Below, in pieces: positions 1 through 64,000 of a stretch of 64,000 nucleotides of DNA. The stretch spans positions 124,001-188,000 of the forward strand of contig JAKVLB010000004.1 in the NCBI GenBank assembly GCA_022484595.1, written 5' to 3'. The notes beneath the pieces were generated by a model. It saw only the letters and a list, made by a program, of their open reading frames with translations. It was not told where the DNA came from and searched no databases. This stretch comes from Mageeibacillus sp. GTDB lineage: Bacteria; Bacillota; Clostridia; Saccharofermentanales; Saccharofermentanaceae. The number at the start of each line of letters is the position of its first letter. The stretch's first letter is position 1. The translations under genes were made by a program, and so were the position numbers.

Positions 1-9
1 AGCGCCTAA

Positions 10-126
10 TCAACCGAGATTTATTGCCTCAGAACAAGATTTCTCGAGCTCCGTCAGAAGTTTCTCGCGCATCTTTTCGAGTTCTTCAGGCGCCGGTCTG
101 TTGTCATCGGAATACATTTTCTCCAT
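10..126 (-). CDS. small hypothetical protein (38 aa)
   Basis: Open frame of 38 codons that starts at an ATG overlapping the stop of the upstream GNAT gene (TAATG arrangement), so it could be translated by coupling. The predicted peptide is charged and mostly helix-forming, with several Glu-Lys pairs, and has no motif I recognise. It stops 10 bases from the left edge of the window. It may be a genuine small protein or a chance frame after the acetyltransferase; the overlap is the only real support. Confidence 0.35.
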   Translation of the reverse strand: MEKMYSDDNRPAPEELEKMREKLLTELEKSCSEAINLG

Positions 127-572
127 TATTTATCCATTCCCAGCCATTGTATAAAGGCCGTCTTGTCGCTGCTGTTATATCCTGCCTTTTCATAGAACCG
201 CAGTGTTTCCGGCTTCTTTGAGCCGGTAAGAAGCATCATCTTATAGCAGTTTTCTTTTAAGGCTATCTGCCTGGCATATTCCAGGCACTCACCGGCATAA
301 CCCTTTCCCCTGTAATCTTCATGCGTTACCACATTTTCGATAAATGCATACGGGCGGACATTCCTTGTAAGGTTCGGTATGATAACACAGACACAGGACG
401 AAACGATCTTATTATCCACTTCATTTACAATCAGATGATGGTTGGGATCACTGACAATTTGCTCCCATGTCCGCTCAAGATGTGCATCCGACTCCGGTAT
501 ACTGTCCTCATGCAGAAACAAATAAAGTTCAAGTATTTTGTCCAGATCCCTTTTCTCAGATTCTCTGACCAT
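126..572 (-). CDS. GNAT family N-acetyltransferase
   Basis: 148-residue protein of the Gcn5-related acetyltransferase fold, which transfers acetyl from acetyl-CoA to an amine. The acetyl-CoA loop is visible as the segment EDYRGKGYAGECLEYA around residues 86-101, preceded by the core strand AFIENVVTHE, and followed by the C-terminal strand with FYEKAGY typical of the family. The start has an SD (GGAGA) in the end of the preceding gene, and the two genes overlap by 17 bases, so they are one transcript. The substrate cannot be told. It is the third gene of an operon with a GyrI-like protein and a second GNAT. Confidence 0.85.
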   Translation of the reverse strand: MVRESEKRDLDKILELYLFLHEDSIPESDAHLERTWEQIVSDPNHHLIVNEVDNKIVSSCVCVIIPNLTRNVRPYAFIENVVTHEDYRGKGYAGECLEYARQIALKENCYKMMLLTGSKKPETLRFYEKAGYNSSDKTAFIQWLGMDK

Positions 573-1029
573 CTGTCTTCTCCAATCTCATGACATCATA
601 GCAGAGGCAGTCACCATTCTCTGTTTCGATAATGTTGTATTCTACCTCTTTGTATCCACGTTTTATATATATCTGTTTGGCCGGGAATGAGGCATCGATT
701 TGGACGCAATCATATGATTCCAGTATCTTCTTCTCCGCAAAATCAAGCAACATCTTCCCGTACCCTTTATGCTGAAACGCTGGCAGTACAAATAAACGGT
801 TTATATTATTATCCGAGATTGTCACCGTACCAACCGGCTCTTCATTGACACATAGCAGAAAAACCTTACCCTCAGAAATATCAGCACGGATATGTTCATC
901 CGAATGATGAGCCAAAAAGAACTGCACGGCTCCTGCCGGATAGTATCTGGGATATATTTCATTTATTGTAGTCCGAGTAATATCACGGACTGTAATAAAA
1001 TCATCCGTTTGCGCTTTGATAATCTCCAT
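556..1029 (-). CDS. GNAT family N-acetyltransferase
   Basis: About 157 residues with a GNAT acetyl-CoA site: LFVLPAFQHKGYGKMLLDFA carries the Q/R-x-x-G-x-G/A pyrophosphate loop, and IYIKRGYKEVEYN is the usual C-terminal motif. I chose the ATG at 1029 because AAGGA lies 7 bases upstream; an ATG at 1044 lies inside the end of the GyrI-like gene and has no good SD. The substrate is unknown. It is paired with a second, different GNAT directly downstream (overlap 17 bases), which suggests a small detoxification or resistance cassette. Confidence 0.85.
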   Translation of the reverse strand: MEIIKAQTDDFITVRDITRTTINEIYPRYYPAGAVQFFLAHHSDEHIRADISEGKVFLLCVNEEPVGTVTISDNNINRLFVLPAFQHKGYGKMLLDFAEKKILESYDCVQIDASFPAKQIYIKRGYKEVEYNIIETENGDCLCYDVMRLEKTDGQRI

Positions 1030-1033
1030 CGAT

Positions 1034-1672
1034 TCATCCTTCATTCTTTTTAATCGGGTGCCGGATCACTGTCTTCAGTTTCTCTGGTTCAACCTTCCTG
1101 GCATCGCTCAGATAGATTTCATGGTGCAAGCGCTGATCTGTAATATCCAGCACACAGCCTTGCTCTTGCATGTAGCGATGCATCAGTTCCACCGTGGCAG
1201 GCTCATCATCATAAGAGCCGATATGCATACACTGGACGCACAGCCCTTCGTCATAACTGAAGAACTCGACCTTGGAGAAATCCATCTTCTTTTTCTGAGT
1301 GGCTTCTTCTACAGCCCAGTCAAATTCCGCTCTCGTCACGAAGTCTGGCAGGCGAATGACAGAAATCCAATTGAACTGATCCTTATGAGCGTAGTCTACG
1401 CCAGTAACTCCGTCCAGCCACCAGAATCCCTCCAGAGGTGGAACATCATAATCGAAATACCCATCGATCTGATGGTCGCCCTTTTTGCTCATCTTAATGG
1501 TAAAAGCGATACCATAGAGCAGACCGATTGCCTGCTTGTATTCACCAGCCTCTTGGTTAGGATCGCCTTTGCCCCTGACGGCTATATAGTTCATTGCCGG
1601 AACCGTCACGATGGACGGCTTGTTCTTCGGCATATAGAATTCCTTATATTCCTTCTTGAAATCAAACGCCAT
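1034..1672 (-). CDS. GyrI-like small-molecule binding domain protein
   Basis: 212 residues resembling the GyrI-like/SOUL-type ligand-binding proteins (the effector domain of AraC regulators such as Rob, here without a DNA-binding domain). Supporting segments are the opening FKKEYKEFYMPKNKPSIVTV, the AVRGKGDPN loop near residue 33 and the paired WWLDGV and RLPDFVTRAEFDWA segments. Such standalone proteins bind or hydrolyse small toxic molecules, but the ligand here is unknown. It has an SD (GAGGAG) ahead of its ATG and overlaps the next gene's start region, so it heads or joins the acetyltransferase operon. Confidence 0.7.
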   Translation of the reverse strand: MAFDFKKEYKEFYMPKNKPSIVTVPAMNYIAVRGKGDPNQEAGEYKQAIGLLYGIAFTIKMSKKGDHQIDGYFDYDVPPLEGFWWLDGVTGVDYAHKDQFNWISVIRLPDFVTRAEFDWAVEEATQKKKMDFSKVEFFSYDEGLCVQCMHIGSYDDEPATVELMHRYMQEQGCVLDITDQRLHHEIYLSDARKVEPEKLKTVIRHPIKKNEG

Positions 1673-1715
1673 ACCCTGTATCTCCTCACACTTCTTTATG
1701 GTAGATCCGTTATTC

Positions 1716-2639
1716 TCAAATCGTCTTTAACCGCTTAATAAGTTCAGTTACTATGCCCGAATCTTCCAATAAAGAAATACCAAAACATTTCTTCCCTGCA
1801 TCTTTTACAGACGCACCAATATGATAAGCTGTTTTTCCATCCAGAATAATGAACCGATCGTGGAATATCTGTGTCTTCTTTACCGTTAACGTTGGATACT
1901 GCGCATTGAAATTGGCAACATCTGTATTGGTCAGTCTCGCGCTCGCATATGTAATAATCTTCACATCAACACCAGTTTTCTTCTTTGCCAATATATTCAA
2001 AGTATCTACATCAACATATCCGTCAATCAAAATTATTTCCTTTTGCGCTTTCTGAATGATAGAGGTAATCAGGCTAAAAGCGTCATAAATCTGACCGTCA
2101 AAGAATATTTTCTGCTCGGATTCTGCATGGTCCTCAATATACTTGAATACTTTATCAAACCGCTCATCCGTGCTTTTTTGATATTCAAGTTGCTTCAGTT
2201 CCATATTGCTAACCTTTTCAAAGAGCAGAGCATTATTGGCAATAAACCGCCGCATCTCGACAAACGTATTCATAATACGGATAGATACCTGGACAGCAAC
2301 ATCACTTCTAAGAACACCGGAGAGCATAGCGATTCCCTGTTCCGTAAACATATATGGTCTATATCTTCTGCCGCCCCTTCCGTTTGAGGTTGCAATCTGT
2401 GACCTCAAAGCATCGAATTCTTCCTTCGTTAATTGAAATCTGAAATTCTCAGGGAAGCGCTCTATATTTCTGCTTACAGCCTGATTGAATACTTTGGTCT
2501 CCACTTGGTAAAGCATGGCCAGATCGCTGTCGAGCATCACCTGTTGTCCGCGCACAACATATATCAGACTCTTTATGTCTTTAGTATCGGTCACAACCGG
2601 GATAATATCGGTTGATCTTTCTTGGTCTTTTTTCTCCAT
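1716..2639 (-). CDS. ORF6N domain protein with PLD-like C-terminal domain
   Basis: 307 residues from the ATG at 2639, which has CGGAGG 5 bases upstream; an earlier in-frame ATG at 2702 would translate through a palindromic site and has no SD. The N-terminal part is an ORF6N (KilA-N-related) DNA-binding domain: VMLDSDLAMLYQVETKVFNQAV, then LRSQIATSNGRGGRRYRPY and FTEQGIAMLSGVL. The C-terminal third looks like a degenerate phospholipase D/HKD fold (IILIDGYVD..., then FHDRFIILD and GASVKDAGKKCF). ORF6N proteins are typical of phages and mobile elements. It lies 44 bases upstream of the GyrI-like gene on the same strand. Confidence 0.8.
   Translation of the reverse strand: MEKKDQERSTDIIPVVTDTKDIKSLIYVVRGQQVMLDSDLAMLYQVETKVFNQAVSRNIERFPENFRFQLTKEEFDALRSQIATSNGRGGRRYRPYMFTEQGIAMLSGVLRSDVAVQVSIRIMNTFVEMRRFIANNALLFEKVSNMELKQLEYQKSTDERFDKVFKYIEDHAESEQKIFFDGQIYDAFSLITSIIQKAQKEIILIDGYVDVDTLNILAKKKTGVDVKIITYASARLTNTDVANFNAQYPTLTVKKTQIFHDRFIILDGKTAYHIGASVKDAGKKCFGISLLEDSGIVTELIKRLKTI
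2383..2409. repeat. degenerate internal copy of the ORF6N upstream palindrome
   Basis: 27 bases within the ORF6N coding region match the upstream palindrome at 24 positions, encoding the LRSQIATS segment. The outer TTTGAGGT/ACCTCAAA arms are intact; the left inner arm is changed. Confidence 0.6.
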
Positions 2640-2651
2640 ATACACCTCCGC

Positions 2652-2680
2652 CTTTGAGGTCACAATTTGTGACCTCAAAG
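2652..2680. promoter_or_regulatory. perfect 29-bp palindrome upstream of the ORF6N gene
   Basis: Two 14-base arms (CTTTGAGGTCACAA and its exact complement) around one central base. The palindrome sits just upstream of the SD of the ORF6N gene, where an operator for autoregulation would be expected. A degenerate copy lies inside the coding sequence (2383-2409). Confidence 0.6.
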
Positions 2681-2914
2681 AATATGTAAATTGAAATTCC
2701 AATCGAAACTTTCAAAAATGAATGCTCCGTGAAGTTGTATTTTTCAACGTCTCTCGATTAACAAGTTGATACGCAAATATCGAGTGTCTTTATTATAATG
2801 TATAGCTTCACTTTTGTAATCATTTCACCGGTATATTGTGCGTTTCATTAGTGTTTTCTCGCTAAGACAGCTCATTTAGTATTAAAGCAAGATTCGCCTT
2901 GGCTGCCAACTTTC

Positions 2915-3044
2915 ATTTTCACGAAAATCGGAGCCGGCATCTTGCAGGGGATTTCGCTCCCCTGACCCTCGAGAAAAGTTGCAATAATTGCAACGCTCGT
3001 CCATTATCGGACTCACAACTTCTGATGATTTTCCAATCATCAGA
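2915..3044. other. cluster of four inverted repeats, candidate oriT
   Basis: The 414-bp gap between the ORF6N gene and the next CDS holds four inverted repeats in a row: ATTTTC/GAAAAT (2915-2928), CAGGGG/CCCCTG (2945-2964), the palindrome GTTGCAAT-A-ATTGCAAC (2978-2994), and TCTGATGATT/AATCATCAGA with a 4-base loop (3021-3044). The stretch GCACTTTTGTGTATAGTG follows at 3051. Lying in a relaxase-bearing element, this is a plausible transfer origin, although the nick site is not identified. The rest of the gap (2703-2914) shows no recognisable feature. Confidence 0.45.
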
Positions 3045-3116
3045 GAGGATGCACTTTTGTGTATAGTGATAAAATAATAATACAGATCAAAGTCAAATAA
3101 TGAGGGTTATCCGAAA

Positions 3117-3521
3117 ATGGGTGATACAAGTTTGAAAGAAAAAGATTTCCTGTATGTTCCTGAATTCAGAGCTTACTTGGAAAACTCCGCGAAGAAAAAC
3201 GGTAAGAGCTTTGCCCCCAAGACAATAAAACGACATGTGATAAACGTGATTGATTTCTTATATTACAGTTCCACTCATAACTACGAAGTAGAACTAGATG
3301 GTCCCGATGAAGTTCCGATAGATGACGAACTTATAAAATGCGGCAAGAAGTTTTTCACTCCCTATTTCTATGGATGGCTTGATTATAAGAACGGAGAATC
3401 TGAAGATTCCATAAAGCAGTCCATTTCCAGCGTGAAGAAGTTCTATATGTTTCTCAAGGAAACCGGACGGATCGATTCTGATATAGCTGAAGATGCTATA
3501 AAAGATCTGATTTATGTATAG
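3117..3521 (+). CDS. standalone core-binding (SAM-like) domain protein
   Basis: 134 residues without the catalytic part of a recombinase. The pattern resembles the N-terminal core-binding domain of tyrosine recombinases: a helix with SFAPKTIKRHVINVIDFLYY (about residues 31-50), a central KKFFTPYFYGWL, and SIKQSISSVKKFYMFLKETG near the end, where integrases have the last helix of this domain. No R-H-R-Y residues follow; the protein ends at a normal stop. It faces the relaxase gene convergently. It might be an accessory DNA-binding protein of the element, or a truncated recombinase. Function is not known. Confidence 0.6.
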   Translation: MGDTSLKEKDFLYVPEFRAYLENSAKKNGKSFAPKTIKRHVINVIDFLYYSSTHNYEVELDGPDEVPIDDELIKCGKKFFTPYFYGWLDYKNGESEDSIKQSISSVKKFYMFLKETGRIDSDIAEDAIKDLIYV

Positions 3522-3545
3522 TAGCGACAAAAAGAAGAAGCCGGG

Positions 3546-5159
3546 TCACCCCAGCTCCTGATTTCTCTTTTTCTGTTGCATCCTGTCAATGCGATTTTCG
3601 TAGATACTTCTCACATTGATCACTTTCTCCTGAAGCGATCTCTCACGTTTCTTGATCTCGGAGAGTTCTTCGTATTCTTCATTCTTCCGCGCGGAGAGTT
3701 CGCGAATCTTCGCGATCGTCTTCTTCTCGGCCGGAACAGGATTACCATTAAGGAGCTTCTTAAGCTCACGGGTTGCCGCCTCATAAAGAATGATCTCCGG
3801 CTCATGCTCTGAACGGAACTTCGCCTTTTTCTTCGTGTTCATGAATTCGAGATATACCTTCTTGTTCGCGTGACGCTGTTTTGTGTAACGAAGGATTTCC
3901 TTCGCTTCCTTGAGGGCCTCCGTTGTAACCGCATGCGCATATTTCTTGGTCATGTAATCCTCATGAGTTGCGGTAAGAAGAGACTCGAGTTCTTCCTGCG
4001 ATCCGATATTATTCTCCTGACAGAAGGCAAGGGTAGAGGCCATATTCTTCAGGTTGCGGATTTTTGCATCCTGTGAGTAATACGGCTTTTTCTGTTCTTC
4101 GACAATCAATTGCAATTGCATTATCAGACTCATATGCGTAACTTCGGGCACCGATGATTTTTCGATCTCGGTAACCTTCGCGCGCTTGACTATATCAACA
4201 TAATGAAGCTTTTGATTCTTCTGTCGGAAGTATTCGTCTAAGGATTCCTTCTCGAAGTCGGCTCCCAGCATGCGTCCTCGAATCGGTTTCGTTCGATCCG
4301 ATGGAAGGTAGTTGATCTTTCCCCGGCTCTCGCCGACGAGGATTCCATACTGCCCAAGAAGCTTCTGTTTGAAGTCATTGAAGTTCTGCGAATCTTCAAG
4401 CACAGCCTTGATCTGCCTTCTGAGGATCGCATTCCCTGTCTCATAGACGGTCTTCTCAGGTTTCTCGCCGGATGCGATCTTTGCCTTGTTCTCTTGATCG
4501 AGTTTAGCCTGACCTCTGCGCTGTGCCCAGTACTCTCGATCCGTGATCCTGACGCGTGCGGGCGAGAGTAGATCTACCTGATAGAGGTTCTCACGCTGGC
4601 ACATCTCCATGACGGAGCTTTTGAAGTTCCTCATGAATTGATCGGAAGCTCGGTGCTTAAACCCGGCTATGTTATCTACCTTACGTTCCTGATCAGGAAT
4701 CGGCATCGTATCTTTTGCACGAACGCTGTTGATCACGATGTGACAGTGAATGTTCCCGGCTCCGTTGTGACCATCCCTGTGGGTACAGACAATTGTCTGA
4801 TGCCCTGGAAACATCTTACGAGCAAGTTCCATGCCGAGCTCCTGTGCTCTTTCAGGTGTAAGACCATTCTCGTCACGATCGTTAGGATCGAAGCTCACGA
4901 TATAGTGATGCGCCTTGATATCTTCGTAACGCTGATTCTGTTTATAAAATGCATTGGTATCCTGACATTCGGCAGCAAAAGTATAGGGATCACAATTGAT
5001 CCCGTCTATGAGATAGAAATCTCTCGGCAGCATCTCACCATCCGGTCCGAAGACCGGTTTGTTGGTGAATTCGTTATGCTGCATCGTAAGATAATCCGTT
5101 GCGGCTGAGTAACTGCTGTTATGAATCGCTATGTGTTTCACTGTGGCCACGATACTCAC
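3546..5159 (-). CDS. relaxase/mobilization nuclease (MobP-like)
   Basis: 537 residues. The N-terminal relaxase domain shows the expected metal-binding histidines: HHYIVSFDP near residue 84 and HRDGHNGAGNIHCHIVINS near residues 127-145 (the HxH..N motif III). A tyrosine-containing segment near the N terminus (Ser-Tyr around residue 17) could provide the nicking residue. The C-terminal half is charged and coiled-coil-like, rich in Lys and Glu. It would nick oriT and lead the strand into a recipient with a helper conjugation system. The gene overlaps mobC by 41 bases; the start is GTG at 5159, or another GTG at 5150. Confidence 0.88.
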   Translation of the reverse strand: MSIVATVKHIAIHNSSYSAATDYLTMQHNEFTNKPVFGPDGEMLPRDFYLIDGINCDPYTFAAECQDTNAFYKQNQRYEDIKAHHYIVSFDPNDRDENGLTPERAQELGMELARKMFPGHQTIVCTHRDGHNGAGNIHCHIVINSVRAKDTMPIPDQERKVDNIAGFKHRASDQFMRNFKSSVMEMCQRENLYQVDLLSPARVRITDREYWAQRRGQAKLDQENKAKIASGEKPEKTVYETGNAILRRQIKAVLEDSQNFNDFKQKLLGQYGILVGESRGKINYLPSDRTKPIRGRMLGADFEKESLDEYFRQKNQKLHYVDIVKRAKVTEIEKSSVPEVTHMSLIMQLQLIVEEQKKPYYSQDAKIRNLKNMASTLAFCQENNIGSQEELESLLTATHEDYMTKKYAHAVTTEALKEAKEILRYTKQRHANKKVYLEFMNTKKKAKFRSEHEPEIILYEAATRELKKLLNGNPVPAEKKTIAKIRELSARKNEEYEELSEIKKRERSLQEKVINVRSIYENRIDRMQQKKRNQELG

Positions 5160-5514
5160 CTACCATTTCCTGTACGTTATCTCTGATATGAAGTATCTGG
5201 GAAATGCATCCCGATACTTCCTGCTTAAGCTCTCGGGTGAAAGCATCACCCTGATTAAGGTGTCTTGCAATCTGATTAAGATTCCCGGATATATGCCCGA
5301 GATCACTGAATATTTTCAGGATCTTGGGGGAGTTATATACGATCTCGTACTTAACTGCGGGAGTCTTGCCGAGAAGTGCGCTTCTTATATATCCGGCAAG
5401 TGATCTGCCTGACCTCTGTGCATCTGTTTCAAGCACCTCATATTGCGCTTCAGTCAACCTGACCGTTACTCTCTTTGTCTTAGCAAGATCTCTGTCTTTT
5501 TTCTGTGTATGCAT
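5119..5514 (-). CDS. MobC-like relaxosome accessory protein
   Basis: 131 residues from the ATG at 5514, which has GGAGG 7 bases upstream. The N-terminal KTKRVTVRLTEAQYEVLE is a ribbon-helix-helix strand-helix, and the C-terminal part (ILKIFSDLGHISGNLNQIARHLNQ, then VSGCISQILHIRDNV) matches the MobC/bacterial mobilization family, which opens DNA around the nick site and helps the relaxase. It overlaps the relaxase start, supporting a common relaxosome operon. Confidence 0.85.
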   Translation of the reverse strand: MHTQKKDRDLAKTKRVTVRLTEAQYEVLETDAQRSGRSLAGYIRSALLGKTPAVKYEIVYNSPKILKIFSDLGHISGNLNQIARHLNQGDAFTRELKQEVSGCISQILHIRDNVQEMVGEYRGHSETHSDS

Positions 5515-5516
5515 TG

Positions 5517-5849
5517 TTACCTCCAATCTTTGTTTTCTTTCATGCCGCCCATCACGGATGCGATCAAGTCGATACGTGTCAAAATATCTCCGTCGACATT
5601 TTCACCCGTACCGATCCTTTGAAGTTCCTCAAGGATCTTCTGCATCTCGATCTTTAATCCGCGATAGACCTTCGGGTTACCCTGCACGATCACATCCATC
5701 TCGGTTAACCGTCTTGTGATGTAATCCTGTTTGGTAAGTCCCGTGATCCTTACGGCCGACTCGATCAGGGCATCTTCTTCCGGTGATACCCTGAACGCTA
5801 CCGTCTTGTTTCTCCATCTCCCTTTGTTATCTCTGTTCTTGTGTGACAT
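5517..5849 (-). CDS. ribbon-helix-helix plasmid mobilization-type protein
   Basis: 110 residues from the ATG at 5849 (GGAGG 8 bases upstream). The segment RNKTVAFRVSPEEDALIESAVRITGLTKQDYITRRLTEMDV is a ribbon-helix-helix DNA-binding domain as found in MobC/CopG-type proteins; the C-terminal part is helical. It starts inside the last codons of the integrase gene and ends 2 bases before mobC, so int, this gene, mobC and the relaxase form one tight minus-strand operon. It may bind oriT or act as a regulator. Confidence 0.7.
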   Translation of the reverse strand: MSHKNRDNKGRWRNKTVAFRVSPEEDALIESAVRITGLTKQDYITRRLTEMDVIVQGNPKVYRGLKIEMQKILEELQRIGTGENVDGDILTRIDLIASVMGGMKENKDWR

Positions 5850-6951
5850 CGTTTTGTCCTCCTTCGAATATTTCTTTTGTGAATCCTCGTTCCTTATCGA
5901 GGAAGTCTGCCATCTCTCGCTGCTTGTTAGAGAAGAGATGTGCATATCGGTACGTGATCTTCTCTCCGCCGTGTCCGACTCTCTTGCCTATCTCAAAGGC
6001 TGTGAACCCCATGTTGATAAGCAGCGATACATGTGAGTGTCTTAAGTCGTGAACCCTGATCCTTTGAACACCTGCTTCCTTACTTCCTCGCTCCATCGCC
6101 TTACACAGAACATGCTTCGATAAAGGAAAGATCCGGTCTGTCGGTTTGATGTCGTAATAGCAAAGCTTCAGACAGTCCTTTATCTCCTCGCAAAGGAAGT
6201 CCGGTATCGCTATCGTTCTTATGCTGTTTGAAGTTTTAGGTGTCGTGATCACATCCTTACCACGAAGTCTCTGATACGACTTGTTGATACGAAGTGTTTT
6301 CTTTTCGAAGTCGAAGTCCTCGGGAGTCAGAGCGAAAAGCTCTCCTTCACGGATGCCTGTCCAGTAAAGAACCTCGAAAGCATAGTAGAGGATCGGTCGA
6401 TCCATCATGACCTCCGCGAACTTCAGGTACTCTTCCTTTGTCCAGAACTTCATCTCCTTGCTTTCTTCCATGCCGATCGTTCCTGCCCTATGTGCCGGAT
6501 TGATACGAAGATCGTAATAACGGATCGCGTGATTGAAGAGAGCACTAAGCTCCGCATGAATCGTTTTCATGTAGGTAGGGGATAATGACTTCCCGTTCGT
6601 TCCGGGAAGCTTCATGACCGTGTTCTGCCAGTCGACGATATCTTTCGTCGAGATCTCCGACAGTTTTCTCTTACCGAGATAAGGAAGGATCTTACTTTGA
6701 TATATACTTTCCTTAGTAAGCCATGTGTTCTCCTTGATCCTCGGCTTAATGTCTTCAGCATACAGTTTGTAAAAGCTCTCGACGGTCATATCGATGTCAG
6801 CTTTTTTCTGCAGTTTGAACTGAGCTTCCCATTCCTGGGCTTCGTGCTTTGTTTCAAATCCTCTCTGGCATTTTTGTTTCTTGGTTCCCGTCCAGTCCGT
6901 ATAGCGGACCATTGCGTACCAGGTACCGTTCTTGGCTTTATATACCGGCAT
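5827..6951 (-). CDS. tyrosine recombinase (integrase)
   Basis: 374 residues from the ATG at 6951. An N-terminal AP2-like arm-binding segment (KNGTWYAMVRYTDWTGTKKQKCQRGFETK) is followed by a core-binding domain and the catalytic domain. Catalytic residues are visible: Arg in WTGIREGELFAL, His-x-x-Arg in RVHDLRHSH, His in VGHGGEK and the tyrosine in YRYAHL. It resembles the Tn916/phage-type integrases of Firmicutes. It would excise and integrate the element at the adjacent guaA 3' end. A small HTH protein overlaps its start by 14 bases, as with excisionase-integrase pairs. Confidence 0.93.
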   Translation of the reverse strand: MPVYKAKNGTWYAMVRYTDWTGTKKQKCQRGFETKHEAQEWEAQFKLQKKADIDMTVESFYKLYAEDIKPRIKENTWLTKESIYQSKILPYLGKRKLSEISTKDIVDWQNTVMKLPGTNGKSLSPTYMKTIHAELSALFNHAIRYYDLRINPAHRAGTIGMEESKEMKFWTKEEYLKFAEVMMDRPILYYAFEVLYWTGIREGELFALTPEDFDFEKKTLRINKSYQRLRGKDVITTPKTSNSIRTIAIPDFLCEEIKDCLKLCYYDIKPTDRIFPLSKHVLCKAMERGSKEAGVQRIRVHDLRHSHVSLLINMGFTAFEIGKRVGHGGEKITYRYAHLFSNKQREMADFLDKERGFTKEIFEGGQNDVTQEQR

Positions 6952-7153
6952 TATCCTTACCTTTTCCTGAAATATCGTTCCGCCGAAGAAAGCGTTCGTA
7001 GAAATACTTTCTGTCGATCCGTCCTGCAATGATCATGCAACCTCTGTCCTTAAGCTCCTTGTTGAGCTTTCGGATCAGCTTATATGCATAAGGCACTGAT
7101 ACATCCAGCACTTCTGCGACTTCATCGACTCTCATAAACATTTTTCTTTTCAT
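6938..7153 (-). CDS. excisionase-like helix-turn-helix protein
   Basis: 71 residues from the ATG at 7153, preceded by AAGGAGG. The sequence FMRVDEVAEVLDVSVPYAYKLIRKLNKEL is a winged-helix/MerR-type HTH of the excisionase family, followed by a basic tail. It overlaps the integrase start by 14 bases. The likely role is to direct excision of the element, and possibly to regulate int. Confidence 0.75.
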   Translation of the reverse strand: MKRKMFMRVDEVAEVLDVSVPYAYKLIRKLNKELKDRGCMIIAGRIDRKYFYERFLRRNDISGKGKDNAGI

Positions 7154-7182
7154 TGATCTATTTCCTCCTTCCCTATACATAT

Positions 7183-7301
7183 TTGCTTAGGTTGAGACGT
7201 AGTTTATTACATTGCTTAGCTTAAGTCAATAGGTTTTCAGTAATTTTCTGTATATTTTTGTTAAGTGTTGTATTGAATATACTAACTATTTTTGCTATAC
7301 T
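7183..7301. promoter_or_regulatory. divergent control region between XRE regulator and integrase operon
   Basis: A promoter for the XRE gene is visible on the plus strand: TTGAAT (7273-7278), 17-base spacer, TATACT (7296-7301). Nearer the integrase operon, TTGCTTAG occurs twice (7183-7190 and 7212-7219) with a 29-base period; these could be operators for the XRE protein, which would then silence int and the mob genes. Confidence 0.5.
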
Positions 7302-7334
7302 TGGTTTCAGATTCCTATCAGGAGGACTTTTGTT

Positions 7335-7853
7335 ATGGCTATTGGAGAAAGAGTTAATTACTTCCGTAAGAAAAATAACCTTACTATGAACTATCTGGGA
7401 CAGCAGCTTGGTTTCCCTGCGAAGGGAGCAGATATCCGTATCGTCCAGTATGTAAATGATTCCCGTAAGCCCAAGGCAGATCTTACGGCTAAGATGGCGG
7501 AAGTATTCGGTGTAGCACCGGAAGCTCTTACCGTACCTGATATAGATACTTATATAGGACTTATGCATACCTTCTTTGCATTGGAAGATATATACGGACT
7601 TACGATAGATAAGATCGACGATACTGTCTGTCTCCATCTTGATAAGAATGTATCTAAGCCCGGCAGCACACTCTGGGATCTTCTTGATGACTGGTATGTG
7701 ATGAAGGACAAACTTGCTCACGGCCGTATTACCCAAGAGGAATACGACAACTGGCGTTACAACTTCTCCCTTAAAGACTCTTCTTCGATCCACGCTTCTG
7801 CTCCTTCCCAAGAACTGACGGAACCTAAGAAGAAGTCGAAGAAAGAGAAATGA
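7335..7853 (+). CDS. XRE-family transcriptional regulator
   Basis: 172 residues, divergent from the integrase operon. The N-terminal 60 residues are an HTH_XRE domain (IGERVNYFRKKNNLTMNYLGQQLG... IVQYVNDSRKPKADLTAKMAEVFGV). The middle part is of unknown type and the tail is Lys-rich. It has AGGAGG 9 bases ahead of the ATG. In such elements the divergent XRE protein is usually the repressor of excision and transfer. Confidence 0.85.
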   Translation: MAIGERVNYFRKKNNLTMNYLGQQLGFPAKGADIRIVQYVNDSRKPKADLTAKMAEVFGVAPEALTVPDIDTYIGLMHTFFALEDIYGLTIDKIDDTVCLHLDKNVSKPGSTLWDLLDDWYVMKDKLAHGRITQEEYDNWRYNFSLKDSSSIHASAPSQELTEPKKKSKKEK

Positions 7854-7875
7854 TCACTTTTCCGAACAACACAAA

Positions 7876-7922
7876 AACAGGGCCCGTCCGAACTTATGTA
7901 GTTCAGACAGACCCTGTAGTTT
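7876..7922 (+). terminator. bidirectional-looking terminator after the XRE gene
   Basis: AAACAGGG...GTCCGAAC pairs with GTTCAGAC...CCCTGT around a 7-base loop (TTATGTA), followed by a short T-rich stretch. It ends the regulator transcript. Confidence 0.7.
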
Positions 7923-7991
7923 CTTTATCTGATCCTTCCTTTAAACCTGCAAACCACAGGGCTTACGGAAGAATAATCACAGAATATCAAA

Positions 7992-8053
7992 TGTTATCAA
8001 TTTGTTATCAAACCTGTTGCCAGGAGGCTCGAAACCCTTTATTTTCAAGGGTT
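7992..8053. other. candidate element end: direct repeats and inverted repeat beside guaA
   Basis: TGTTATCAA occurs twice 11 bases apart (7992-8000, 8003-8011), the spacing of integrase arm-type sites. It is followed by AACCCTT/AAGGGTT with a 7-base loop (8033-8053), 15 bases from the guaA stop. The inverted repeat could be the core attachment site or a terminator for guaA. Confidence 0.4.
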
Positions 8054-8068
8054 CCCGGGAGCAGTTAG

Positions 8069-9610
8069 TTATTCGAACTCAATCGTCGCCGGCGGCTTGC
8101 CTGTGCAGTCATACAGGACGCGGTTGATGCCCTTGACTTCGTTGACGATGCGGCTCGTTACGCGGCCGAGGACATCCCAGGGGAGCTCGGCTGACTCGGC
8201 TGTCATAAAGTCGGTGGTCGTGACGGCGCGGAGGACTATGGCATAGTCGTAGGTGCGCTCGTCGCCCATGCAGCCTACGGAACGCATGTTGGTCAGAGCG
8301 GCGAAATACTGGCCGATCTTGCGGTCAAGGCCGGCGGATGCGATTTCTTCGCGGTAGATGGCATCGGCATCCTGGACAAGGCGAACCTTTTCGGGCGTTA
8401 TGTCGCCGATGATGCGGATTGCAAGACCGGGGCCCGGGAAGGGCTGGCGGTACACGAGGTTGTCTGGGATTCCGAGCTCAAGGCCGGCGCGGCGCACTTC
8501 ATCCTTGAAGAGAAGGCGCAGCGGCTCGATTATTTCCTTGAAATCGACGCAATCAGGGAGGCCGCCGACATTGTGGTGCGACTTGATGACGGCGCTCTTG
8601 CCGAGACCGGACTCGATGACGTCAGGATAGATTGTGCCCTGGACGAGATAATCGACAGCGCCGATTTTGCGGGCTTCTTCCTCGAAAACGCGGATGAATT
8701 CCTCGCCGATTATATGACGCTTGCGCTCCGGCTCAGAGACGCCGGCGAGCTTTGAATAGAAACGGTCCTGGGCGTTCACGCGGATAAAATTCAGGTTATA
8801 GGGGCCGTTGGGACCGAATACAGCTTCAACTTCGTCGCCTTCATTCTTGCGGAGAAGTCCGTGATCTACAAAAACGCAGGTAAGCTGCTTTCCGACCGCC
8901 TTAGAAAGAAGAACCGCGGCGACTGAGGAATCAACGCCGCCGGAAAGAGCGCAGAGAACGCGGCCGCTTCCGACTTTTGCGCGGATCGCCGCGATGGAAT
9001 CGTCAACGAAAGAATTCATTTTCCAGCTTCCGCTGCAACCGCAGATGCCAAGGACGAAGTTGCCGAGAATGGTCTGGCCTTCGATGGTGTGTGACACTTC
9101 GGGGTGGAACTGGACGCAGTATAGCTTGCGCTCGACGTTCTGGCAGGCAGCGCATGGACACACGGCTGTGTGTGCGGTTACCTCAAAACCCGGCGCGGTT
9201 CTGGAGATGTAGTTGGTATGGCTCATCCAGCAGACTGTGGTCGGCAGTACATCGGCAAACAGCGGCGTGGCGGTGTCAACTTCGACATCGGTATGTCCGT
9301 ATTCGCGAACGGCGGCCTTGGCAACCTCGCCGCCCATAAGATGCATCATCAGCTGCGCGCCGTAGCAGATGCCGAGTACAGGTATTCCGAGCTCGAAAAG
9401 TTCCGCCGGACACATTGGCGCGTCATCGGCAAAGACGTCGCTCGGGCCGCCCGTAAGGATTATTCCCTTTGGCGCCAGGCTGCGTATCTCCTCTATCGGC
9501 ATCGTGTAAGGCCTGACCTCACTATAGACTGAAAGCTCGCGAACGCGGCGTGCTATGAGCTGGTTATACTGTCCTCCGAAGTCGAGAACAAGAATCATTT
9601 CCTGCGCCAT
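8069..9610 (-). CDS. guaA: GMP synthase (glutamine-hydrolysing)
   Basis: 513 residues, full length. It makes GMP from XMP, ATP and glutamine in the cytosol. The N-terminal class I amidotransferase has its catalytic Cys82 (GICYGAQ) with His169 and Glu171 (FHPEV). The ATP pyrophosphatase has the P-loop SGGVDSS at about 223-229, and the C-terminal dimerisation domain ends in KPPATIEFE, the usual end. An SD (GGAGG) precedes the ATG. Its 3' end carries the mobilizable element. No purine riboswitch is visible upstream. Confidence 0.97.
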
Positions 9611-9731
9611 GATATGCCTCCGTAATTAGTTATTAATGGTAGATTTTCAATTATACCTTAAAGACGTACAGGCGAGAGCAAAATTTTCGCTCGCGCGCAA
9701 AGCCTTTATTTGGTAAAGTCATACATACCGT

Positions 9732-10361
9732 TCAGTTCTCTTCGTCATTGCTCGAATAGACCGTAACGTATGCCGTTGTGACTGCCGTGCCGTTCAGAGA
9801 ACTCGTCAGAACCAGCGCGTAATTGCCGCCTGTAAGCTCCTTGTCAAAAGTCGCCGTGACAACATTCGGGGACGACCCCTGCTCTATCGTCACGTTCTTT
9901 TTGGCCACCTTGCTGTTGTGGTACACGTCGCAGCACAAAGAAGCGGCGTCAACCGGCTCTTCGAACGTGACAACTATACTTATTCCCTTTACGGACATAT
10001 CGTAATCAGCGGTAATTTCCTTGCCGTCGCTGTCACAGAATCTGAGGTCTGTGATCGCATCATTCGGCGTGTATGTCATGTTATCGCCGGTAAGCACCAG
10101 TGCCGCTGTAGGTGCAGGTGTCACCGTCGGTGTAGGTGTCGCCGCGGCTGTCACCGTCGGCGTCGCTTTGACGGTTTCAGAATCGGCAGTCACAATGACT
10201 GACACGTCAGACGGCATTGATGAGCCTGCGACTGACGCTGCTGGCGTCACTGTCGCGGAACCTGAAGGTTCTGTATTTTCTTTACCGGTACAGGCGCAAA
10301 AAAGCGCGCCGGCAAGGAGTACCCCCGCCAGCGCAGCGCTTGAAATGGTCCGTTTAATCAT
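9732..10361 (-). CDS. putative lipoprotein with Thr/Pro-rich linker
   Basis: 209 residues from the ATG at 10361 (GGAGAG 7 bases upstream). A lipoprotein signal is visible, with the lipobox around GALFCAC (about residues 20-25), so it is likely anchored outside the membrane. A linker rich in Ala, Thr, Val and Pro (repeated TPTPTV-like units, about residues 66-90) leads to a globular C-terminal domain of about 115 residues with alternating beta-strands, resembling an Ig-like bacterial surface domain. I do not recognise the family. It sits between guaA and purA on the same strand, with no obvious functional link. Confidence 0.7.
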   Translation of the reverse strand: MIKRTISSAALAGVLLAGALFCACTGKENTEPSGSATVTPAASVAGSSMPSDVSVIVTADSETVKATPTVTAAATPTPTVTPAPTAALVLTGDNMTYTPNDAITDLRFCDSDGKEITADYDMSVKGISIVVTFEEPVDAASLCCDVYHNSKVAKKNVTIEQGSSPNVVTATFDKELTGGNYALVLTSSLNGTAVTTAYVTVYSSNDEEN

Positions 10362-10394
10362 AGTGATTCTCTCCGTTTCCATTTTAATTATCTT

Positions 10395-11675
10395 TTATCT
10401 GTAAATAATCTCTTCTCTCTTAGGGCCTGTCGACACGATCGAGATGTGCACACCGATCTCCTTCTCGACGAATTCAACGTAGTCGCGCGCTTCCTGCGGT
10501 AGTTTGGAATAATCGGTAAGTCCTCTGATCTCGCCCCTGCCCTTCCATGACGGCAGATATTCGATCACCGGCTTGCAGGAATCGAGCTTCGTCGGATTCG
10601 GGAAATCCTTTGTTATCTCGCCGTTTATCTCGTAGCCGGTGCATACCGGAATCCTGTCAAGATAGCCGAGAACGTCGAGGTTCGTGAGCGCAACGTCCGT
10701 CGCGCCCTGCAGTCTCACGCCGTAACGTGTCGCAACACAGTCGAACCACCCTACTCTTCTCGGTCTTCCTGTCGTCGCGCCGTACTCGCCCTTGTCGCCG
10801 CCTCTGTCACGAAGCTCTTTGGCTACAGATTCATCAAGGATTTCCGATACGAAAGCGCCGCCGCCGACACTTGACGAGTATGCCTTGGTGACTGCAACTA
10901 TTCTCTTTATCTCGTAGGGCGGAATTCCGGCGCCGACCGTGCCGTATCCCGCGAGAGTTGACGATGAAGTAACCATCGGATAGATTCCCATGTCAGGATC
11001 CTTCATGGTTCCGAGCTGGCCTTCAAGAAGTATATTCTTTCCGGCTTTTACCGCGTCATAAAGGAACGACTGGACATTCGCGACAAACGGCTTTATCAGT
11101 TCTCCCTGGAGAATCATCTCGCTGTAAAGCGCTTCAGGATCGATGGGTTCTTTGTGGTAGAGGTTTACAAGCAGCGCGTTCTTTATCTCGAGTACGCGGG
11201 CAATCTTCTCTTTGAGTGCGCGGGGCTCGAAAAGTTCGCTCACCTGGAAGCCGATCTTCGCGTACTTATCAGAGAAAAACGGCGCGATTCCGGATTTTGT
11301 CGAACCGAAAGCTTTTCCGCCGAGACGTTCCTCCTCATATTTATCAAAATCAACATGATAAGGCATAATTACCTGTACTCTGTCTGACACCATAAGCGTA
11401 GGATTGAGTCCTCTGCTCCTGATCTCGTTGTACTCGTTTATGAATTTATGGATATCGAGAGCTACACCGTTGCCGATGATATTGACAATTCCCTCGTGGC
11501 AGACGCCGGACGGCATAAGATGAAGTGCAAATCTTCCGTGCTCATTAATGATAGTGTGACCGGCATTCGCGCCGCCCTGAAATCTGATGACGATGTCAGA
11601 ATCGTTGGCAAGAAGATCTGTTATCTTGCCCTTACCTTCGTCGCCCCAATTGGCTCCGACTATTGCAGTTACCAT
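10395..11675 (-). CDS. purA: adenylosuccinate synthase
   Basis: 426 residues, usual length. It joins IMP and aspartate using GTP, the first committed step to AMP. The GTP loop GDEGKGK is at residues 11-17, the catalytic Asp and His lie in WGDEGKG and NAGHTI, and the PurA signature QGQLGT-like segment (LLEGQLGTMKD) and GATTGRPRRVGWFD are present. An SD (GGAGG) precedes the ATG at 11675. With guaA close by, both branches of purine nucleotide synthesis are represented next to the origin. Confidence 0.97.
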   Translation of the reverse strand: MVTAIVGANWGDEGKGKITDLLANDSDIVIRFQGGANAGHTIINEHGRFALHLMPSGVCHEGIVNIIGNGVALDIHKFINEYNEIRSRGLNPTLMVSDRVQVIMPYHVDFDKYEEERLGGKAFGSTKSGIAPFFSDKYAKIGFQVSELFEPRALKEKIARVLEIKNALLVNLYHKEPIDPEALYSEMILQGELIKPFVANVQSFLYDAVKAGKNILLEGQLGTMKDPDMGIYPMVTSSSTLAGYGTVGAGIPPYEIKRIVAVTKAYSSSVGGGAFVSEILDESVAKELRDRGGDKGEYGATTGRPRRVGWFDCVATRYGVRLQGATDVALTNLDVLGYLDRIPVCTGYEINGEITKDFPNPTKLDSCKPVIEYLPSWKGRGEIRGLTDYSKLPQEARDYVEFVEKEIGVHISIVSTGPKREEIIYR

Positions 11676-11724
11676 ATGTAAATCCTCCGGATAATTTATT
11701 ACAGTGCTATATTATAAAACAAAA

Positions 11725-12513
11725 TCAGTCTTCCTGCGACATATGACAGATCACCAGTCTTCTGTAACCTTCGCCGTATCCGTTCTCGCCGTTGGCGCAG
11801 GTAACCAGTGTCAGCTGGATTTTGTCGGTAATGTCGCCGTCAATGCTGGAAAGAAGTTCGTCAGGCGGAACAATTCTTACTTCATCGACGGTGAAAACAA
11901 GCTCCGTTCCGTCTGTTTTCGTGAACCTGACAACATCACCTGCTTCAACTTCCTTGAGTCTGTAAAACATCGTGCTTGTGTGCTGATTTCTGTGTCCCAG
12001 AATTGTAGAATTGCCGACTTCTCCCGGAAGTACAGACTGCTCATAAAGACCGAGACCGTATCTCAGCGCTATTCTTGAACTCTCATTCCAGACCGGAAGC
12101 TCAAGATCGATATCATCTATCTTGAGTATACCAACACAGGTCAATGTCACATTCTCAGGAAGATTCTTCTCCTCCTGTTCAACCTGCGACTGCAATGAAG
12201 ACAGAACATCCTCATCGTCTCCGTAGTAATCTATGCTCTCTCCTGCAACTTCATTGCCGTCACGCGGAACGACATACGTTATCGCACCGGATTCAAGGGT
12301 AAGACCGGAATTCTGTGTAATATCAGACTCTATAAGCGAAAGCGCATTATTTGTAATCTGTTTCCTTCTCCAGCTCTTGATAGGTTCAATTACAAGGCAG
12401 ATAAGTCCTGCAACAAGAAGCAGTATACTGAGTATCATGAGAAAGGTATTCAGATTGCGGCCGGCATTCTTTCCGGTGCTCTTTCCGGAGGTTCTCTGTG
12501 CAGTTTTCTTCAT
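11725..12513 (-). CDS. sortase family protein (class D-like)
   Basis: 262 residues with an N-terminal membrane segment (about 22-43) and an extracytoplasmic sortase domain. The catalytic triad is visible: His174 (ILGHRNQ), Cys239 (LTLVTCAN) and Arg251/252 (YRRLVICH). Sortases cleave LPxTG-like signals and attach proteins to the cell wall or build pili. The GHRN context suggests class D or the general sortase family rather than class A. No substrate with a sorting signal is obvious nearby. It is divergent from dnaA. Confidence 0.88.
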   Translation of the reverse strand: MKKTAQRTSGKSTGKNAGRNLNTFLMILSILLLVAGLICLVIEPIKSWRRKQITNNALSLIESDITQNSGLTLESGAITYVVPRDGNEVAGESIDYYGDDEDVLSSLQSQVEQEEKNLPENVTLTCVGILKIDDIDLELPVWNESSRIALRYGLGLYEQSVLPGEVGNSTILGHRNQHTSTMFYRLKEVEAGDVVRFTKTDGTELVFTVDEVRIVPPDELLSSIDGDITDKIQLTLVTCANGENGYGEGYRRLVICHMSQED

Positions 12514-12612
12514 AGTTATCCCTCTATGCTTAAAAAATAAAAATCAGATAACATTATACCCTGAATCCGTGATATTATGTCTATCACACATGAAAATCAT
12601 ACGGAGGGATAT

Positions 12613-13944
12613 ATGGACAGTTCATTGTGGGCTAATGCTCTTAAACTTCTCAAATTTGATACATCTATTGAACAATTCACATATGATTCAATCCTTTGTA
12701 AGATGAAAGTCGCCTTCTATGATAATGATGTTATTGTTCTGTCTGCAAGAGACGAATTTTCGCTCGGTCTCGTTAAAGGCCAGAAGCTCGGAAAGACTCT
12801 CCAGAACGCTATAAATACGGCTGCCGGCTCGCCGGTATCGGTTAAATTTGTGCTTGAAGGAGACGACAACGCTGTACAGGCATCCGTCAATTCCGAGAAG
12901 AAAGCAATACGTACCGAGAAGAATGCCGCTCCGGTCAACGGGCTTACCAATGAATTCACTTTCGATAATTTTGTCGTCGGAGACTGCAACCGGTTTGCTC
13001 ATGCCTCAGCCGTTTCTGTTGCTTCCAATCCGGGACAGAAGCAGCGCAACCCTTTCTATTTATGGGGCAATTCCGGACTTGGCAAGACACACCTTATGAA
13101 GGCAATCGGCAATTCGGTATTGTCTCAGTTTCCGGATAAAAGGGTTATCTATACTACTTGTGAGGCTTTTACAAACGCTTTCGTTGCCTGCCTCGGAAGC
13201 CAGAAATATGAAGCGTTCCGCAACAAATACCGTACAGTCGATGTCCTTTTGATTGACGATATCCAGTTTCTCATCGGAAAGCAGGGCGTACAGACTGAAT
13301 TCTTCAACACTTTCGAATCACTGATCAATTCCGGCAAACAGATTGTAATTACCTGTGATAAGGCACCGAGCAATCTGACGGAACTCGACAACCGTCTGAT
13401 ATCAAGATTTCAGGACGGAATCATGTTCGATGTGCAGCCGCCGGATTTCGAGACGAGAAAAGCTATTTTTCTGAAGAAACTGTCGAACGACAACATTTCT
13501 CTTCCTGACGATATCATTAATTATATCTGTGAGAATATCACGACAAACATAAGGCAGCTCAACGGTGCCTACAATACTTTATCTTCATATGTAACACTCG
13601 CCAACGGTGAATTGAGCCTGGACGATGTACAGAAGATTCTTGCGCCGCTTCTTACTCCGAACGACAAGAAATACCTGACGCCGGATATTATTATCAATGC
13701 CGTATCAAAATACTACGGTATTTCTCCGGATAAAATCACATCCAAGTCCAGGACTTCGGATGTAGCCAACGCCCGCAACGTCGCCATGTATCTATGCAGA
13801 GACTACCTTGTCCTTACTTATGAGAAAATCGGCTCTATTTTCGGTGGCCGTAAACATTCAACGGTAATGAACGGCTGCAACAATGTCGATGAGAATCAGG
13901 ATCTGAAGAAGGATTCGGAAGAGATTATCAAACTCATCACATGA
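12613..13944 (+). CDS. dnaA: chromosomal replication initiator DnaA
   Basis: 443 residues from the ATG at 12613 (CGGAGGG just upstream); an earlier in-frame start at 12577 lacks an SD. DnaA binds oriC and opens it with ATP. The AAA+ domain has Walker A GNSGLGKTHL (about 152-161) and Walker B LLIDDIQ (about 212-218); the C-terminal DNA-binding domain carries YLVLTYEKIGSIFGGRKHST, close to the DnaA signature. Domain I and a short linker precede them. Genes to the left run mostly on the minus strand and those to the right on the plus strand, consistent with the replication origin here. Confidence 0.97.
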   Translation: MDSSLWANALKLLKFDTSIEQFTYDSILCKMKVAFYDNDVIVLSARDEFSLGLVKGQKLGKTLQNAINTAAGSPVSVKFVLEGDDNAVQASVNSEKKAIRTEKNAAPVNGLTNEFTFDNFVVGDCNRFAHASAVSVASNPGQKQRNPFYLWGNSGLGKTHLMKAIGNSVLSQFPDKRVIYTTCEAFTNAFVACLGSQKYEAFRNKYRTVDVLLIDDIQFLIGKQGVQTEFFNTFESLINSGKQIVITCDKAPSNLTELDNRLISRFQDGIMFDVQPPDFETRKAIFLKKLSNDNISLPDDIINYICENITTNIRQLNGAYNTLSSYVTLANGELSLDDVQKILAPLLTPNDKKYLTPDIIINAVSKYYGISPDKITSKSRTSDVANARNVAMYLCRDYLVLTYEKIGSIFGGRKHSTVMNGCNNVDENQDLKKDSEEIIKLIT

Positions 13945-14298
13945 CGGTTTTTGAACAATTTTTGTTCGTTTGTATGCAACTTCCTGTAATTTTGATGTAG
14001 AGAAAATGTCTGTATTTTATGGCGGTTCAGAAGTCGGTAATTATCAACAGGCTCCGGCAGCGCTTTGAACAAGTTACGTGAGCCCTCAAAGTCTTTTGTT
14101 ACAAACGTGTTACAGACTTTTCGACATTTTCTCCAGCCATAATAGATAATAATACTTTAAGTTTAAGATATTGAAGAAATGGCACGCAGAATATAAAAAA
14201 CGGGACTTTGTAACACCGTTAAATACTACTAATTATTCTGATTATAATGTATAATTTATGCGAAAATATTTAACTTATTGAAAGGCGGATTACATAAA
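13945..14298. other. candidate replication origin (oriC) between dnaA and dnaN
   Basis: 354 bp without a gene. It contains TTATCAACA (14041-14049), one mismatch from the DnaA box TTATCCACA; TTTTCGACA around 14116 is a weaker match. An inverted repeat GAACAA-TTT-TTGTTC lies at 13953-13967 just after dnaA. From about 14140 on, the sequence is very A+T-rich, suitable as an unwinding element. Position and composition fit oriC, but the DnaA boxes are few and degenerate. Confidence 0.55.
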
Positions 14299-15414
14299 AT
14301 GAAATTATCCTGTAACAGAGACGATCTTATCAATAACGTCTCTATTGTACAAAGAGCTGTCTCGACCAATAATACTGTAAATATATTGAACGGCATTCTT
14401 ATTGAAGCTTCTTCAGATAATAAGATCAAAATGACCGGTTATGATCTGCAGACCGGAATTGAAGCGGACGTTGATGCTGATGTCACATCTAAGGGTTCGA
14501 TAGTCGTTGATTCGAAGCTTTTCGGCGAGATTATAAGAAAGCTTCCTGAAGATACTGTAGACCTTTCATCAGATGCAAATTATTCAATTCTGATAGAGTG
14601 CGGTTCGGTTAATTTTAAAATTACGGGAATGGATCCTGAGAATTTTCCGAGAATTCCTGAGATTGATGAGACTTCCTCTGAGAAGATTGTTATGTCTCAG
14701 AAGCTGCTCAAGAACATGATAAATCACACGATTTTCGCAGTATCAAAGGATAATTCAAGACCTGTACTTACAGGATCTAATATCGTTTCTGACGGTTCCA
14801 CTCTGTCTGTTGTTTCAATCGACGGATTCAGAATGGCCATCAATCGAGAAGAGATGGGTTCGGAGTTTCCCAAGATTAATTATATAGTTCCGGGCAAAGC
14901 TCTATCCGAGATGAGCAAGATTTTAAGCGATAATGACGATTCCGAGATTATTCTTTATACGTCTATGCAGAATCTTCTGTTTGATATCGGGAATGTCCGC
15001 ATGGTTTCAAGATTGATTGAAGGTAATTTTATTAATTTCGATTCAATCATTGCCAAGAATCCGAAGACTGTCATGACAGTTGACCGCAGGGCTTTACTCG
15101 ACGCGGTTGACCGTGCCACGCTTATTATAATGACTGATGACAGGAAGTGTCCGGTGCAGTTCACAATGAATGAGCCTTCTGTTCTTACGGTTGCGGCTCA
15201 GTCAACAAACGGCAATGTCCGCGAGAATATTGATGTAACTGTTGAAGGTGAGCTTGTAGACGTTGATTTCAACTCAAAGTATGTCATTGATGCTCTTAAG
15301 AATATCGAAGACGACACAATCAGGGTTGAAGTAAACGGTAACCAGGGTCCTTGTATAATCAAGCCTTGTGACGGCGACAGTTATGTTTATCTCATACTTC
15401 CTATCAGACGTTAA
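14299..15414 (+). CDS. dnaN: DNA polymerase III sliding clamp, beta subunit
   Basis: 371 residues from the ATG at 14299; AAAGGCGG lies 11 bases upstream. The clamp encircles DNA and tethers the polymerase. Segments diagnostic of DnaN are MKLSCNRDDL at the start, the central VSIDGFRMAINRE, and YVYLILPIRR at the C terminus, matching the usual end L(I)MPMR. Stop and recF start overlap (TAATG), giving coupled expression, as is common in the dnaN-recF pair. Confidence 0.96.
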   Translation: MKLSCNRDDLINNVSIVQRAVSTNNTVNILNGILIEASSDNKIKMTGYDLQTGIEADVDADVTSKGSIVVDSKLFGEIIRKLPEDTVDLSSDANYSILIECGSVNFKITGMDPENFPRIPEIDETSSEKIVMSQKLLKNMINHTIFAVSKDNSRPVLTGSNIVSDGSTLSVVSIDGFRMAINREEMGSEFPKINYIVPGKALSEMSKILSDNDDSEIILYTSMQNLLFDIGNVRMVSRLIEGNFINFDSIIAKNPKTVMTVDRRALLDAVDRATLIIMTDDRKCPVQFTMNEPSVLTVAAQSTNGNVRENIDVTVEGELVDVDFNSKYVIDALKNIEDDTIRVEVNGNQGPCIIKPCDGDSYVYLILPIRR

Positions 15415-16634
15415 TGTTTATTCGGGATATTCATCTTGAAAATTTCAGAAATTACGGAAGGCTCGATCTTGATGTCGGGCCTTCTGTTAATATTTTCTAC
15501 GGTGACAACGCGCAGGGCAAGACAAATATCATAGAGGCTGTCTATGTCGCCTGTTCCGTGGCTTCTCATCGTACCGGCAGAGATCTTGATATGATTCGTT
15601 TCGGCGCTGATTATTATCTGTCGGAACTGACTGTCTCTGATGATTACGGGAGCAAAACAAAGCTTTCTTCTTCGTTTATCAATTCTTCCGGAAGGACAAA
15701 GAGAGTACTGAAGCAGGACGGGCTTGAGATTCGCAGAATATCAGACTATATAGGTGTCTGTAACACTGTTATTTTTGCTCCTGAAGATTTGAATATCGTC
15801 AAGGGGTCGCCTGCATCACGCCGCAAATTTCTTAATTCTCTGATAATGAAGGTCTCTCCTTCTTATGTTAACCTTTTGGGCGATATAAACAGATTGATAA
15901 TACAAAAAAACACATATCTGAAGAGCGCGAGATTCAAAAATAAAGCAGAGTGTGACAGAGATCTTGATTTCTGGGACTTTTCGATCGCTTCGCTTTCAGC
16001 CGACATTGTCCTTTACCGTTATCGTTTCTCGAAGCTTCTGTCACAGAGTGCCGGCGAACATCATTCGTCGATTTCCGGAGGCAGAGAGGTACTCTCACTT
16101 TTATACTCTTCAATAAGCGGCATTGTGAGCGTTCTGGAGGGTCTCATCAGTGAAAATGATGTCCTTTATAAATTTATGAGCGGAAACCTCTCTGGCGGCG
16201 ATTATGAGCGGATTAAGGGCATACTCTCTGATAATATTCTTATAAGACTTCAATCTGTGCGTTCTTATGATATTGAGAAAGGTATTTCTTCTGTCGGAAT
16301 AAATAAAGATGACCTAATTATTGAACTTGACAGTCTTTCGATGCGTAATTTTTCTTCACAGGGTCAGCAGCGGTCGGCAGCACTTGCACTGAAGCTTTCT
16401 GAACTCGATATTATCAGGCGTTTTTCTTCATCAAGTCCTGTTCTTCTTTTGGATGATGTGTTCTCAGAGCTCGATCTGTCACGAAGAGTTTCTCTTGTCT
16501 CTGCTATGAATGGTGCACAGATATTTATCACCTGTACAGATAAATCATTTATATCTGACGAGCTTGAGGGAATTATCGGTGAGAACACCGCGGGTTTCTA
16601 TTGCGTTCACGGAGGGGAAGTGACTGAAGGTTAA
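15414..16634 (+). CDS. recF: DNA replication/repair protein RecF
   Basis: 406 residues. RecF is an SMC-like ATPase that loads RecA at gaps. It opens with IRDIHLENFRNYGRLDLD and has Walker A GDNAQGKTNI (about 30-39), the ABC-type signature FSSQGQQRSAALALKLSEL and Walker B PVLLLDDVFSELD near the C terminus. It is slightly longer than the common ~370 residues. Its ATG overlaps the dnaN stop. Confidence 0.95.
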   Translation: MFIRDIHLENFRNYGRLDLDVGPSVNIFYGDNAQGKTNIIEAVYVACSVASHRTGRDLDMIRFGADYYLSELTVSDDYGSKTKLSSSFINSSGRTKRVLKQDGLEIRRISDYIGVCNTVIFAPEDLNIVKGSPASRRKFLNSLIMKVSPSYVNLLGDINRLIIQKNTYLKSARFKNKAECDRDLDFWDFSIASLSADIVLYRYRFSKLLSQSAGEHHSSISGGREVLSLLYSSISGIVSVLEGLISENDVLYKFMSGNLSGGDYERIKGILSDNILIRLQSVRSYDIEKGISSVGINKDDLIIELDSLSMRNFSSQGQQRSAALALKLSELDIIRRFSSSSPVLLLDDVFSELDLSRRVSLVSAMNGAQIFITCTDKSFISDELEGIIGENTAGFYCVHGGEVTEG

Positions 16635-16740
16635 TTCCGCTTTTATTATAATAAGCATATTATAATTCAGTCATGTTTTGTGCTATAATTGCAGCGTAAG
16701 GCCAGTGTTTTGTTTGTGCTTTGCCGGAGGTATTTTCTCT

Positions 16741-16998
16741 ATGTTCGTTCATATAGGCAGTGACATCACTGTCAGAAGCAGTTCTGTCATTGCGGTGGTA
16801 AATCTTGAAGAAGTTCTTCCCTCTCAGAAGGACGTTTACGATTTTATCAATCACGAAGATGAGATAAACAGGCTTCAGTATGTGACTGATGATATACCGA
16901 AGACTTTAGTGATAACTGATGACAGAACGTATGTCTGTCCTCTTTCATCGCAGGTGTTTTTGAACAGAATTATTGGTGATAATTACACGCAAGCGTAA
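16741..16998 (+). CDS. remB: extracellular matrix regulator RemB (DUF370 family)
   Basis: 85 residues from the ATG at 16741 with GGAGG upstream. It is a member of the DUF370 family: MFVHIGSDITVRSSSVIAVVNLE with the following DDRTYVCPLSSQVFLNRI. In Bacillus the homologous remB (yaaB) also lies between recF and gyrB, so position supports the call. RemA/RemB proteins influence biofilm matrix gene expression; the role in this organism is not known. Confidence 0.88.
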   Translation: MFVHIGSDITVRSSSVIAVVNLEEVLPSQKDVYDFINHEDEINRLQYVTDDIPKTLVITDDRTYVCPLSSQVFLNRIIGDNYTQA

Positions 16999-17071
16999 CA
17001 ATAACAGTGTTAAAATCTTTATTTTGCGGGCTCTTTGCACTGTTACATAATAATAAAGGAGAAATGACAAT

Positions 17072-19147
17072 ATGGCAGATAATGAGAATGTTGATTTGTA
17101 TTTTCAACCTGTTGAAGAGAATGACGATGATGAATTGAAGAACCTCGCCGAGAATCCGAGAGCACTCACAGAAGATTATAAGGAGGGTTCTCTTTCTGAA
17201 GTAGAGGCTGCTTCAGAGGGTCAGGATGAGTTTGATACATCCAACAGCAGTTCGTATGATGAAGATGATATTCAGGTTCTTGAGGGTCTTGAAGCGGTCC
17301 GTAAGCGTCCTGGAATGTATATCGGCGATACAACACTCAGAGGTTTGCATCACCTTGTTTACGAAATCGTAGCCAACTCAGTTGATGAAGCTCTTGCAGG
17401 AAGATGTGATACTATCAATGTTGTTCTCAATAAAGACGGTTCTGTTTCTGTTACCGATAACGGTTCAGGCATTCCTGTAGGCAATCATCCTAAGCTGGGC
17501 ATTCCTTCAGTTGAAGTCGTACACACGGTTCTTCATGCGGGCGGCAAATTCGGCGGCGGAGCGTACAGCGTTTCAGGAGGACTTCACGGAGTCGGTGCTT
17601 CCGTAGTTAACGCGCTTTCTTCTCATATGACCGTACAGGTCAAGCGTGAAGGTAACATATACGAGATAGAATTTGAATTCGGCAAGACAACAGTTCCTCT
17701 TCATATTGTCGGACACTGCGACGAGAGTGATACAGGTACAAAGACAGTATTTGTTCCGGATGGTTCTATCTTCCCCGATACAACGTTTGATTTTGATTCA
17801 ATGATTACCAGATACAGAGAGATGGCGTTCCTCAATAAAGAGGTTACCATCGATCTGACTGATGACCGCGGCGATACTCCTGTCAGCAAGCATCTTCATT
17901 ATGACGGCGGTATAATCTCATTTGTCGAGTACCTTAACCGCCACAAGGAAGCCATCAATGTCCCGCCTATTTATTTTGCCACAAAACAGGGTGAGAGCTT
18001 TGTAGAGATTGCTCTTCAGTATAACGATTCGTACCAGGAAACAGTCTATACATATGCCAACAACATTGCCACTCCGGAAGGCGGAACACATCTTGTGGGA
18101 TTCAGATCGGCGATGACGCGCGTGATCAATGAGTATGCCAGAAAGTACAAGTATCTAAAGGACGGAGATGCAAAACTTCAGGGTGAAGATACAAGGGAAG
18201 GTCTCGCTGCAATAATATCCGTGAAGCTTACTGATCCTCAGTTTGAAGGTCAGACCAAGTCAAAACTCGGCAATGCTGAGATAAGACCGATGGTTGAGAA
18301 TGTTGTTTCTGAGAAGCTGGAGATATATCTTGAAGAGCATCCCGACGTAGCGAAGTTGATCATGGATAAGTGCTTTAATGCTTCAAGAGCGCGCGAAGCG
18401 GCGAAGAGAGCAAGAGAGCAGACAAGAAGAAAGACTGTTTTCGAGAGCAATTCTCTTCCGGGTAAACTTGCAGACTGCCAGTCAAATGACGCGGAGTTCT
18501 GCGAGATATTTATCGTTGAGGGAGATTCCGCAGGCGGATCTGCAAAGCAGGGAAGAGAGCGTAAATATCAGGCTATTCTTCCGCTCTGGGGCAAGATGCT
18601 GAACGTTGAGAAGGCCAGAGAAGACAAGGTATATGATAACGAGAAGCTTCAGCCTGTTGTTATGGCTCTCGGCGCCGGCTTCGGTGACGATTTCAGTGAA
18701 GACAAGCTCAGATATCACAAGGTTATTATCATGGCGGATGCCGATGTAGACGGTTCTCACATCAGAACACTGCTTCTGACATTCTTCTTCAGATACTTAA
18801 GACCGCTAATTGACGGCGGATATGTTTATATCGCCTGCCCGCCGCTTTATAAGGTTTACAAGGGCGATGAGGCATATTATGCATATGATGATAAAGAGAT
18901 CGACATGATCAAGAAGGAACATAACTGGGATGCACCGCTCATTCAGCGATTTAAAGGTCTCGGCGAGATGAGCTCTGAGCAGCTGTGGGATACAACTATG
19001 AACCCGACAACCCGCAAACTGCTCAAGGTTACTCTTTCTGATGCGCAGGCTGCTGATGATACCTTTACATTGCTTATGGGTGATAAGGTTGAACCGCGCA
19101 AGGAATTCATTCAGGATAACGCTAAGCTTGCGAATATCGATACCTGA
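17072..19147 (+). CDS. gyrB: DNA gyrase subunit B with acidic N-terminal extension
   Basis: 691 residues. GyrB is the ATPase and TOPRIM subunit of gyrase, which introduces negative supercoils. The GHKL ATPase begins at about residue 66 (DIQVLEGLEAVRKRPGMYIG), with GGKFGGGAYSVSGGLHGVG as the ATP lid. The TOPRIM part has EGDSAGGSAKQGR and DADVDGSHIRTL. The first ~65 residues are an unusual extension, strongly acidic (about 22 Asp/Glu against 3 Lys/Arg). The ATG at 17072 has AAAGGAG 9 bases upstream, so the extension is probably translated. No gyrA follows; parA/parB do. Confidence 0.95.
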   Translation: MADNENVDLYFQPVEENDDDELKNLAENPRALTEDYKEGSLSEVEAASEGQDEFDTSNSSSYDEDDIQVLEGLEAVRKRPGMYIGDTTLRGLHHLVYEIVANSVDEALAGRCDTINVVLNKDGSVSVTDNGSGIPVGNHPKLGIPSVEVVHTVLHAGGKFGGGAYSVSGGLHGVGASVVNALSSHMTVQVKREGNIYEIEFEFGKTTVPLHIVGHCDESDTGTKTVFVPDGSIFPDTTFDFDSMITRYREMAFLNKEVTIDLTDDRGDTPVSKHLHYDGGIISFVEYLNRHKEAINVPPIYFATKQGESFVEIALQYNDSYQETVYTYANNIATPEGGTHLVGFRSAMTRVINEYARKYKYLKDGDAKLQGEDTREGLAAIISVKLTDPQFEGQTKSKLGNAEIRPMVENVVSEKLEIYLEEHPDVAKLIMDKCFNASRAREAAKRAREQTRRKTVFESNSLPGKLADCQSNDAEFCEIFIVEGDSAGGSAKQGRERKYQAILPLWGKMLNVEKAREDKVYDNEKLQPVVMALGAGFGDDFSEDKLRYHKVIIMADADVDGSHIRTLLLTFFFRYLRPLIDGGYVYIACPPLYKVYKGDEAYYAYDDKEIDMIKKEHNWDAPLIQRFKGLGEMSSEQLWDTTMNPTTRKLLKVTLSDAQAADDTFTLLMGDKVEPRKEFIQDNAKLANIDT

Positions 19148-19179
19148 TCTTTTGCTGCTTATCTTATACGGCTTTTATT

Positions 19180-19208
19180 ACTCCGGCAATGCTTTGCCGG
19201 AGTTTTTA
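19180..19208 (+). terminator. gyrB terminator
   Basis: CTCCGGCAA pairs with TTGCCGGAG around a 4-base loop and is followed by TTTTTATA. Confidence 0.85.
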
Positions 19209-19212
19209 TAAT

Positions 19213-19228
19213 TGTTCCACGTGGAACA
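19213..19228. other. parS centromere site 1
   Basis: TGTTCCACGTGGAACA, a perfect 16-bp palindrome (longer as ATTG...CAAT), matches the ParB-binding parS consensus TGTTNCACGTGAAACA apart from one base. It lies between gyrB and parA. Confidence 0.92.
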
Positions 19229-19258
19229 ATCCACATATGTTTCGATTGAGTTACAAAA

Positions 19259-19274
19259 TGTTCCACGTGGAACA
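19259..19274. other. parS centromere site 2
   Basis: Second identical TGTTCCACGTGGAACA, 46 bp downstream of the first, 75 bp ahead of the parA ATG. Confidence 0.92.
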
Positions 19275-19348
19275 ATCAGATGTAAATAGTGCGGACAAAT
19301 GCTAAAATAGAATGCAGAAAGAATAATCAAAAATTAAAGGAGAATGAG

Positions 19349-20113
19349 ATGACTACAGTTATTGCTCTGGTAAATCAGAAGGGCGGAGTGGGTAAGACTA
19401 CGACAGCCGTCAATATTTCTGCATATCTTGGAAAGAAAAGAAAAAAAGTGCTTCTGGTAGACATGGATCCGCAGGGAAATGCAAGCAGCGGTCTCGGAAT
19501 CAACAAAAGTGAGCTGAGCCAGACAATCTATGACGTCCTGATAAATGAAACACCGATGTCAGAAGTAATATGTGAGAGCGGAGCTGACAATGTATCAATA
19601 TGCCCGACAAATATCAATCTCGCCGGTGCGGAAGTTGAGCTGGTCGCAGCAATATCGCGGGAACAGATACTTAAGAAAGCCATAGACGAGGTGAGAAATC
19701 TATATGATTATGTGATAATTGACTGCCCGCCCTCTCTTGGACTGCTGACGATAAACGCGCTGACAGCAGCTGACAGAATAATAATTCCGATACAGGGAGA
19801 ATATTATGCGCTGGAAGGTCTGTCACAGCTTGTAGATACAATAAATATCGTGAAGAAGAAGATAAATCCGGATATAGAGATACTTGGTGTTGTTCTTACC
19901 ATGTTTGATTTGAGAACACAGCTCTCAAAGCAGGTAAAGGAAGAAATTGACAAGTACTTCGGGAACAAAGAATTCAAAACAGTAATTCCGAGAAACGTAA
20001 GACTCGCCGAGGCACCCAGCCATGGTGTATCTATATGTGACTATGATAAGAATTCAAAAGGCGCAAGGGCGTACGAAGCTCTTGCAGCTGAAGTAATAAA
20101 GAGAACAAAGTAA
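19349..20113 (+). CDS. parA: chromosome partitioning ATPase ParA/Soj
   Basis: 254 residues from the ATG at 19349 (AAAGGAG upstream); an earlier in-frame start lacks support and would read into the parS site. The deviant Walker A motif KGGVGKTTTA is at 11-20, and Walker B-type DYVIIDCPPSLGLLT follows. ParA forms a DNA-bound ATPase that works with ParB-parS to separate origins and regulate DnaA. It is transcribed together with parB, 28 bases apart. Confidence 0.96.
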   Translation: MTTVIALVNQKGGVGKTTTAVNISAYLGKKRKKVLLVDMDPQGNASSGLGINKSELSQTIYDVLINETPMSEVICESGADNVSICPTNINLAGAEVELVAAISREQILKKAIDEVRNLYDYVIIDCPPSLGLLTINALTAADRIIIPIQGEYYALEGLSQLVDTINIVKKKINPDIEILGVVLTMFDLRTQLSKQVKEEIDKYFGNKEFKTVIPRNVRLAEAPSHGVSICDYDKNSKGARAYEALAAEVIKRTK

Positions 20114-20141
20114 ACAACTATATCAGAACGGGAGAAATAGA

Positions 20142-21023
20142 ATGACTACATCAAAAACCGGACTTGGAAAAGGATTGGGAGCATTGCTCTCAACAGACGG
20201 AATACCTGAGAATCAGAGAGATTCTGTTGTCGAGCTTAAGATCAACGATATCTCTCCCAATCAGGGGCAGCCGCGTAAGAATTTTAATGAGGAGTCGCTG
20301 AAAGAACTGTCGGCATCAATTGAGCAGAACGGTGTAATTCAACCGATAATTGTTCAGAGAAAAGGCAACGGATATCTGATTGTTGCCGGAGAGCGCAGAT
20401 GGAGGGCAGCACGTATAGCCGGTCTTAAGGTAATACCGGCAATTGTAAGAGATCTGACGGACAAAGAAATAATGGAGCAGGCATTGATAGAGAACCTGCA
20501 GCGTGAAGATCTCAACCCGCTTGAAGAAGCTCTTGCCATGCAGTCGCTTCTTAAGACGCATAAGATGACACAGGAACAGCTGGCCTTGAAGCTTGGAAAA
20601 CCGAGAGCTACTATAGCAAATGCATTGAGGCTGCTCAATCTTGATGAATCACTGCATGAGTTTATAGTGCGCGGAGATCTCTCAGCAGGACACGCAAAAG
20701 TAATCCTATCGCTTAAGGATAAGGAAGACCAGCGAAAAGTTGCCGACGAGATTATGGCTAAAGATATGAGTGTAAGGCAGGCTGAAGAATATGTGAGACG
20801 ATACATAGAGAATCAGGAGAACCCGAAAGTTACGAAAACGAAACAAGACATTGATCCGCGCGTAAAGCAAAGCACACGTGAGGTTGAAACAAAACTTAAG
20901 AAACATCTGGGTTCAAAAGTCAGAATAAAGCTTGCAGACGCAAAACTGGGAAAAGGAAAGATCGTGATAGATTACAATGACTACGAAGATCTTGACAGGC
21001 TAATCGAGATTCTGGGAGAGTAA
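20142..21023 (+). CDS. parB: chromosome partitioning protein ParB/Spo0J
   Basis: 293 residues, usual length. It binds parS and spreads as a CTP-dependent clamp. Visible are the N-terminal ParA-activating tail (GLGKGLGALLS, residues 7-17), the CTP-binding GERRWRAARIAGL (83-95), the DNA-binding HTH region around MTQEQLALKLGKPRATIANALRLL, and a C-terminal dimerisation segment. A good SD (GGGAG) precedes its ATG. Confidence 0.96.
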   Translation: MTTSKTGLGKGLGALLSTDGIPENQRDSVVELKINDISPNQGQPRKNFNEESLKELSASIEQNGVIQPIIVQRKGNGYLIVAGERRWRAARIAGLKVIPAIVRDLTDKEIMEQALIENLQREDLNPLEEALAMQSLLKTHKMTQEQLALKLGKPRATIANALRLLNLDESLHEFIVRGDLSAGHAKVILSLKDKEDQRKVADEIMAKDMSVRQAEEYVRRYIENQENPKVTKTKQDIDPRVKQSTREVETKLKKHLGSKVRIKLADAKLGKGKIVIDYNDYEDLDRLIEILGE

Positions 21024-21036
21024 GACAAGCTTGGTG

Positions 21037-21065
21037 TTGAAAAGTTTAAAGTAATTATGTATAAT
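21037..21065 (+). promoter_or_regulatory. promoter of tRNA-Ser
   Basis: TTGAAA (21037-21042), 17-base spacer, TATAAT (21060-21065), 38 bases before the tRNA 5' end. Confidence 0.75.
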
Positions 21066-21103
21066 AAATTGCTCGTTGAAGGATATACCTTTTCTGAGCA
21101 CAT

Positions 21104-21194
21104 GGAGCTGTATCGAAGCGGTCATAACGAGGCGGTCTTGAAAACCGTTTGACCCGCAAGGGTCACGTGGGTTCGAATCCCACCGGCTCCGCCA
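21104..21194 (+). tRNA. tRNA-Ser (anticodon UGA)
   Basis: 91 nt including an encoded CCA. The acceptor GGAGCTG pairs with CGGCTCC (one G-U), the anticodon stem CGGTC/ACCG carries the loop CTTGAAA with anticodon TGA, the long variable arm (GACCCGCAAGGGTC) is typical of serine tRNAs, and the T loop is GTTCGAATC. Confidence 0.95.
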
Positions 21195-21273
21195 GAATAA
21201 CCCTTGGATTCATTTGCTTTCGGGGCGTAAGGCTTTAAAGCCAAAGCGGCGCACAGCATCAGACAAAGGGTGA

Positions 21274-21312
21274 GGACCGATAGGATGATAGATCCTGTCG
21301 GTCCTTTTATTT
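21274..21312 (+). terminator. terminator after tRNA-Ser
   Basis: GGACCGATAGGAT pairs with ATCCTGTCGGTCC (one G-U) around a short loop and is followed by TTTTATTTT. Confidence 0.85.
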
Positions 21313-21435
21313 TCGAATAACTTTCAGGTCTTATGGCTGTCCTGAGACCGTGTAAAATCAACGATTCTCAGGGTTGTTCCGTATCTTTTCCAGATCGAAA
21401 AATGCCGCCATCTGGTCAACGCATACGGGCTTTTC

Positions 21436-21798
21436 TTATAATGCCGACCCTCTGACTTTCTGAATGAGCTTCACTACCTCGTCGGGTTGCAAGACCCTGC
21501 CATAGGAGATAACTTTCCCGTCAACTACCAGTGCCGGAGTAGTCATGACTCCGTAGGCGGCAATCTGCGAGAAGTCGGTTATATGGTCTATAGCCGTGTC
21601 CATGCCCAGCTGATCGAGAGCCGCTTTTGTTGCTGCCTCCAGCGCGTTGCACTTCGCGCAGCCTGATCCGAGTATCTTTACGCTTGCACCTTCTGCATTT
21701 GCGTTTAGGGCCTTTTCCGTGCTTTCGCTGTCACAGTTGACATGGCAGCAGCAAGCAGCAGGTTTTTCCTCTTGGTTTTTCTTTTCGAAAAGTGACAT
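21436..21798 (-). CDS. thioredoxin-fold redox protein
   Basis: 120 residues. The redox site is GSGCAKCNAL (Cys-x-x-Cys around residues 46-49), followed by the cis-Pro segment TTPALVVDGKVISYG, as in the small redox-active disulfide proteins of the MTH895/TM0996 type. An N-terminal tail has an extra Cys cluster (ACCCHVNC). It is the last gene of the ArsR-permease-DUF6485 operon, and probably supplies or removes electrons for the permease-linked process. The substrate is unknown. Confidence 0.8.
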   Translation of the reverse strand: MSLFEKKNQEEKPAACCCHVNCDSESTEKALNANAEGASVKILGSGCAKCNALEAATKAALDQLGMDTAIDHITDFSQIAAYGVMTTPALVVDGKVISYGRVLQPDEVVKLIQKVRGSAL

Positions 21799-21810
21799 GA
21801 TAGTTTCCTC

Positions 21811-22011
21811 CTAATTTTGATTGTTATTTTCAAATCTATTTTTAAGAACAAGATAATGGTTAAGATTGCTTTTATCACCGCCGTTATCCGGGAACAGACA
21901 ATATGGCAGACTGTCTGACTCTCGGTGTTTGATAACGCAGGCACAGCATCTACCGTGATTTGGACACGCTGTCTTTGGACAGGCGCACGTTTCTACGTTT
22001 GAGCATTCCAC
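21811..22011 (-). CDS. Cys-rich DUF6485-like small protein
   Basis: 66 residues starting at GTG (22011), with AGGAGG 6-7 bases upstream. Seven or more cysteines are packed in the first 40 residues (ETCACPKTACPNHGRCCACV, then LPYCLF), the pattern of the DUF6485 family, probably a metal- or thiol-binding protein. It lies between the permease and the thioredoxin-fold protein, an arrangement that recurs in anaerobes. The precise role is unknown. Confidence 0.7.
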   Translation of the reverse strand: MECSNVETCACPKTACPNHGRCCACVIKHRESDSLPYCLFPDNGGDKSNLNHYLVLKNRFENNNQN

Positions 22012-22022
22012 GATAATTCCTC

Positions 22023-23036
22023 CTAAACAATAAGTGGTTGAATTGCATTGAACAGATAGCCGACGATAATTATTCCTGCGGTGCAGATGCCGATAAACAG
22101 GCCCAGCAGTTTTGGTTTGACTGCTTTGCGGAGCATGATAAGAGAGGGAAGAGAAAGCGTTGTGACTGCCATCATAAAGGAGAGGATGCTGCCGAGCAGC
22201 GCACCTTTTTCGAAAAGAGTTTCCGCAATCGGAATGGTGCCGAAAATGTCAGCGTACATCGGAACGCCGATCAGCGTCGCCAGAACCACGCCGAAAGGAT
22301 TATTGCTGCCGAGTACCGTTTCAACCCAGCTTTCAGGAATCCAGTTGTGGATAACAGCACCGATGCCTACACCGGCAAGGATGTACGGGAATACCTTTTT
22401 TAAGGTTGATACCATCTGCTCTTTTGCGTAAACCAGGCGATCTTTCTTTGTCAGATCCAAAGATTCAATATCTACGCGGCCTGCCGACATAATGAAGCTC
22501 TCAACATATTTTTCCATATGCAGTTTCTCAATCAGAGTGCCGCCGGCAACCGCGATAACAAGACCGAGAACAACATAAGTAACGGCGATTTTGAAGCCAA
22601 AAATACTCATGAGCAGAAGCAGTGAGCCGAGGTCTACCATCGGGGAAGAAATAAGGAACGAGAAGGTCACGCCCAGCGGCAGACCTGCACCGGTAAAGCC
22701 GATAAAAAGCGGAATGGACGAACAGGAGCAGAAAGGTGTTACAGTACCCAGCAAAGCCGCTACCGTATTCGCGCCGATTCCGTGAAAACGACCGAGAATT
22801 TTTCTGCTTCGTTCCGGGGGAAAATAGCTTTGAATATAGCTGATAAGGAAAATGAGAAAACACAGCAGCACTACAATTTTAATCACATCATAGATGAAAA
22901 ACTGTAAGCTGCCTGCCCATCGGTCAGTGAGATTCAGCCCCAGCGCCGAAAGGCCGGAGCCGATGACTGCATAGAGCCATTTCATTCCGAGGATCTGGTT
23001 TTGGAAGAAGTCCCATATTGCCTTTATTACCTGCAT
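22023..23036 (-). CDS. permease of the DUF318/ArsP-like family
   Basis: 337 residues with about eight to ten hydrophobic segments. The conserved segment TPFCSCSSIPLFIGFTGAG (about residues 99-117) identifies the predicted permease family (YraQ/ArsP), whose ArsP members export trivalent organoarsenicals. The loop around residues 180-200 is charged and cytoplasmic. It follows an ArsR-type regulator by 31 bases and precedes DUF6485 and a thioredoxin-fold protein. The substrate could be methylated arsenic, another thiophilic compound, or something else; the sequence cannot decide. Confidence 0.82.
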   Translation of the reverse strand: MQVIKAIWDFFQNQILGMKWLYAVIGSGLSALGLNLTDRWAGSLQFFIYDVIKIVVLLCFLIFLISYIQSYFPPERSRKILGRFHGIGANTVAALLGTVTPFCSCSSIPLFIGFTGAGLPLGVTFSFLISSPMVDLGSLLLLMSIFGFKIAVTYVVLGLVIAVAGGTLIEKLHMEKYVESFIMSAGRVDIESLDLTKKDRLVYAKEQMVSTLKKVFPYILAGVGIGAVIHNWIPESWVETVLGSNNPFGVVLATLIGVPMYADIFGTIPIAETLFEKGALLGSILSFMMAVTTLSLPSLIMLRKAVKPKLLGLFIGICTAGIIIVGYLFNAIQPLIV

Positions 23037-23067
23037 GAAAATAAAAACTCGCTTTCAATTATGATAA

Positions 23068-23358
23068 TCAGCTATTCTCGTTCTGCGATGTGAGTTCGTG
23101 TAACAGCGCTATCGCTTTCGCACTGCCGGTATCGCTGATCCGGTAATGCGTCCATTTGCCCTCCTGACGATAATCAACGATTCCCGATTCGCACAAAAGC
23201 TTCATATGGTAGGAAAGCGTTGATTGCGGCAGATCCATCTGTTCAATCAAAACACAGGCGCATTTCTCGCCGCCGCGCAGCAGCTCAAGAATACGCAACC
23301 GCTTCTCGTCGCAGAACGCCCTGAATACTTTTGCCTGTTCCTCATATTCCGTTTCCAT
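23068..23358 (-). CDS. ArsR-family regulator
   Basis: 96 residues with a winged HTH: KRLRILELLRGGEKCACVLIEQMDLPQSTLSYHMKLL. The CAC cysteine pair at the start of the recognition region resembles the ELCVCDL metal-binding motif of ArsR proteins that sense As(III)/Sb(III). It is the first gene of a minus-strand operon with the permease. An SD (GAGGTGA) precedes its ATG. Confidence 0.88.
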   Translation of the reverse strand: METEYEEQAKVFRAFCDEKRLRILELLRGGEKCACVLIEQMDLPQSTLSYHMKLLCESGIVDYRQEGKWTHYRISDTGSAKAIALLHELTSQNENS

Positions 23359-23379
23359 TTCGTCACCTCATAACGAATA

Positions 23380-23415
23380 AACTTGATATGACTGTTATAC
23401 GCATCAAATCAAGTT
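23380..23415. promoter_or_regulatory. candidate ArsR operator
   Basis: AACTTGAT (23380-23387) and ATCAAGTT (23408-23415) form an inverted repeat with a 20-base gap, 22 bases upstream of the ArsR-type gene. It overlaps the end of hydE. Confidence 0.45.
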
Positions 23416-24491
23416 TTGTCAATATGAGATACACTCTGAAAGTCATCAAGTGTTTTATAGTCGCCCCTTGACCGGCTGATGCTGTAGCCTATTCTCTTCA
23501 TTCTCATTTCCAGGCATCGGTTGCAGTAAGAAGCGTCTTCATCAGTACAGATCTTACCGTCGTAAAGGATGTATTTTTTCTTTGCGAACACCGGTGATAC
23601 ATTTGGCATTATGACGTTTGCGCCGGCAAGAATCCCTTTTTCACGTCCCATGGGATCTGATGTTCCAAGTGCGGTTGTTGCGGGAAGCAGCACATTAGGG
23701 AGCATTAACCTGATAATTGAAAGCAAATGCAGCGTAAGCTGAACGCTTCCGGGGGATTCTTCTGCAAAAGGAGTACCACTATGGGGGATAAACGGTCCGA
23801 TGCCTGCCATGTGCGGCTGGAAATCCTTCATAAATAACAGGTCTTCCAAAATGTTCTCTGTCGTCTGCATCGGTGAACCGACCATCATGCCGCAGCCGAC
23901 CTGGAATCCTATATCCTTCAGATCTTCAAGGCATCTTTGGCGGTTCCTGACTGACATCCCTGAAGGATGCAGGTAAGCATAGTGCAGGGGATTTGATGTT
24001 TCATGTCTGAGGAGATATCTGTCTGCTCCCGCATCGTAGTATTTCTGATAGGATTCCCGAGTCTTTTCCCCGATGGAGAGCGTGACTGCGCAGGTCGGCC
24101 ACCGCCGCTTTATCTCACTGACGATGTCTGATATATCGTCATCGCTGTAGCTCAGGTCCTCTCCGCTCTGAAGGACGACAGTCATAAAGCCCAGTTCTTG
24201 AGCACGCCTGCAGGATTCTAAAATCTGCTCTATTGACAGGCGGTAGCGTTCCGCGTTCGCGTTTGATGCACGTATGCCGCAGTATCTGCAGTCGTTCCTG
24301 CAGTAATTGGAAAACTCAACGATGCCTCTGAGAAAGACATTCCTGCCATATACTGCCTGAGCTGTCGTTCTTGCTGTGGCAAAAAGGTACGCCTCTTCTT
24401 CCGTTGTCATGTTTCCGAGAAGAAGCTTCAGTTCTTCTCGCGGCAGATTGTTTTCCACTGAAAGCTTGTCAATCAGAGGTATCAGGTTCAT
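23409..24491 (-). CDS. hydE: [FeFe]-hydrogenase maturase HydE-type radical SAM enzyme
   Basis: 360 residues. The radical SAM cluster motif is C64-x3-C68-x2-C71 (YCRNDCRYCG), followed by a TIM-barrel with SGEDLSYSDDDI and GCGMMVGSPMQTTENILEDL. A C-terminal Cys pair (YCNRCLEMR) matches the second cluster site seen in many HydE proteins. HydE helps build the H-cluster dithiomethylamine ligand. A BioB/PylB-like relative is possible, but length and motifs fit HydE best. hydG and hydF are not in the window. Its ATG overlaps the stop of the SGNH hydrolase gene by 4 bases. Confidence 0.85.
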   Translation of the reverse strand: MNLIPLIDKLSVENNLPREELKLLLGNMTTEEEAYLFATARTTAQAVYGRNVFLRGIVEFSNYCRNDCRYCGIRASNANAERYRLSIEQILESCRRAQELGFMTVVLQSGEDLSYSDDDISDIVSEIKRRWPTCAVTLSIGEKTRESYQKYYDAGADRYLLRHETSNPLHYAYLHPSGMSVRNRQRCLEDLKDIGFQVGCGMMVGSPMQTTENILEDLLFMKDFQPHMAGIGPFIPHSGTPFAEESPGSVQLTLHLLSIIRLMLPNVLLPATTALGTSDPMGREKGILAGANVIMPNVSPVFAKKKYILYDGKICTDEDASYCNRCLEMRMKRIGYSISRSRGDYKTLDDFQSVSHIDKT

Positions 24492-25138
24492 AAGGCAGCC
24501 GTGTTCGCATCTCTTCTTATGCAGTCTGCGAGTATCAGCGCGAGATGCCTGTGAGAACCGGCTTCAAGATGTTGGCCGTCAAGAGGCGAAGCCGAACCGA
24601 ACATCCCTGCGTCCAGAAAATGATAACCGTTGGTGCTGCAGAGGATGCGGTATGCAATTCGAAGTCCCTGTGAGAAACGGGCTGACGTGTCATCGAACTC
24701 CTTGTCAAGCAGAGCAACATCGTCCGCGAGCGGCGCAGGGGACATGATGATTATCCGGCATTGTGAGTCGCGCTCTCTGATAATTCCCGCCATACGCGAT
24801 ATCGCATCGGTAAGCATTTCTATCTTTGCGTGGTACGCGGACTTGCAGTCATTGGTGCCGAGCATTATTACAGTATAATCAAGAGTCTGATATGTGCGGA
24901 GCACTGAAGGCAGGACGGCAAGGCCGTTTAGTCCCGGGCGCCGTAAGTCTTCGAAGCAGGTCGTGCGGCCGCAGCGGCCTTCTTCGAAAACCAGGTAGTC
25001 ATCACCCAGATCCTTTTGAAGGCGTGAGGTCCACCTGATGCTTTCCGGGTAACGGTCCGCGCTGGCAGGAATAAGACCGAACGTGTTTGAATCCCCGTAG
25101 CATAAAATCCTTTTTACGCTGCCTGCTGCTTTATTCAT
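24488..25138 (-). CDS. SGNH/GDSL-type hydrolase
   Basis: 216 residues. Block I is CYGDSNTFG with nucleophile Ser17, followed by block III GTNDCK near residue 95 and the catalytic Asp-x-x-His in LDGQHLEAG near residues 187-190. Similar to intracellular arylesterase/acyl-hydrolase family members; no signal peptide is visible. It is translationally linked to hydE (4-base overlap). What joins an esterase to hydrogenase maturation is not clear. The operon promoter at 25212-25240 is embedded in an inverted repeat. Confidence 0.85.
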   Translation of the reverse strand: MNKAAGSVKRILCYGDSNTFGLIPASADRYPESIRWTSRLQKDLGDDYLVFEEGRCGRTTCFEDLRRPGLNGLAVLPSVLRTYQTLDYTVIMLGTNDCKSAYHAKIEMLTDAISRMAGIIRERDSQCRIIIMSPAPLADDVALLDKEFDDTSARFSQGLRIAYRILCSTNGYHFLDAGMFGSASPLDGQHLEAGSHRHLALILADCIRRDANTAAL

Positions 25139-25211
25139 TTCTTTTCGCGAGCTGATCTGCTGCTGTGTAGATGTTTGACATAATTACATACCTCATAAAT
25201 AGGTTAATGAA

Positions 25212-25249
25212 ATTATGCGCAGATATTCCTATAGTGTCAATAGGAATAT
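25212..25249 (-). promoter_or_regulatory. promoter of the SGNH-hydE operon inside an inverted repeat
   Basis: On the minus strand TTGACA (25235-25240), a 17-base spacer and CATAAT (25212-25217) form a strong promoter. The -35 lies inside a perfect 10-base inverted repeat, ATATTCCTAT / ATAGGAATAT (25223-25249, 7-base centre). Bound protein there would block RNA polymerase. The CCTATTGACA decamer recurs at the met leader and iscS promoters. Confidence 0.7.
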
Positions 25250-25294
25250 GTCGGGCACAAACAAGCGAAATTCTGATAAAATTCAAATACCCTA

Positions 25295-25323
25295 TTGACA
25301 TGGTGGGTTAGTAGGGTTATCAT
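25295..25323 (+). promoter_or_regulatory. promoter of the met operon leader
   Basis: TTGACA (25295-25300), a 17-base spacer and TATCAT (25318-25323); transcription would start near 25330, about 30 bases before the leader ATG. It also carries CCTATTGACA over the -35, and GGGTTAGTAGGGTTA within the spacer. Confidence 0.75.
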
Positions 25324-25358
25324 CTCACCATAAACCTTACGAAAGGAGGCCGACAGAC

Positions 25359-25472
25359 ATGAAGTATTATGACAGCAACAACCGTATGTGTATGCGAATG
25401 CTTTACTCCCGGGCAAATATAATGGCCGGAATCATGCCTTCGGTTTCCGATATGATTTCGCGATGTCGATAA
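25359..25472 (+). CDS. Met-rich leader peptide (37 codons) of the met operon
   Basis: Starts at an ATG with AAAGGAGG 9 bases upstream, so ribosomes should load well. Of 36 internal codons six are Met (10, 12, 14, 22, 26, 32), with MCMRM at codons 10-14; Cys codons are at 11 and 36. Codons 15-20 (25402-25415) are exactly complementary to 14 bases in the left arm of the downstream terminator (25503-25516). This is the layout of an attenuation leader peptide responding to charged tRNA-Met, possibly also tRNA-Cys. No similar protein is known to me, and the peptide itself need not have a function. Confidence 0.75.
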   Translation: MKYYDSNNRMCMRMLYSRANIMAGIMPSVSDMISRCR

Positions 25473-25540
25473 TACAATAAATGTATAAAAGCCATAGCCA
25501 GATGCCCGGGAGTAAATTTTGCCTCCGGGCATCTTTTTTT
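25402..25540 (+). promoter_or_regulatory. transcription attenuator: antiterminator and terminator pairings before metY
   Basis: Three segments compete. A (25402-25415, TTTACTCCCGGGCA) lies in the leader ORF; B (25503-25516, TGCCCGGGAGTAAA) is its exact complement; C (25525-25533, CCGGGCATC) pairs with GATGCCCGG at 25501-25509 and is followed by seven T. A:B and B:C are mutually exclusive, so pairing of A with B should let polymerase continue into metY. Whether a ribosome waiting at the Met codons favours A:B or blocks it depends on its exact footprint, which the sequence alone does not settle. Confidence 0.7.
25501..25540 (+). terminator. intrinsic terminator in the met leader
   Basis: GATGCCCGG / CCGGGCATC with a 15-base loop and a TTTTTTT run, 50 bases before the metY ATG. 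Confidence 0.85.
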
Positions 25541-25589
25541 CAGGTAAACCATAACAAAATAAAACGTATCATTAAAGGAGAACATTAAA

Positions 25590-26876
25590 ATGGCTAACTA
25601 TAAATTCGAGACACTTCAGCTTCACGTAGGACAGGAGAATGCAGATCCGCAGACAGATTCACGGGCGGTACCGATTTATCAGACGACATCGTATGTATTC
25701 CACAATTCACAGCATGCGTCGGACAGATTCAATCTCGCGGACGCAGGAAACATATACGGAAGACTTACAAACTCAACACAGGACGTTCTTGAGAAGAGGG
25801 TAGCTGCCCTTGAAGGCGGAGCAGCGGCGCTTGCAGTCGCATCCGGAGCGGCGGCTGTCTCATACACGGTTGAGGCACTCGCGGCAAACGGCGGTCACAT
25901 CGTAGCACAGAAGACAATCTACGGCGGATCTTTCAACCTTCTGGGACACACGCTCCCGCAGTACGGGATAAAAACAACATTTGTCAACGCGCATGACTTA
26001 AACGAGGTGGAGAATGCGATAAGACCTGACACAAGAGCTGTATATCTCGAGACGCTGGGCAATCCGAACAGCGACATTCCGGACATTGACGCGATTGCCG
26101 TGATCGCTCACAACCACGGTCTTCCGCTCGTAATCGACAATACCTTCGGAACGCCTTATCTTATCAGACCGATTGAACACGGAGCCGACATAGTAATACA
26201 TTCGGCGACTAAGTTCTTGGGAGGTCACGGTACAACACTCGGAGGCATAATAGTTGATTCAGGCAAATTTGACTGGAAGGCATCAGGAAACTATCCGCAG
26301 ATAGCGTCGGCAAACCCCAGTTATCACGGAATCTCATTCGCGGACGCGGCAGGTCCCGCAGCTTTTGTAACCTACATTCGCGCAATACTTCTTCGCGACA
26401 CAGGCGCGACGCTCTCGCCGTTCAACGCATTCCTGCTTTTGCAGGGTATCGAGACTCTCTCGCTGAGACTTGAGCGTCATGTGGAGAATACGAAGAAGGT
26501 AGTGGAATTCCTTGCAAACCATCCTCAGGTTGAGAAGGTAAATCATCCTTCACTTCCGGATCATCCGGATCATGCGGTATATAAGAGATATTTTCCGAAC
26601 GGCGGCGGATCAATCTTCACATTTGACATCAGGGGAGGAAAGGAAGAAGCATGGAAGTTCATTGACGCGCTCGAGATTTTCTCGCTGCTCGCTAATGTCG
26701 CTGATGTAAAGAGCCTCGTTATTCACCCTGCATCAACGACGCACTCACAGCTTTCCGAAGAGGAGCTTCTCGATCAGGGAATCAGGCCAAACACGATAAG
26801 ACTTTCAATAGGCACAGAGCATATCGATGATATCATCGCGGATCTCGAAAAGGGATTCGCAGCAGCGAAGGGGTGA
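25590..26876 (+). CDS. metY: O-acetylhomoserine sulfhydrylase (aminocarboxypropyltransferase)
   Basis: 428 residues, the long MetY form of the Cys/Met metabolism PLP enzymes. It makes homocysteine from O-acetylhomoserine and sulfide. The PLP lysine lies in HSATKFLGGHG, and the cofactor ring-stacking YGGSFNL and the N-terminal ETLQLHVGQENADP are typical of MetY. The C-terminal part has the HPASTTHSQL signature. AAAGGAG precedes its ATG. It is the first gene after the attenuator, and its stop overlaps the next gene. Confidence 0.93.
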   Translation: MANYKFETLQLHVGQENADPQTDSRAVPIYQTTSYVFHNSQHASDRFNLADAGNIYGRLTNSTQDVLEKRVAALEGGAAALAVASGAAAVSYTVEALAANGGHIVAQKTIYGGSFNLLGHTLPQYGIKTTFVNAHDLNEVENAIRPDTRAVYLETLGNPNSDIPDIDAIAVIAHNHGLPLVIDNTFGTPYLIRPIEHGADIVIHSATKFLGGHGTTLGGIIVDSGKFDWKASGNYPQIASANPSYHGISFADAAGPAAFVTYIRAILLRDTGATLSPFNAFLLLQGIETLSLRLERHVENTKKVVEFLANHPQVEKVNHPSLPDHPDHAVYKRYFPNGGGSIFTFDIRGGKEEAWKFIDALEIFSLLANVADVKSLVIHPASTTHSQLSEEELLDQGIRPNTIRLSIGTEHIDDIIADLEKGFAAAKG

Positions 26877-27385
26877 TTCCGGTGAAGAACAGGATCAGAA
26901 CCATTGCCATAAGCGGTGTGTTTGCGGCATTGGTATTCATTGGAACGGAACTTCGTATTCCTACAGCTATCGGATATATAAACCTGGGAGACGCGGTGAT
27001 ACTCATATCATCGTTTCTCATAGGACCGTTAGCGGCATTCCCGGCGGCGATAGGTTCTGCCCTGGGGGATCTGGTCGCCGGGTATCCGGTCTATATTTTT
27101 CCGACATTCATAATCAAAGGACTTATGGGTCTGACGGCCGGATTCGTTTTGAAATCAGACGGTGAAAAGAAAATAAACCTTATAAGAAGGATACTTGCAG
27201 GTCTGGCCGCGGAAATAATAATGGTTGCGGGATATTTCGGAGCGGAAGTGATTCTTTACGGAATATCGGCAGCGGCCGGCTCGGTCCCGTTCAATCTGGT
27301 TCAGGGCTTTGCGGCAATAGCTGTATCGCTTCCGCTGTCATACACTCTCTTGCCGCGACTAAAGAAATTAGCAGCAATCAAGTAA
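26873..27385 (+). CDS. ECF transporter S component (possible MtsT-type)
   Basis: 170 residues, about six membrane segments. It begins TIAISGVFAALVFIGTEL and continues INLGDAVILISSFLIGPLAA, the pattern of S components that capture a vitamin or metabolite for an energy-coupling factor module encoded elsewhere. The GTG start at 26873 overlaps the metY stop (GTGA); a GTG at 26882 is possible. Its location inside a sulfur amino acid operon suggests a methionine- or homocysteine-related substrate, as proposed for MtsT in other Firmicutes; this is inference from context. Confidence 0.75.
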   Translation: MIPVKNRIRTIAISGVFAALVFIGTELRIPTAIGYINLGDAVILISSFLIGPLAAFPAAIGSALGDLVAGYPVYIFPTFIIKGLMGLTAGFVLKSDGEKKINLIRRILAGLAAEIIMVAGYFGAEVILYGISAAAGSVPFNLVQGFAAIAVSLPLSYTLLPRLKKLAAIK

Positions 27386-27403
27386 GAAATCAGGAGTATA
27401 AAT

Positions 27404-28561
27404 ATGAGCAGCAATTTTGAAACTGCCGTGATACACGGCGGCATATACGGAGACGCCCTTACGGGCGCGGTGAACACTCCGATCTATCAGACTTCGACAT
27501 ACGAGCAGCAGGGTTTGGGAGAGAACAGGGGCTGGGAATATTCCCGAACCGGGAACCCTACCCGCACTGCCCTCGAGGCGCTGATTGCAGAGCTCGAGGG
27601 AGGCCGCCACGGCTTTGCATTCGGCTCAGGGCTCGCGGCGATTACCACGGTACTGTCGCTTTTCGCGAAGGGAGACCGGATCCTGATCTCGAGCAACGTA
27701 TACGGCGGGACGTATCGTGTCCTTGACAAAGTCTTCAGACATTTCGGGATTGAGTATCAGATTGCGGATACAACGGATCCGGATGCGGTGGAGAAGGTGT
27801 TCACGGAAGACGTGAAGGCGGTACTTATCGAGAGCCCTGCAAACCCGCTGCTTACCATTACTGACATAAGAAAGATATCTGAAATCGCACATGAACATGA
27901 CGCTCTGTCAATCGTTGATAACACGTTTATGACACCGTATCTTCAGCAGCCGCTAAAGCTCGGTGCTGACATCGTGGTTCATTCGGCGACCAAGTATCTG
28001 GGAGGGCACAGCGACCTGGTTGCGGGACTCGCAGTGGTGAATGACGATGACCTCGCGGAGCGCATCGGCTTCCTGCAGAACGCAGAAGGCGGCATACCCG
28101 GTCCTTTCGATTCGTTTCTTCTCATCAGAGGCATAAAGACCCTCGCGGTACGCATGGACAGGCATGTCGGGAATGCGGAGAAGATTGCGGCGTTCCTCAG
28201 TGAAAACAAGGCGGTAAAGAACATCTATTATCCGGGACTTCCGGCCGCGCAGGGTTATGAGATCAACAAAGCCCAGGCTCGAAACGGCGGCGCTATGATG
28301 TCTTTCGAGCTTTATGAGGAGTACGACATCAGGACCTTCTTCAAATCTTTGAAACTTGTGGCGCTCGCGGAAAGCCTCGGGGGCGTGGAAAGCCTTGTGT
28401 GCCATCCCGCATCAATGACACACGCCTCCATCCCGTTCGAAGTAAGACAGAAGGTCGGGATAACAGAGGGGCTCATCCGACTCTCTCCCGGCATCGAAAA
28501 TGCGGAGGACATCATAGACGACCTTCAGCAGGCAATAGAAAAAAGCGAGGCCAGGAAATGA
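27404..28561 (+). CDS. cystathionine gamma-lyase/homocysteine lyase (MccB-like)
   Basis: 385 residues, a trans-sulfuration PLP enzyme. The PLP Lys lies in HSATKYLGGHSD, and the substrate/cofactor segments YSRTGNPTRTALE and NVYGGTYRV are present. It is closer to Bacillus MccB (HGGI-x-GD-x-TGAV... start, ESLGGVESLVCHPASMTHASIP) than to MetB, so it may cleave cystathionine to cysteine, but MetB or MetC activity cannot be excluded. The stop overlaps the next gene's ATG (ATGA), giving a tight pair. Confidence 0.85.
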   Translation: MSSNFETAVIHGGIYGDALTGAVNTPIYQTSTYEQQGLGENRGWEYSRTGNPTRTALEALIAELEGGRHGFAFGSGLAAITTVLSLFAKGDRILISSNVYGGTYRVLDKVFRHFGIEYQIADTTDPDAVEKVFTEDVKAVLIESPANPLLTITDIRKISEIAHEHDALSIVDNTFMTPYLQQPLKLGADIVVHSATKYLGGHSDLVAGLAVVNDDDLAERIGFLQNAEGGIPGPFDSFLLIRGIKTLAVRMDRHVGNAEKIAAFLSENKAVKNIYYPGLPAAQGYEINKAQARNGGAMMSFELYEEYDIRTFFKSLKLVALAESLGGVESLVCHPASMTHASIPFEVRQKVGITEGLIRLSPGIENAEDIIDDLQQAIEKSEARK

Positions 28562-29475
28562 GCTTATACAAATCAATGAAGGAACTGATTGGAAACACAC
28601 CGTTGGTGGAGCTTTCCGAAGCAGAGAAGACGATGCCCGTTGGGCTACGGATATTTGCGAAACTCGAACTCTACAATCCCGCCGGAAGCGTCAAGGACAG
28701 GATTGGAGAATACATGATAGAAGACGCGGAAAGGAGAGGGCTGTTAAAGCCCGGATCGACAATAATAGAAGGCACTGCCGGCAATACAGGCTTAGGCATC
28801 GCGTTCGCTGCCATCGGGAAAGGCTATCACGTGATATTCGTGGTACCGACCAAATTCTCGGAGGAGAAGCAGACGCTGATGCGGGCTCTCGGAGCAGAGA
28901 TAATCAATACTCCAAGAGAAAACGGGATGCTTGGAGCTGAGGCAAAGGCCGAAGAGCTCAAGGCACAGATACCGGGATCGATCTCGCTCCGGCAGTTCAA
29001 GAATCCCGCAAATCCCAAGGCTCACTATGAGACTACGGGACCTGAGATTTACAGAGACCTCGAAGGGAAGATCGACTACGTAGTGGCGGGTGCCGGATCG
29101 GGAGGAACCTATTCCGGGATACTGAAGTATCTCAAGGAGAAAGATCCGAATATCAAAGGCGTTCTCGCGGATCCGATCGGATCGACGATGGGCGGAGGCG
29201 AGCACGGTGATTACAACATTGAAGGCATCGGAAACGATTTCATAGCAGACACCATGGACATGAGACTGGTCGATCAGGTCATAAAGATTAACGATGCTGA
29301 CGCATTCGAGGGTTCCAGATATCTTGCATCTCATGAGGGCATCATCGCGGGTTCTTCATCCGGAGCAGCATTCTCGGCGGCAAGGAAGCTCGCAGCGTCG
29401 GGTGCGATAGGAAACGTGGTCGTGGTCTTTCCGGACAGGGGAGACAGGTACTTCAGTAAGGGGCTGTTCAAATGA
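28558..29475 (+). CDS. cystathionine beta-synthase/cysteine synthase family (MccA-like)
   Basis: 305 residues from the ATG at 28558, overlapping the previous stop. A fold-type II PLP enzyme: the cofactor Lys is in NPAGSVKDRIGEYM and the substrate loop is EGTAGNTGLGIAF. The C-terminal half (GSGGTYSGILKYLKEK, GSTMGGGEHGDYNIEGIGN, GSSSGAAFSAA, VVFPDRGDRYFSK) matches Bacillus MccA, which condenses O-acetylserine with homocysteine, better than CysK. With the MccB-like gene before it, a reverse trans-sulfuration route from methionine to cysteine is likely. Confidence 0.82.
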   Translation: MSLYKSMKELIGNTPLVELSEAEKTMPVGLRIFAKLELYNPAGSVKDRIGEYMIEDAERRGLLKPGSTIIEGTAGNTGLGIAFAAIGKGYHVIFVVPTKFSEEKQTLMRALGAEIINTPRENGMLGAEAKAEELKAQIPGSISLRQFKNPANPKAHYETTGPEIYRDLEGKIDYVVAGAGSGGTYSGILKYLKEKDPNIKGVLADPIGSTMGGGEHGDYNIEGIGNDFIADTMDMRLVDQVIKINDADAFEGSRYLASHEGIIAGSSSGAAFSAARKLAASGAIGNVVVVFPDRGDRYFSKGLFK

Positions 29476-30491
29476 GCGAAGACATACTTTTCAAACTGAC
29501 TCATGTTACCAAAGTTTTCGGTATCGGAGACAAGCAGGTCAAAGCGATAGATGACGTGAGCCTTGAGATAAGGAAAGGTGAGATTTTCGGAATCATCGGA
29601 ATGAGCGGTGCCGGAAAATCCACTTTGGTGAGGACACTGAACGGGCTCGAGAAGGTGAGCGGAGGAACAGTCTTTTTCGAAGGGCAGAGCCTGAATGAAA
29701 TGAAAGGAAGGGAGATTCGGAAGGCGAGACAGTCCATGGGAATGATATTCCAGGGATTCAATCTCATGAAGCAGAAGGATGCCCTGAGAAACGTCGAGCT
29801 CCCGATGAAGATTTCCGGAATAGGAAAGAAGGAAAGAAGACAGAGGGCTCTCGAGATGATCAGGACCGTCGGCCTCGAAGAGAAGGTGAAAGCATATCCT
29901 TCAGAGCTGTCGGGCGGACAGAAGCAGAGGCTCGCGATAGCAAGGGCGCTTACCATGAGACCCAAGGTGCTGCTCTGCGACGAAGCTACTTCCGCGCTGG
30001 ATCCGAAAATAACTCTCGAGATACTGAATCTTCTGCAGGATATCAACATCCGTACCGGGATCACGATAATAATCATCACACACGAGATGGATGTCATCGA
30101 GAAGATCTGCAGCAGGGTAGCGATAATCGACAACGGAAAGCTCAGTGAGACCGGCGAGGTGACACAGATTTTTACAAACCCTCAAAGCCTCGCGACAAAG
30201 CGTCTGGTCTTTCCTTCAAAGGAAACGGAAATGCCGTTCGACATGACGGACAGGCGGTGTTTACGCATAGTGTTCGACGGGCACTCGGCGAGAGAGACGA
30301 TAATCTGCAATCTCGTGGAAGAAACCGGAGAGAAGATTAACATTCTTGCCGCAAACACAAAAAGCGTGGCAGGACAGGGATTCGGTCAGATGATAATCGA
30401 ACTGCCGGACAGGAAAGAAGGCGGAGAAAAGGTTCTTGAATACTTCAGGAAACACGGAGTACACGCCGAGGAAATCGGAGAGGAGGAGTGA
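29472..30491 (+). CDS. metN: methionine ABC transporter ATP-binding protein
   Basis: 339 residues. The ABC domain has Walker A GMSGAGKS (43-50), signature LSGGQKQR and Walker B VLLCDEATSALD, and the C-terminal ~75 residues (from about 265) are the NIL ligand-binding domain in which methionine inhibits the importer. Start overlaps the upstream gene's stop (ATGA). Neighbours are metI and metQ, the usual MetNIQ set. Confidence 0.95.
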   Translation: MSEDILFKLTHVTKVFGIGDKQVKAIDDVSLEIRKGEIFGIIGMSGAGKSTLVRTLNGLEKVSGGTVFFEGQSLNEMKGREIRKARQSMGMIFQGFNLMKQKDALRNVELPMKISGIGKKERRQRALEMIRTVGLEEKVKAYPSELSGGQKQRLAIARALTMRPKVLLCDEATSALDPKITLEILNLLQDINIRTGITIIIITHEMDVIEKICSRVAIIDNGKLSETGEVTQIFTNPQSLATKRLVFPSKETEMPFDMTDRRCLRIVFDGHSARETIICNLVEETGEKINILAANTKSVAGQGFGQMIIELPDRKEGGEKVLEYFRKHGVHAEEIGEEE

Positions 30492-30492
30492 C

Positions 30493-31131
30493 ATGGTTCA
30501 GATAATCATAAAAGGGTTCGTTGAAACTCTTGAGATGACCCTGATATCCGTATTAGCGGCATACGTTATAGGAATGCCGTTCGGAATCCTCCTGGCAGTA
30601 ACCGGCAGGGGAGGAATAGCGGAGAACAGGGCGGTCTCGTTCATCATAGGAACAATCATGAACATTGCGAGATCGATTCCGTTCCTGATACTTCTTGTCC
30701 TGCTGATTCCTTTCACGAGACTCGCAGTCGGAACATCGCTCGGAACAGAGGCGACAATCGTGCCGCTTACGGTGGGAACCATTCCTATCGTGGCGAGGAT
30801 GGTGGAACAGTCGCTTCATGAAGTCGATCCCGGAGTGATTGAAGCAGCCAAATCAATGGGTGCAGGCAATTTCCGGATAATCTGGGATGTAATCATCCCT
30901 GAAGCGGGGCCTTCACTTCTCAGAGGGACATCAATCAATACGGCAACGGTTCTCGGATATTCCGCGATGGCAGGATTTGTCGGAGGCGGAGGACTCGGGG
31001 ACATAGCAATCCAGTATGGATACTACAGGTATGAGACTGATATCCTGCTGCTGACTGTAGCGATACTTATACTTATCGTTCAGCTGATACAGGGCATCGG
31101 AGATCATACGGCAATCAAAATTACACATTAA
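30493..31131 (+). CDS. metI: methionine ABC transporter permease
   Basis: 212 residues from the ATG at 30493, one base after the metN stop region and preceded by GGAGGAG. It has five membrane segments and the EAA loop EAAKSMGAGNFRIIWDVIIPEA that contacts MetN. Part of the high-affinity methionine importer. Confidence 0.95.
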   Translation: MVQIIIKGFVETLEMTLISVLAAYVIGMPFGILLAVTGRGGIAENRAVSFIIGTIMNIARSIPFLILLVLLIPFTRLAVGTSLGTEATIVPLTVGTIPIVARMVEQSLHEVDPGVIEAAKSMGAGNFRIIWDVIIPEAGPSLLRGTSINTATVLGYSAMAGFVGGGGLGDIAIQYGYYRYETDILLLTVAILILIVQLIQGIGDHTAIKITH

Positions 31132-31146
31132 AAGGAGAAACACATT

Positions 31147-32034
31147 ATGAAAAGGTCAATTAAGAAAATTATTTACACAGCTCTTGCGGGCGTAATCGCA
31201 TTAAACATTCTTGGAGGCTGTGCGAACACATCAGCAAATGAGTCGGTTACTGCCGCATCGGATACAACGTCAGTGGAACAGACATCAGATACAACGTCAG
31301 AGGAACAGACGACGATCAGAATCGGCGCGAGCCTGACTCCGCATGCCGAGATCCTTGAGCAGGCGGCGCCGATTCTTGCAGAGCAGGGTATAACTCTTGA
31401 TATCGTGGCGATCGAAGATTCTGTCACGCCAAATGTCGGCGTCGCGGACGGCTCGCTTGATGCGAACTATTTCCAGCACCAGCCGTATCTTGATCAGTAT
31501 AACGAGGAGAACGGAACTGATATCGTCTCGGCAGGAGCGATTCATTACGAACCGTTTGGAATCTATGCAGGCAAGACAAATTCTCTGGAAGATCTTCCAG
31601 ACGGAGCAATCGTAGCAGTTCCAAATAACGTTACCAATGAAGCCAGAGCGCTCCTGCTCCTTCAGCAGGAAGGCCTGATTACCCTTGCAGACGGCGTCGG
31701 TATTAATGCGACAGTAAACGACATTGCATCGAATCCGAAGAATATACAGATTGAGGAAATAGCGCCTGAGCAGCTGGTAAGATCGCTTCCTGATGTTGAT
31801 ATAGCGATAATCAACGGCAACTATGCGATCGAAGGCGGCCTCAAGGTGGCAGACGCTCTCGCAGTTGAAGCAAATGACGGACTTGCAGCGCAGACATACG
31901 GGAATATTATCGCAGTCAGAGCGGAAGATGCAGACAATCCGGCGATCAAGAAGCTTGTCGAAGTCCTTCAGAGTCCTGAGATCAGCGAATATATCAACGA
32001 GACGTACGGCGGCGCTGTAGTACCTCTTAACTGA
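31147..32034 (+). CDS. metQ: methionine-binding lipoprotein
   Basis: 295 residues of the NlpA/MetQ family. Lipobox ILGGC with Cys25 places it on the outer face of the membrane. Binding-protein segments include GASLTPHAEILEQAAP, DANYFQHQPYLDQYN and GIYAGK. Residues about 38-58 contain an imperfect tandem repeat, SDTTS-V/E-EQT, matched by a 27-bp DNA repeat, forming a short flexible linker. Strong SD AAAAGGAG. Confidence 0.95.
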   Translation: MKRSIKKIIYTALAGVIALNILGGCANTSANESVTAASDTTSVEQTSDTTSEEQTTIRIGASLTPHAEILEQAAPILAEQGITLDIVAIEDSVTPNVGVADGSLDANYFQHQPYLDQYNEENGTDIVSAGAIHYEPFGIYAGKTNSLEDLPDGAIVAVPNNVTNEARALLLLQQEGLITLADGVGINATVNDIASNPKNIQIEEIAPEQLVRSLPDVDIAIINGNYAIEGGLKVADALAVEANDGLAAQTYGNIIAVRAEDADNPAIKKLVEVLQSPEISEYINETYGGAVVPLN

Positions 32035-32074
32035 TAAACAAAACTAAATAAATTAAATACAAGGAGAAGAAAAA

Positions 32075-32629
32075 ATGGCACGAGTAAAATTTGTCAAGAG
32101 AGAAGAACTCAGCGGAGAGGCCCTCAAGGCATGGGATTCACAGGAAGCAAACAACAACCTTACGAATATGAAGAAGGCCCTGCTTCAGGATTACGCGACC
32201 TATGACGCATTCATGGGATGGTACACATCATGGGCAAGGCTTGTCGAGGTTATCGGCGAAAAGGATGCGACACTTTATTCACACGCGATCTCGACAACCA
32301 ACAGCTGCCAGCTGTGCTCGCTCTTCTTCATAAGCGACGTGAAGGCATTGGGGCTTGATCCCGCAAATCTTCAGTATGATGAGAAGGAGAAGCTCCTTAC
32401 AGATCTCGGAAGACAGATCGTAAAGGATCCTACGAAGGTTTCAGACGAGACGTTCGATCAGCTCCACAAGTATTTCACTGATTCCGAGATCGTCGCGATT
32501 GTTGGATATGCGGGACAGATGATAGCTACAAACAATTTTAACTCGGTCCTCAAGATTGACGTCGACAAGAGGCTTATTCCGATTATCAACGATTTCAAGC
32601 CCGCTGCCTGGCGTGAAAACATCAAGTAA
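32075..32629 (+). CDS. carboxymuconolactone decarboxylase/AhpD-like protein
   Basis: 184 residues. The helical CMD-family core is visible with the Cys pair C78-x2-C81 (NSCQLCSLF) close to a His (SHAIST), as in the AhpD alkylhydroperoxidase active site. It follows metQ by 40 bases and shares its transcript. It might reduce hydroperoxides or use another substrate; CMD proteins are diverse. Its presence in a methionine operon is unexpected. Confidence 0.7.
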   Translation: MARVKFVKREELSGEALKAWDSQEANNNLTNMKKALLQDYATYDAFMGWYTSWARLVEVIGEKDATLYSHAISTTNSCQLCSLFFISDVKALGLDPANLQYDEKEKLLTDLGRQIVKDPTKVSDETFDQLHKYFTDSEIVAIVGYAGQMIATNNFNSVLKIDVDKRLIPIINDFKPAAWRENIK

Positions 32630-32650
32630 TACATCAGTTGTTTTTCGTTT

Positions 32651-32685
32651 GCGGGAAGGATGGTTCCATTAGCTGTCCTTCCTGC
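32651..32685 (+). terminator. possible weak terminator between CMD protein and Fe-ADH genes
   Basis: GGAAGGA / TCCTTCC with flanking GC pairs forms a 10-bp stem, followed by TGCTGTTTTG; the T run is short, so it may attenuate rather than end transcription. Confidence 0.4.
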
Positions 32686-32708
32686 TGTTTTGATCCGGAG
32701 GAATAATC

Positions 32709-33875
32709 ATGGAAAATTTTAACTATCAGAATCCAGCGAGAATCGCGTTCGGCAGGAATGTCGAAGAGAATCTCGAAAAGCTTCTCAGAGAAGAAGACAT
32801 ACACGCGCTGCTTCTTGTTTACAGCGGCGATTTCATTAAAGCCCTGGGGATTTACGATATTGTGAAACGCGTGAGTGCCAGGCTTGATATTGCCTTTTAC
32901 GAGGATGGGAATGTAGTCCCGAATCCCGAGATATCGCTGGTGAGGAAGCTTTCCGAACTTGGAAAGCGGAAAGGGATAGAATTCATCCTTGCTGTCGGAG
33001 GCGGAAGCTCAGTTGATACCGCAAAGGCGACAGCACTCGGGATACCGTATGAAGGTGATGTCTGGGACTTTTTCGATAAGGGTGCGGTGCCTGCCAAAGT
33101 GCTTCCCGTCGGCGTCATAACGACGCTTCCGTCAAGCGGTTCCGAGACATCAAACGCGGCGATACTGTCCAATTGCAAATCCAAGCTCGGATTTGAGGAT
33201 GACCGCATAATTCCTCATTTCGCGATAATGAATCCGGAGTATACGCTGGGCCTTCCGAGACACCAGACTTCAGCTGGGATAGCGGACATACTGTCTCATC
33301 TGCTTGAAAGATATTTTACGAATGTCACGCATGTCGACGTCACCGATTATCTGATCGAAGGCGCTGTCAGGGCTTTGCTGGCGGACGGTGCGAAGGTGAA
33401 CGCAGATCCTTCGGATTATGATTCGCGCGCGGAGATCCAGTGGCTCGCGTCAATCGCCCACAACAATCTTCTTGATACGGGCAGGATCGGCGACTGGGCA
33501 TCTCACAGGATAGAGCATGAGCTGTCAGCGCAGTACGGGATAACTCACGGTGAGGGAATGGCGATAGTCACTCTTGCGTGGCTGAAATACATGGCGGACC
33601 AAAGACCGTTCAAGCCGGCGCAGCTTGCGGTACGGGTATTCGGCGCCGATCCGTATGTGATGACTGACCGGGAACAGGTCCTGTACCTTAGAAGCCGCCT
33701 TGAGTTGTTTTTCAAATCGCTTGGTCTTGTCACGACTCTGAGGGAGCTTGGAATTGACGATTCGAGATTTGACGATATGGCGAAGAGTGCGACAAAAAAC
33801 GGAACATCGCCCGTAGGGCATTATGTTCCGGTTGATGCTCAAGTGTTTAAGGATATTCTTAAGCTGGCGCTTTGA
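32709..33875 (+). CDS. iron-containing alcohol dehydrogenase
   Basis: 388 residues, full length. NAD(P)-binding GGGSSVDTAKA near residue 98 and metal ligands in SAGIADILSHLLERYF (Asp and His) and HRIEHELSAQYGITHGEGMA (two His) are present. It resembles the YqhD/BdhA group that reduces aldehydes or butyraldehyde to alcohols. GGAGGA precedes its ATG. It ends 7 bases from the convergent Rrf2 gene. It may be part of the met operon or read from its own promoter. Confidence 0.9.
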   Translation: MENFNYQNPARIAFGRNVEENLEKLLREEDIHALLLVYSGDFIKALGIYDIVKRVSARLDIAFYEDGNVVPNPEISLVRKLSELGKRKGIEFILAVGGGSSVDTAKATALGIPYEGDVWDFFDKGAVPAKVLPVGVITTLPSSGSETSNAAILSNCKSKLGFEDDRIIPHFAIMNPEYTLGLPRHQTSAGIADILSHLLERYFTNVTHVDVTDYLIEGAVRALLADGAKVNADPSDYDSRAEIQWLASIAHNNLLDTGRIGDWASHRIEHELSAQYGITHGEGMAIVTLAWLKYMADQRPFKPAQLAVRVFGADPYVMTDREQVLYLRSRLELFFKSLGLVTTLRELGIDDSRFDDMAKSATKNGTSPVGHYVPVDAQVFKDILKLAL

Positions 33876-33882
33876 ATCAGGA

Positions 33883-34350
33883 TTACTTATCCGTTTTTTT
33901 CTTTCCGGCGGCTTTGCTGCCGGATTCTTTCTTTGCCGAGGCCGTTTTTTCCATGAGATCCGCGATAGAGATTCCATCGAGGTAACTGCTGATCATGTCG
34001 TCTAACCTGGTCCACATCGCAATAGTCGAGCATTCGTTTCTGCGCGGGCATTTCTCGGCGCCTTCGGAGAGGCAGGATACGGGCGCGATATCGCCCTCGG
34101 TAGCGCGAAGAATCTCACCGACAGAATATTTCGAAGGCGCTTTGGCGAGCCTGTATCCGCCGCCTTTGCCCCTGTGGCCTATCAGGAGCTTGTCAGTCAC
34201 GAGAAGCTTTACGATTGCTTCAAGATACTTCTCTGAAATCTCCTGTCTGTCTGCTATGTCCTTGAGCGGGATGAATTCATTCTCGCCGCCGTTTTCCGCC
34301 ATGTCTGCAAGTACGCGAAGCGCGTAGCGTCCTTTTGTCGATGCGATCAT
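33883..34350 (-). CDS. Rrf2-family regulator (IscR/CymR-like)
   Basis: 155 residues. The N-terminal winged HTH (MIASTKGRYALRVLADMAENGG; ISEKYLEAIVKLLVTDKL) is followed by a wing and three cysteines, C93, C101 and C107, arranged like the Fe-S ligands of IscR. A basic Lys-rich tail follows. Located just downstream of the isc/mnmA cluster, it probably senses Fe-S status or cysteine. Its own upstream region (34351-34408) carries an AGGTAAGTAGG-like element near a possible -10. Confidence 0.88.
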   Translation of the reverse strand: MIASTKGRYALRVLADMAENGGENEFIPLKDIADRQEISEKYLEAIVKLLVTDKLLIGHRGKGGGYRLAKAPSKYSVGEILRATEGDIAPVSCLSEGAEKCPRRNECSTIAMWTRLDDMISSYLDGISIADLMEKTASAKKESGSKAAGKKKTDK

Positions 34351-34408
34351 GTCATGCCTCCCGGATTAATCAACCTACTTACCTATAATAAAACAAGGTG
34401 CGTAGAAT

Positions 34409-35488
34409 TCAAGCGGTTCCCGTTATGGTTCCTGCGCCTACAACATTGTCTCCGTCGTAGAGGACGACGGCCTGTCCCTTCGTTACCGCGCGCTGCGTCT
34501 CGTCGAAAACAACTTTAATCTCGTCATCGCCCGTCCTTGATACTGTTGCCCACTGCTCTCTGTGACGGTATCGTATCCTGGCCTTGACCCTTATAGGAGA
34601 AGTAATATCCGGCACAGCGATGAAGTTTAACCGGCAAGCTGTCAAAGAAACACTGCCGGCGTCTGAGTCGTGCGTGAGGACGACGATGTTTTCTTCCGGT
34701 ATTATCCTGCTTACGTAATATGGTCTGTCAGAATAAATCCCCAGACCCTTTCTCTGCCCGATTGTGTAATTAATGATCCCGCCGTGCCTGCCAAGAATCC
34801 TGCCGTCTTCATCGACGAATTCACCCGGCGTTGTTCCGGCCTCTGCATGCTTTCTGATGAATTCAGCATAGTTTCCGTCCGGTATGAAGCAGATGTCCTG
34901 ACTGTCGTGTTTAGAAGCGTTGACGAATGCGTTTTCGTGTGCGATTTTCCGGACTTCGGTCTTGGTGAGGTTTCCAAGAGGGAATCTCGTGTGCGCGAGC
35001 TGTTCCTGCGTCATGAAAGCAAGGACATAGGATTGATCTTTGCCGTCATCTGCTGCTTTCTTAAGCAGATATCTTCCGGTTTCCGCGTCACGTTCGATTC
35101 GTGCGTAGTGGCCGGTCGCCATCGTGTCCGCGCCAAGTTCTTTTGCCCTGTTTAAAAAGCGCCCGTACTTGATATAACGGTTGCAGTCTATGCAGGGATT
35201 CGGAGTGACCCCGTTCTCATAGCAGGAGATGAATCTTGATATTACTTCTTTCCTGAAGTCATCCTTAAAGTTGAATACATAGAATGGTATTCCCAGCCTG
35301 CCGCATACCTGTCTTGCGTCCTGCGCATCATCCAGAGAGCAGCAGGTTCGCGACAAGATTCCGGCTGCCTCATTGCTATAAAGACGCATGTTTGCTCCCA
35401 TGCAGTCATATCCCTGTTTTTTTAATATCAGAGCGGCAACGCTGCTGTCAACGCCGCCGCTCATTGCAATCAGTATTTTGTTTCCCAA
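34409..35488 (-). CDS. mnmA: tRNA-specific 2-thiouridylase
   Basis: 359 residues. It puts sulfur on U34 of tRNA for Lys, Glu and Gln, using sulfur from IscS. The PP-loop SGGVDSS is at residues 10-16, the catalytic cysteines are in NPCIDCNRYIK and QDICFIPDG, and GRHGGIINYTIGQRKGLG is a family signature. The start is TTG at 35488, 3 bases after the iscU stop; its SD lies in the last codons of iscU, so translation is probably coupled. Confidence 0.95.
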   Translation of the reverse strand: MGNKILIAMSGGVDSSVAALILKKQGYDCMGANMRLYSNEAAGILSRTCCSLDDAQDARQVCGRLGIPFYVFNFKDDFRKEVISRFISCYENGVTPNPCIDCNRYIKYGRFLNRAKELGADTMATGHYARIERDAETGRYLLKKAADDGKDQSYVLAFMTQEQLAHTRFPLGNLTKTEVRKIAHENAFVNASKHDSQDICFIPDGNYAEFIRKHAEAGTTPGEFVDEDGRILGRHGGIINYTIGQRKGLGIYSDRPYYVSRIIPEENIVVLTHDSDAGSVSLTACRLNFIAVPDITSPIRVKARIRYRHREQWATVSRTGDDEIKVVFDETQRAVTKGQAVVLYDGDNVVGAGTITGTA

Positions 35489-35491
35489 GCG

Positions 35492-35953
35492 TTACTTACC
35501 GCCCATCTCATAAAACTCTTTCGTCTCGTTGATGTCGTTGACCGGCGGCTTCAGACCTTCAATTTTGATGTTGTTCTTCTGCGCGTAATCCCAGAGCGCA
35601 GCGTGTATGGCCTGTTCAGCAAGGAGTGAGCAGTGGATCTTTACCGGAGGAAGTCCGTCGAGAGCTTCCATAACTGCCTTGTTGGTTACTTCGAGAGCTT
35701 CCTGTACGGTCTTTCCGCGAACGAGCTCGGTCGCCATGCTGCTTGTCGCGATCGCCGCGCCGCACCCGAAAGTCTTGAACCTGGCATCCCTGATGACGCC
35801 TTTGTCATCGATGTCGAGATACATTCTCATGATGTCGCCGCAGACCGCGTTTCCCACGGTTCCGACGCCTGCCGGATTCTCAATCTCACCGACGTTCCTC
35901 GGATTTTTGAAATGGTCCATTACCTTTTCCGAATATTCTGTTACCTGGCTCAT
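35492..35953 (-). CDS. iscU: Fe-S cluster scaffold protein IscU/NifU
   Basis: 153 residues. The three cluster cysteines are in NAVCGDIM, FGCGAAIA and KIHCSLLAEQAI, matching the IscU scaffold. The C-terminal tail (EGLKPPVNDIN...) is longer than in E. coli IscU and typical for clostridial NifU-like scaffolds. Starts at an ATG overlapping the iscS stop (ATGA). Confidence 0.94.
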   Translation of the reverse strand: MSQVTEYSEKVMDHFKNPRNVGEIENPAGVGTVGNAVCGDIMRMYLDIDDKGVIRDARFKTFGCGAAIATSSMATELVRGKTVQEALEVTNKAVMEALDGLPPVKIHCSLLAEQAIHAALWDYAQKNNIKIEGLKPPVNDINETKEFYEMGGK

Positions 35954-37140
35954 GATGCTGCCTCCTGTTTTCTGATGAAGTCCTCGTAAAGCGGGGACAT
36001 CTCGCGAAGTCTCGTGATTATCTTCTTTAGGCTGTCAACTGTATAATCAATGTCTTCCTTTGTTGTCTCGTCGGAGAGTGTCAGTCTCAGCGAACCGTGT
36101 GCAATCTCGTGAGGGCGGCCTATCGCGAGAAGCACGTGTGAGGGGTCGAGCGATCCTGAAGTACAGGCGGATCCGCTGGATGCGCAGATGCCGTTTTCGT
36201 CAAGAAGGATCAGAAGCGATTCACCCTCGATGAATCTGAAGCAGAAACTGACATTGTTAGGAAGCCGCTGCCTGCGGTCTCCGTTCAACAGAACGTATGG
36301 AATCTCCTTCTCAATCCTGTCTATCAGACGGTCGCGGAGCCCGATCTCGTAATCTGCTCTGTCAGCGAGTCCGGCGCCTGCAATCTCAGTGGCTTTCGCG
36401 AGTCCTATGATACCCGGGACATTTGTGGTTCCGCCGCGCAGACCTCTCTCCTGTGAGCCGCCGTGAATGAGCGGCTCGATCCTGATTCCGCTTCTGATGT
36501 AGAGGAATCCGATTCCCTTCGGACCGTTTATCTTGTGACCGCTGACGCTCAGCAGATCGATATTCATATCGTTCACGTCAATCTTTACATGCCCATACGC
36601 CTGAACCGCATCGGTATGGAAAAGGACTCCGTGCTCGTGGGCGATCCTGCCGATTTCCTTAACGGGTTCTATCGTCCCGATCTCGTTGTTCGCGAACATT
36701 ATCGAGATGAGGATGGTGTCCGGACGGATTGCCTTTTCGAGCCGGTCAAGACTGATGAAACCGTTGCTGTCGACGTCGAGATATGTGATGTCATACCCGA
36801 TTTTCTCGAGAAATTCACACGTGTGAAGTACCGCATGATGCTCGATTTTGCTTGTAATAATGTGTCTTCCCCTGTCTCTCAGCGAAAAAGCGAGTCCTTT
36901 CAGCGCCCAGTTGTCCGACTCGCTTCCGCCGCCGGTAAAGAAGATCTCCTTCGGTCCGGCACCGATGAAGTCAGCGATGACCCGGCGGGCTTCATCGACT
37001 TTGCAGTTGATGTTTCCGGAGAACGTGTAAGCGCTTGCCGGGTTGCCGAAAAGTTCTTCAGAATAGGGTGACATCGCCGCGGAGATGTCCGGTAGAACCC
37101 TTGTCGTTGCTGCGTTGTCAAGATATATCAGTTTATTCAT
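35950..37140 (-). CDS. iscS: cysteine desulfurase
   Basis: 396 residues. PLP enzyme that takes sulfur from cysteine for Fe-S clusters and tRNA thiolation. PLP-Lys in SVSGHKINGPKG; the catalytic loop is CASSGSACTSGS, with the persulfide Cys as in group I IscS/NifS; the YLDNAATT start is typical. First gene of the iscS-iscU-mnmA operon. A consensus promoter lies at 37183-37211. Confidence 0.95.
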   Translation of the reverse strand: MNKLIYLDNAATTRVLPDISAAMSPYSEELFGNPASAYTFSGNINCKVDEARRVIADFIGAGPKEIFFTGGGSESDNWALKGLAFSLRDRGRHIITSKIEHHAVLHTCEFLEKIGYDITYLDVDSNGFISLDRLEKAIRPDTILISIMFANNEIGTIEPVKEIGRIAHEHGVLFHTDAVQAYGHVKIDVNDMNIDLLSVSGHKINGPKGIGFLYIRSGIRIEPLIHGGSQERGLRGGTTNVPGIIGLAKATEIAGAGLADRADYEIGLRDRLIDRIEKEIPYVLLNGDRRQRLPNNVSFCFRFIEGESLLILLDENGICASSGSACTSGSLDPSHVLLAIGRPHEIAHGSLRLTLSDETTKEDIDYTVDSLKKIITRLREMSPLYEDFIRKQEAAS

Positions 37141-37182
37141 AATATGAATGACACTCCTTTAATTACATACTTAGCAAGTAGG

Positions 37183-37211
37183 ATTATAGGAGCATAAACA
37201 TATCATGTCAA
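37183..37211 (-). promoter_or_regulatory. promoter of the isc operon
   Basis: Minus-strand TTGACA (37206-37211), 17-base spacer and perfect TATAAT (37183-37188), with CCTATTGACA over the -35. A CCTACTTGC element follows the -10. Confidence 0.8.
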
Positions 37212-37308
37212 TAGGAAAATAGCGGGCGATGATTATATGATCGCAAACCCGTACAGAGAGCTCGCGGCGGAACGGGCTCAGAAATTATCCGATTTTGGCA
37301 GTCTGAAT

Positions 37309-37635
37309 CTACAGGTTGACTTCTCCCCAGCGTTTAAGCTCAAGAAGTATGGGAATCAGGGTAGCTGCCTTGTCGGTGAGTCTGTATTCGACTCTCAGCG
37401 GCATCTCGTTGTATTGTGTGCGGGACACGAGACCGTCCGCTTCCATCTCGCGAAGGGATGAGGACAGCATAGTGTTGGTGATTCCGGTGATTGAGCGACG
37501 CATCTCACCGAATCTTCCTACTTCCTGATCGTCTATATAGCAGAGAATCAGGATTTTCCACTTGCCGCCGACGACATTGAGGATTTTTTTGAGCCCGCAG
37601 GCGTCGCCGGCGGAATTTGAACAGAGCTTTTCCAT
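37309..37635 (-). CDS. HxlR-family transcriptional regulator
   Basis: 108 residues from the ATG at 37635 (AAGGAG upstream, a little far). Winged HTH with the family pattern LKKILNVVGGKWKILILCYIDD, FGEMRRSITGITNTMLSSSLREMEADGLVSR, and EYRLTDKAATLIPIL. Contains conserved Cys residues near the N terminus, as in redox- or electrophile-sensing HxlR/HypR proteins. It is divergent from trxA, which it may control. Confidence 0.88.
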   Translation of the reverse strand: MEKLCSNSAGDACGLKKILNVVGGKWKILILCYIDDQEVGRFGEMRRSITGITNTMLSSSLREMEADGLVSRTQYNEMPLRVEYRLTDKAATLIPILLELKRWGEVNL

Positions 37636-37753
37636 ACAGGTCAGTTTCTCCTTACCAGATGTGTTTATTCTGCGTACTTGATAAGTAAAATATACCACAT
37701 ATAATGAGCTCATAAGGATAAATCGTCAACGCAACGAAAAGGAGGCGGCAATT

Positions 37754-38068
37754 ATGGCAGAGATAACTCTTACAAGTGAGAACTTCAGACAGGAAGTATA
37801 TGAGTCGGACAAACCGGTACTCATTGATTTCTGGGCGACCTGGTGTGGTCCGTGCAGAATGCTCGGTCCGGTCATCGAGGAAATCGCAGAAGACTTTGAC
37901 GGCGTCGTCAAGGTAGGCAAGGTCAACGTGGATGAGCAGCCCGAACTCGCCGGGAGATTCGGCGTAGAGAGTATTCCGACTCTCGTCTACATCAAGGACG
38001 GAGAAATAATCTCCCAGTCCGCGGGTTTTCGTCCGAAGGCACAGATTGAAGCAATGCTTCGAAGCTGA
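37754..38068 (+). CDS. trxA: thioredoxin
   Basis: 104 residues. Classic active site WCGPCRM at about 31-37 with the cis-Pro in [11 protein letters not shown]. It reduces cytosolic disulfides. An SD (AAGGAGG) precedes its ATG. It is divergent from the HxlR regulator gene and ends in a good terminator. Confidence 0.96.
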
Positions 38069-38093
38069 AGACAGGAAATGAGAACCGGTTTGG

Positions 38094-38122
38094 CGGCGGC
38101 ACGCATCCGTGCCGCCGTTTTT
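38094..38122 (+). terminator. trxA terminator
   Basis: CGGCGGCACG / CGTGCCGCCG with loop CATC, followed by TTTTT. Confidence 0.9.
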
Positions 38123-38174
38123 ATGTCCGAAAGTGCCCAAAGTCACAATTTCTGTGCTACAATCAAAAATTGTC

Positions 38175-38193
38175 TGCGCAGCGGTTCTGCGCA
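38175..38193 (+). promoter_or_regulatory. hairpin in the thrS 5' UTR with anticodon-like loop
   Basis: TGCGCAG (38175-38181) pairs with CTGCGCA (38187-38193) around CGGTT. If the closing G-C opens, the 7-base loop puts GGU at positions 34-36, a threonine anticodon. It lies between an extended -10 (TGC-TACAAT, 38155-38163) and the SD GGAGGAGG of thrS. In E. coli ThrRS binds anticodon-like hairpins in its own mRNA; a similar role here is a guess. Confidence 0.4.
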
Positions 38194-38218
38194 TAAAGCT
38201 CCGGAGGAGGATTTTATA

Positions 38219-40045
38219 ATGGAAAAAGAAGAGTACCTGCAGGTTTATCGTCATTCGCTCGCACATATTCTGGCGAAGGCGGTAATTGAGATTTATGGAG
38301 ACGAGACGCAGTATGCCATCGGACCTCAGATTGAGGACGGATGCTACTATGATTTCGTTCTGCCCAGAACGGTAACAGAGGATGATTTCAAGACAATCGA
38401 AGACAAGATGCATGAGATTATCAAGAGAAGAGAGGATTTTGTCCGAAAGGAAGTATCGAGAGATGAAGCTCTCACAGTCTTCAAGGATCAGAAATTCAAG
38501 TCAGAACTTATTCACGATCTGCCTCAGAATGAGATAATCACGCTTTATTATACAGGCAGTGACTATGTAGACCTTTGCAGAGGTCCTCACGTTGCCAACT
38601 CTCAGGAACTCATGGGTGCCGCATTTGCAATCAAGAATGTATCGGGCGCTTATTGGCGCGGAGATGAGAAGAGAGATCAGCTCCAGAGAATATATCTTTT
38701 CGCGTATCCTACAAAGGATGAGCTTAAGGCTCATCTCGCATGGCTCAAAGAAGCGCAGGAAAGAGATCACAAGAAGATCGGCACGCAGCTTGACCTGTTT
38801 ATGTTCAGGGAGACGGCGCCGGGCATGGCATACTGGCTTCCGCGCGGCTGGATTATGTATCAGCAGCTGGTTAAATACTCGAGAGAGCTTCAGGAGAAGC
38901 ACGGATATACCGAGATATCGGCACCGCTTATCAACAACAAGAAGCTCTGGCTGATATCCGGACACTGGGCGCATTATGTCAACAATATGTTCCTTGTTCC
39001 GGGCGTTACCAAGGGAACGGAGGCTACTGACAAGGTAGAGTCGGATGACTGCTGCTGCAATTATTCAATCGAGACAGAGGATACCATGGCTGCAAAGCCG
39101 ATGAACTGCCCGAATGCCATGACTGCTTACAAGCGCACGATGCACTCGTACAAGGAGCTTCCTATCCGCTACAGCGAATATGACGTATTGCACCGCAAGG
39201 AGAAATCCGGACAGATGAACGGTCTGTTCAGAGTTCAGGAATTCCGTCAGGACGATGATCACACCTTCGTCACGCCGGATCAGATAAAGGACGAGATCAA
39301 GGACGTAATTGCAATTGCGGATGAGATTTACAAGACCTTCGGAGTTACATACCGCGCGGAGTTCTCGACAAGACCTGAAGATTTCATGGGCGATATCGAG
39401 TCATGGAACTCTGCCGAGGCTTCTCTCAAGGCTATACTCGACGAGAAATACGGCGAGGGTAATTATGAAGTCAATGAAGGTGACGGCGCCTTCTATGGTC
39501 CGAAGATTGACCTTCAGATCAAGGACGCCCTCGGAAGAGAGTGGCAGTGCGGAACCGTGCAGCTTGACTTCCAGCTTCCTCATAATTTCGACCTCAACTT
39601 CACTGACAGTGACGGCGTACAGAAGATGCCGATCGTCATTCACAGGGCGATATTCGGATCGTTTGAGCGTTTCATCGGTATTATCACCGAGCACTTCAAG
39701 GGCGCGTTCCCGTTCTGGCTCAATCCTTATCAGGTCGCAGTGGTTCCGATTCGTCCGGAGCACAACGCATATGCGCAGAAGGTGCAGGCAATGCTTACCG
39801 ATGCAGGAATTCGCGCGGAGGCTGACTACACTGACGTGAATATGCGCGACAAGATTAAAAAGTTCAAGCAGATGAAGGATCCTTATATCGTCGTAGTCGG
39901 CGACAAGGAGTCTGAAGAGAATACCGTATCTGTCAACGTCAGAGGTTCAAACAAACAGCTTGCCGGCGTATCTGTCGAAAAGTTTGTTGCACTCTGTTCC
40001 TCTCTTAACCGGGAGCGTACACTGGAGCTTCCCCAGGAAATCTGA
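38219..40045 (+). CDS. thrS: threonyl-tRNA synthetase without TGS domain
   Basis: 608 residues from the ATG at 38219 (GGAGGAGG upstream). It begins at the editing domain (VYRHSLAHILAKAV at about 9-22, DLCRGPHV), so the usual ~60-residue N-terminal TGS domain is missing. The class II catalytic core follows with PMNCPNAM (zinc Cys), FRVQEFRQDDDHTF, FYGPKIDLQIKD, CGTVQLDFQLP and IHRAIFGSFERFIGI, and the anticodon-binding domain is C-terminal. About 25 extra residues including CCC lie just before PMNCP. A T-box is not visible in its short leader. Confidence 0.93.
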   Translation: MEKEEYLQVYRHSLAHILAKAVIEIYGDETQYAIGPQIEDGCYYDFVLPRTVTEDDFKTIEDKMHEIIKRREDFVRKEVSRDEALTVFKDQKFKSELIHDLPQNEIITLYYTGSDYVDLCRGPHVANSQELMGAAFAIKNVSGAYWRGDEKRDQLQRIYLFAYPTKDELKAHLAWLKEAQERDHKKIGTQLDLFMFRETAPGMAYWLPRGWIMYQQLVKYSRELQEKHGYTEISAPLINNKKLWLISGHWAHYVNNMFLVPGVTKGTEATDKVESDDCCCNYSIETEDTMAAKPMNCPNAMTAYKRTMHSYKELPIRYSEYDVLHRKEKSGQMNGLFRVQEFRQDDDHTFVTPDQIKDEIKDVIAIADEIYKTFGVTYRAEFSTRPEDFMGDIESWNSAEASLKAILDEKYGEGNYEVNEGDGAFYGPKIDLQIKDALGREWQCGTVQLDFQLPHNFDLNFTDSDGVQKMPIVIHRAIFGSFERFIGIITEHFKGAFPFWLNPYQVAVVPIRPEHNAYAQKVQAMLTDAGIRAEADYTDVNMRDKIKKFKQMKDPYIVVVGDKESEENTVSVNVRGSNKQLAGVSVEKFVALCSSLNRERTLELPQEI

Positions 40046-40076
40046 CAGGTGCCGCGACATAATTTATAAGACACAG

Positions 40077-40105
40077 AAAGCACCGGCAGCCCGGTGCTTT
40101 TTTTT
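40077..40105 (+). terminator. thrS terminator
   Basis: AAAGCACCGG / CCGGTGCTTT with a 4-base loop and a long T run. Confidence 0.92.
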
Positions 40106-40130
40106 AATTGGATATCTCTATCATAAGCAT

Positions 40131-40160
40131 TTGAAATATCTGACTTTGAGATCATATAAT
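40131..40160 (+). promoter_or_regulatory. ldh promoter
   Basis: TTGAAA (40131-40136), 18-base spacer, TATAAT (40155-40160). The transcript would have a 5' UTR of about 195 bases before the ldh ATG. Between the promoter and the SD hairpin no known riboswitch or clear Rex site is visible. Confidence 0.55.
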
Positions 40161-40320
40161 AAACAAGAAACCGTGATATTTCGCGTAAAAAAATCAAAAA
40201 GCGTCGAGATTTCGGGACGAAAACAGACAAAAATTGGCAAAATACACGCCACGGGGGCGCAGGGAACACAAAATTTCAGTAAAACGTATAGAAAAATGAA
40301 CCTTTATTTACCTCTCAAAT

Positions 40321-40350
40321 CTTGTTATTATTCGTAATTGCTATAACAAG
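40321..40350 (+). promoter_or_regulatory. hairpin abutting the ldh ribosome binding site
   Basis: CTTGTTAT (40321-40328) and ATAACAAG (40343-40350) form an exact 8-bp stem with a 14-base loop; the last bases overlap the SD AAGGGGG, so folding could hide it. Confidence 0.45.
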
Positions 40351-40362
40351 GGGGTTAAGCTT

Positions 40363-41316
40363 ATGTACAAACAGGAAGGTTCCAAAGTCGCCATTATCGG
40401 CGCAGGCGCAGTAGGCTCAACTACTGCTTTCGCGATTGCAATGCAGCAGCTCTGCTCAGAGTTAGTGCTCATTGACGTCAACAAGGAAAAAGCGATGGGC
40501 GAGGCTCTTGATATCAGCCATGGTCTTCCTTTCTTGGGTGACATGTACATCCATGCAGGCGATTACACCGATATTAAGGATTGCGATACAATCATCGTTA
40601 CAGCCGGGATCCCGAGAAAACCGGGTGAGACAAGACTTGATCTCGCAAAGAAAAATGTAACTCTTGCTCACAGAATTACAGACAGCATCATGGAATACTA
40701 CAACAAGGGTGTAATTCTCGTTGTATCAAATCCCTGCGACCTCGTAACCTACAAGATTACAGAGTGGTCCGGACTTCCTTCAAACAAAATCATCGGTTCA
40801 GGTACAAATCTTGATACCGCACGTTTCAGAGTTCTTATTTCAAGAGAGCTCGGCGTTGATGTAAGAAACGTTCACGGTTATATAATGGGCGAGCACGGAG
40901 AGACACAGTTCCCTCTTTGGAGCCATACTCACGTTGCAGGTACACCTGTTGATGAGTATGCGGCCGCTGTAGGAATTCCTTTCGGCGACGACGTCAAGGC
41001 GGAGATCGCCGCAAAGACAAAGTCTTCGGGCGCGGAGATCATCAAGCTTAAAGGCGCTACATTCAATGGTATCGCAGTAAGCGCGGCAACCCTTCTGAGC
41101 AGCATCCTGAACGACGAGCACACTGTCCGTACAGTAGCAACCAAGCTTAACGGTGAGTACGGAATCAGCGGTGTAACGCTCAACGTGCCGGCACTTATCG
41201 GTGTTAACGGCGTAGATAAGATTATCGACATGAAGCTTACAGATGAAGAGCTCAAGCTCCTCAAGGCTTCAGAAGCGAATATCCGCGAAGCTATCGCTTC
41301 TGTAGAGGGTATGTAA
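40363..41316 (+). CDS. ldh: L-lactate dehydrogenase family enzyme (Arg at substrate position)
   Basis: 317 residues of the LDH/MDH family. NAD-binding IIGAGAVGST (11-20), substrate Arg91 (TRLDL), catalytic His in IMGEHGETQFPLW near 178, and GATFNGIA. The residue equivalent to Bacillus Gln102, which selects pyruvate, is Arg85 here (IPRKPGET); malate dehydrogenases have Arg at this place. The remaining sequence is LDH-like, so I keep the LDH call but the substrate needs care. It has its own promoter and terminator. Confidence 0.85.
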   Translation: MYKQEGSKVAIIGAGAVGSTTAFAIAMQQLCSELVLIDVNKEKAMGEALDISHGLPFLGDMYIHAGDYTDIKDCDTIIVTAGIPRKPGETRLDLAKKNVTLAHRITDSIMEYYNKGVILVVSNPCDLVTYKITEWSGLPSNKIIGSGTNLDTARFRVLISRELGVDVRNVHGYIMGEHGETQFPLWSHTHVAGTPVDEYAAAVGIPFGDDVKAEIAAKTKSSGAEIIKLKGATFNGIAVSAATLLSSILNDEHTVRTVATKLNGEYGISGVTLNVPALIGVNGVDKIIDMKLTDEELKLLKASEANIREAIASVEGM

Positions 41317-41343
41317 TCCTTAATTTTCAATAAAACTTATAAG

Positions 41344-41378
41344 AACCGGCAGAGTGCATCCGCGCACTGCCGGTTTTT
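41344..41378 (+). terminator. ldh terminator
   Basis: AACCGGCAG.GTGC / GCGCACTGCCGGTT stem (small bulge) followed by TTTTT. Confidence 0.88.
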
Positions 41379-41544
41379 AATTGGTCTCGGCGGGCATGGG
41401 AAAACGCGAAAACTGGTGTTACACGCAGAAATGGTTCTCACAGAGGCGGTGTAATATTATTATTAATTTTCGTTTGCGCAGATTGAGTTTTCGCAAAGAT
41501 ACAATAAAATGGTTACAAGGATAACTGCAGCAGGAGAACAGAAT

Positions 41545-43374
41545 ATGATAAAGAAAATCAGCATAAAGTTATTAAGTGTAATTGTGGCGCTGTGCGCGGT
41601 TCTTTCTGTCTGGATTGCGCCGGCTTCCCGAGTCTCTGCCGACAGCGGTATATCGCTTACGGGCAGCGCACATGTTCAGAATATTGGAGACACCGCCGGC
41701 AGCTATGACGGAACGGTGCTTTCTTTGGGAACCGAAGGTCAGTCGCTGAGAATGGAAGCAATTACGCTTGCTTTTACGAACGACACCGGAATAAGCGGTT
41801 CAATAAGGTATCGAGTGCATGTTCAGAATATCGGATGGATGGACTGGGCGGCATCCGGCCAGTCTGCGGGAACATCCGGGCAGTCGCTGAGACTTGAAGG
41901 AATTGAGATTGAACTTACCGGTGACATCGCCAACTACTATACAGTAGAGTATATGACGCATATTCAGAACTATGGCGATGCGCAGGGCTGGGTGAGCAAC
42001 GGAGCTCTTGCCGGCACCACCGGGGAATCTCTCAGACTTGAAGAACTGAAGGTAAAGATTGTACCATTGGATACTTCGTCTGTGATGGGCGTGTCTTACA
42101 GGGTTCATCGTCAGGATTACGGATGGGAGACATCATGGGCTTCAGATGGTTCCGTGTCGGGCACAACAGGTCAGGGCAAGAGGCTTGAAGCAATATCGAT
42201 AAATCTTACCGGCAGCAGCTGCAACGGCGGAATTGAGTATATGACGCACGTTCAGGACTACGGATGGGAGAGTGCCTATTCGGTTAACGGAGAGATGAGC
42301 GGTACCCAGGGTCAGGGCAAGAGACTCGAAGCAATAAGGATATCGCTCACGGGGGACATAGCGAATCATTACGATGTCTATTACCGCGTACATGCTCAGG
42401 ACTACGGCTGGCTCGGATGGGCGAAGGACGGCGAAGATGCCGGTACTTCGGGACTGTCGAAAAGACTTGAAGCCATACAGATTGTCCTTGTTGTAAAGAA
42501 TGCTGCGGCGCCTTCTGCGGTTGCGGGTATTACAAGTGTTACAGATATCGCGTCTGTAACCGGTTCATCGGTATCAACCAATTCCGCGCAGACTGTCAGC
42601 ACAGAGAGTACGGCGGATTTCTATCCGTATCGCAGCATGCTGTCGTCAACATACAAGGCTCTCTATGATGAGGCCTATGCGGCGCTTAAGAACGGCAATA
42701 CGACAGTTACGCCTTCAGTCAAGGTTAAATACAGCTCGAACGTGACTGAAGCCATCTATGCCGTATATCTCGATCATCCCGAGCTTGTCTGGATTACCGG
42801 TTCCTCGACTATATCAACCCGCAATGACTATGTCACAAAGATTGTTTTCGCGACTTATGACATAAGTGATACTACGGCGGAAAGAGAGCTGATGGTGTCA
42901 AGATTCAATGCTGCGGCGCAGAAGATAATCGACAAGGCAATGACATATAACACTGTTATACAGCGTGAAGTGTACGTACATAATGCCATTTGTGAGGCTG
43001 CGACTTATTCCGACAGCGATTATTCACAGAGTGCGTACAGCGCGCTTGTTATGGGCAAGTCGGTGTGCGCGGGATACTCAAGGGCATTCCAGTATATAAT
43101 GCAGCAGTGCGGAGTTGCCTGCTACTATGTGAGAGGCACGGCATTCTCGGGATATACAAGCGGCAACCATGCATGGAATATCATAAGTATCGGAAGCAGT
43201 TACTACAATGTTGATGTTTCATGGGATGATACATACTTTGATTATTACGGGCACTATTGCTATGACTACTTCAATCTGTCCGATGCGTCGGCAGGTCTGT
43301 CCAGAACCAGAAACAAGGCGAGTATGGCGCTTCCGGCGTGCACGGACAAGTCTCTTGAGGGAATAACCTATTGA
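41545..43374 (+). CDS. secreted ChW-repeat protein with transglutaminase-like domain
   Basis: 609 residues from the ATG at 41545 (AGGAG upstream). A signal peptide ends near residue 33. Six ChW repeats follow, about 47 residues each, of the form H-x-Q-x-x-G-W...G-x-x-x-G-T-x-G-x-x-x-R-L-E. After a Ser/Thr linker comes a transglutaminase-like domain with the triad Cys (GKSVCAGYSRAF), His (GNHAWNII) and Asp (VDVSWDDTY). These are cysteine protease- or peptidase-like enzymes at the cell surface. The whole repeat array is shared with the next gene. Confidence 0.9.
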   Translation: MIKKISIKLLSVIVALCAVLSVWIAPASRVSADSGISLTGSAHVQNIGDTAGSYDGTVLSLGTEGQSLRMEAITLAFTNDTGISGSIRYRVHVQNIGWMDWAASGQSAGTSGQSLRLEGIEIELTGDIANYYTVEYMTHIQNYGDAQGWVSNGALAGTTGESLRLEELKVKIVPLDTSSVMGVSYRVHRQDYGWETSWASDGSVSGTTGQGKRLEAISINLTGSSCNGGIEYMTHVQDYGWESAYSVNGEMSGTQGQGKRLEAIRISLTGDIANHYDVYYRVHAQDYGWLGWAKDGEDAGTSGLSKRLEAIQIVLVVKNAAAPSAVAGITSVTDIASVTGSSVSTNSAQTVSTESTADFYPYRSMLSSTYKALYDEAYAALKNGNTTVTPSVKVKYSSNVTEAIYAVYLDHPELVWITGSSTISTRNDYVTKIVFATYDISDTTAERELMVSRFNAAAQKIIDKAMTYNTVIQREVYVHNAICEAATYSDSDYSQSAYSALVMGKSVCAGYSRAFQYIMQQCGVACYYVRGTAFSGYTSGNHAWNIISIGSSYYNVDVSWDDTYFDYYGHYCYDYFNLSDASAGLSRTRNKASMALPACTDKSLEGITY

Positions 43375-43448
43375 TTTACTGCAATGTAGTATAATAGCCG
43401 TTGTAACCGGATCGTACATAATACCCCGGGGATCGCGAGGATATATGA

Positions 43449-45164
43449 ATGAATCATTTTAAGAATTTGGTAAGCGTTATCTGCGCCGCCGCCATACTGG
43501 CAACAGCGTGCTTCACATATGGCAGCCGCAGGGTCAGTGCGGATACCGTCTCATACAGTCTTGACGGAGTAGCGCATGTGCAGGACATAGGAGATGCGAA
43601 CGGTTCGTTTGACAGCGGAGTTCTGACACTTGGGACTGAAGGTCAGAGCAAAAGACTCGAAGCTGTCACGGTTAATTTCACAAACAACACCGGTTTTGAA
43701 GGCACTCTTCAATACCGTGTCCATGTTCAGAACATCGGATGGATGGACTGGCACAACGCCGGTGAGGCGGCAGGCACACAGGGTCAGTCCCTGAGGCTCG
43801 AAGGTATCGAGATGAGGCTTACCGGCGAGCTTGCAAACCATTATTCCGTAATGTACGCAACACACATTCAGGATTACGGCGATGCGCAGGGATGGGTGAG
43901 CAACGGAGCGCTTGCCGGTACCACAGGTGAATCAAAGAGGCTCGAGGAGCTTAAGGTCAAACTGACAGCGCTTGACAGCGCAAATACAACGTCAGTGTCT
44001 TACCGCGTTCACAGACAGGATTACGGATGGGAGACTTCATGGGCAGCAGACGGTGCCGTCTCCGGTACGACCGGTCAGGCGAAGCGGCTTGAAGCTATCT
44101 CGATCAGCCTGAACAGTGCGCAGTATACAGGCGGCATAGAGTACAGAACTCATATTCAGGATATCGGCTGGGAGGACAGCTGGTCGTCGAACGGCGAGAT
44201 GTCCGGGACACAGGGTCAGGCGAAGCGGCTTGAGACCATACAGATAAGGCTCACCGGCGATATTGCCAATTATTATGATGTCTATTACAGAGTGCACGCC
44301 CAGAATCTCGGATGGATGGGATGGGCATGCGACGGAGCTTCTTCCGGGACGACAGGGAGTTCGTCAAGACTTGAGGCGATACAGATTGTACTTGTTCTCA
44401 AAGGCGCGGCGGCTCCGGGAGCTGTTGCAGGTGTAATTACCGATTATGCTGATGCTTACAGCGACAGAAGAACCGACAGAGTTTATTTTGACGACTTCAT
44501 CAAGAACTATAAGAGAGCTGATACGCTGGTCGGTATCGACGTATCCAAGTGGCAGGGTACTATTGATTTCCAGGCGGTCAGGAATGCCGGAGCGGAATTT
44601 GTAATTATCCGCGCCTATAAGTGCGAGTATCACAAGAACAGCAGAGGCACTTACGTGTTTGACAGCTATGTAGATCCGTATTTCCTCCAGAATATCAGGA
44701 ACGCCAAGGCGGCAGGGCTTGCAATAGGTGTGTATTACGGCGCCGCGGACAACTCGGAAGCCATGGTCCGCGACCATGCGAGAACAATCGCGCAGCTCCT
44801 TAACAGCACGGGAATCACGCTTGACATCCCGGTTGCGTATGACTGGGAGCAGTGGCAATACATGTCTCAGCTCGGTCTTAATTACACTTCCGTCAATGCC
44901 CTTTGGAGAGCTTTTGCCGACGAGATGTCCAAGAACGGATATCCTACAATTCTGTATTCGAGTAAGTGGTATCTTGAGAACGTCTGGGATTATTCCGGCC
45001 ATGATGTGTGGCTTGCCAACTATGTTACGCGCACGGATTACAAGGGACCGTATTTCATGTGGCAGGCTACGAGCAAGGGCGTGATACCAGGAATTATCAC
45101 CGATACTGCAGGTTATCAGACTGTTGATTTTGATGTCTACTACCAGAACGGGGTTAACAAGTAA
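43449..45164 (+). CDS. secreted ChW-repeat protein with GH25 muramidase domain
   Basis: 571 residues with a signal peptide and six ChW repeats (about 33-340) paired one-to-one with those of the previous gene; repeat 3 shares GDAQGWVSNGALAGTTGES exactly. The C-terminal ~210 residues are a GH25 lysozyme: GIDVSKWQGTIDFQAVR, FVIIRAYKCEY, GVYYGA and YDWEQWQ with the catalytic Asp/Glu. It would cut peptidoglycan, probably in the cell's own wall or that of competitors. It overlaps the amylase start (TAATG). Confidence 0.9.
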   Translation: MNHFKNLVSVICAAAILATACFTYGSRRVSADTVSYSLDGVAHVQDIGDANGSFDSGVLTLGTEGQSKRLEAVTVNFTNNTGFEGTLQYRVHVQNIGWMDWHNAGEAAGTQGQSLRLEGIEMRLTGELANHYSVMYATHIQDYGDAQGWVSNGALAGTTGESKRLEELKVKLTALDSANTTSVSYRVHRQDYGWETSWAADGAVSGTTGQAKRLEAISISLNSAQYTGGIEYRTHIQDIGWEDSWSSNGEMSGTQGQAKRLETIQIRLTGDIANYYDVYYRVHAQNLGWMGWACDGASSGTTGSSSRLEAIQIVLVLKGAAAPGAVAGVITDYADAYSDRRTDRVYFDDFIKNYKRADTLVGIDVSKWQGTIDFQAVRNAGAEFVIIRAYKCEYHKNSRGTYVFDSYVDPYFLQNIRNAKAAGLAIGVYYGAADNSEAMVRDHARTIAQLLNSTGITLDIPVAYDWEQWQYMSQLGLNYTSVNALWRAFADEMSKNGYPTILYSSKWYLENVWDYSGHDVWLANYVTRTDYKGPYFMWQATSKGVIPGIITDTAGYQTVDFDVYYQNGVNK

Positions 45165-46639
45165 TGGCTTGCGGGAGCCGCAAGGCCACAGGTCCGGTCA
45201 GCGGTGAAGAGAGAAACGGCGTGATGATGCAGTTCTTTGAGTGGTATCTGCCGTGCGACCACAGTTTATGGAACAGACTTAGTTCCGGCGAGGCAGATAA
45301 CCTCGCGGCTGCCGGGGTCACTGCCCTGTGGCTGCCGCCGGCTACAAAAGGAGCGTTCGGAGATCAGGGTACCGGGTATGCGGTTTACGATCTGTATGAT
45401 CTGGGCGAGTTCGATCAGAAGGGATCGATACCCACCAAATATGGTACCAAAGATGAGTATATCCGGGCGGTGCAAGCCTGCCATGCCGCGGGAATCAAAG
45501 TTTATGCCGATGTTGTACTCAATCACAAGATTGGCGCTGACGGAAGCGAGGATATTGACTGCGTAGAGTATTCGAACAGCAATCGCACGTTGCCTGTATC
45601 CGGCGAAGAGAACATCAAGGCGTGGACAGTGTTTGATTTCAAGGGACGCGCCGGCAAATACTCTGATTTTGTCTGGAACAGCGGATGTTTTGACGGAGTC
45701 GACTGGGATGAGCGCCACAGAAAGAACGCCATCTATCTGATTAAGGGTCATTCCTGGCAGCAGGAAGTGGATGAGTCGGAGAACGGGAACTATGACTATC
45801 TGATGGGTGCGGATATTGATTTTGACAGACCGTATGTCGTTGAAGAGCTTACGCGCTGGGGTGAGTGGTATATGAAGACAACCGGCGTCGACGGAGTGAG
45901 ACTCGACGCGGTGAAGCATATAAAAGCCGAATTCTACAGGAACTGGCTGCCGAAGATGAGAAGCATTATCGGTGCAGACGCGTTTGCTGTCGGTGAGTAC
46001 TGGCACAAAGATGTGAGAGCGCTTGAGAACTATCTTGCGGAAGTTGAAGGAGAAATGAGTCTGTTTGATGTACCGCTCCATTTCAACTTTTTCGCGGCAT
46101 CTCAGGACGGTGCCGGGTATGACCTGCGTCGGATTTTCGACGGTTCGCTGACTGCTGAGAATCCGGTTCACAGTGTAACGTTTGTCGACAATCACGATAC
46201 TCAGAAGGGACAGGCTCTGGAATCCTGCGTCGGAATGTGGTTCAAACCGCATGCTTATGCGATGACATTGCTGCGTGAGGCCGGATACCCTTGTGTATTT
46301 TACGGCGATTACTACGGAATACCGCATGACAATCAGCCGCCGATGAAGGCGGTTCTCGACATTCTTCTTTCGGTCAGAAGAGATTACGCCTACGGACTTC
46401 AGACGGACTATCCGGATAACGCGCACGGAATAGGCTGGACACGCGCGCAGTCAGGACTTGCGGTTGTTCTGTCTTCAAAGTATGATCAGGCCATAAGAAT
46501 GAATGTCGGCGTACAGAGAGCGGGGAAGGTCTATGCGGATGTTCTCGGCAATCGGACGGAAGAGATTGTGATTGATAAGGACGGATGGGGCAGTTTCACG
46601 GCAAAAGACGGATATGTTAGTGTCTGGCTGCCGAGATAG
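45164..46639 (+). CDS. cytoplasmic alpha-amylase (GH13)
   Basis: 491 residues, no signal peptide. GH13 motifs: DVVLNHK (I), GVRLDAVKH (II, nucleophile Asp), VGEYWHK (III, acid Glu) and FVDNHDTQ (IV). The FFEWYLPCDHSLWNRL start fits the intracellular AmyA/BLA-like group that degrades maltodextrin or glycogen. Its ATG overlaps the stop of the muramidase gene, so the two are translated together although one is secreted and the other is cytosolic, which is odd. Confidence 0.92.
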   Translation: MACGSRKATGPVSGEERNGVMMQFFEWYLPCDHSLWNRLSSGEADNLAAAGVTALWLPPATKGAFGDQGTGYAVYDLYDLGEFDQKGSIPTKYGTKDEYIRAVQACHAAGIKVYADVVLNHKIGADGSEDIDCVEYSNSNRTLPVSGEENIKAWTVFDFKGRAGKYSDFVWNSGCFDGVDWDERHRKNAIYLIKGHSWQQEVDESENGNYDYLMGADIDFDRPYVVEELTRWGEWYMKTTGVDGVRLDAVKHIKAEFYRNWLPKMRSIIGADAFAVGEYWHKDVRALENYLAEVEGEMSLFDVPLHFNFFAASQDGAGYDLRRIFDGSLTAENPVHSVTFVDNHDTQKGQALESCVGMWFKPHAYAMTLLREAGYPCVFYGDYYGIPHDNQPPMKAVLDILLSVRRDYAYGLQTDYPDNAHGIGWTRAQSGLAVVLSSKYDQAIRMNVGVQRAGKVYADVLGNRTEEIVIDKDGWGSFTAKDGYVSVWLPR

Positions 46640-46656
46640 AGGAACGGGGTATATGG

Positions 46657-47565
46657 ATGAGAATTTATTATATTGATTATGAGAACGTTAAAGGCGCCGG
46701 AACTGAGGGAATAGACGGTCTGTCTGTAGATGACAGAGTCAAGATTTTTGCGAAGGGCAAATCCGACGCTATGAAGTTCGACGATATCAAGCTGATTATG
46801 ACTTCGAAGGCAAAGGTTGTAATTGACGATGTTGTAACCGGAACAAAGAACGCGTTGGATTTTCAGCTGCTGGCGGATCTGCTGGTGGATGTTTTCGATA
46901 ACCGCAAGGCCAACGTCAGCGCGCGCTACTGCATCATAAGCAAAGACAAGGGCTACGATCCCGCAATATTGCAGATGAAGAAGCGCGGTATCGACTGTGT
47001 CACGCGCGCCGAGTCAATCGGGGCAGATACAGGATCGGCCGCAGTCAGACCTCAGATTCAAAAGACCGGGAATCCGGATGCTCAGGCAGGCAAAGTCCGC
47101 ACGGCAAAAGGTTCCGTACAGAAGAATGCCGGAGGCAGTGCAGCCTCAGTTTCCGCGGTAAAGTCATCCGCACCGGAGGCACAAAGCCGGAAGGTTCAAA
47201 GCCGGAAGGTTCAAAGTACCGGGTCACAGACGCAGAATACTAATAATCAAAAGGCTCAGGCTGTCAAGCCCGGTGTCAGAAGCGTGTCCGAAGAAACCAA
47301 GTCCCAAGGTGTCAGGAGTGGCCGCAAGCCGGCTCCCGTCGCACCGGAAAATGAGGGCAGAATCATTCGGGAAGGAATAAAGGCCAAATGCAATATTGAT
47401 ATCACCGAGCCTCAGGTGGCGCACGTTTATCTCGCGCTTAAAACCTCCGACAGCAAGAATGCTTTCTATAATTATTTCAGAACGGCTATGGGCGAAGTTA
47501 AGGGGCGCGCTTTCTACAAGTCTATCAGGAGTTCGTTCGAGGACTTAAGAAACAAGATCCGATAA
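46657..47565 (+). CDS. PIN-like domain protein with low-complexity linker
   Basis: 302 residues. The N-terminal ~125 residues form a PIN-like nuclease domain (YYIDYENVKGAGTEGI, LDFQLLADLLVDV, YCIISKDKGYDPAI with the acidic residues). A Ser/Gln/Lys-rich linker of about 100 residues includes a short tandem repeat SRKVQ. The C-terminal ~65 residues are a small helical domain (EPQVAHVYLALKTSDSKNAFYNYFRTAMGE). Likely an RNase; no antitoxin partner is seen. It starts 18 bases after the amylase stop. Confidence 0.75.
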   Translation: MRIYYIDYENVKGAGTEGIDGLSVDDRVKIFAKGKSDAMKFDDIKLIMTSKAKVVIDDVVTGTKNALDFQLLADLLVDVFDNRKANVSARYCIISKDKGYDPAILQMKKRGIDCVTRAESIGADTGSAAVRPQIQKTGNPDAQAGKVRTAKGSVQKNAGGSAASVSAVKSSAPEAQSRKVQSRKVQSTGSQTQNTNNQKAQAVKPGVRSVSEETKSQGVRSGRKPAPVAPENEGRIIREGIKAKCNIDITEPQVAHVYLALKTSDSKNAFYNYFRTAMGEVKGRAFYKSIRSSFEDLRNKIR

Positions 47566-47594
47566 TTTCGATAAAACCGGCTGTTTCTGCCGCA

Positions 47595-48182
47595 CTATCT
47601 GTCAATTATTCGAAGTTCGACGCGATGATCTTTGATCGTGATCATCCACTTCTTGTACTGGCGGCGTCTTTTGTACATATGGATGAAGCTGTCGGCAAAG
47701 TCAAAGGTAAGAATAACAGCAAGAATCACGCTGACAATCTCGATTCCCGGGGACATGAGTCTGTTTATGAGGTCCATTGCGGAGGCGAAAAAGTTGCTCA
47801 TGAAAATCTCGATAATCAGAGCGAAGCCCATGCTTGTAAAGAGTGATGTGTATCTGGTCAGGTGCAAAGGAAGTCTGGAATAATCCCAGTATATAAATCC
47901 GCATAACTTTTCGACCGCGGTTCCGAGAAGAATCTCACCTATGCTGACGGCTACGACAAGCTCTATGAAGTACAGCAGGATTCCGTTAAGTGATGGTTCC
48001 GGAGTGCCGAGAACCAGATCAACACCAAGGATGGCAAGACCATAGCCCAGGAGAAAGGGCAGGTTCATATTGCGATTATCAATGTAGTTTTTGGTGAAGA
48101 GAAGCCACACATTCTCAACAATGTACCCAATGAAGGAACAAAGTACTATCATCTGACACCATGCGTAAATATTGTATGTCAT
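47595..48182 (-). CDS. putative ABC transporter permease-like membrane protein (CmpB family)
   Basis: 195 residues from the ATG at 48182 (AAAGGAG upstream). Five to six hydrophobic segments; SFIGYIVENVW and NRNMNLPFLLGYGLA are characteristic of the small CmpB-like membrane proteins common in Clostridia, with unknown function. Convergent with the PIN-like gene and divergent from a TetR regulator. Confidence 0.75.
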   Translation of the reverse strand: MTYNIYAWCQMIVLCSFIGYIVENVWLLFTKNYIDNRNMNLPFLLGYGLAILGVDLVLGTPEPSLNGILLYFIELVVAVSIGEILLGTAVEKLCGFIYWDYSRLPLHLTRYTSLFTSMGFALIIEIFMSNFFASAMDLINRLMSPGIEIVSVILAVILTFDFADSFIHMYKRRRQYKKWMITIKDHRVELRIIDR

Positions 48183-48253
48183 ACAGATCACTCTCCTTTG
48201 AAGTGGTGGCTTTTTAGACAATACAAGTGTATCATCTAAAACATGTACTCTCA

Positions 48254-48297
48254 ATGTCACTTCAATCGGAGTGAACATATTGCGCGAAAATGTTCAC
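48254..48297. promoter_or_regulatory. candidate TetR operator
   Basis: GTGAACAT (48271-48278) and ATGTTCAC (48290-48297) form an exact inverted repeat with 11-base centre; ATGTCACT (48254-48261) is a third, related half-site. The region lies between the divergent membrane protein and TetR genes and ends 18 bases before the TetR ATG. Confidence 0.5.
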
Positions 48298-48314
48298 ACA
48301 AAGGAGGAACTCAC

Positions 48315-48860
48315 ATGTCAAATACCAGGCCGCTTCAGGAGGCAAACACAGAGTCCAACAGGCTGACCAGGGAAGCGATTCGCACAGGACTGATTATGCT
48401 TATGCATAACAATAAGTATGACAGGATAACTGTGACCGATATTATCAAGCGCGCGGGCGTGTCAAGGTCGGGATTCTATCGCAACTATCAGTCCAAGGAG
48501 GAGGTTTTGGACGAGGTTGCCGGTGAGATTAAGGTGATGGTGCTCGGTGAGTGCCCGGATATCACAATGGACCTGCATGAACGATATCTTTGCGTTTTCA
48601 ACGCGGTGGCGCAGGGATGGGGTTCGGTTGAGCTTCTGCTGGGCGCGGATATACCGCCGGAGATGACGCTCAGACTTGAAAGTTATTTTGAGGATGCGCT
48701 CAACGGCCATAATGCGAAGACCACATACTATTACAGCGCGCTCTGCAGTTCGCTGCTGACGATTGTGGATTCCTGGTACAAGGGCGGAATGAAAGAATCT
48801 GCCGAAGAGATGGCGGATCTGATGGCTGAAATTTTCGGCGGTAAGCTTAAAGAACTTTGA
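48315..48860 (+). CDS. TetR-family transcriptional regulator
   Basis: 181 residues from the ATG at 48315 (AAGGAGG). The N-terminal HTH is TREAIRTGLIMLMHNNKYDRITVTDIIKRAGVSRSGFYRNY, followed by a C-terminal ligand domain of the type found in Clostridia TetR proteins (YYYSALCSSLLTIVDSWYKGGM). It lies just upstream of the large ABC transporter and is likely its regulator. Confidence 0.9.
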   Translation: MSNTRPLQEANTESNRLTREAIRTGLIMLMHNNKYDRITVTDIIKRAGVSRSGFYRNYQSKEEVLDEVAGEIKVMVLGECPDITMDLHERYLCVFNAVAQGWGSVELLLGADIPPEMTLRLESYFEDALNGHNAKTTYYYSALCSSLLTIVDSWYKGGMKESAEEMADLMAEIFGGKLKEL

Positions 48861-48949
48861 ATGAACTGTAAAGAGTCGCTAAGTAAATAGTAAAAGCCGG
48901 GCAGTTATGTTAGAATTGCGAAACAAAAAAGCAACGGGGATAACAGGGC

Positions 48950-51900
48950 ATGCTTCAGATACTGAATATTTACAAGGAATACAAGACCGGAAAACTAATA
49001 CAGCGCGCATTGGACGATGTGACACTAAACCTTAGAGACAGTGAGTTTGTAGCGATTCTCGGTCCTTCCGGGTCCGGAAAGACCACTCTTCTCAATATTA
49101 TCGGCGGTCTCGACCGATACGACACGGGGGATGTCATCATCAACGGGACTTCGACAAAGAAATATAAGGATCGCGACTGGGATTCATACCGCAACCATAC
49201 AATAGGCTTTGTCTTCCAGAGCTACAATCTTATTCCGCATCAGACCATTCTGAGCAACGTGGAGCTCGCGCTGACGATATCGGGGATATCCGGCAGACAA
49301 AGGCGGAAGAAGGCTCTCGACGCGCTCGACAAGGTCGGACTTAAAGATCAGTCACATAAGAAACCGAATCAGCTGTCAGGCGGTCAGATGCAGAGAGTCG
49401 CCATTGCGAGAGCACTTGTAAACGACCCGGATATTCTGCTCGCGGATGAGCCGACAGGGGCGCTTGATTCCGATACCAGTATTCATGTCATGGATCTGCT
49501 TAAGGAGGTCGCAAAGGACAGACTTGTCGTGATGGTGACTCATAATCCTGAACTTGCGAGGGATTACGCGACAAGAATTGTAAAGCTCAGCGACGGGCGG
49601 ATCATATCTGATACAGACCCCTTTGTACCGGAAGGCATGGATACACATAAAGCCGTGCACAGAAATCTCGGAAGGGCTTCAATGAACTACCTGACGTCAT
49701 TGTCGCTTAGTTTTAACAATCTCTGGACAAAGAAAGCCAGAACCATTCTTGTCGCTTTCGCGGGCTCTATCGGCATAATCGGTATTGCTCTGATACTTTC
49801 GCTGTCGAACGGCGTGAACAGATATATTGAAGACACGGAGACTGAGACACTGTCGCAGTACCCTATTGATATAGGCAGTTCTCAGGTGTCTGTCATGTCA
49901 CTGATGATGATGCCCGGAAACGCTAATGAAGAGGCGGCAGAATCGCAGGTGGCGGGAAAGATAACGGAGATTCCTGTCGCGGGTCAGTTGCTGTCAAGTA
50001 TGCAGACCAATGACCTGCAGAGCTTTCATGATTATCTTGAAAGCGGAGACGCAGTAGCTTCGGATGATTCGGAGTACAACGGCACGGAAATACATGATTT
50101 AGCGAACGGGATTGAATATTCGTATTCGCTTACTCCGCAGATTTACTACTACAACAGTGACAAGGGCAGCTACAGGCAGGTCAACCCCAATGATGATTTC
50201 GTGTCTATGGGACTTCCGTCTTCGTCCGCGATGTCGTCCATGTATTCGATGAATGTTTTCCACGAGCTTCCCGAGAATACAGGACTGTATATGAACCAGT
50301 ACGAAGTTATGACAGGCAGATGGCCCGAGAATCCGTCGGAGGCTGTTCTTGTGCTTACCGATACAGGTGCGCTGTCTGATTTCATTGTATATTCATTCGG
50401 ACTTAGAGATGCGGACGAACTCGACGACATGATAAGTGATTTCGTGAACGGGAACAGTGTCGCGGCATCTTCAGGTGCAACCAGCACGTGGGATTATGAT
50501 GATTTTATGGGAACTGTTTTCAAAGTGCTGCCGGCGTATGAGAAGTATCAGTTTGACGACAGCCTTGATGTCTATACAGATATGAGCAGTGATGATGATT
50601 ATATGATGTCAAAGCTCGCAGAGGCGCAGAATATCACTGTAGTCGGTATCGTTCAGCCGAAGCCGGATGCCGATGTGCAGATGCTTGAGGGCGGTGTTTA
50701 CTACTCCGCGGATCTAATCGAGGATTTAAGGACTAAGGCGGCTGATGCCCCTATAGTTCAGGCACAGCTTGCAGACAGGGATGTGAATATTCTGACGGGC
50801 AGGAGATTCGATGAGGAGAATAATGACTTCGACATGTCAAGCCTTTTCAGTGTTGATGAGGATGCCATGAGCGATGTTTTCAAGTTCGATGAAGATGCGA
50901 TAAGCTTCGATACGGATTCATTTGATATGGGCGACATTGATGTTGCCGGTGAGTTTGCAGATGCGATGCCGGACATGGGGTCTGCCGACATGTCGCAGCT
51001 TATGAACGGAGTTAATTTTAAGGTGGATTCCGCGAAAATGGGGCAGGTTATGCAGGCTCTGTTTACCGGTTACATGAGTACGCTGGATTACTCCGCGTCA
51101 ATGAGCGCGTATCTTGCGTCCGATGCCGGAAAAGACCTTGTGTCTTCTCAGCTTAACTCCATTGCCGGAGACTGCGTCAACGCTGCGCTGACACAGACCG
51201 ATTTCCAGAGCTGCGCACAGGCTGTGTTGCAGGGTTTTGCGGACTACGCCGCCGCCAACGGCATAGTTATCACGGATCGTGCGACATTTGACAGCGCCTT
51301 TGGCACATATATCGCGACCGAGGCCGGACAGCAGGCTGTGACGGCACAGACAGACGCACTAAAGGCTATGGTGATAGCAAAGATTACGATCACAGGCAGC
51401 CAGAAAGATGCCTTTACAGCGGCAATCCTGGGTGGTTTCAAGCAGTATCTCGCTGATAATGCGATGAGCACTGTGGCTGCTTCGCAGACTTCGTTTGCGG
51501 CGTATCTCGCTCAGCCTGACGTACAGTCTCTTCTGACGGGAGGTACAATGAGCGCGATTAATTTTGATGAAATCAGCGCGGCATTATCCGCCAACGTGTC
51601 AACGATGATGACCAATGTCACTTCGCAGCTTCAAAGCGCAATGACCGGGGTTCTCTCAAATGTGACAGATCAGATGAGCGACAGAGTTGCCGATGCGGTA
51701 GAAGATTCCCTCTCGAATATGGACAGCGCCGTAAGCATAGATAAGGACGCCTTCTCGAATGCCATCACCGTTAATACCGATGATGTGTCAATGGAATCCT
51801 TTATATCCCAGATGATGAACAGTTCCGGTCAGATGTCGGCTGAATCAAATCTGACGGACTTCGGGTATTGTGACGCGGGTGACTACAGCGCAATAACAAT

Positions 51901-52459
51901 TTATCCGAAAGACTTTAAGTGCAAGGACGAGATCGGCGAGATAATCGATGACTACAACTCAAAGGTCAAGACTGCCGGCGATGATGACAAAGTTATATCG
52001 TACACTGACGTTGTCGGCACGCTTATGTCGTCGGTAACGAAAATCGTCAACACAATCTCATATGTCCTCATAGCTTTTGTAGCAATATCTCTTGTGGTTT
52101 CTTCAATCATGATCGGAGTAATCACATATATCAGCGTGCTCGAACGCCGCAAGGAAATCGGAATTCTCAGGGCGATGGGGGCTTCGAGACGCAATATTGC
52201 GCAGGTGTTCAATGCCGAGACCGCTATAACCGGGCTGCTGGCCGGAGCCATAGGAGTGGGGCTTTCCCTTCTGATTCTGATACCGGGCAATATTCTCATT
52301 CACTATATAGGGGATACAAAAGACGTATCCGCGTCACTTCCGCCTCTGGCCGGAGTAATTCTGATTGTTCTCAGTGTTGTTCTCACACTGATAGGCGGAC
52401 TGATTCCGTCCCGCAAGGCATCAAACCAGGATCCTGTTACGGCACTCAGGACCGAATAG
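48950..52459 (+). CDS. ABC transporter ATPase-permease fusion with very large ectodomain
   Basis: 1169 residues. The ABC domain (1-225) has Walker A GPSGSGKTT, signature LSGGQMQR and Walker B ILLADEPTGALDSD. A membrane segment follows at about 264-285, then a ~740-residue extracytoplasmic region rich in Asp, Ser, Met and Ala, and a C-terminal FtsX-like three-segment permease (VLERRKEIGILRAMGASRRN). The type is that of MacB/peptide-exporter fusions in Clostridia. The long ectodomain contains repetitive helical stretches, e.g. F-D-x-D-x-I-like runs near residues 640-700. The substrate is unknown. Confidence 0.9.
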   Translation: MLQILNIYKEYKTGKLIQRALDDVTLNLRDSEFVAILGPSGSGKTTLLNIIGGLDRYDTGDVIINGTSTKKYKDRDWDSYRNHTIGFVFQSYNLIPHQTILSNVELALTISGISGRQRRKKALDALDKVGLKDQSHKKPNQLSGGQMQRVAIARALVNDPDILLADEPTGALDSDTSIHVMDLLKEVAKDRLVVMVTHNPELARDYATRIVKLSDGRIISDTDPFVPEGMDTHKAVHRNLGRASMNYLTSLSLSFNNLWTKKARTILVAFAGSIGIIGIALILSLSNGVNRYIEDTETETLSQYPIDIGSSQVSVMSLMMMPGNANEEAAESQVAGKITEIPVAGQLLSSMQTNDLQSFHDYLESGDAVASDDSEYNGTEIHDLANGIEYSYSLTPQIYYYNSDKGSYRQVNPNDDFVSMGLPSSSAMSSMYSMNVFHELPENTGLYMNQYEVMTGRWPENPSEAVLVLTDTGALSDFIVYSFGLRDADELDDMISDFVNGNSVAASSGATSTWDYDDFMGTVFKVLPAYEKYQFDDSLDVYTDMSSDDDYMMSKLAEAQNITVVGIVQPKPDADVQMLEGGVYYSADLIEDLRTKAADAPIVQAQLADRDVNILTGRRFDEENNDFDMSSLFSVDEDAMSDVFKFDEDAISFDTDSFDMGDIDVAGEFADAMPDMGSADMSQLMNGVNFKVDSAKMGQVMQALFTGYMSTLDYSASMSAYLASDAGKDLVSSQLNSIAGDCVNAALTQTDFQSCAQAVLQGFADYAAANGIVITDRATFDSAFGTYIATEAGQQAVTAQTDALKAMVIAKITITGSQKDAFTAAILGGFKQYLADNAMSTVAASQTSFAAYLAQPDVQSLLTGGTMSAINFDEISAALSANVSTMMTNVTSQLQSAMTGVLSNVTDQMSDRVADAVEDSLSNMDSAVSIDKDAFSNAITVNTDDVSMESFISQMMNSSGQMSAESNLTDFGYCDAGDYSAITIYPKDFKCKDEIGEIIDDYNSKVKTAGDDDKVISYTDVVGTLMSSVTKIVNTISYVLIAFVAISLVVSSIMIGVITYISVLERRKEIGILRAMGASRRNIAQVFNAETAITGLLAGAIGVGLSLLILIPGNILIHYIGDTKDVSASLPPLAGVILIVLSVVLTLIGGLIPSRKASNQDPVTALRTE

Positions 52460-52690
52460 CATCTGACCCGAGACCGGGAAGCAACCGAGTTTATTGAGAA
52501 TCCGGCAGATAACTGCGGCTGCAGAGACGTAATGTTACATTTGTTTTTCAAGAATCAAAATCCGACCGTAAGACACTTTATTGTCACATGAAAAGTGCTT
52601 AATGATATTGTAAGTACTTTATATATGCCGCAACATTTATGAGAACTCGGCTGTTACAGTATTGTCAGATGAAAATTTGGAGGTGTCTAT

Positions 52691-55072
52691 ATGATAATGA
52701 TAAAGCACTTGTCCCTTGCAACCGCTGCGGCGGTGTTAAGCTGCAGTCTTATGGTTGCCGGATGTTCTGCGGTAAAGAGCAGCTCATCAAAGATTGACGG
52801 AACGTCTCCCTGGTTTGATTATACAGCAATCAACACAAACGACATTTTCGATACCACGGGGCTTGCAAGTTCGTCTCCGGAATATGTCGGAATGTGCGGC
52901 GACAATTATGTCATACACAATATGGGAAATCTTCCGATACCGGCAGATTTTGACTATGAGAAGGATAACTACTATTCATACAGTAAAGACGAGATTGATA
53001 CAGTCTCTCCCGACGGGAAGATTATATCAAGCGTCAACACCTATGACATAATCGATGAGAACAGCGAGTCGGTCGACAAGCTGAGTGTAGACGGCACAGA
53101 TATAATCGTGAGCATTCTGGTCTGGTTCAACGACAATTCAAGTCATCGCTTCTGCAGGATTAATTCAACGGACGGAACGGTTACCCAGATGAGCGACAGC
53201 GATGCTGCATCTGAAACAGATGCAGCGGCAGAAAGCAGCGGAGATACTGTAGAGGGAAGCTATCAGATATCCGGATACAAGGTAGATGTTCTTTCGAGTT
53301 ATGATGCCGGTACCGATAAATCAAGCTATACGCTGAGCATTACCGGAGCAGACGGAAAAACAGCTTCTGTGCCGATAAACAGCGGCAGCAGTTCGGTTTA
53401 CGGGATTTCTGCAGTTCTTGGTCTCGGCGGCGGCAATGCCCTGGTAGAGACTATAACTGACGGCGACAACGGTTTTTATACGCTGGACCTTGCAGCCGGC
53501 ACGCTGACGGAAGCTGCTGCCGAAGACTACTCATGGCTGACGGATTCCGTTGATGTAGGTCAGGCGACAATGATACCTTCTGACGACGGAAATGTTTATC
53601 TCAAGAGCAATGACGGAATTGCCGAGATTGATGCTGCCGGCAAAAAGGTTGATGAAGTTTTCAGCTACAACGACTGCTATTATCCGAGAAGTGATCTTGA
53701 ATCAATGGTGCCTATTAGTTTTAACGGAGACAAGATTGTATACGCAGGTTCCTGCTATCACAGCGGAACATATGACAATTCAGGGGTAACAAATCTTGCA
53801 ATAGTCACACTTACGCGTGCGGCTGAGAATCCAAACGCAGGAAAGCAGGAGATTAAGCTGTACAGTTCGGGCGGAGACAGCTGGTATCTTTCGCAGACAA
53901 TAGTTGATTTCAACAAGAAATCAACGGATTACCTGATAACATATGATGACCGTTATAATTCAAATGAATACTATAACAATGCATCGGGAGACGACGATTA
54001 CCTCAAGACAATCAATTCGAGTGCCGACCTGTCCGGGCAGCTTGCGATTGATATCATTAACGGAGACGGCCCGGATATTCTTCTTGATACCGGAAATATG
54101 CCCGGCCTTGATTCAAGCGATTATCTGATTGACCTGTCTTCTGTGGTGAGCGGATTGGGTGACGGGTATTTCAGCAACGTTTTCGAGTGTGCAAGAAGTT
54201 CTGACGGCAAGCTGTATCAGCTTCCGACGTCTGTCGCGGTAAAGGGAATACTTACGGATACAAAGAATGTCGCAGACGGTCAGAAAGGCTTTACGTACGA
54301 CCAGTATGCCGCTTTCGTCAGCAGTGTGTGCAACGGAACGGATCCGATGCAGCTGAATCAGATAAACTTTGTAATTGAGTGTTTCAATCAGTCAGGCGAC
54401 CTTTACTATGACAACGGTGACATTAATTTCGGTGGAGATGCGTTTGCAAGTCTTGCCGCATATGCCAAAGATCATGTAAACAACCAGCCGGCAGATGGCG
54501 GAGATACCGTAGCAACGGCGGATGGCGGTGACGACAGCAACGATACTCAGGCTGCAAGCTATATGAGCATCAGCGATATAGGACAGTTTCTTAATTGTTC
54601 CTACCATGGAGTCTACGGTGCGCCGTCTTATGACGGCAGAGGTCCTGCACTCGACCTGCAGCATTCGATAGCAGTTTCGGCGCAGACCGGAGTTATGCAG
54701 GGATGTCTTGATTTTGTGAATATGTTTATGTCTGAAGACACACAGGAGCTTTACGGAAACAACGGTGTAATCCCTGTCAGCAAAGCAGCATTCAGTGCTG
54801 TGGCGGAGGATGCCTTTACCTACTACTCGGAAAACAGCAACAACGGAGGCGTTGTTTATGATTCCGGTTCCGGTACAACCGTATCTCATGATGACATCGG
54901 CGTGCTGGAAGGAGTGATAGGTCAGATCGATCACTGCGCCAGAACAGATCCTTCGGTTGATAAAATCATATATGAGGAGATGCCAAGCTATCTCAGCGGA
55001 CAGAAGAGCATAGAAGATGTGGCCAACGTAATGGGAGACAGAGTACAGACAGTTTTAAATGAGCGTAAGTGA
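52691..55072 (+). CDS. solute-binding-protein-like lipoprotein
   Basis: 793 residues. Lipobox VAGC at about residues 22-25. The N-terminal ~400 residues are beta-rich and may be a propeller-like sensor; the C-terminal ~390 residues look like a family 1 extracellular solute-binding domain (EIKLYSSGGDSWYLSQTIVDFNKKS, GPDILLDTGNMPGLDSSDYLIDL, LQHSIAVSAQTGVMQGCLDFVNMFM). No transporter genes are adjacent on its strand, so it may be a surface sensor or partner of a distant importer. It has GGAGG before its ATG. Confidence 0.78.
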   Translation: MIMIKHLSLATAAAVLSCSLMVAGCSAVKSSSSKIDGTSPWFDYTAINTNDIFDTTGLASSSPEYVGMCGDNYVIHNMGNLPIPADFDYEKDNYYSYSKDEIDTVSPDGKIISSVNTYDIIDENSESVDKLSVDGTDIIVSILVWFNDNSSHRFCRINSTDGTVTQMSDSDAASETDAAAESSGDTVEGSYQISGYKVDVLSSYDAGTDKSSYTLSITGADGKTASVPINSGSSSVYGISAVLGLGGGNALVETITDGDNGFYTLDLAAGTLTEAAAEDYSWLTDSVDVGQATMIPSDDGNVYLKSNDGIAEIDAAGKKVDEVFSYNDCYYPRSDLESMVPISFNGDKIVYAGSCYHSGTYDNSGVTNLAIVTLTRAAENPNAGKQEIKLYSSGGDSWYLSQTIVDFNKKSTDYLITYDDRYNSNEYYNNASGDDDYLKTINSSADLSGQLAIDIINGDGPDILLDTGNMPGLDSSDYLIDLSSVVSGLGDGYFSNVFECARSSDGKLYQLPTSVAVKGILTDTKNVADGQKGFTYDQYAAFVSSVCNGTDPMQLNQINFVIECFNQSGDLYYDNGDINFGGDAFASLAAYAKDHVNNQPADGGDTVATADGGDDSNDTQAASYMSISDIGQFLNCSYHGVYGAPSYDGRGPALDLQHSIAVSAQTGVMQGCLDFVNMFMSEDTQELYGNNGVIPVSKAAFSAVAEDAFTYYSENSNNGGVVYDSGSGTTVSHDDIGVLEGVIGQIDHCARTDPSVDKIIYEEMPSYLSGQKSIEDVANVMGDRVQTVLNERK

Positions 55073-56725
55073 GTCTTGCTTTAAGAGTTGTTTATTCTCG
55101 TACATTCTCTCATCGGCAAGTTTCTCAATTACATGAGGGTCAGTGCCAAGGGAACAGTCAAGTTCAGCCATTCCGCAGGCGACCGAGAGCGGTATCTGAG
55201 GCTTTGAACTGCTGTTGTATTTCTGAATCTGTCCGTTGAACAGCCTGATTGCTTTGTCGTAGTCTTTGATGGCGTCATTGCCGTAAATAATTACTACAAA
55301 TTCGTCGCCTCCGGTTCTGAAACACTCCGCATTATCAAGAGTTCCGAAAGAGGTCTTCATGCAGTCGGCTGTCGCACACAGATGTCTGTCACCTTCAATG
55401 TGTCCGTAGTTGTCGTTGACTTGCTTGAGGTAATTTACGTCGAGCTGAACTATGGCGCATTTGCCCGAGCTTTGTTCTGAGAGCCTGCGTTCGCTCTCGT
55501 CGAATGACGTACGGTTGCCAAGACCGGTAAGGGTATCGATGTGTGCGAGACGGTTCATAACTTCTCCCGCTGCGCTTTTACGGTTAACTTCAGCGAGAGA
55601 TATGATTTCGTACCAGAGAAGAATCAAAGTAAAGATAAGGAGGCCGCATCGCGAACTCGCTGCGGAATCATAGCTTTTCGAAGGGATGTAGTATGATAAC
55701 AGGTCGCCGATGCCTGAGATGACCAGAATACCGAATGCTACAGCCAGATATTTGTAGCCAGGGTTGCGTTTCTTTTTAATGCTCAGGTCATGCGCGAAAA
55801 GAATGACAAGGAAAACCATTCCCGCGGCGATTGTCATATGTGTAATCGGAAGCAGATAATGAAAGTCACAGATTCTGAACACCATACATACAGTAACGGT
55901 GATTGCGTTTATGCCGACTGCGGCGAGGGTTATGCGCAGGAGTTTTGAATTCAGACTGTCGGTGAATGCTGCGGCGAAAATCATGGCCGGAGCGGGAAGA
56001 AAAACCAGTGCCATGTGTTCAATAAGCCGGAGAATGGCCGGATCGGAAGAAATTACAGAGACAATCGCAGTATTGGTGTGCGTATAGCAGGCAAGAAGAA
56101 TAATCATGGTTCCAAGAGCAACGGTCTCTACGGTTTTAAGCATGTTTCTGGTCATGAAGAGGCCGCATACAATAAGAATAATTCCCAGAAAGAGCGATGA
56201 ATATGACAGGAGGAATTTACCGAAATTTTCTCTTAACAGCTGATGAAGATATTCAGTTCCGTCCTCTATTTTCATATTACGGAAATTAGTCCAGCTGCCG
56301 GTTATCAGTGTCTTATACCGGATGCTCAATGTTTTGCGGCCTTCAAAGGCGGGGATGTTGACAGTGTGGATGTAAGTGCCGTAGCAATCACCGTACAGAG
56401 GAATAAGCTCGGGGGTAAAGGAATATATTTTTTCGTTGTCGAGGAAAATCTCGAAATACATGTTGTTTGCGGTAAAGCATAAGTCTGCGTCTCTTATTTC
56501 GGAGGAATCGGTTTCCCGGGATATGGTTGCCCAGCCATCGGCGGAACTTGCCGACGGCCTGCCGGGGTCGGCCGGGGTTCCGTCATCGTAATACCAGCCA
56601 TCACTAAAGTCGGAAGATGTTGAGTCAAGCGAGCCGTTCGGTATTCTGAACACAAAGACAAGTCCTATAAGGATTATGACAATTGACAGGATAACGAGAT
56701 TCAAACCGGTGAGAAACTTGTTCAT
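55055..56725 (-). CDS. membrane diguanylate cyclase (7TM-DISM-like + GGDEF)
   Basis: 556 residues from the ATG at 56725. A first membrane segment (about 5-27) precedes an outside domain of some 155 residues with galactose-binding-like strands, then seven hydrophobic segments (about 190-385), and a C-terminal GGDEF domain containing the intact GGDEFVV motif. It should make cyclic di-GMP in response to an outside signal. Its 3' end overlaps the solute-binding protein gene by 18 bases convergently. Confidence 0.87.
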   Translation of the reverse strand: MNKFLTGLNLVILSIVIILIGLVFVFRIPNGSLDSTSSDFSDGWYYDDGTPADPGRPSASSADGWATISRETDSSEIRDADLCFTANNMYFEIFLDNEKIYSFTPELIPLYGDCYGTYIHTVNIPAFEGRKTLSIRYKTLITGSWTNFRNMKIEDGTEYLHQLLRENFGKFLLSYSSLFLGIILIVCGLFMTRNMLKTVETVALGTMIILLACYTHTNTAIVSVISSDPAILRLIEHMALVFLPAPAMIFAAAFTDSLNSKLLRITLAAVGINAITVTVCMVFRICDFHYLLPITHMTIAAGMVFLVILFAHDLSIKKKRNPGYKYLAVAFGILVISGIGDLLSYYIPSKSYDSAASSRCGLLIFTLILLWYEIISLAEVNRKSAAGEVMNRLAHIDTLTGLGNRTSFDESERRLSEQSSGKCAIVQLDVNYLKQVNDNYGHIEGDRHLCATADCMKTSFGTLDNAECFRTGGDEFVVIIYGNDAIKDYDKAIRLFNGQIQKYNSSSKPQIPLSVACGMAELDCSLGTDPHVIEKLADERMYENKQLLKQDSLTLI

Positions 56726-56813
56726 TATAATCTCCATTTCAACGTGGATTCTGTTATTATAGCATCTGTGATAATTGTGGAGTGTTATTTATTGAAACAG
56801 AGATGATATGTAG

Positions 56814-58169
56814 ATGAAGATCAAACAAATGGATATGCTGACCGGCAAGCTTGGAGAGAAGCTGCTGCTGTTCGCACTTCCTCTGGCAGTTACCGGTATA
56901 TTGCAGCAGCTTTTCAATGCGGCCGATGTCGCGGTTGTGGGAAGATACGTAAACAAAGAGGCCATGGCGGCCGTCGGCAGCAATGCGCCGGTAGTGGGAC
57001 TGATGGTCAATCTGTTCATGGGAATTGCACTCGGTGCGAATGTTGTTATATCGCGCTGCCTCGGTGCAGGCGAGAATGTGAGCGCAGGCAAGACGGTTCA
57101 TACATCAATTCTTGTTGCTCTGACGGGCGGTCTTATTATGACTGCAGTGGGCGAGCTTGTGGCGGAACCTCTTTTGAACTTCATGGGTGTTCCGGATTCA
57201 ATTCTGCCGATGTCACTTATGTATCTGAGAGTTTATATGACAGGCATGCCCGTAATTTTTCTTTATAACTTCGAATCAGCGATTTTCCGTTCCAAGGGCG
57301 ATACCTCAACCCCGCTTATATGCCTGGTAGTATCGGGAATTGTGAATGTCATTCTTAATATTTTCTTTGTAAAGGTCTGTCATATGGCAGCTTCCGGCGT
57401 GGCGCTCGCTACCGTGATTGCGAACACACTGAGTTCAGGAATGATGTTTGTGATGCTTTTGAGGCGCAAGGACGAGATAAAGGTCAGGTTCTCCGAGCTT
57501 CGCATAGACCCGGCAATACTTCGCGAAATATTGAGAATCGGAGTACCGGCAGGACTTCAGGACTGTGTTTTCTCAATCTCAAACATCTGTGTCCAGTCGG
57601 CTGTAAATTCTCTCGGAACAGATATAATCGCGGCATCATCCGCGGCCTTCAATATTGAGATTTTTGCTTATTACATCATTAATTCATTCGGTCAGGCGTG
57701 CACAACATTCACTTCTCAGAACAGCGGTGCCGGCAAATATGACCGCTGCAGGAAAGTCCTCAGGATATCGTTTCTGCAGGCGCTCGCCGCGTCACTCGCA
57801 TGTATCGTCGTGTTTATGCTTCCGAGCAGATATATTCTTCTGATTTTCAACAGCGATCCGGCAGTCATTCATTACGGCGTAATCAGAATCAGCACAATCG
57901 TGGGATTCGAAGGAATCAATGCCATAATTGAGATTTTCTCCGGAGCGCTCCGCGGACACGGTCTGTCCTCGGGACCTGCCGCAATGACGCTCATCGGCGT
58001 TTGCGGAACCCGTTTTCTGTGGGTATTTACGGTTTTCCGCCTGTTCAGAAGCTTTGGCTGGCTGATGGCCGTCTATCCGGTATCGTGGCTGGTTACTTCC
58101 GCAGCGCTGGTTATCTACTACATGGCGAAAAGAAAAACCATTTATTCGGAGAATCCGGCAGGACATTAA
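56814..58169 (+). CDS. MATE-family efflux transporter
   Basis: 451 residues, about twelve membrane segments. The start (MLTGKLGEKLLLFALPLAVTGILQQLFNAADVAVVGRYV) and the middle repeats match NorM/MATE proteins, which export drugs or metabolites using Na+ or H+. It is divergent from the diguanylate cyclase. Confidence 0.92.
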   Translation: MKIKQMDMLTGKLGEKLLLFALPLAVTGILQQLFNAADVAVVGRYVNKEAMAAVGSNAPVVGLMVNLFMGIALGANVVISRCLGAGENVSAGKTVHTSILVALTGGLIMTAVGELVAEPLLNFMGVPDSILPMSLMYLRVYMTGMPVIFLYNFESAIFRSKGDTSTPLICLVVSGIVNVILNIFFVKVCHMAASGVALATVIANTLSSGMMFVMLLRRKDEIKVRFSELRIDPAILREILRIGVPAGLQDCVFSISNICVQSAVNSLGTDIIAASSAAFNIEIFAYYIINSFGQACTTFTSQNSGAGKYDRCRKVLRISFLQALAASLACIVVFMLPSRYILLIFNSDPAVIHYGVIRISTIVGFEGINAIIEIFSGALRGHGLSSGPAAMTLIGVCGTRFLWVFTVFRLFRSFGWLMAVYPVSWLVTSAALVIYYMAKRKTIYSENPAGH

Positions 58170-58289
58170 TTACCGGGTCTGTCCCGGCTGCGTCAGTTCC
58201 TATAAAAGTTCATCTAAAATTCACCAACTCTTCTTACACAAACGTATATAATCGATGGTATAAGAAAAGCTACGAGGAGGGTTCAACCG

Positions 58290-59504
58290 ATGGACAAGAA
58301 AGCAATGTATAATCTGACATACGGTTTGTTTGTGCTTACCGCAAAGGACGGCATAAAGGACAACGGCTGTATCGTTAACACCGTGACACAGGTCACGACT
58401 GAACCTAATCGTGTGATTGTCGCAGTAAACAAGCTCAATTACACGCACGATATGATTGCGAAGACGGGAAGATTCAATGTCTCGATACTGACGGAGAAGT
58501 CCAGATTCGATACCTATAAGCACTGGGGCTTCGCAAGCGGCAGGGATACTGACAAGCTTGAAGGAATTGCGTTCAAACGTGCAGACAACGGGATAGTATA
58601 TCTTGACGACGATGAAGTGAACGCATATATATCATGTGAGGTAGTCAGCGCGACGGATCTTGGAACGCATACGCTGTTCCTGGCAGACGTGACTGACGGG
58701 GAAGCTTTTTCGGGCGAGCCGAGTGTTACATACGCATATTATCAGAAGTACATAAAGTCAAAGCCGGCAGCGAATGCAGCAGCTGACAGCAGACCCAAGA
58801 AGGGTTTTATCTGCACGGTCTGCGGATACATCTATGAGGGTGATACGCTTCCGGCCGATTTCATCTGTCCGTGGTGCAAGCATGATGCTTCGTATTTCAA
58901 GCCGCTTGAACCGGAACAGGATAACAGCGCTATAACAAATAATAACAATACACAGGAGGGTAAGACCATGAGCAATTACTCAGGCACACAGACAGAGAAG
59001 AATTTACAGGCGGCTTTTGCCGGCGAGTCACAGGCACGCAACAAGTATACATACTTTGCGTCGGTAGCCAAGAAGGAAGGCTATGAGCAGATCTCGGCTA
59101 TTTTCCTCAAGACCGCTGACAACGAGAAAGAGCACGCCAAGATGTGGTTCAAGGAGCTCGGCGGAATCGGCGACACAAAGACCAATCTGGGTCAGGCAGC
59201 TAACGGCGAGAACTATGAGTGGACAGATATGTACGAAGGCTTTGCGAAGACAGCGGAAGCTGAGGGCTTTGCTGATCTTGCTGCCAAGTTCAGACTTGTC
59301 GGAGCTGTCGAGAAGCATCACGAAGAGAGATACAGAGCACTTCTTTCCAACGTCGAGACAGCTTCTGTATTCGAGAAGAGCGAGGTCAAGGTCTGGGAGT
59401 GCCGCAACTGCGGACACATCGTTGTAGGAACCAAAGCACCGGATGTCTGCCCGGTATGTTCTCATCCTCAGAGCTATTTTGAAGTTCATTCAGAGAATTA
59501 CTGA
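58290..59504 (+). CDS. flavin reductase-rubredoxin-rubrerythrin fusion protein
   Basis: 404 residues. Residues 1-150 are a flavin reductase domain ([23 protein letters not shown]); about 165-205 a rubredoxin with C-x2-C pairs ([22 protein letters not shown]); about 227-404 a rubrerythrin: ferritin-like helices with [11 protein letters not shown] and EKEHAKMWF, then a C-terminal rubredoxin ([21 protein letters not shown]). The first two domains equal the 'Hrb' high-molecular-weight rubredoxin of acetogens. Together they should pass electrons to reduce peroxide or oxygen. An internal SD (AGGAGGG) and ATG at 58968 could give free rubrerythrin. Confidence 0.9.
58954..58970 (+). promoter_or_regulatory. 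internal ribosome binding site and start for rubrerythrin
   Basis: AGGAGGG (58954-58960), 7-base gap, ATG (58968), in frame inside the fusion gene. The product would be a 178-residue rubrerythrin of normal length. Confidence 0.6.
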
Positions 59505-59609
59505 TAATCGGAATTTTATGAGAAGAGCCCCCGGCTGTTAGATGGGTGGACTTAGGGATTATGAAAAACAAGGTCTTTAAGGATAGTCTCTAAGCGGAGC
59601 AAAAGAATA

Positions 59610-59648
59610 ACGGTCAGATGTGAGAAAATCTCATGTCTGGCCGTTTTT
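59610..59648 (+). terminator. terminator downstream of the rubrerythrin fusion
   Basis: ACGG-CAGA-GAG / CTC-TCTG-CCGT stem with AAAAT loop and a TTTTTCT tail. Confidence 0.82.
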
Positions 59649-59776
59649 CTATGTCCGCAATGACACCGATATTTATCAATTTTTCCTGCACATAGTGCTT
59701 GCTATTCTTCCCGGATAGAGTGATGTATGTACGTACCAAAAGGCCAAAGAGCCTGAAAAATCAAGGAGGTACGCAC

Positions 59777-60442
59777 ATGAAGATGAATTACGAAGGAAAG
59801 CAGAGAAAAGAGCTGGCAGCTGCCATCACCGAGATTACCGGAACAAAGGCCGTGTACATGAAGGCACCGACCTACGCTTATCAGATCGGGATTTTTACGG
59901 TTGAGCGCAACGGAGACCTTGCCTGCGCCGATGAGGATGCTCTGGAGAAAATTCTCCCCGGATTGGCGGAGAAAGGCTTTACCGCCGAAGCCGAGCCGCA
60001 GGAGGACGCTGTGGTCGCTGACAACTCCGGCCTGACGGTCACAGTTCCAGTCACGGCAGTATCGGTCGATATCCTCAAGAATCTACTCAAAGCAAAAGGG
60101 ACACTGATCAAGAAGGCGCTTGGCGTCACAGACATCGGCATCAAGGTCGAAGATGACAAAGTTTCATTCCCTTGGTTTCCGGAGATGCCCGAACCGGATG
60201 AAGCAAAAGCATACACCGAGTTTATTGCCGCCATCTGCCAGATGAGCAAGGAGCAGAAACGCGTCAGCGCGACGGAGCGGCCTACAGACAACGAGAAGTT
60301 TACCTTCCGGGTGTTCCTGATCCGGCTTGGCTTCATCGGTGATGAGTACAAGGTCACGCGCCGGATTCTGCTCCGTAACCTTTCCGGGAACAGTGCATGG
60401 AGGAACGGAGCACCGAAGAAGGAGATCGAGGCTGATAATTAA
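59777..60442 (+). CDS. virulence-related-like accessory protein
   Basis: 221 residues from the ATG at 59777 (AAGGAGG). The N-terminal NYEGKQRKELAAAITEITG and the following strands are the pattern of a family annotated as virulence-related protein in clostridial mobile elements; the name has no functional meaning known to me. It overlaps the next small gene, of DUF4314 type, as is common in such elements. Confidence 0.75.
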   Translation: MKMNYEGKQRKELAAAITEITGTKAVYMKAPTYAYQIGIFTVERNGDLACADEDALEKILPGLAEKGFTAEAEPQEDAVVADNSGLTVTVPVTAVSVDILKNLLKAKGTLIKKALGVTDIGIKVEDDKVSFPWFPEMPEPDEAKAYTEFIAAICQMSKEQKRVSATERPTDNEKFTFRVFLIRLGFIGDEYKVTRRILLRNLSGNSAWRNGAPKKEIEADN

Positions 60443-60650
60443 GAAAGAACAGCTGCAGGCTCTACAGCTCCGGTATTCGCCCGGAGCAAGGATAGAACTC
60501 GTCCGGATGGACGATCCAGCTGCGCTGCCATTGGGTACGAGAGGCACCGTGGCCGGAATCGATGACATCGGAGACATAATAGTTGGCTGGGATAATGGCT
60601 CGTCGCTGAATGTAGTGCCGGAGGTCGACCGGATCAGAAAAATTTCATAG
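60432..60650 (+). CDS. DUF4314 family protein
   Basis: About 72 residues. The segment LRYSPGARIELVRMDDPAALPLGTRGTVAGIDDIGDIIVGWDNGSSLNVV is the beta-barrel DUF4314 signature. There is no ATG/GTG/TTG in the right place; CTG at 60432 has AAGGAG 7 bases upstream, and ATA or ATT at 60435/60438 are alternatives, so the start is uncertain. Overlaps the end of the preceding gene. A small DNA- or RNA-binding-like accessory protein of mobile elements. Confidence 0.7.
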   Translation: MIIKKEQLQALQLRYSPGARIELVRMDDPAALPLGTRGTVAGIDDIGDIIVGWDNGSSLNVVPEVDRIRKIS

Positions 60651-60699
60651 CAACAGAAAAGCCGCACCGGGGGATTTTACTCCATGATGCGGCTGTATT

Positions 60700-61209
60700 T
60701 TATAAACCAAGTTCTTGATAAACACTATCTTTCCAATAATAGTGCTTTCCATCTTCATCTGGGTTCTTTTTGTGGCTGTAGTGCTTGTCTTCCCAGTGTT
60801 CAAGCGAATATTGCATTATCTTAGAATTAAATGAGCAAGATATGCATAACTGGTCATCTAACCACGATGGCATATGATCGGAATCCACATCTCTTTTCCT
60901 GTTAATATTTACTACTATAATCGGTAAACCCAAGTATAATGCATGCTCAACTTCCCATTTCACAAATTTTGTAAGATATTTTGTCTTTTCGCCAAGCAAA
61001 AGTACAAAGATTTTAGAATTTGCCATTCGTTCTGCAAGCTGCTTTTTTATACTTTCCGGTTTACTTGTATCACTGGCATTGTTTAAATCATGAGCATCGT
61101 AAAAATTAAAATCGGTATTGTCTGATTGCTTCCATGCCTTCATGAGATTGTAATATCTGATATCGTTATCACCATCAAATGCGACATAAGTTTTGTTTTT
61201 ATAAGCCAT
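60700..61209 (-). CDS. thsB: Thoeris ThsB-like TIR protein
   Basis: 169 residues of the MTH538-like/DUF1863 TIR family. The core is KTYVAFDGDND, then SKIFVLLLGEKTKY, and FVKWEVEHALYLGLPIIVVNIN, where Glu86 in the WEVEHA segment is the likely catalytic residue. TIR proteins of Thoeris sense phage and make an ADP-ribose-based signal. It starts one base after the ThsA stop region with AGGAGG upstream, so the two are one operon. The region is more A+T-rich than its neighbours. Confidence 0.85.
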   Translation of the reverse strand: MAYKNKTYVAFDGDNDIRYYNLMKAWKQSDNTDFNFYDAHDLNNASDTSKPESIKKQLAERMANSKIFVLLLGEKTKYLTKFVKWEVEHALYLGLPIIVVNINRKRDVDSDHMPSWLDDQLCISCSFNSKIMQYSLEHWEDKHYSHKKNPDEDGKHYYWKDSVYQELGL

Positions 61210-61210
61210 T

Positions 61211-62029
61211 TTAGTCCTCCTGTATGCTGTATAAATTTATTTCATTCCTGATATTATTTGTTAAAACTATAGTTAGGGAAGATGTGTTTCCAAATCTAAC
61301 TTTACTAATCTTAAAGGTCATAATAATGTACTTGAGTAAATCCTGTGGCTTCACCTCTGCATTATTAAATCTTGTTATTCCGTTTCCCAATAGAGGAAGA
61401 ACAATAGGTTTCCCTGCATAAACCACATCTAACTCACTCCACATGTGCATTAAGCAAGAAATGTAATCTTCAAGGGATATAAATGCACGATTATCATCAT
61501 CAAAATGTGTAAAAGCCAACAGAAAGAAATCATCTACTGGGCAAATAGAACCAAGCCGATATTTAGTGGTCTTACCTCCATATGCTCGGTTTACGTTAGC
61601 TTCTACTATAGCGTTTTTTAAACGTAGATCAGACGATATCTTGTTATTCAGTTCATCTATATCTTGTACATGACCGTTAATGTATTGCCCATTTAGAGAT
61701 GTTTCAGAAATAATTTTATCGTCTACCGTTGCATCAAAATACTCATTGAACGCAATAATCTTATTTCCTGCTTCAGAAAAGAGATCACTATATTTTATGG
61801 TTACCTTTGTTCCATTAATTTTAAGAACTTTTGCTTGTAATCTGTTAGCATAGATCCATAAAGCAAGGCACACAGTGATAAAAACAGCAAGAAAACAAAC
61901 TGCAATAACAATTTTACATTTTTGCTCTATATCAAAAACGGTTAAAATAAGAGAAAGTATAGCTGCTATGGCAGAGAGAGATTTAGCATATTGTGGGAGC
62001 AGGATCTTATCGTTTATTTTTACCTTCAT
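61211..62029 (-). CDS. thsA: Thoeris type II ThsA-like membrane protein with macro domain
   Basis: 272 residues. Two membrane segments near the N terminus (about 15-31 and 38-60) are followed by a macro-like domain (ISSDLRLKNAIVEANVNRAYGGKTTKY, GSICPVDDFFLLAFTHFDDDN, KPIVLPLLGNGITRF). This is the layout of the ThsA effector of type II Thoeris, whose macro domain binds a TIR-made histidine-ADPR signal and then harms the membrane. It lies directly between Res of a type III restriction system and the ThsB-like gene. Confidence 0.82.
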   Translation of the reverse strand: MKVKINDKILLPQYAKSLSAIAAILSLILTVFDIEQKCKIVIAVCFLAVFITVCLALWIYANRLQAKVLKINGTKVTIKYSDLFSEAGNKIIAFNEYFDATVDDKIISETSLNGQYINGHVQDIDELNNKISSDLRLKNAIVEANVNRAYGGKTTKYRLGSICPVDDFFLLAFTHFDDDNRAFISLEDYISCLMHMWSELDVVYAGKPIVLPLLGNGITRFNNAEVKPQDLLKYIIMTFKISKVRFGNTSSLTIVLTNNIRNEINLYSIQED

Positions 62030-62053
62030 TGCACCGATACCTCAGATTATATA

Positions 62054-64000
62054 TTATATAAACACTTCAATTGGCTTCCACACATTTCTATTAGTTACAT
62101 CCTCCGCCCATTCAGTGTTTGAAAGATAAATCTGCGTGCCGACTGCTCGGACAAATCCCCACTTGATTTCCATGTGCCGAGATGCGTATTCCTTCAAGGC
62201 ATCAAACTTGCGGGGAGCATATTTATCGATGTTGTTGGAACTGCCGTCTGCGGTCATGCCGCCTTTGGCTTCAATGATCCATACATCGCCGTTTTTTAAC
62301 TGAATAATATAGTCCGGGTAGAAGTTGCTGCGCCGGAAAGCCATACGATACACGATGCTAAAGTACTCATCGCCCTTATCTCCGTTCTTATAGCACCATT
62401 CCACCGCATCATAGTGTTCGCACCAATCCTCGAAGGAAATCTCTGTAAAGGTGCGATTCGGCTGAATAAGAATATTGTTACCATAGTCCACAAACGGGTT
62501 CCTACCCATGATTTTTGTGCTTGGAATGCGCTTGTGCTGCTTGTAATACTGCTCTCTCGGAATTGCCCAATCCGTAGTAAGAATATCCGCTTGCTCAATT
62601 TCCGCTATACGGCCTGCGCTGACACCGCTGAATACATCCACAAGACGTTCTCGGTTGTTTACGAGAAAAGCGTTGTATTCACGAAGGCTCAAGCCGTCAA
62701 TCAGCTTATGCTCCCGTTCAAAAGCAATCTCTTCTTCCGAGAACAATGACATCTGCATATCAATCGGACCAAAAAGCACACGAAGCGCATTGTTGGAGAT
62801 GTTTTCGTCAATGCCTATAGCACGAGCAATACGGCGCTTTGCGTCACGTATGATAAAGCCATCATCGTGATTACTGATCTGATGTTCTCCGCCAAAGATA
62901 CGATTCAGAGAACGGATATCATGCGTAGTCCGTGCGACGCCCTCAATGGCTTCTGTTTTCAGCTTTGTGCCGAAAACGTAGCCCTTGCTGACTTCCATTT
63001 CATGCTTGTCCAACTTGCCGTCTTTGTCGAGATCACAATCCGTCAGCATCTGCTCACGGATAACCTTAACCACCGCTTCAGGATTAACTGCATAGCGGTC
63101 GCTGCCGTTGAGTGATTCTTTCTGAAGAACAATGTTCGGCGCTTCAAATTTGCGCTTATACAGATAGGTATAGAAAGAATCGCCTATACTGTTTGTAAGT
63201 CCCTCAGCATACTCACTGTCAAGCGTATATACATAGCAATTATCGATCAGCGTGCAGTTATAATGTTTGCGCTCCGGCATACGGCGCACACGTCCCACAG
63301 TCTGTATATTAAACCGTTCTGTGCCACCTTCACGCAGCTTCACAAGAATTTTTGCACGAGGGCAATCCCAGCCCGTGGCAATCGCCTGTTTGAACAGCAG
63401 GAACGCATATTGACCATTCAGCTTTTTGATTTCATCCGGGTTATCCGGGTGATCGCCGCTGAACCAAGACGCAACAAGACCGGAGGTGGAAGAATACCCT
63501 AAATCCTCCAGTGCCTGTTTTACACGGTCAATCCACTCGTCATAGCCGTTTGGGAACTGGATCAGCACGAGCGGCCTGATTTTCAGTCCTCTGCGGTCAT
63601 ACTCCGCTTGTATTTCCTTACGCTTTTTATCTGCCAAATCGAGCAAAAGCAGGTCATCGTCCAGCTTGTTATTATCCTCAATGGCAGCAGAAACGCCCTC
63701 GTTGATAGATATTCCGGCTGCAATCAGACCTGCGCTGATAACCTCATCGTCCGGGATTATTTCCGTGTGATCCCCCTTGCTAACAGGAGTAGCGGAAATA
63801 CGCAGCACATGGACAGGTTGGATATTGCCGACGTACTCATTCGCCGTTTCTTGGTATTTATGCTCCTCATCTATGAGCATGAATATATCAATGCCGTTCG
63901 TATGGCAGAACAGCACCTTGCCCATCAGGTCACGATGCTCTCCTTCACGAAGAACAACATTCGAGGCCCGGTTAATTTTATCCCAGTTGATAAAGAAAAC
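62054..64000 (-). CDS. type III restriction enzyme Res subunit (partial)
   Basis: At least 648 residues; the frame is open to the right edge, where VFFINWDKIN... continues N-terminal helicase sequence, so the start lies outside. Superfamily 2 motifs: MLIDEEH (II), ISATPVSKGDH (III) and QTVGRVRRMPE (VI), with GWDCPRAKILVKLREGG between. The C-terminal nuclease site FYPDYIIQLKNGDVWIIEAK is a PD-(D/E)xK. Type III Res cuts unmodified DNA after translocation. The Mod methyltransferase should be upstream, outside the window. Confidence 0.88.
   Translation of the reverse strand, partial: VFFINWDKINRASNVVLREGEHRDLMGKVLFCHTNGIDIFMLIDEEHKYQETANEYVGNIQPVHVLRISATPVSKGDHTEIIPDDEVISAGLIAAGISINEGVSAAIEDNNKLDDDLLLLDLADKKRKEIQAEYDRRGLKIRPLVLIQFPNGYDEWIDRVKQALEDLGYSSTSGLVASWFSGDHPDNPDEIKKLNGQYAFLLFKQAIATGWDCPRAKILVKLREGGTERFNIQTVGRVRRMPERKHYNCTLIDNCYVYTLDSEYAEGLTNSIGDSFYTYLYKRKFEAPNIVLQKESLNGSDRYAVNPEAVVKVIREQMLTDCDLDKDGKLDKHEMEVSKGYVFGTKLKTEAIEGVARTTHDIRSLNRIFGGEHQISNHDDGFIIRDAKRRIARAIGIDENISNNALRVLFGPIDMQMSLFSEEEIAFEREHKLIDGLSLREYNAFLVNNRERLVDVFSGVSAGRIAEIEQADILTTDWAIPREQYYKQHKRIPSTKIMGRNPFVDYGNNILIQPNRTFTEISFEDWCEHYDAVEWCYKNGDKGDEYFSIVYRMAFRRSNFYPDYIIQLKNGDVWIIEAKGGMTADGSSNNIDKYAPRKFDALKEYASRHMEIKWGFVRAVGTQIYLSNTEWAEDVTNRNVWKPIEVFI

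Follow-up and report, generated by a model that had tools for sequence, protein, structure and literature searches.

Control of methionine and cysteine genes in Firmicutes is usually ascribed to riboswitches, T-boxes, or repressors. The stretch of DNA analyzed here (64,000 nucleotides from the 1.92-Mb genome of a Mageeibacillus sp., referred to as the window) carries on its forward strand a methionine/cysteine operon that begins with metY and is preceded by a leader with a short reading frame. An earlier note, made from the sequence of the window, had proposed an attenuator with a methionine-rich leader peptide, had seen no known riboswitch or T-box, and had suggested an Rfam search and a comparison of metY upstream regions. 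The search bears it out: gathering-level matches are absent from the window leader and six related loci, a relaxed threshold yielded sub-threshold matches only, and 11 leaderless metY loci returned nothing but a tRNA. The comparison likewise supports an attenuator with a leader peptide in front of the operon; the interpretation of the note as a whole is partly supported.

Architecture of the leader and its operon

The leader region starts with a sigma-70-type promoter (25295–25323, forward strand, as are all leader features), whose −35 (TTGACA, 25295–25300) and −10 elements (TATCAT, 25318–25323) are separated by a 17-nt spacer and match the consensus in 11 of 12 positions; a promoter scan reported 3 promoter-like sites versus 1.6 expected from shuffling. 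A strong Shine-Dalgarno sequence (AAAGGAGG, 25342–25349), read from the sequence and scored, precedes an open reading frame of 37 codons plus stop (25359–25472), which encodes the peptide MKYYDSNNRMCMRMLYSRANIMAGIMPSVSDMISRCR and contains internal Met codons at positions 10, 12, 14, 22, 26, and 32 and Cys codons at positions 11 and 36. Codons 10–14 read Met-Cys-Met-Arg-Met. The first three (25386–25394) are the proposed starvation-sensing codons, based on mask folding and codon placement in relatives, and the last two (Arg13-Met14; 25395–25400) form a CGA-ATG pair, here called the gate.

A single base separates codon 14 from segment A (TTTACTCCCGGGCA, 25402–25415, with the core CTCCCGGGCA at 25406–25415). 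The exact complement of A, segment B (25503–25516), takes in the greater part of the 5' arm of a terminator of the intrinsic type (25500–25540; hairpin 25500–25534, U-tract to 25540; −21.8 kcal/mol), and can pair either with A, forming an antiterminator, or with the 3' arm of the terminator. Folding and covariation identified two inner antiterminator arms, X (ATGGC, 25422–25426) and X' (GCCAT, 25491–25495). The window leader is more stably folded than dinucleotide-shuffled versions of it (z = −3.38), and its minimum-energy fold is the antiterminated form, with A:B and the inner helix ATGGC:GCCAT. A simple terminator scanner run on the window leader did not report the terminator. Promoter, reading frame with Shine-Dalgarno sequence and six internal Met codons, complementary segments, and terminator are all present where the earlier note had located them.

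The first controlled gene is metY (25590–26876), which encodes a member of the O-acetylhomoserine sulfhydrylase family (TIGR01326; 621.8 bits, cut-off 495.1). The remainder of the putative operon (26873–32034, forward strand), whose co-transcription is suggested by close spacing, comprises genes for an ECF S component and a cystathionine gamma-synthase/lyase-family protein, followed by cysK-like, metN-like, metI, and metQ-like genes; those designated “-like” score below curated cut-offs. Because the products make or import methionine and interconvert it with cysteine, the regulatory loop would be closed.

Several other features lie in the vicinity. An inverted repeat (ATATTCCTATAGTGTCAATAGGAATAT, 25223–25249) upstream of the metY promoter is possibly an operator. 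Behind the operon, the reverse strand encodes an Rrf2-family regulator (PF02082; 33883–34350), which is CymR/IscR-like, with scores below the respective NCBIfam cut-offs. The sequence TAGGTAAGTAGGTT upstream of its gene resembles GGGTTAGTAGGGTT (25305–25318) between the −35 and −10 elements of metY, and ACCTACT-like repeats were seen by eye at the metY promoter in many relatives. Initiation may therefore be controlled as well. A cluster on the reverse strand (21436–23358), encoding a Thioredoxin_3 protein, an ArsP_1 permease, and (by eye) an ArsR-like regulator, is a probable arsenic or metal resistance locus.

Arg-Met leaders in front of related metY genes

The comparison covered 109 metY upstream regions, 29 from the genus and order of the window (window included) and 80 from named contigs labeled Lachnospiraceae, Oscillospiraceae, Treponema, and others. 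A short reading frame (up to 60 codons) with a Shine-Dalgarno score of at least 4 and an in-frame CGN-ATG (Arg-Met) pair, for which CGAATG was preferred if there was a choice, is present in 65 of the 109 regions, including the window; by the same criteria, the other 44 lack such a leader. Ten loci were excluded by eye (L029, L044, L045, L052, L054, L057, L065, L077, L078, and L103), and L022 was omitted because its metY is cut by the contig end. None of the AGA/AGG-ATG candidates among the upstream regions was accepted as a leader.

The leaders fall into two main classes. That of the window (SRA class) follows the pattern CGA ATG nnn nnC TCC CGG GCA nnn nnn ATG GCC GG, in which the core of arm A begins 8 nt downstream of the first base of the Arg-Met ATG. 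The other, the FR class (29 leaders), has the conserved peptide core FxxLxRxNFRxGRM; segment A is missing in 25 of its members, and the four that carry it bridge both classes. In a third group, from the genus of the window, the leaders end in MRM or TRM, mostly followed by the stop codon, and are arranged differently. One form in this genus, CFSC...MRM, has its terminator-complementary segment upstream of Arg-Met and therefore a geometry different from that of the SRA class; several leader forms occur within this single genus.

Some leaders show peculiarities of their own. An in-frame duplication of NFRCGRMCCSCSNS in L009 creates two consecutive Arg-Met gates. In an FR subclass (L007–L011 and L013), CGGAAGTT by the Shine-Dalgarno sequence and start of the leader is complementary to AACTTCCG within the leader reading frame; the leader stop codon begins 22–26 nt before metY, with no terminator found in between, and a translational form of control is possible. 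Genome G675 has two metY copies (L160 and L184), each with its own YRFGRM-type leader and a stop right after Arg-Met.

Covariation of the antiterminator

Among 37 SRA-class leaders (window included; L013 and L026 dropped, and L059, L100, and L111 added by hand), the best downstream complement of A scores 25.9 on average, versus 9.1 (maximum 22) for shuffled sequences. In a set of 31 leaders, from which two misfits and four near-copies of L115 had been dropped, so that relatedness is partly allowed for, A and B form standard pairs at 307 of 310 positions, whereas permutation of B among the leaders yielded a mean of 294.5 and a maximum of 303 (0 of 5000 as good). L083 and L111 depart from the A:B rule. 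The inner helix X:X' covaries as a whole (again, 0 of 5000 permutations as good), with variants such as TTGGCT:AGCCAA, ATGACT:AGTCAT, and AATGAC:GTCATT, and in 12 of the 16 leaders without ATGGC, pairing with the X' of the same leader is better than the median for X' of other leaders (exceptions: L037, L053, L087, and L114). The comparison scores and the A:B covariation exclude chance complementarity of A and B. Covariation thus supports an intrinsic terminator and a mutually exclusive antiterminator. A hairpin between A and X, which also resembles B, was considered and is disfavored, since X is better accounted for by its covariation, as ATGGC, with the GCCAT next to B.

The metY genes of the 80 named loci are 80–87% identical to that of the window, and their relatedness could bring about similar leaders by inheritance without function, or the resemblance could be due to chance. 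The compensatory changes in both helices make this explanation barely credible, as do the recurrence of the leader in front of other genes and the codon bias at the gate, which the metY genes do not share (both described below).

Effect of ribosome position on folding

The consequences of translation were modeled for 34 of the 37 leaders (all except L076, L083, and L111) by placing a mask of 31 nt, a conventional ribosome size, at each codon, folding the parts separately, and summing their energies; thermodynamic folding serves as a proxy for co-transcriptional folding. The formation of A:B was computed on RNA that ends just before the 3' arm of the terminator. An implementation of the mask via forbidden base pairs gave a flat profile at all ribosome positions and was replaced, as the constraint was judged faulty.

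With codons counted from the Met of the Arg-Met pair (position 0), the mean fraction of A:B formed drops from 0.92 with the P-site at −3 to 0.70 at −2, 0.22 on Arg, and 0.01 on Met; it is 0.00 at +8 and recovers to 0.48 at +10, 0.85 at +11, and 0.93 at +17 (window: 0.99, 0.79, 0.09, 0.00, 0.00, 0.70, 0.98, and 0.99, respectively). When the ribosome waits at the upstream Met/Cys codons, A:B forms at 0.92–0.94 in the 34 leaders, so that these codons are, in silico, the last positions at which a waiting ribosome still leaves A free. The mean energy difference (dG of the terminator minus dG of the antiterminator) follows the same course: about −2 at positions −8 to −3 (−1.7 at −3), −5.0 at −2, −9.4 on Arg, −10.6 on Met, near −10.7 through codon +9, and −3.1 at +11. 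The window values are −3.7 to −5.4 at positions −5 to −3 and −18.4 on Met14. A stall at the regulatory codons is therefore predicted to favor antitermination, and a ribosome on or just past Arg-Met to shut the operon most firmly. The caution of the earlier note about direction proved well founded: in the model, the arm stays free while a ribosome waits at codons 10–12 and is covered once codon 13 or 14 occupies the P-site.

The full-length energies lean to the terminator also with the ribosome upstream, which means that read-through requires A:B to form first and to persist. In RNA free of ribosomes, A:B forms at 0.92 on average (window, 0.99) and the energies lean only mildly to the terminator (mean −3.6), so that read-through is predicted in the absence of translation. 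If the ribosome moved on without pausing, A would stay free, which means that the gate needs a real pause or an arrest.

The presence of a reading frame, an antiterminator, and a terminator, together with Met codons at positions 10, 12, and 14, would also fit the main reading of the earlier note, a classical trp-like attenuator that senses charged tRNA-Met, in which a ribosome at the stop codon causes termination and one stalled at Met prevents it. The energies of the window point the same way and make it less distinct from trp-type control, as they favor the terminator more with the ribosome at the last codon (−10.9; mean of all leaders, −4.7, which is intermediate) than at the upstream positions. 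However, a ribosome at the last codon still allows A:B to form before the terminator arm has been transcribed (mean 0.87, above 0.5 in 31 of 34 leaders; window, 0.99), much like RNA without a ribosome, and a ribosome that waits for Met14 itself already sits on A. Moreover, Cys is as prominent as Met in the relatives. This makes a trp-like attenuator improbable.

Proposed regulatory codons and the CGA-AUG gate

Met and Cys codons are concentrated where the model lets a stalled ribosome leave A free. In 28 leaders (L111, four near-copies of L115, and four FR leaders dropped), Met or Cys occupies 70 of the 84 positions at codons −4 to −2, versus 78 of 649 elsewhere (p = 1e-41, ignoring relatedness). 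Cys is found at codon −3 in 22, Cys at −2 in 19, and Met at −4 in 17 of these leaders. The earlier note had proposed charged tRNA-Met, and perhaps tRNA-Cys, as the signal. Cysteine is at least as prominent as methionine in the relatives; charged tRNA may be the signal of the attenuator.

Conservation is strongest not in methionine richness but in the CGA-AUG pair and its constant spacing from the antiterminator, to which the earlier note did not draw attention. The Arg codon of the gate is CGA in 61 of the 65 leaders (CGC in 3 and CGG in 1), whereas in the metY genes of these 65 loci only 16 of 844 Arg codons are CGA, and elsewhere in the leader reading frames themselves 29 of 205. A conserved RNA partner of CGAATG was considered and rejected: its complement (GU allowed) is present in 36 of the 65 leaders, versus a permutation mean of 21.75 (rank fourth of 180), and its occurrences are scattered instead of fixed in place, which speaks for a role of CGAATG in decoding and against one in RNA pairing. 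CGA is decoded more slowly than CGU and CGC in a his-leader assay of Salmonella (PMC4046918).

These observations also bear on whether the reading frame is incidental to a riboswitch or some other element that acts as RNA only. Such an element would account for the conserved long-range pairing and for the letters of A and X, which are constrained by RNA pairing. However, it would have to be one without gathering-level match in Rfam, and it explains neither the concentration of Met/Cys codons at three in-frame positions nor the gate, whose complement lacks a conserved place. We regard it as very unlikely.

A probable ribosome-operated switch

Based on the modeling and the codon placement, it is most likely that a shortage of methionine or cysteine leads to read-through and a pause at CGA-AUG to termination. 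The leader as a whole would then be a transcription attenuator that senses the position of the ribosome, a reading we hold to be probable, with moderate confidence. The ribosome would translate the leader while RNA polymerase moves ahead. As sequence and comparison show, B can pair either with the upstream arm A, assisted by X:X', or with the downstream arm of the terminator. With the P-site at least three codons before Met14, where the ribosome is at the Met/Cys codons, A is computed to be free and A:B to form; once the P-site reaches Arg13 or Met14, and for roughly nine codons thereafter, A is computed to be covered and the terminator to win; farther downstream, A should be free again. If Met- or Cys-tRNA is short, the ribosome would be held just before the gate and the operon would be read. 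If these tRNAs are plentiful, the ribosome would reach CGA-AUG, pause, and cover A during the synthesis of B and the terminator, which would stop transcription. The pause may be caused by the slow decoding of CGA, perhaps together with the nascent chain.

A possible role of the nascent peptide

The FR class differs in that it hints at nascent-peptide sensing. Among its 29 leaders, Arg at −4 is invariant although encoded by six different codons, Asn at −6 is present in 28, Gly at −2 in 27 (four codons), and Leu at −10 in 22. There are no Met or Cys codons between start and Arg-Met in 17 of the 29, so that these leaders have no means of sensing a shortage of tRNA ahead of the gate, which counts against the switch proposed above. 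A profile built from 21 FR peptides proved specific in 31 genomes: apart from its own source leaders and near copies of them, it detected two convincing places, both before metY (L164 and L184). In eight genomes without an FR leader, the profile found nothing below an E value of 0.05.

It is therefore a tentative possibility that Arg-Met is part of a metabolite-responsive arrest peptide. Abundant methionine, cysteine, or a derivative would arrest the ribosome, which would cover A and bring about termination; without the ligand, the ribosome would pass, A would be free, and the operon would be read, with the Met/Cys codons as a second input in leaders of the Lachnospiraceae type. Conservation of the FR core at the amino-acid level, the specificity of the profile, the stop codon that immediately follows Arg-Met in 12 of the 65 leaders, and the requirement for a pause or arrest at the gate all agree with such a peptide. 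However, neither a ligand nor an arrest is known, the residues that precede Arg-Met in the SRA class vary apart from Met, Cys, and Trp, showing none of the conservation of the FR type, and the CGA bias of the gate (25 of 29 also in the FR class) points to decoding as well as to the peptide. Codon preferences at Phe −5 (TTC in 23 of 24) and Gly −2 (GGA in 21 of 27) indicate that some of the conservation of the FR class may reside in the nucleotide sequence.

The two modes of sensing could be historically connected. Arg-Met leaders of Lachnospiraceae, Oscillospiraceae, and Treponema might constitute one widespread family of ribosome-based sulfur amino acid sensors, in which an ancestral, metabolite-responsive FxxLxRxNFRxGRM arrest peptide was replaced by, or overlaid with, hungry Met/Cys codons in the Lachnospiraceae form, to which the window leader belongs; these codons would occupy the last positions from which a stalled ribosome does not yet cover the antiterminator. 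This scenario is conjectural and rather unlikely; if true, the ancestral form would switch off transcription by parking the ribosome on the antiterminator.

Distribution and possible horizontal transfer

In the genome of the window, a 16-base pattern found a single place, which is the leader described here, and a second pattern found eight (three reversed-control hits), of which the other seven are not leaders by eye. Among 398 genomes of the phylum (that of the window counted), the 16-base pattern occurs at six places, judged by eye to be four leaders and two chance matches, with no reversed-control hits among the matches listed; a peptide profile (A1) gave no match in these genomes at an E value of 1e-4, an empty result that is uninformative. 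In the family of G419 (189 genomes), six places were found, all of them within a single genus. The 28 genomes behind chosen named loci yielded 26 places in 22 genomes; six were inspected, together with L112 from the search above, and the six comprise three leaders whose downstream gene is not metY and three chance matches; the other 20 were taken as metY leaders. A 14-base pattern found 12 places in 11 of 148 genomes of the family of G395 (one reversed-control hit), comprising, by eye, five leaders (L196 is L112 again) and seven chance matches. In nine genomes of the genus of G416, the pattern search returned G416 itself only.

The genes behind SRA-class leaders other than metY are a metQ-like gene (L125, from Butyrivibrio sp. 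MC2013), two-permease amino-acid ABC transporters (L112 and L145, scanned; L197, by eye), whose permeases have their best curated models, including ectoine and cystine permeases, below cut-offs, and a gene without family match (L148). L112, L125, L145, and L148 were included in the permutation and mask sets.

In a quick tree of MetY, the window protein groups with L076 (SH-aLRT 80) among mostly Lachnospiraceae-labeled loci and apart from other members of its genus. The leader classes are clustered on this tree yet change often (37 changes versus 56.5 when shuffled). Together, the placement and the class pattern suggest, with modest support, that metY moved horizontally with its leader. Five spirochete loci labeled Treponema (L035, L060, L081, L098, and L105) have metY genes that are 83–84% identical to that of the window and are preceded by FR-class leaders; a joint transfer of metY and leader between phyla is likely in their case.

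Comparison with known leader peptides

Attenuators of the trp/his type combine a short reading frame that contains regulatory codons with exclusive antiterminator and terminator structures, and use the position of the ribosome as a signal. The window leader shares a reading frame with regulatory codons, mutually exclusive hairpins, and, as proposed, ribosome position as the signal, but differs in that the antiterminator arm lies inside the reading frame and follows a fixed CGA-AUG pair. In the trp attenuator, a lack of translation leads to termination, whereas leaders of the window class are predicted to be read through, as judged by A:B formation without a ribosome, even though the full-length energies lean to the terminator. 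In the tna operon, arrest of the ribosome switches the operon on; the prediction for the Arg-Met leaders is the opposite, with a ribosome on Arg-Met turning the operon off. Peptides of the TnaC type, which are ligand-dependent arrest peptides (PMC8429421), nevertheless provide a possible model for the residue-conserved FRxGRM peptide.

Leader peptides for related purposes have been described in other bacteria. The uORFC-8-2 leader of cysS in Rhodobacterales likewise has a short reading frame, in which tandem Cys codons stand ahead of an intrinsic terminator, and read-through has been proposed to occur on shortage of tRNA-Cys (PMC8632094). It differs from the window leader in that it belongs to Alphaproteobacteria, precedes cysS, and has its Cys codons within the first stem, and the accessible text of that report does not mention an Arg-Met gate (PMC8632094); in the window leader, Met-Cys-Met stands before arm A and the gene is metY. 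In Actinobacteria, leader peptides with Cys codons precede sulfur genes in cys/cbs operons, but, as far as the accessible account goes, the Cys run is near the stop codon and a conserved terminator hairpin is lacking (Mycobacterium) (PMC1262725). In bacilli, histidine leader peptides replace the T-box in front of hisS paralogs and hisZ (PMC2965389), which is likewise attenuation in Firmicutes, though for another amino acid and other genes; a Met/Cys leader is not mentioned in the accessible part of that study. Among titles and the beginnings of abstracts in the open-access literature, no description of such a leader before metY was found.

Leader peptides that sense cysteine or histidine are thus already known, and what is new here is the geometry and the possible arrest peptide. 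Many bacteria of the gut and rumen appear to have Arg-Met-pair switches before this kind of gene, and so widespread a ribosome-operated switch would explain control where Rfam shows none. It would offer testable rules, namely the CGA-AUG gate and read-through without translation, and a candidate bacterial arrest peptide for sulfur amino acids.
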